In this document: in pieces, positions 1 to 11,801 of the stretch
Position numbering within the stretch: position 1 is the first letter of the stretch
Layout of the letters: each line of letters opens with the position of its first letter
Source of the DNA: Promethearchaeota archaeon
GTDB taxonomy: Archaea; Asgardarchaeota; Lokiarchaeia; Sigynarchaeales; SOKP01
Length of the DNA: 11,801 bases
Direction: 5' to 3'
Assembly (NCBI GenBank): GCA_016839845.1
Contig: JAEOTL010000402.1
Coordinates: forward strand, 1-11,801
Notes under the pieces: generated by a model
Told to the model about the DNA's origin: nothing
The model's database searches: none
What the model saw: the letters and a program-made list of their open reading frames with translations, nothing else
Translations under genes and position numbers: made by a program

Positions 1-686
1 ATTCTGCAGAATATGATTATACTTTTGTTATCGTTATTGATAAAGATGATTCGGAAGTTGAAGCACGATCACTCGTGAAAATGATGAAAAACGAGTTTAT
101 AGAAAAATATAAATCAATTTTGCCCAATTGGAATAATGATACAAGTGTCTTTGACGGATTCTGTGATTATATAGAAGATAATATATACATTCCTCCAAAG
201 ATCTTGATTACTGGTGAGGAAGATGTAGGTAAAACAACAATCATGGATTTGTTCCCTGGGGAAACACTCTTGGAATTAGATGATGATATGAATGTGATTC
301 AGCAAAAAAGAATTGAGTTAGAAGAGAACTTCATCTTTAAAGAGTGTGTTATAAAAGAAATTGACATAAATACTCTTACAGAAAATTTTAGAGCATTTAA
401 TGACTTACTAAAATCGTTGGACATTGTTTTATTTACAACTAATTCGGCAGCGAGTAATCTGGGAAGGCTGCAGGAATCAATAGCCAAAGTTAAGCCTAGA
501 ACTAGTAAAGCAGATTTCTATATAATTGCAAATTTCCAAGATTTAACAGAAACCGCATTCAAACCCGAAGAAATTGAAAACACATTTAAAATTAAAACAT
601 TTGGCTTCTCAACTAAAAAAGTGGATAAGGAATCTGAAATAATTGAAATTTTAAAAGTAACACTAGATAATTTATTGAAACGATAA
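1..686 (+). CDS. Longin-like/small GTPase-like fusion, 5' end outside window
   Basis: The reading frame is open from base 3 to the stop at 684-686, so the GTG at 75 and the ATGs just after it are probably internal and the true start lies left of the window. The first ~60 visible residues (a hydrophobic strand VIVID, then a long helix with KMMKNEF and a YKSILPNW stretch) resemble the end of a longin/roadblock-type domain. A GTPase-like domain follows. Its P-loop GEEDVGKTT lies at about residues 71-79 of the visible part, followed by a PGET-L-ELDDD segment where switch I would be. The rest is degenerate: I see no DxxG G3 motif, and the G4 position reads ANFQD rather than NKxD. Nucleotide binding is plausible, but ordinary Ras-type hydrolysis is doubtful. 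The stop is 5 bp before the JAMM gene, so co-transcription with the ubiquitin genes is likely. The GTPase call is fairly secure; the longin-like call is inference from pattern. Confidence 0.75.
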   Translation, partial: SAEYDYTFVIVIDKDDSEVEARSLVKMMKNEFIEKYKSILPNWNNDTSVFDGFCDYIEDNIYIPPKILITGEEDVGKTTIMDLFPGETLLELDDDMNVIQQKRIELEENFIFKECVIKEIDINTLTENFRAFNDLLKSLDIVLFTTNSAASNLGRLQESIAKVKPRTSKADFYIIANFQDLTETAFKPEEIENTFKIKTFGFSTKKVDKESEIIEILKVTLDNLLKR

Positions 687-691
687 TTAAG

Positions 692-1186
692 ATGTCAATT
701 ACAGAAAATTTTGTATTTCCTGTATACATTAAGGAGAGAGTTTTAGAGGAAATTACCAAAATTGGTAAAACTTCTCCCAAAGAAATATTTGGCTATCTCG
801 TGGGAGACATCTTAAAATGGAAAGAAAAAATTTATGTAGTAATTGAGGACCAACTGTTCATTCTAGGTGCTGTATATAGTCAGAAATACTCAACTTCTCA
901 AATAGAAGGAACAGCTGGTGCCTATCAGAAAAAATTTAACAGACTAAAAAGAAATAAAAAGTTTGAAAATCTAAGAATAGTAGGCTGGTGGCATACTCAC
1001 CCTGGGTTAGGGTGCTTTCTTTCAGATGTTGATCTGAAAACTCAGAGATATTTTTTCCCCGAATCCTATCATGTCGCATTAGTACTCGATCCCATAAACG
1101 TTGAATTTAAATTTTTTACACTGGATAAGCAAATTAGAAGTAAATATAAAGAAATAAGTAGCGCTGTAATCTCAGCAACAAGATAA
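692..1186 (+). CDS. Rpn11-like JAMM/MPN+ metalloprotease (deubiquitinase)
   Basis: This is a 164-residue single-domain JAMM (MPN+) zinc isopeptidase. The full catalytic set is visible: Glu31 in KEIFGYLVG, then H101-T-H103-P followed by seven residues, S111 and D114 (HxHx7SxxD). The GWWHTHPGLGCFLSDVD stretch is strikingly close to the eukaryotic Rpn11/CSN5 version, which points to a ubiquitin protease rather than a bacterial JAMM desampylase. Known relatives remove ubiquitin from substrates and trim ubiquitin-like precursors to expose the GG end. Both jobs fit here, because the two modifier genes at 2707-3271 encode residues after their GG. No signal peptide or membrane segment is seen, so it is cytosolic. 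It lies 5 bp after the GTPase-like gene and 26 bp before the E1. The ATG at 692 gives the usual compact N-terminus; no strong Shine-Dalgarno sequence precedes it. Confidence 0.95.
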   Translation: MSITENFVFPVYIKERVLEEITKIGKTSPKEIFGYLVGDILKWKEKIYVVIEDQLFILGAVYSQKYSTSQIEGTAGAYQKKFNRLKRNKKFENLRIVGWWHTHPGLGCFLSDVDLKTQRYFFPESYHVALVLDPINVEFKFFTLDKQIRSKYKEISSAVISATR

Positions 1187-1212
1187 AAGTAATTTAGAAA
1201 TTAAAAAATCTA

Positions 1213-2124
1213 ATGCTAATGAATCAAAAAGATAGAAATATAGACATTGAGGTACTTAGTTCTAAATCAATAGATACTGACAAGTTTGATCGTCAAAAAA
1301 GAATAAAAGGGTGGGATCAAAAGAAAATTTCAAGTGCTAAGGTTATGGTTATCGGGGTAGGTGCAACAGGAAACGAAGTAGTAAAGAACCTTGTTTTAGC
1401 AGGGGTGGGAACCATCCTAATAATAGACTATGATATGATTGAACCTTCAAATTTAAATCGATGTGTTCTCTTTAATATCGACGCAGCGAAAAATAAGGAG
1501 TATAAAGTTGATGTGGTAAAAGAAGCGAGTAGAATTCTCAATCCCGATGTAAAAGTCATAGCATTAAAGGAAGAATTAAACGCCATTGATAAAGAACTTT
1601 ACAATCAATACGATGTAGTCTGTTCATGCCTCGATAATATTGAAGCGAGAGTAGAAGCAAATAATTATTCCTATTATAATGGTACACCATTCATTGATTC
1701 GGGGATTGATGGGTATTTTGGTACCGTTCAAGCTGTCTACTCAAAAATGCCTGAATCTTCATGTTTGCAGTGTGGAATTACTGATATTGATCTAGATTTA
1801 ATGTGGAAGAAGTTTTCATGTACCGGACAAGAAATAAGCACCGAAAACGGAGCGACAACTGAAAAGATAGCTACTCTTGTCACCACAACCTCAGTAATAG
1901 GGGGAATTCAATCTCAACAAGTACTAAAATTCATTTTAGGAGTTGATTACTTTAATGAGTTTAAGGAATGGGATCCGAATATAGGGGAGCCTCTAATTGG
2001 TAGACAGTTAAATTATAATGGTCTTACTAATATATTTAATATAATAAGTAAATTTAAAGATCCAAGTTGTTGGGTTTGTTCATACAAAAAAGTCGAGAAA
2101 CATGAAATTAATAATAGTGGATGA
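1213..2124 (+). CDS. Ubiquitin-activating E1-like enzyme (ThiF/MoeB/UBA fold)
   Basis: This 303-residue adenylating enzyme would activate the C-terminal glycine of the modifiers encoded at 2707-3271, using ATP, and then take them onto a cysteine. Visible features in order: FDRQKRI at 25-31; the nucleotide loop GVGATG at 48-53; the acidic strand end IIDYD at 70-74; SNLNR with Arg83; Lys98; and a eukaryote-like CLDNIEAR box with Asp141. Two CxxC pairs, C184/C187 and C286/C289, should hold the structural zinc. Cys203 in FSCTG, shortly before the TTTSVIGGIQSQQVLKF helix, is the best thioester cysteine (inference). Only the adenylation core is present, with no separate catalytic-cysteine half-domain and no recognisable ubiquitin-fold domain. 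The gene ends in Ser-Gly-stop and overlaps the E2 start by 4 bp, so the two are translationally coupled. The start may be either ATG 1213 or ATG 1219. Confidence 0.95.
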   Translation: MLMNQKDRNIDIEVLSSKSIDTDKFDRQKRIKGWDQKKISSAKVMVIGVGATGNEVVKNLVLAGVGTILIIDYDMIEPSNLNRCVLFNIDAAKNKEYKVDVVKEASRILNPDVKVIALKEELNAIDKELYNQYDVVCSCLDNIEARVEANNYSYYNGTPFIDSGIDGYFGTVQAVYSKMPESSCLQCGITDIDLDLMWKKFSCTGQEISTENGATTEKIATLVTTTSVIGGIQSQQVLKFILGVDYFNEFKEWDPNIGEPLIGRQLNYNGLTNIFNIISKFKDPSCWVCSYKKVEKHEINNSG

Positions 2125-2699
2125 GATTAATGCCTGAATTACCTGTTGAAATATGGGAAGATAGACTTAATAATGAGTTTAATACCCTAAAGAATCTTAA
2201 TGTAGTTCAAACAGATTCTATTATCTGGCATGAGAACAATGTTGAATTACTAATAAAAATAAAGGCAATTGGATTTGTGTTAGGACTTGATCAAAATCCT
2301 GAGAATTTAATGCCAAAAACCCACCACAAGATATTCTTCAAAATTAACCGTACTTTTCCATATCCAGGGGGTATTGATTTTGCTTGGCAATCGAGCATTT
2401 TTCATCCTAATATTCATCCTGTTAAAATAACGTCAACACGAGAACCTGGAACCGGTTATATTTGTCTGAACGTTCTTAAACAATGGTCTAGGCTTTCTGA
2501 TTTGGAAAATACAGTTAAAGCCCTACAAAAGTTAGTAGAAAATCCGAATCCCGACGATCCACTAAAATATGATATCTGCATGAAAGCCGCGGAATATTTT
2601 AAGGAGCATACGATGGAAAATCTCAAGGATCGTTTTAATTTGGAAGATAAAGATGAGGATGAAGGCGATGATGATGATATTATTGTTATTGATGACTGA
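2121..2699 (+). CDS. Ubiquitin-conjugating E2-like enzyme (UBC fold) with acidic tail
   Basis: This 192-residue protein has a recognisable E2 core. The N-terminal helix has E-x-RLNNEF at 13-20. It is followed by FKINRTFPYPGG at 73-84, a full HPN motif at 95-97 (FHPNIH), active-site Cys115 in GYICLNVLKQW, the WSRLSDL segment from Trp122, and the post-catalytic LVENPNPDDPL loop at 138-148. Having both the HPN asparagine and the catalytic cysteine makes an active enzyme likely rather than a UEV-type pseudo-E2. It should receive the modifier from the E1 encoded just upstream and pass it to a lysine. Residues ~175-192 form a strongly acidic tail (EDKDEDEGDDDD and IDD), similar in character to the tails of Cdc34/Rad6-type E2s. 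The ATG at 2121 overlaps the E1 stop (ATGA); ATG 2130 is an alternative start. It converges on the modifier genes with a 7-bp gap. Confidence 0.95.
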   Translation: MRLMPELPVEIWEDRLNNEFNTLKNLNVVQTDSIIWHENNVELLIKIKAIGFVLGLDQNPENLMPKTHHKIFFKINRTFPYPGGIDFAWQSSIFHPNIHPVKITSTREPGTGYICLNVLKQWSRLSDLENTVKALQKLVENPNPDDPLKYDICMKAAEYFKEHTMENLKDRFNLEDKDEDEGDDDDIIVIDD

Positions 2700-2706
2700 A
2701 ACTCAA

Positions 2707-2964
2707 TTAAGTTCCTCCTATAACACGTGTCCAGAGTAATAACTTATCATTCTCTTTCAATCCGAATTTATGGATTGCTTGTTCAATAGTAATTGAATTA
2801 GGTAGTTCCTGCTCATGGAGGACTAATGCATAGGAGCGTTGCTCAGCGCTAATAATCCCCATTTGTTTAATTAGGACATCTATTATACGCTCAATTTTAT
2901 GATGCTCCTTAACCTCTACCTTTTGACCTTTCCCAGTTCGTACATCTTCAACAGTGATTTTCAT
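2707..2964 (-). CDS. Ubiquitin-like modifier, GG plus one-residue tail
   Basis: This 85-residue beta-grasp protein is of ubiquitin size. Its layout is a strand with MKITVED, a turn with TGK, a second strand, the helix around residues 22-36 (HKIERIIDVLIKQMG), the strand SYALVLHEQ, and a final strand LLLWTRVIGG. The diglycine is at 83-84 and is followed by a single Thr85, so a protease must remove one residue before E1 can act; the JAMM protein at 692-1186 is the obvious candidate. There are no cysteines, and lysines at 2, 12, 15, 19, 33, 66, 70 and 74 could accept chains. It is about 79% identical (67/85 by my hand count) to the next modifier upstream, from which it is separated by 25 bp, so the two are probably one transcript. 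No Shine-Dalgarno sequence is seen. Its stop lies 7 bp from that of the convergent E2. Confidence 0.92.
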   Translation of the reverse strand: MKITVEDVRTGKGQKVEVKEHHKIERIIDVLIKQMGIISAEQRSYALVLHEQELPNSITIEQAIHKFGLKENDKLLLWTRVIGGT

Positions 2965-2989
2965 AGTTAGTAGTTTGTAAATGAATTCT

Positions 2990-3271
2990 TTATTTAATAT
3001 GTATTAAATTGAATTTAGTTCCTCCTATAACGCGCGCCCAAAGCGATAATTGATCATTTTCTTTTAAACCAAATTTATGGATTGCATCTTCGATAGTAAT
3101 AGAGTTGGGTAATTCCTTTTCGTGGAGGACTAAGGTATAAGAGCGTTGTTCGGCACTGATAATTCCCATATGTTTGATTACGATATCTATAATACGTTCA
3201 ACTTCGTGGTGTTCCTTAACATCGAGCTTAATAACCTTTCCAGTTCTAGTATCCTCAACCGAGATTCTCAT
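2990..3271 (-). CDS. Ubiquitin-like modifier paralogue with 9-residue C-terminal extension
   Basis: This is a second modifier of the same family, 93 residues long, colinear with the 85-residue copy without gaps up to and including GGT. It then continues with KFNLIHIK, so nine residues follow the diglycine at 83-84. Conserved parts include KEHH at 19-22, the MGIISAEQRSY stretch at 35-45, ELPNSITIE at 53-61, KFGLKEND at 66-73 and the terminal RVIGG. Differences cluster on likely surface positions, as expected for modifiers with different partners. The extension must be cleaved for conjugation, which fits precursor processing by an Rpn11-type JAMM enzyme as known for other archaeal ubiquitins. 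It is the promoter-proximal gene of the modifier pair, and a TATA-like box lies ~95 bp upstream. DNA alignment suggests the extension arose from, or was removed by, one base change at the stop codon. Confidence 0.92.
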   Translation of the reverse strand: MRISVEDTRTGKVIKLDVKEHHEVERIIDIVIKHMGIISAEQRSYTLVLHEKELPNSITIEDAIHKFGLKENDQLSLWARVIGGTKFNLIHIK

Positions 3272-3366
3272 AATCAGTGATCCATATTTTTTTTTCCTTA
3301 CTTAAAATTAATTACAATTTACCATTTAAACTTCAGTTTTTATTTGAAGAATTTCATTACTCTTCT

Positions 3367-3376
3367 TTTATATAAA
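3367..3376 (-). promoter_or_regulatory. Putative TATA box for the modifier gene pair
   Basis: The 10-mer tttatataaa sits 95 bp upstream of the 93-residue modifier gene and is the best archaeal TATA match in this gap. A start site ~25 bp downstream would leave a leader of roughly 70 nt. The box is nearly symmetric, so its direction is decided only by the neighbouring genes. Just upstream of it (3383-3393) is a short ttctt-g-aagaa palindrome that could be a regulator site. Inference only. Confidence 0.4.
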
Positions 3377-3436
3377 ACTCTCTTCTTGAAGAAAACTGTT
3401 TATGATTTTAGAGATTCTAAAATTCTAATATTAAGT

Positions 3437-3452
3437 AAAAAAAAAATAAAAA
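3437..3452 (-). terminator. T-tract terminator after first three-helix membrane gene
   Basis: Read on the minus strand, the stop codon of the gene ending at 3453 is followed at once by five T, one A and ten T. Archaeal transcription commonly ends at such T-runs without a hairpin. The same arrangement follows the paralogous gene at 4378, so the tract belongs to the duplicated unit. Confidence 0.5.
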
Positions 3453-3740
3453 TTAGAATATTATACTCACAGTACTTGCTATAACTATTGCGGAAATGAT
3501 TACACACAAGAATATTACACAAGATTGGGCATTTGGGATAAGTTTCCATATTTTTAACTTAATTCGTAAGGAAGTTAGGAAATAATAAATTAACGGGATT
3601 CCCAATGAGACACCGAATAAGACTAATGAGAGGATCCAATTGAGGAAAAGCAATAATACTCCACTTATTACTAAAATCAACTCTATGACGCCAATACTCC
3701 AAGATTGCATTAGTTTCTTTGTTAGTTTTGAAAATTTCAT
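3453..3740 (-). CDS. Three-helix membrane protein of unknown function, copy 1
   Basis: I do not recognise this 95-residue family. A basic N-terminus (MKFSKLTKKL) is followed by two closely spaced hydrophobic segments at about 16-35 and 37-56, a positively charged loop with RIKLKIWKLIPNAQS at about 59-73, and a third hydrophobic segment at about 74-95. By the positive-inside rule the N-terminus and the basic loop face the cytoplasm. The copy at 4378-4665 is the same length and 63/95 identical by hand count. The loop from YLTSLR through KIWLIPNAQSCVIF is the best conserved region and is the likely functional part. The start overlaps the stop of the upstream soluble gene (ATGA), and a GAGGG at 3751-3755 can serve as ribosome binding site, so the two products are translationally coupled and probably act together at the membrane. 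Confidence 0.8.
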   Translation of the reverse strand: MKFSKLTKKLMQSWSIGVIELILVISGVLLLFLNWILSLVLFGVSLGIPLIYYFLTSLRIKLKIWKLIPNAQSCVIFLCVIISAIVIASTVSIIF

Positions 3741-4147
3741 CCACTATCCACCCTCTTGAAATTATTAATTGAACCACTAGTGTTTACACTCAATGCTAGA
3801 TCTATATCAGATGGAGACAGATTTGCATCAGGAACAGTAGACTCATAAACGTGCCATTCAACACTTTCGCATTTACTCTTATAAAATTTCATTATATTTA
3901 CGGCATTATTGCTTATGAAACTGTGTGTTACTGGGGGAAGTCCAGTAACATCTTCCGCGGGTAAAATTCGAAAAATTTGAGTAAATTCAATATTTTCATC
4001 ATCGAACCTTACATTATCAATAATTAAATTTTCAATATATTGATCATCAGACCTAAAAATTCGCTCTCTCACTCCGTGATTCCTTGCGTCTATAATAAAA
4101 TCTCTATCAGTTATAGGGAACCTCATCTTTTTTATTATATAAGTCAC
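3737..4147 (-). CDS. Soluble partner protein of unknown function, copy 1 (GTG start)
   Basis: This 136-residue protein has no membrane segment or signal peptide, and I do not recognise the family. Features shared with the copy at 4662-5072 are: an N-terminal strand with IIKKM-x-FP; FR-x-DD-x-YI at about 31-38; I-x-DNV soon after; FTQI at about 55-58; a helix with NNA-x-x-IMKFYK at about 79-89; a strand with V/I-x-W; and a C-terminus ending in Asp-Ser-Gly. The region between the shared blocks is divergent. The GTG start at 4147 is supported by a GAGGG ribosome binding site 7 nt upstream (4155-4159) that is identical in the paralogue. It overlaps the membrane gene downstream by 4 bp. An invariant partnership with the three-helix protein is implied by the duplicated order and spacing; the function is unknown. 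Confidence 0.8.
   Translation of the reverse strand: MTYIIKKMRFPITDRDFIIDARNHGVRERIFRSDDQYIENLIIDNVRFDDENIEFTQIFRILPAEDVTGLPPVTHSFISNNAVNIMKFYKSKCESVEWHVYESTVPDANLSPSDIDLALSVNTSGSINNFKRVDSG
3751..3755 (-). promoter_or_regulatory. Ribosome binding site, membrane gene copy 1
   Basis: GAGGG, 10 nt before the ATG at 3740 and inside the end of the soluble gene. The equivalent site in copy 2 is a stronger AGGAGG. Confidence 0.5.
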
Positions 4148-4154
4148 GATTTTT

Positions 4155-4159
4155 CCCTC
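4155..4159 (-). promoter_or_regulatory. Ribosome binding site that fixes the GTG start at 4147
   Basis: GAGGG followed by aaaaatc and GTG. The identical 15-mer precedes the paralogous gene at 5072, which is strong comparative support for both GTG starts. Confidence 0.75.
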
Positions 4160-4205
4160 GTATTTATTACAATTTTACAAAAATGTATATTTAGATAGAC
4201 TTTAA

Positions 4206-4239
4206 ATTGATACGTTTACATTTAAATCTTTACTTTTAT
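4206..4239 (-). promoter_or_regulatory. Conserved promoter-like block, module copy 1
   Basis: This 34-bp block matches 5132-5165 at 31 of 34 positions and sits 59 bp upstream of its GTG start, against 60 bp in copy 2. On the minus strand it reads as an A-rich element (AGTAAAG) running into ATTTAAATG, compatible with an archaeal BRE plus TATA box. A leader of about 45-50 nt would follow. The sequence between block and gene is less conserved, which singles out the block. Confidence 0.6.
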
Positions 4240-4263
4240 CCCTTTACTCGAAGGTTCTAAAAT

Positions 4264-4285
4264 GATATCTTTGGATATCTCGAGA
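4264..4285. other. Cluster of palindromes upstream of module copy 1 promoter
   Basis: Two copies of gatatc, separated by tttg, are followed by an overlapping tctcgaga palindrome. The cluster lies 25 bp upstream of the promoter-like block at 4206-4239, where a regulator could bind. Copy 2 of the module shows no equivalent at this position. It could be chance in AT-rich DNA. Confidence 0.25.
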
Positions 4286-4365
4286 AGTAGATCCCCCAAT
4301 ATGATTAGATGATCTTAACTATCTCCAACACTTTATCTAATCCACTAAAGTAGGTAAAATAATAT

Positions 4366-4377
4366 AAAAAATAAAAA
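4366..4377 (-). terminator. T-tract terminator after second three-helix membrane gene
   Basis: Immediately after the stop codon the minus strand reads TTTTTATTTTTT, the same layout as after the paralogue at 3453. Archaeal T-tract termination is likely. Confidence 0.5.
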
Positions 4378-4665
4378 TTATAAAATTATACTCACAGTAC
4401 TTACAATGATTATCGCAGATATTATGAAGATGAGGAATATCACACATGATTGGGCATTAGGGATAAGTCTCCATATTTTTAACTTGACTCGTAATGAAGT
4501 CAGGTAATAATAAACCAGCGGGGCACCCAAAGCAAAACCGAATAATATCACTGAGATAATCCAATTAAAGAACAGCAGGAGTATTCCAGCCATTACTAAA
4601 ATCAGATCTATCAAACTAACCGTCACAAATTCCCTTCTCTTTTCTGTGATTTTTGACATTTTCAT
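4378..4665 (-). CDS. Three-helix membrane protein of unknown function, copy 2
   Basis: This 95-residue paralogue of the protein at 3453-3740 aligns without gaps. The charged N-terminus (KITEKRRE) differs most, while the hydrophobic segments at about 17-36, 38-57 and 74-95 and the cytoplasmic loop RVKLKIWRLIPNAQSC are kept. Conservation of a loop together with conservative swaps (Ile/Val/Leu) in the helices suggests selection on a real membrane protein whose loop contacts a partner. The obvious partner is the soluble protein encoded immediately upstream, whose stop overlaps this start (ATGA). An AGGAGG at 4673-4678, 7 nt before the ATG, supports the start. No family assignment is possible from sequence alone. 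Confidence 0.8.
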   Translation of the reverse strand: MKMSKITEKRREFVTVSLIDLILVMAGILLLFFNWIISVILFGFALGAPLVYYYLTSLRVKLKIWRLIPNAQSCVIFLIFIISAIIIVSTVSIIL

Positions 4666-5072
4666 CCACTATCCTCCTCATTATATTTATCTGTTTTCTC
4701 TTCCATACCTTCAATACTTAATCCTAATGCTTCTTGAGCATCGGCTTCAGCTGTTGAAGGATTAATTGTTGTAAAAACAGCCCATTTTATGATTCCACAT
4801 TTTTTTTTGGTCCATTGTTTATAGAATTTCATGATACGTGCAGCATTATCTATTACAACGCCATTATCAAGGTAGTCTGGCACATTATTAATTTCCAGAA
4901 TTTGAGTAAATTTACATATGCCGTTTTCAATCATTACATTGTCCTTGATAACAGTTCTAATGTATTCATCATCGGCCCTAAAAACTGGGATATCCTTTGC
5001 AACTTTCTTTGCATCCATAACATCATTGGCTTTATTTAACGGGAACTCCATTTTTTTTATAACAAAACTCAC
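4662..5072 (-). CDS. Soluble partner protein of unknown function, copy 2 (GTG start)
   Basis: This is a 136-residue paralogue of the protein at 3737-4147. The reading frame stays open further upstream to an ATG at 5129, but the GTG at 5072 is preferred: it has the same GAGGG-aaaaatc-GTG context as copy 1, gives exactly the same length, and begins at the first conserved residues (FVIKKMEFP). Starting at 5129 would also place translation inside the region between promoter block and gene. Shared blocks are FR-x-DD-x-YI, I-x-DNV, FTQI, the DNAARIMKFYK helix and a C-terminal Asp-Ser-Gly. The C-terminal ~25 residues are acidic and probably flexible. No domain is recognised and no membrane segment is seen. 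It is coupled by a 4-bp overlap to the three-helix membrane protein. Confidence 0.8.
   Translation of the reverse strand: MSFVIKKMEFPLNKANDVMDAKKVAKDIPVFRADDEYIRTVIKDNVMIENGICKFTQILEINNVPDYLDNGVVIDNAARIMKFYKQWTKKKCGIIKWAVFTTINPSTAEADAQEALGLSIEGMEEKTDKYNEEDSG
4673..4678 (-). promoter_or_regulatory. Ribosome binding site, membrane gene copy 2
   Basis: AGGAGG, 7 nt before the ATG at 4665. It is the strongest Shine-Dalgarno sequence noticed in the window and lies within the end of the upstream soluble gene. Confidence 0.7.
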
Positions 5073-5079
5073 GATTTTT

Positions 5080-5084
5080 CCCTC
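5080..5084 (-). promoter_or_regulatory. Ribosome binding site that fixes the GTG start at 5072
   Basis: GAGGG with a 7-nt spacer (aaaaatc) before GTG, identical to the site in module copy 1. It decides against the longer reading from 5129. Confidence 0.75.
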
Positions 5085-5131
5085 TTTTTGTTTAATTACG
5101 TAATAAAATGCATATATTGGATAAACCATTA

Positions 5132-5165
5132 ATTGGTATGTTTACATTTAAATTTTTACTTTTAT
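5132..5165 (-). promoter_or_regulatory. Conserved promoter-like block, module copy 2
   Basis: Matches 4206-4239 at 31 of 34 bases and lies 60 bp upstream of the GTG at 5072. The minus strand carries AGTAAAAATTTAAATG, compatible with BRE plus TATA. It falls in the gap between the radical SAM stop (5201) and this module, so the module probably has its own promoter rather than depending on the upstream gene. Confidence 0.6.
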
Positions 5166-5200
5166 TAATTGGTAATTCTCCCAAAGTTCTCTACTTTCTC

Positions 5201-6724
5201 TTAAAAATTTCTATATCTCTGTCTTGTTTTCTCATATCTTTCTTGATAATTAATAACAATATCATTACCCATTCTGGTTTGAAAAGATTTTAGATACATC
5301 TTATCAAACCTCAAAAAAAGTTCGGCTGCCCATCTAATCTTTCGAGAATGTGATAGATCAAACAAATCCATCATTTTATTTGCAAAATTACCGTAAACGC
5401 TGACAAGTTTTTTTTCACTTTTGAATAGAGCTTTCAAAAGATACTTTAATATATTGAATCCTCCCCCTAAGTACTCGTGTTTAAAGGGTTGGAATCCAAA
5501 TGAGTATAAAAATTCAGGAGGTAAAGTTCGATCATATAGCCGATTTTCAAGTTCTAATTGGTTATACAAGGGCGTTTTGGGAACGGGTACAAAATTTCCA
5601 ATTGAGTATATATCCGGATTAAATTTTAGGTTATTTTCAATTTCAATATCAAGCAATTCTTTATTATGAAACGGGAACCCGAGTATATAATTCAGTTTTG
5701 TTACAATCCCAAGGTTATTCAATCTCTCAATGACTTTCTCAGGGTTGCCTTCATTTTTGGCATATCCCCCTTCTAAGGTGCTTTCAATCCCAAAACTTAT
5801 GAGCATGAATTTAAAGGGAGATTTCGTTTGAATCGTTTCTAAATCAAATTTATTAATGTGATTAAGGGACCCATCAAATGCAATGAAGATTGAATTGTCA
5901 AAATTTTTCCGATTGTGAATAAAATGGTCAAAGACTTTCTTCCAGGTTTGTTCCGGAAAAAAAGCGTTTGGTTCATTAATAAAGAGAAAAATATCCTTTT
6001 TGGAGTTAGAACTGAGCTCTTCAATAGTCTCAATGATTCTCTCATGTCTTGAGAAGGGCTGGTATTTTAGCAAGTTCGGAGTGATACAAAAATCGCAATT
6101 CTGTGGGCATCCGATTTGGGTGATAAGATAAGAAGTTTTAACGGGGATAGGAAAACCTGGGAAATCCCCGGTAATATTTGGAATTCTGAAATCTTCTGGT
6201 TTATACAGTTTTAAATTGAACTTTTCCCTTAACCAGTTTACACCATTTCCAATGCATATATCTTTTGGATCATGAATTTCTTTAAAATGAGGATAAACAG
6301 CGCCAACGCCTCCAATGTATAACTTTTTATCGCTGAATTCGGTTTGAATGATTCTTATTAATTCTATTGCTTTGTCCAATCCGCTCGCGTATGTACTTAA
6401 ACCAATATGAGTGAGGTCATGCTTTTTTAACGTCTTATATAAAATCTTTTTAGTACAAATCTCGTCAATAACAATTGAGGGAATTTCTGGAAGATTCTCA
6501 GCTAAAAATCTACCCTCAATATTTAAGGATAAATTCGCAATATCAAAAAATGTGCCGCTTTTAGAATAATTCAGTTTTTCATCATATTCTTCAAGAGCTT
6601 CAATGACCGCGTCCTTATTGATTAGAGGATGGTTATCATATTTAGGATCATCAAGAACTCGAAGAGGGAATCTATTGTCTAAAGGCGAGAGAACCTTGAA
6701 AAAAGCAATTTTATAATTATTCAT
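5201..6724 (-). CDS. Radical SAM enzyme, substrate unknown (B12-binding-like N-terminus)
   Basis: This 507-residue protein is a radical SAM enzyme. The [4Fe-4S] motif C206-x3-C210-x2-C213 (GCPQNCDFC) is intact, and later blocks such as FINEP, SFGIES-x-LEGG, LNYILGFPFHN and a NFVPVPKTPLYNQL segment fit the TIM-barrel core of the long class with a leading domain. Residues ~80-165 (THIGLSTYASGLDKA, then KKLYIGGVGAVYP) look like the Rossmann-type domain of cobalamin-dependent members, but I see no DxHxxG cobalamin motif, so B12 binding is doubtful. The C-terminal ~130 residues are helical and unassigned. The substrate cannot be told. Its role beside ubiquitin genes is unclear, and it may simply be a neighbour. 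It is flanked by gaps of 128 and 78 bp. The start at 6724 is the first in-frame ATG; only a weak GAGA precedes it. Confidence 0.88.
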   Translation of the reverse strand: MNNYKIAFFKVLSPLDNRFPLRVLDDPKYDNHPLINKDAVIEALEEYDEKLNYSKSGTFFDIANLSLNIEGRFLAENLPEIPSIVIDEICTKKILYKTLKKHDLTHIGLSTYASGLDKAIELIRIIQTEFSDKKLYIGGVGAVYPHFKEIHDPKDICIGNGVNWLREKFNLKLYKPEDFRIPNITGDFPGFPIPVKTSYLITQIGCPQNCDFCITPNLLKYQPFSRHERIIETIEELSSNSKKDIFLFINEPNAFFPEQTWKKVFDHFIHNRKNFDNSIFIAFDGSLNHINKFDLETIQTKSPFKFMLISFGIESTLEGGYAKNEGNPEKVIERLNNLGIVTKLNYILGFPFHNKELLDIEIENNLKFNPDIYSIGNFVPVPKTPLYNQLELENRLYDRTLPPEFLYSFGFQPFKHEYLGGGFNILKYLLKALFKSEKKLVSVYGNFANKMMDLFDLSHSRKIRWAAELFLRFDKMYLKSFQTRMGNDIVINYQERYEKTRQRYRNF

Positions 6725-6802
6725 AGTTTCTCTGATAGATTTAACTTCAAATGATTAAATTTGGGGATGCTTCTAATTTTCATTGTTGAATTTAAATGGA
6801 TC

Positions 6803-7843
6803 CTAATCCTTACCCCTATCCTCATCCGGGGGTTTCTTTCTCTCATAAGGTTTTACAGGCTTAGCCTCGTCAAAAGGTTCATCACAGACCCAACACATAT
6901 TCTCCAACTCACTTAGCTGTTCAGAACAATTTGTGCAATAGAGAGTACTACATTTAGGGCATATATAATTCAATCTTGCTACATCTCCCTTGCACACCAG
7001 ACAAATTTTTTTCTCCTTGTAATATGATATCTCCTCTTCAGTTATGTGTTCAGGTCTTTCGTAAAACCTAAATAGAGATTCTTTTAACTGAAGTTCCTTC
7101 TTAATTTCTCTTCGCTGTATTTTTTCAACATCTGTCACTTTTAATCCTAAATAGAAGAATACGAACCCTATTATCATTACCATCCGTGCGATATATGTAT
7201 AAGGCTCCTTCATTTGAAGCACAAATACAAATATTGGAGCTCCCGCAAAAAGTAGGTATCCTGTTGACAATGATAAGAATTTTCTTCTGATAATATCTTT
7301 TGATTTTATACCCTTATATAAATAACCGAAGCCACAAAAGATAAAAGCTATAAGGACAAACGTGTAATTTATTAATCCAGCGGGTTTAAAGGGATCTATG
7401 GTAACTTCGATTATCATTTCTCCTGGCCAAATATTATCAACAATAACATTTCCCAAGGGAAACATGAAAAGAAATATTTCATAGATAATGCCCAGAATTA
7501 GAAAGGGTATAATAATAAATATCTTCTTATTAGGTGAGAAAAGATCAGCAGCAATATAAAACGATAACAGGAAAGCTATAGGCGACCAAAAAAAATAGAT
7601 AATTGCTAGTGACTCAGGAGGAATCATAATGTTTACATCCGTGATAAGCAGACTAAAAAAATCTAAAAATACCCCAAACCAAAAAAAACCTGCAAATACA
7701 ATATTTATCCCCATATAAAAAAGAAGTTTAGCCTCCCATTTTCTGGCTTGCCATATAACACTTGCTCCAAGAACACACGCAAAAATAAACGAAAACGTCG
7801 CTGTAATTCCATTGATCCAACTAAAATCTTCTATATATAACAT
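6803..7843 (-). CDS. Seven-helix membrane protein with cytoplasmic C4C4 RING-like domain, copy 1
   Basis: 346 residues. Seven hydrophobic segments are visible at about 10-31, 40-67, 79-102, 108-135, 155-177, 190-212 and 219-240. Loops after helices 1, 3, 5 and 7 are basic (QARKWEAK, PNKK, KSKDIIRRK, KIQRREIKK) and those after 2, 4 and 6 are neutral or acidic. This predicts N-terminus out and C-terminus in, a receptor-like topology. The cytoplasmic tail begins with a charged linker and then has eight cysteines at 281, 284, 295, 298, 303, 306, 317 and 320 (C-x2-C-x10-C-x2-C-x4-C-x2-C-x10-C-x2-C), with YICPKC and YCTNC inside. The pattern resembles all-cysteine RING or TFIIH p44-type treble-clef domains binding two zincs. 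The very end is basic and proline-rich. In this neighbourhood a membrane-bound E3 role is a reasonable but unproven idea; a plain zinc domain is the alternative. Confidence 0.85.
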   Translation of the reverse strand: MLYIEDFSWINGITATFSFIFACVLGASVIWQARKWEAKLLFYMGINIVFAGFFWFGVFLDFFSLLITDVNIMIPPESLAIIYFFWSPIAFLLSFYIAADLFSPNKKIFIIIPFLILGIIYEIFLFMFPLGNVIVDNIWPGEMIIEVTIDPFKPAGLINYTFVLIAFIFCGFGYLYKGIKSKDIIRRKFLSLSTGYLLFAGAPIFVFVLQMKEPYTYIARMVMIIGFVFFYLGLKVTDVEKIQRREIKKELQLKESLFRFYERPEHITEEEISYYKEKKICLVCKGDVARLNYICPKCSTLYCTNCSEQLSELENMCWVCDEPFDEAKPVKPYERKKPPDEDRGKD

Positions 7844-7937
7844 TTAAGACTTCTCATCTTAGAAACCATTTTTTCTTAACTAGAATAGATAATGGTTTAT
7901 GTTGGAAATTGAATATTCAATTAAATAAAAAATTAGT

Positions 7938-7960
7938 TTCATATCCTTAAATACTTATCT
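7938..7960 (-). promoter_or_regulatory. Conserved promoter-like block upstream of 7TM gene copy 1
   Basis: These 23 bp match 9145-9167 at 22 positions and lie 95 bp upstream of the start, against 93 bp for copy 2. On the minus strand the block reads AGATAAGTATTTAAGGATAT, with a TTTAAG core that could be a TATA box. Surrounding sequence is much less conserved. A ~70-nt leader would follow. Confidence 0.55.
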
Positions 7961-8011
7961 GCATTAAGTTAGAATTTATTAAAAAAATTTGAAAATTTCT
8001 TCAAAGTAAAC

Positions 8012-9052
8012 CTAGGTTTTACCTGGAGTTTCTTCTTCCTTAGGTTTTTTCTTCTTATGGGGTCTTACTGGTTTGGTTTCATCGAATGGCTCATCACAGA
8101 CCCAACACATATTTTCTAAATCACCCAATTGCTTGGAGCATTTATCACAATAAAGAGCACTGCACTTAGGACAAATGTAGTTTATTCTTGATACATTTCC
8201 TTTACACACCAAACAAATTTTCTTTTCTCTATGAAAAGATACCTCTTCTTCTGTAATATAGTCAGGCCGTTCATAAAGTCTAAACAGAGATTCTCGTACC
8301 TGCACTTCCTTTCTGATTTCCTTCTCTCTCGTTTTTTCCATAGGGGCTTCCCTTAAACCGAGGTAAAAAAATAGAACACCAACTATCATTCCGATTCTTA
8401 TAAAATAAGTAACTAACCCTTCAACAAAGATAGCCATTAAGGGACATAGAAGAAAAAGGAAATAGCCCGTTGATAACATCAAAAATTTTCTTCTAATAAT
8501 ATCTTGGGATCGAAAGCCTTTATATAAATAACCAAAACCACAGAAAATAACTGCTATAAGCAAAAACGCATAATTTAATATAAAAGCTATGCTAAAACTA
8601 ATAAAATCGACATTAATAAGTTCAGTACCAGGAACTGATGGATTTGTCACAATAAAATTATTCAAAGGATTAATAAGAATTACAATAATGCAAGTAGCGC
8701 CTAAAATGAGAAATGGGAAGATTACAGCGTATTTCTTTTCTGGGATAAAGAGTTCTGCAGCAATATAGAATGAAACAAGAAAGGCTAAAGGTGACCACAT
8801 TAAACGCAAAATTGCCAATGGTCCATCTGGTATAGCAATATTACTCCCAGTCGAAATAACAGCCAGAAAATCCAGAAATATGGCGAACCAAAAGAAACTA
8901 ACTAAAAAAATATTAAATCCCATATATAAGAGTAGTTTGGCGTTTATCTTTCGTGCTTGATAAATTATGCTCAATCCAAGAACACAGGTAAATATAAAAG
9001 AAAATGAACCCGTAAGTCCATCAGCCCAACCATCTTCAGACAATAATAACAT
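8012..9052 (-). CDS. Seven-helix membrane protein with cytoplasmic C4C4 RING-like domain, copy 2
   Basis: This 346-residue paralogue of the protein at 6803-7843 has the same seven-helix layout and the same basic inner loops (QARKINAK, PEKK, RSQDIIRRK, KTREKEIRKE). The outer loop after helix 4 diverges most (NPSVPGTELINVDF against DNIWPGEMIIEVTIDPF), as expected if the outside face senses different things. The zinc cysteines are at 280, 283, 294, 297, 302, 305, 316 and 319 with identical spacing; CLVCKG, NYICPKCS, LYC, ENMCWVCDEPFDE and the linker SLFR-YERP are nearly invariant between copies. Strong conservation of tail and linker with a variable exterior argues for a shared cytoplasmic output. 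It ends in a lysine-rich tail. The gene stands alone, with 168 and 193 bp gaps and its own conserved upstream block at 9145-9167. Confidence 0.85.
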   Translation of the reverse strand: MLLLSEDGWADGLTGSFSFIFTCVLGLSIIYQARKINAKLLLYMGFNIFLVSFFWFAIFLDFLAVISTGSNIAIPDGPLAILRLMWSPLAFLVSFYIAAELFIPEKKYAVIFPFLILGATCIIVILINPLNNFIVTNPSVPGTELINVDFISFSIAFILNYAFLLIAVIFCGFGYLYKGFRSQDIIRRKFLMLSTGYFLFLLCPLMAIFVEGLVTYFIRIGMIVGVLFFYLGLREAPMEKTREKEIRKEVQVRESLFRLYERPDYITEEEVSFHREKKICLVCKGNVSRINYICPKCSALYCDKCSKQLGDLENMCWVCDEPFDETKPVRPHKKKKPKEEETPGKT

Positions 9053-9144
9053 ATTAAATGTCGCCGATTTCGATTAGATTTCTTAATTAATCAAGAAACT
9101 ATCAAAAACACTCATTGGAAAAATTTACTAATTTAAAGACAAGG

Positions 9145-9167
9145 TTCATATCCTTAAAAACTTATCT
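9145..9167 (-). promoter_or_regulatory. Conserved promoter-like block upstream of 7TM gene copy 2
   Basis: Partner of the block at 7938-7960 (22/23 identical, similar distance to the start codon). The minus strand contains AAGTTTTTAAGGATAT. The conserved position in otherwise divergent gaps suggests shared transcription signals for the two paralogues. Confidence 0.55.
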
Positions 9168-9245
9168 AGATTGTTTACTCTACAAACAGATCTCTGTTTT
9201 GACTAGCAGATCCTTATCACGCAAGAAAATGATGTATATTTAATA

Positions 9246-10691
9246 TCAAAAAATGCCAAATTTTCTCTTGTTTGAATTTTTAGATATAGATTTACCCCTA
9301 ATCCATCTTAAAATGCGATAATGAAGAGGAGGCTGATCTAATGCATCTATAAGGGATTTTACTTTATCGTCAGTTTTGATCCTTGAGCTTCTTAATATTT
9401 CAACTGCCTGGTTTAGCATTTCGATCTCTTTTTCTTTCTCCACCCTTTCACGTAATATTTCATAAAAACCATGTTTTTTCCCGAACATATTGCTTAACCA
9501 TTTTCTTTCCTTTTCTAGCGATATTTGTTTTTGCTGTATTTTTGTTTCCTCAATCCTCTTTTCTACTTCTTGGTTAAGTAAGATTTCCTCGATAATTTCC
9601 CCGCTTAATTCATCATATCCTTTCAGAGATTGTCTTTCCTCTTCATTTAGATATCTTAAATACCCTCCTTTAAGCAAAAATAATTTTGAGCTCTTTACGC
9701 CTTCTTCAAACCGTTTTGCAATTTCTTCTTTAAACACACTAACTGCTGGACTATAATCAAGATCTACTAATTTTTTTAATAGAGGAAATGCAATATTTGA
9801 AGCTAAAATATCGGTTTGTAACCCACTTTCAAAAAAAGCTTGAATATTTGAGCAATGACCTTGGAATTCTTCTTCAGGTGTAATTATAAAGTGACGAGAA
9901 TCTCTTGATATAGGTCCTTCTAAAATTCTGTTCTGCCATAAAGTTCGCTGGAAGACCTCAGCAGCTTCATCAATAGATCTTATCTCATCCGCTTCTGATA
10001 TTCTCTCTACGGGAATATTTAACAACAAACGAGCACAAATCAAGAATTCTTCATCATTCACATAAATATATGTTCTATCTTCAATTAGTCTTAAATCCAC
10101 TAAGTCGTTTATCTTAAAAAATTCAGATATCTCAACCTTAGGTAAATTGATTATATTAGACATTAATGTTTTAAATGCTCTACTTATATTATGACCTGTT
10201 TTAGCTGAAGTTTCTACATATTTAGCGCTGTATTCCTTTGCTTTTTCTCTTGCTCCTTCATATGTTATTAGTCTTTTATGAGTTTTATCAGTTTTATTGC
10301 CTACAATGACCAATGGGATGTTCTCATTAAGTTCATTTATTCTTTTTATCCAAAACTCTACTCTATTAAAGGATTGTCGGGAGGTAACATCAAAAACCAC
10401 TATAGCTCCTGCTGATTTGGTTAAGTAATTTTCGTTTAGGCTTAGCTGATTACTACTTCCCATAATGTCCCAAAAGTAGATTATAAAATGGTCATTTGAA
10501 TTTTTATAATCGAGATCTCCAATATCTGCTGTGTCTCGAATTAGATTTGCATCTAATTTTTTTATCAGCACGTTTGCTCCCACAGTTTGGTTATATTCTC
10601 TGTGGTAACTATCCTTGATATATCGGGTTAAAAGAGCTGATTTACCGACCCTTGAATCGCCACAAATTACAACCTTTTTCCGATAAATCAT
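9246..10691 (-). CDS. Rab/Ras-like small GTPase with ~300-residue C-terminal extension
   Basis: 481 residues. The first ~180 form a Rab/Ras-type G domain: G1 GDSRVGKS at 11-18, switch I threonine T36 in YNQTVG, G4 NKTD at 132-135 and G5 ETSAK at 160-164. Two departures stand out. A ~20-residue insertion rich in Asp/Asn (about 47-68) sits between switch I and the G3 strand. G3 reads WDIMGSS (74-80), so the glutamine that positions the hydrolytic water in Ras/Rab is serine, predicting slow intrinsic hydrolysis or dependence on a partner. After residue ~185 comes an unassigned region, then a charged helical, probably coiled-coil stretch at about 370-440, and a basic C-terminus (RWIRGKSISKNSNKRK) that could touch membrane lipids. 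There is no C-terminal prenylation cysteine. It is flanked by 7TM-zinc genes, so signalling at the same membrane is conceivable (inference). Confidence 0.9.
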   Translation of the reverse strand: MIYRKKVVICGDSRVGKSALLTRYIKDSYHREYNQTVGANVLIKKLDANLIRDTADIGDLDYKNSNDHFIIYFWDIMGSSNQLSLNENYLTKSAGAIVVFDVTSRQSFNRVEFWIKRINELNENIPLVIVGNKTDKTHKRLITYEGAREKAKEYSAKYVETSAKTGHNISRAFKTLMSNIINLPKVEISEFFKINDLVDLRLIEDRTYIYVNDEEFLICARLLLNIPVERISEADEIRSIDEAAEVFQRTLWQNRILEGPISRDSRHFIITPEEEFQGHCSNIQAFFESGLQTDILASNIAFPLLKKLVDLDYSPAVSVFKEEIAKRFEEGVKSSKLFLLKGGYLRYLNEEERQSLKGYDELSGEIIEEILLNQEVEKRIEETKIQQKQISLEKERKWLSNMFGKKHGFYEILRERVEKEKEIEMLNQAVEILRSSRIKTDDKVKSLIDALDQPPLHYRILRWIRGKSISKNSNKRKFGIF

Positions 10692-10792
10692 AAACTTCTA
10701 CTTAAGAGTCTAATCTTGTCTGATAGTTTTCATAACAAAATTAAGTATTAAAATTATATGTTATGCCCATAAAATTTCTTACTATTGGAGGG

Positions 10793-11368
10793 TTAATAAA
10801 TCCGGAATAAGATATCGTCTAGGCTTCTCTTAGGGACGTGCATCCCACCATCCCCATCTTTCCAGTATTTATACGTATCTTTGTAGGGCTCCATTACCGA
10901 TTTTTCATCGGGATACCCTAAACTAATAACTTGTTTTATGTCGTAGTGTTCGGGAATTTCGAAAATTTCTCTAATTTTTTGATAATTAATGTTTGCCATC
11001 CAACATGAACCGAGATCAAATGTTACAGCACCTAATAATATATTTTCCACAGCTGCTCCCACATCAAAGTCCACGAAAGCTCGTTTTATATTGGTGTTTA
11101 CTAGCACTATTATGTAAGCTGTTGGTTCTCGTCCTGCTTCAGGAGTTCGCTCTTTTTCCGGAAGAGAACTTGCCCATTTTACTAAAGGGAACATTTTTTT
11201 GCACTCTTCGGGATTTTCAACAATTATAAATTCTAGTGCTTGCACATTCATGGCCACAGGAGCAATACGTGCGTAATCTACGAGTTTCTTAAGAGTCTCA
11301 ACTTTTATCGGGTCTTGCTTAAACCTTCTAATCGTTCTTCTCTTGTATAAAATTTCTTCAAAATTCAT
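10793..11368 (-). CDS. Nitroreductase-family flavoprotein
   Basis: This 191-residue protein has the nitroreductase fold signature. The N-terminal RRTIRRF at 10-16 is the FMN-phosphate binding box, APVAMNVQALEFIIVE follows, and the later GAAVENILLGA plus LGSCWMANI segment and a VISLGYPDE strand are the conserved core of the family. Such enzymes bind FMN as dimers and use NAD(P)H to reduce nitro compounds, quinones or flavins; the true substrate is not predictable here. It is full length for the family's short branch. A TATA-like box lies 51 bp upstream. The 101-bp gap to the GTPase gene downstream suggests separate transcription. No link to the ubiquitin genes is evident, and it looks like an ordinary metabolic gene between the 7TM copies. 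Confidence 0.9.
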   Translation of the reverse strand: MNFEEILYKRRTIRRFKQDPIKVETLKKLVDYARIAPVAMNVQALEFIIVENPEECKKMFPLVKWASSLPEKERTPEAGREPTAYIIVLVNTNIKRAFVDFDVGAAVENILLGAVTFDLGSCWMANINYQKIREIFEIPEHYDIKQVISLGYPDEKSVMEPYKDTYKYWKDGDGGMHVPKRSLDDILFRIY

Positions 11369-11418
11369 ACTATATCACGAAAATAATAAATTTCTTGATT
11401 TAACTAAAGGTTCTGCTT

Positions 11419-11428
11419 CTTTATAAAA
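11419..11428 (-). promoter_or_regulatory. Putative TATA box for the nitroreductase gene
   Basis: The minus strand reads TTTTATAAAG with an A/G-rich stretch and AGC just upstream. It is 51 bp from the ATG, giving a leader of about 25 nt, the usual archaeal geometry. Confidence 0.45.
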
Positions 11429-11469
11429 GCTTTCTTCCTTATCTTTTCTCATTTAATACTTTTTTTTGT

Positions 11470-11540
11470 CTAATCATGACTAATGAGTTTATTAGGTTTT
11501 ACACTTCATTAGACTTTAGAATTTGATTAGGATTGCTAAT
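11470..11540. other. Cluster of CTAAT/ATTAG pentamers in the gap before the third 7TM copy
   Basis: Six copies fall within 71 bp: ctaat at 11470, 11480 and 11536, and attag at 11491, 11508 and 11526. The copies at 11480 and 11508 also form 7-bp inverted arms (ctaatga / tcattag) around a 19-nt loop. They could be operator sites for the nitroreductase promoter at 11419 or the tail of the 7TM transcript. It may be chance in this base composition. Confidence 0.25.
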
Positions 11541-11556
11541 TTCAGTTTAGAAATAA

Positions 11557-11801
11557 TCACTGTGTTTTTCCAAGGGTTTCATCTTCCTTAGGTTTTTTCT
11601 TCTTGTATGGCCTAACTGGCTTAGTGTCATCAAACGGTTCATCACAGACCCAGCACATGTTTTCTAAATCACCTAGCTGGTCAGAACATTTATCGCAATA
11701 CAGAGCACTACATTTCGGACAAATATAATTTATTCTTGATACACTCCCTTTACACACCAAACAAATTTTCTTTTCTCTATGAAAAGATACTTCTTCCTCG
11801 G
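11557..11801 (-). CDS. Third 7TM/C4C4 RING-like paralogue, C-terminal part only
   Basis: This is the last 81 residues of a gene that runs off the right edge; the frame is open to the final bases, so the GTG at 11760 is not a start. The visible part begins with EEEVSFHREKKICLVC, matching copy 2 (8012-9052) almost residue for residue. All eight cysteines are kept with the same spacing, and the tail has KPVRPYKKKKPKEDE. It is closer to copy 2 than to copy 1. Whether the seven-helix part is present cannot be seen. Together with the two complete copies it shows that the family is expanded locally, here separated by the GTPase and nitroreductase genes. Confidence 0.85.
   Translation of the reverse strand, partial: EEEVSFHREKKICLVCKGSVSRINYICPKCSALYCDKCSDQLGDLENMCWVCDEPFDDTKPVRPYKKKKPKEDETLGKTQ

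Follow-up and report, generated by a model that had tools for sequence, protein, structure and literature searches.

A C-terminal module of about 70 residues with a RING-like predicted fold ends many proteins, most of those seen being membrane proteins, of Lokiarchaeota-type Asgard archaea and is tied, by gene position and by its distribution among genomes, to one compact cassette of genes for a ubiquitin-like modifier (Ubl), a JAB protease, a short E1 and an E2. The window, by which we mean the whole 11,801-nucleotide stretch analysed here (contig JAEOTL010000402.1 of a Promethearchaeota archaeon), contains this cassette, two intact proteins with seven transmembrane helices (7TM) that end in the module (hereafter the tail), and a third tail at its edge (Table 1). 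The tail very probably works together with the cassette, and we lean, with less assurance, towards the reading that it is the cassette's E2-docking, E3-like module, which would promote Ubl transfer in an unusual way.

Table 1. Genes and segments of the window, with coordinates counted from its first nucleotide.
Feature	Position	Strand	Remarks
First gene of the cassette, P-loop type, probably a Ras-like GTPase	3..686	+	weak matches; 5' end outside the window
JAB/JAMM protease (HTHP...SDVD)	692..1186	+	likely Ubl processing or removal
Short E1, ThiF family, 303 aa	1213..2124	+	FSCTGQE and two CxxC pairs
E2 (UQ_con)	2121..2699	+	FHPNI, GYICLNVLKQW active site, loop 4 PY, acidic/hydrophobic C-terminus
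Ubiquitin-like modifier 1, end ...VIGGT	2707..2964	-	Pfam matches all sub-threshold (RA, Ras-binding domain)
Ubiquitin-like modifier 2, ...VIGG plus nine residues	2990..3271	-	polyubiquitin match, E 0.0084
7TM protein with C-terminal RING-like tail, 346 aa	6803..7843	-	second copy, 59% identical to copy 8012-9052
7TM protein with C-terminal RING-like tail, 346 aa	8012..9052	-	tail is residues about 265-333
RING-like tail segment of copy 8012-9052, residues 265-333, eight Cys	8054..8260	-	
Third tail, 80 aa, running off the window edge	11557..11799	-	N-terminal part outside the window
Ras-family GTPase with long extension	9246..10691		
Nitroreductase	10793..11368		

The cassette enzymes and their neighbours

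The E2 of the window reaches 42.4 bits with UQ_con against a cut-off of 27 and holds HPN and the active-site Cys, which identifies it as an E2. The FHPNI-type and GYICLN motifs are conserved, as is the loop 4 'PY' (23 of 23), and the loop 7 'SPA' is lost, WS-R/L/Q-L standing in its place. The C-terminus of the window E2 (2660-2699) consists of an acidic run and IIVIDD, and 22 of 23 E2s end alike, rich in I/V/L plus D/E; this end resembles a SUMO-interaction-type motif and could bind the Ubl or the basic end of the tail. The Ubl ends in GG followed by 0 to 9 residues, with 2 of 23 ending at GG itself, while the JAMM motif of the JAB protein and the SCTG of the E1 are kept. A UFM1-type assignment of the E1 was tentatively dropped: UBA1 and UBA6 score 102 and 91 bits against 64 for UBA5, but the UBA5 match is longer. 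Identity with a Bil/Bub defence operon was considered and rejected, nothing having been found beyond weak matches of the window's E1 and JAB to the PADLOC E1-E2/JAB models and to Citrobacter BubCD; the E2 and Ubl had no PADLOC match at E<=0.01.

Most cassette loci begin with a P-loop gene (227 to about 880 aa, probably a Ras-like GTPase), which may itself contribute to the function of the cassette. On its minus strand the window also encodes a radical SAM protein and, between the Ubl and 7TM genes, two tandem pairs of small genes (3453-4147 and 4378-5129; a 95 aa hydrophobic protein plus a protein of 136/155 aa), the 95 aa protein having a relative at the equivalent place in locus L001. The Ras-family GTPase at 9246-10691 and the nitroreductase are also on the minus strand, the former with a C-terminal extension of about 300 aa, and a nitroreductase gene with a close Ras-like gene recurs beside the tail genes of cassette loci (the window, L057, L058, L070 and L092).

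A RING-like tail shared by otherwise unrelated proteins

The initial annotation had described the ORFs at 6803-7843 and 8012-9052 as 7TM proteins with a C4C4 RING-like tail, and both are real: 459 homologues were found at E<=1e-3 for the 7TM-tail protein, so that the ORF is not a product of chance. In the AlphaFold2 model of the 8012-9052 copy (mean pLDDT 85.1, pTM 0.68), residues 6-36, 39-68, 76-102 (interrupted at a single residue), 104-127, 155-181, 184-206 and 214-233 form seven long helical stretches, and a folded tail (blocks of pLDDT 78-87) comes after a low-confidence linker (238-260). The positive-inside arrangement was judged by eye, and the tail is probably cytoplasmic. Between the two intact copies the identity is 59% overall (203/343), 74% in the tail (265-333, 51/69), 52% in the linker (16/31) and 57, 42 and 33% in the three outer loops, so the near invariance claimed for the tail was overstated and that of the linker does not hold. 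The edge tail at 11557-11799 is 92% identical to the 8012-9052 copy over 79 tail residues.

The 7TM part is weakly MASE3/HisKA_7TM-like in sequence. MASE3 (NF047874) matches residues 4-271 of the 6803-7843 copy with an E value of 2.4e-4 and 20 bits against a cut-off of 560; the 8012-9052 copy has no MASE3 match, neither window copy matches HisKA_7TM (PF16927) at E<=1, and each of these models matches 3 of 63 family members. Homology to GPCRs is disfavoured: the fold-search rows for this part are mainly GPCRs, yet a rhodopsin scores close to them and the weak sequence matches favour prokaryotic 7TM sensors.

In the tail, the pattern C-x2-C-x(10-12)-C-x2-C-x4-C-x2-C-x10-C-x2-C is found in 173 of 184 collected homologues, with a first gap of exactly 10 in 139; the 11 that depart from it include some cut short, with His at ligand 5, with a ligand missing, or with C-x-C at the second pair. 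The eight zinc ligands come in cross-brace order, as read from the Cys pattern (zinc itself is not in the model), and the spacing is presumably that of the p44 class. The predicted fold resembles RING and U-box domains in the fold search, in keeping with the RING-like tail proposed by the initial annotation, at a best Foldseek E value of 0.019, which is not significant. The rows of that search are RING/U-box domains, and the absence of other folds from them is no test of a double zinc ribbon; among the rows are TFIIH entries that we take to be p44, and the p44 structure 1z60 matches the tail weakly in sequence (E 4.1 and 0.9). The edge copy reaches 13.7 bits with zf-RING_2 against a cut-off of 27.3, the best zf-C3HC4_3 score seen among homologues is 22.4 bits against 27, and the window tails reach 13.6-20.3 bits with Double zinc ribbon (PF12773/PF18912) against 27-27.3. 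When 30 tails were tested, double-zinc-ribbon models matched 26, C1_2 24 and the RING model zf-C3HC4_3 10, and none of these models passes its own cut-off in the window proteins.

At the level of single residues we compared 207 distinct tail strings that fit the pattern, out of 235. The E2-facing hydrophobic positions expected of a RING E3 are kept, with V/I at C1+2 in 205/207 and L/I/M/V at C6+4 in 207/207. Two canonical features of RING E3s are missing, which counts against the initial annotation's candidate: the linchpin Arg/Lys after the last Cys (C8) is present in only 2/207 (one K, one R), 192 having N, D or E, and Pro occurs in the C7-C8 loop in 0/207, Trp being present in all 207. A Lys follows the second Cys in 204/207, and the K and P of 'DESKPxKP' at the end of the tail are invariant in the 30-tail alignment.

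The homologues with organism names are all from Asgard archaea (Promethearchaeota, Lokiarchaeota, Hodarchaeota and others). A search with the tail only returned 154 proteins, the best 120 of which include PF14196 and PF01243 proteins (about 60% identity) and one with SDR domains, and altogether it is found at the C-terminus of TPR, LRR, PNPOx, ATC-hydrolase, MFS-like and further multi-TM proteins, which rules it out as a 7TM-specific domain. Conversely, the 7TM part occurs without the tail, with matches ending near residue 235 in genome G001. The family had initially been defined as 7TM plus tail; the 7TM carrier is supported, but what marks a family member is the tail, each part occurring without the other. 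In a redundant set of 245 collected entries, biased to the 7TM query, a simple hydropathy rule places no TM segment after the tail and at least one before it in 230, and most tail proteins seen are membrane proteins, otherwise unrelated to one another. Five full tail genes with differing front parts lie in G122 and three, plus a degenerate fragment, in G121, the tail genes of each lying on one contig of about the genome's stated size. In the survey of genomes, tail copy numbers are lower bounds, at most 25 candidates having been scored in each.

A diverged relative, in which CVVHKG, CIVHRG or CLFHKG replaces CLVCKG and the ITEEE and KP parts are lacking, was seen at L181, L197, L198, L102:6845-8617 and L075:5432-5638; it also occurs in cassette-negative genomes and adjoins the Ubl in L102. 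Very long surface-type proteins (1368-3296 aa) of G100, G158, G159, G161 and G162 have at their end a RING-like form with His or other changes, CLVHKG or similar, which is intermediate in L038, L040 and L044 and diverged in L041, L042, L043, L045 and L046; they have a beta-helix in L040, L045 and L046 and PKD in L045. We excluded these giants as carriers of the tail proper. As for viral carriage, two peptide patterns gave 68 stretches in viral_contigs, of which 0 were confirmed.

Linkage to and co-distribution with the short-E1 cassette

At the usual locus the P-loop gene, JAB, E1 and E2 follow in this order, and the Ubl and tail genes come after them on the opposite strand. We compared 227 genomes (completeness unstated) of the phylum to which the L001 genome, a Lokiarchaeota MAG, belongs, and took as orthologues of the window-type short E1 those of at least 305 bits, the next best scoring 142; 26 genomes have one. 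In 17 of these 26 (L001, L057, L058, L059, L070, L084 and L089 to L099), as in the window, a tail ORF is no more than about 5 kb away from a cassette gene, and in 13 (L057, L058, L059, L070, L084, L089, L090, L091, L092, L094, L095, L097 and L099) it is on the Ubl strand and less than 700 bp from the Ubl. The 17 linked tails are carried by seven 7TM-family proteins, two proteins of 398-405 aa, three of 300-337 aa and five partial or decayed copies; those of L091 and L099 are cut short or degenerate and that of L094 misses one ligand, while L095 ends at the contig end and L084 is shortened by the start-codon rule. The constant neighbour of the Ubl is the tail, whatever its N-terminal part.

The remaining 9 of 26 loci have no proper tail in the fetched stretch. 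Six (L100, L101, L103, L104, L105 and L106) have no tail-profile match there, some of these stretches ending close by, and L102, L107 and L108 have RING-like proteins of other types near the cassette (a CIVHRG relative, tandem repeats), which were not counted as tails. In G158 and G159 a distance of 3.5-5 kb separates the short E1 from the proteins with tandem RING-like C4C4 repeats (L107:3709-4185 and L108:5003-5475).

With a loose cut (tail match E<1e-15), a strong tail is present in 26/26 short-E1 genomes against 9/201 others (Fisher 7e-27), and with a strict cut of 95 bits, which leaves out the intermediate and diverged forms, in 22/26 against 6/201 (Fisher 2e-21), G100, G158, G159 and G162 failing it. 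Both thresholds were chosen after looking, the loose one being placed at gaps, and the loose counts include three rows of the diverged relative where the cassette is absent (G137, two of G099); another 31 genomes (66 less 35) have matches too weak to enter them. All strong tails fall in one part of the phylum, and that part, picked after seeing the tail distribution, forms the block for which a tree was built from one RNA polymerase gene segment, with a midpoint root (71 of the 80 genomes searched). Under the loose labels 23 of the 71 genomes have both tail and cassette, 0 the cassette only, 7 the tail only and 41 neither, with 15 and 18 changes on the tree; the dependent model is preferred to the independent one (LR 50.4), and 0/5000 simulated tail histories reach the phi of 0.81. 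Under the strict labels these classes hold 21, 2, 5 and 43 genomes, the LR is 42.6 (df 4, p 1e-8) and 0/5000 simulated histories reach 0.79. The association survives tree-aware tests with both cuts.

The initial annotation had noted E1 and E2 at the locus, and the tail is indeed associated, physically and phylogenetically, with the E1/E2/Ubl/JAB cassette. The wider co-occurrence with E1 and E2 that it put forward as a check is found with one short-E1 cassette and not with ubiquitin genes in general, and the family is not widespread in genomes lacking ubiquitin genes, 34 of the 35 strong-tail genomes having a PF00179 E2. Co-occurrence with any E2 is uninformative, as a PF00179 E2 is present in 168/227 genomes, 134 of them without a strong tail. 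Several short-E1 genomes (e.g. G122, G109 and G125) have a longer E1 and another E2 elsewhere, and a zf-RING_2 match of any kind occurs in 170/227 genomes.

Nine strong-tail genomes are without the short E1 (G097, G099, G105, G106, G118, G133, G137, G151 and G155). Among the tails read there, the G105 copy is degenerate, two of three in G118 have stops and three of four in G155 are truncated, contain a stop or miss ligands; tails of intact appearance are found in G106, G151, G097 and, in part, G133. By hand count, stop codons affect 5/20 listed rows in cassette-negative genomes against 4/130 in others (Fisher 0.002), or 3/20 against 4/130 without two at the match end (p 0.05; the four were left unchecked), which is only a hint that tails decay without the cassette. 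Cassette genomes can also have altered tails in the copies read, CLVHKG in G158 and G162, CLVHKG or more diverged forms in G159 and the diverged relative in G100.

Function of the tail and comparison with known systems

We picture the 7TM proteins as members of a large Asgard family with a common C-terminal RING-like module of about 70 residues, in which the variable front parts (7TM/multi-TM sensors, TPR, LRR, enzyme-like domains) would choose place and substrate or sense a signal, and the constant tail would bring the charged E2 to the place of its carrier, the Ubl then being put on neighbours or on the tail protein itself. When the tail is mapped, in our own alignment, on srfp, the small RING protein of Caldiarchaeum, hydrophobic residues stand at the places of I30 (V282) and W58 (L309), and R/K at that of R69 in 2/207. 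In the Caldiarchaeum system (PMC5654768), mutating the E2 loop 4 PY or srfp I30, W58 or R69 (R69A) impairs transfer, and the loop 7 change PS103/104AA leaves it unimpaired. That hydrophobics V282 and L309 are kept while the linchpin is almost always missing and Trp replaces the loop Pro suggests a tail that docks the E2 and promotes transfer in an unusual manner. Several observations speak against such an E3-like role: the missing linchpin and loop Pro, the lost 'SPA' of E2 loop 7, fold E values that are not significant, double-zinc-ribbon models that match more tails than RING models do, the nine strong-tail genomes without short E1, some with intact-looking tails, the 9/26 loci without a proper tail in the fetched stretch, and the altered tails of G158, G162, G159 and G100. 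Since most genomes have other RING_2 matches, the E3 of the cassette may also be a different protein.

Alternatively the cassette E2, alone or helped by a further E3, might recognise the tail and put the Ubl on tail or carrier, thereby marking the front parts for removal or sorting. The nearly invariant Lys after the second Cys, the K and P of the tail end, the lack of a linchpin, the presence of tails on enzymes and transporter-like proteins, which need no ligase, the acidic SIM-like E2 C-terminus, which could bind the basic segment or the Ubl, and the other RING proteins of most genomes would all suit such a mark; a RING-like fold with conserved hydrophobic E2-facing positions exceeds what it needs, and E3-like self-modification would give the identical picture. 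We regard this reading as unlikely. Somewhat less likely again is a tail that acts as a reader or scaffold, a RING-fold protein-protein module that would hold the Ubl, the JAB or the P-loop protein of the cassette and gather receptors into clusters, with no part in promoting transfer. The p44-class Cys spacing, the TFIIH p44 among the tail matches, the lost linchpin and loop Pro and the frequent P-loop gene would agree with it; against it, no other RING-like partner so tied to this E2 cassette came to notice at the cassette loci. That the tail is a zinc-binding signalling element unrelated to the cassette, its linkage and co-distribution reflecting shared mobility or chance in one lineage, seems very improbable: strong tails are confined to one part of the phylum, genome completeness is unstated and the tree rests on one gene segment, but the association is tight over 15 to 18 changes, the tail keeps its place by the Ubl while its N-terminal part changes, and some cassette-negative tails, as a hint, are decayed.

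Returning to the E3-like reading, 7TM proteins and a cassette-bound tail on many carriers suggest a prokaryotic set of sensor-driven ubiquitin-ligase-like proteins. We give about an even chance to the broader picture of one-component Ubl signalling in Lokiarchaeota-type Asgard archaea, where as many as about twenty proteins in a genome, sensors and others, would have a common, exchangeable RING-like tail. This tail would represent a new class, nearly always lacking the linchpin and carrying a Trp that does not vary, and would pass the Ubl from the dedicated short-E1 cassette on to local targets. Large sets of E3s and membrane receptor E3s are held to be eukaryotic features; if the picture is true, prokaryotes would have their own counterpart of receptor-type E3 ligases, in which 7TM inputs of the kinase-like kind are joined to a ubiquitin output, and it would show how E3 diversity can arise by domain shuffling before eukaryotes or in parallel to them. 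The Ubl, JAB, E1, E2 and tail make a small expressible set with which such shuffling could be tested directly.

Among known systems, the operon of Caldiarchaeum subterraneum (Hennell James 2017, PMC5654768) shares a compact Ub/E1/E2/JAMM cassette with a RING-type partner, a Ub precursor with residues beyond GG and the E2 loop 4 'PY'. Its RING is a small free srfp with linchpin R69, whereas the tail is fused to larger proteins, is almost always without linchpin, has Trp for the loop Pro and exists in many copies away from the cassette. The tail is not a small free RING of the srfp type: in the window its carriers are 346 aa long, and elsewhere it is joined to other proteins.

The eukaryotic membrane RING E3s (PA-TM-RING, RNF43/ZNRF3) have a membrane sensor part and a cytoplasmic C-terminal RING, and the likeness lies in this layout of sensor plus C-terminal RING; the window proteins differ in their C4C4 ligands, their 7TM front and the adjacent prokaryotic Ubl cassette. 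The C4C4 likeness to p44/Ssl1 of TFIIH (1z60) is not significant as a match and comes without a common context, p44 being a TFIIH subunit, and structural RINGs such as p44 are usually regarded as not promoting transfer. Bacterial Bil/Bub and 6E-type Ubl-E1-E2-JAB operons have an equivalent enzyme set, and we know of no RING-like receptor family in them. The prokaryotic 7TM sensors MASE3/HisKA_7TM, to which the likeness is the MASE3 match of the 6803-7843 copy far under its cut-off, have a histidine kinase as output where the window family has the RING-like tail. We found no account of the tail family or of its cassette link in the literature covered, bioRxiv and most subscription journals lying outside that coverage. 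Already known are RING E3s, archaeal Ub cassettes whose small RING is a separate protein, and 7TM sensors; new, as far as this coverage shows, are the C-terminal RING-like tail family, which ends proteins of many kinds, and the tie between it and the short-E1 cassette.
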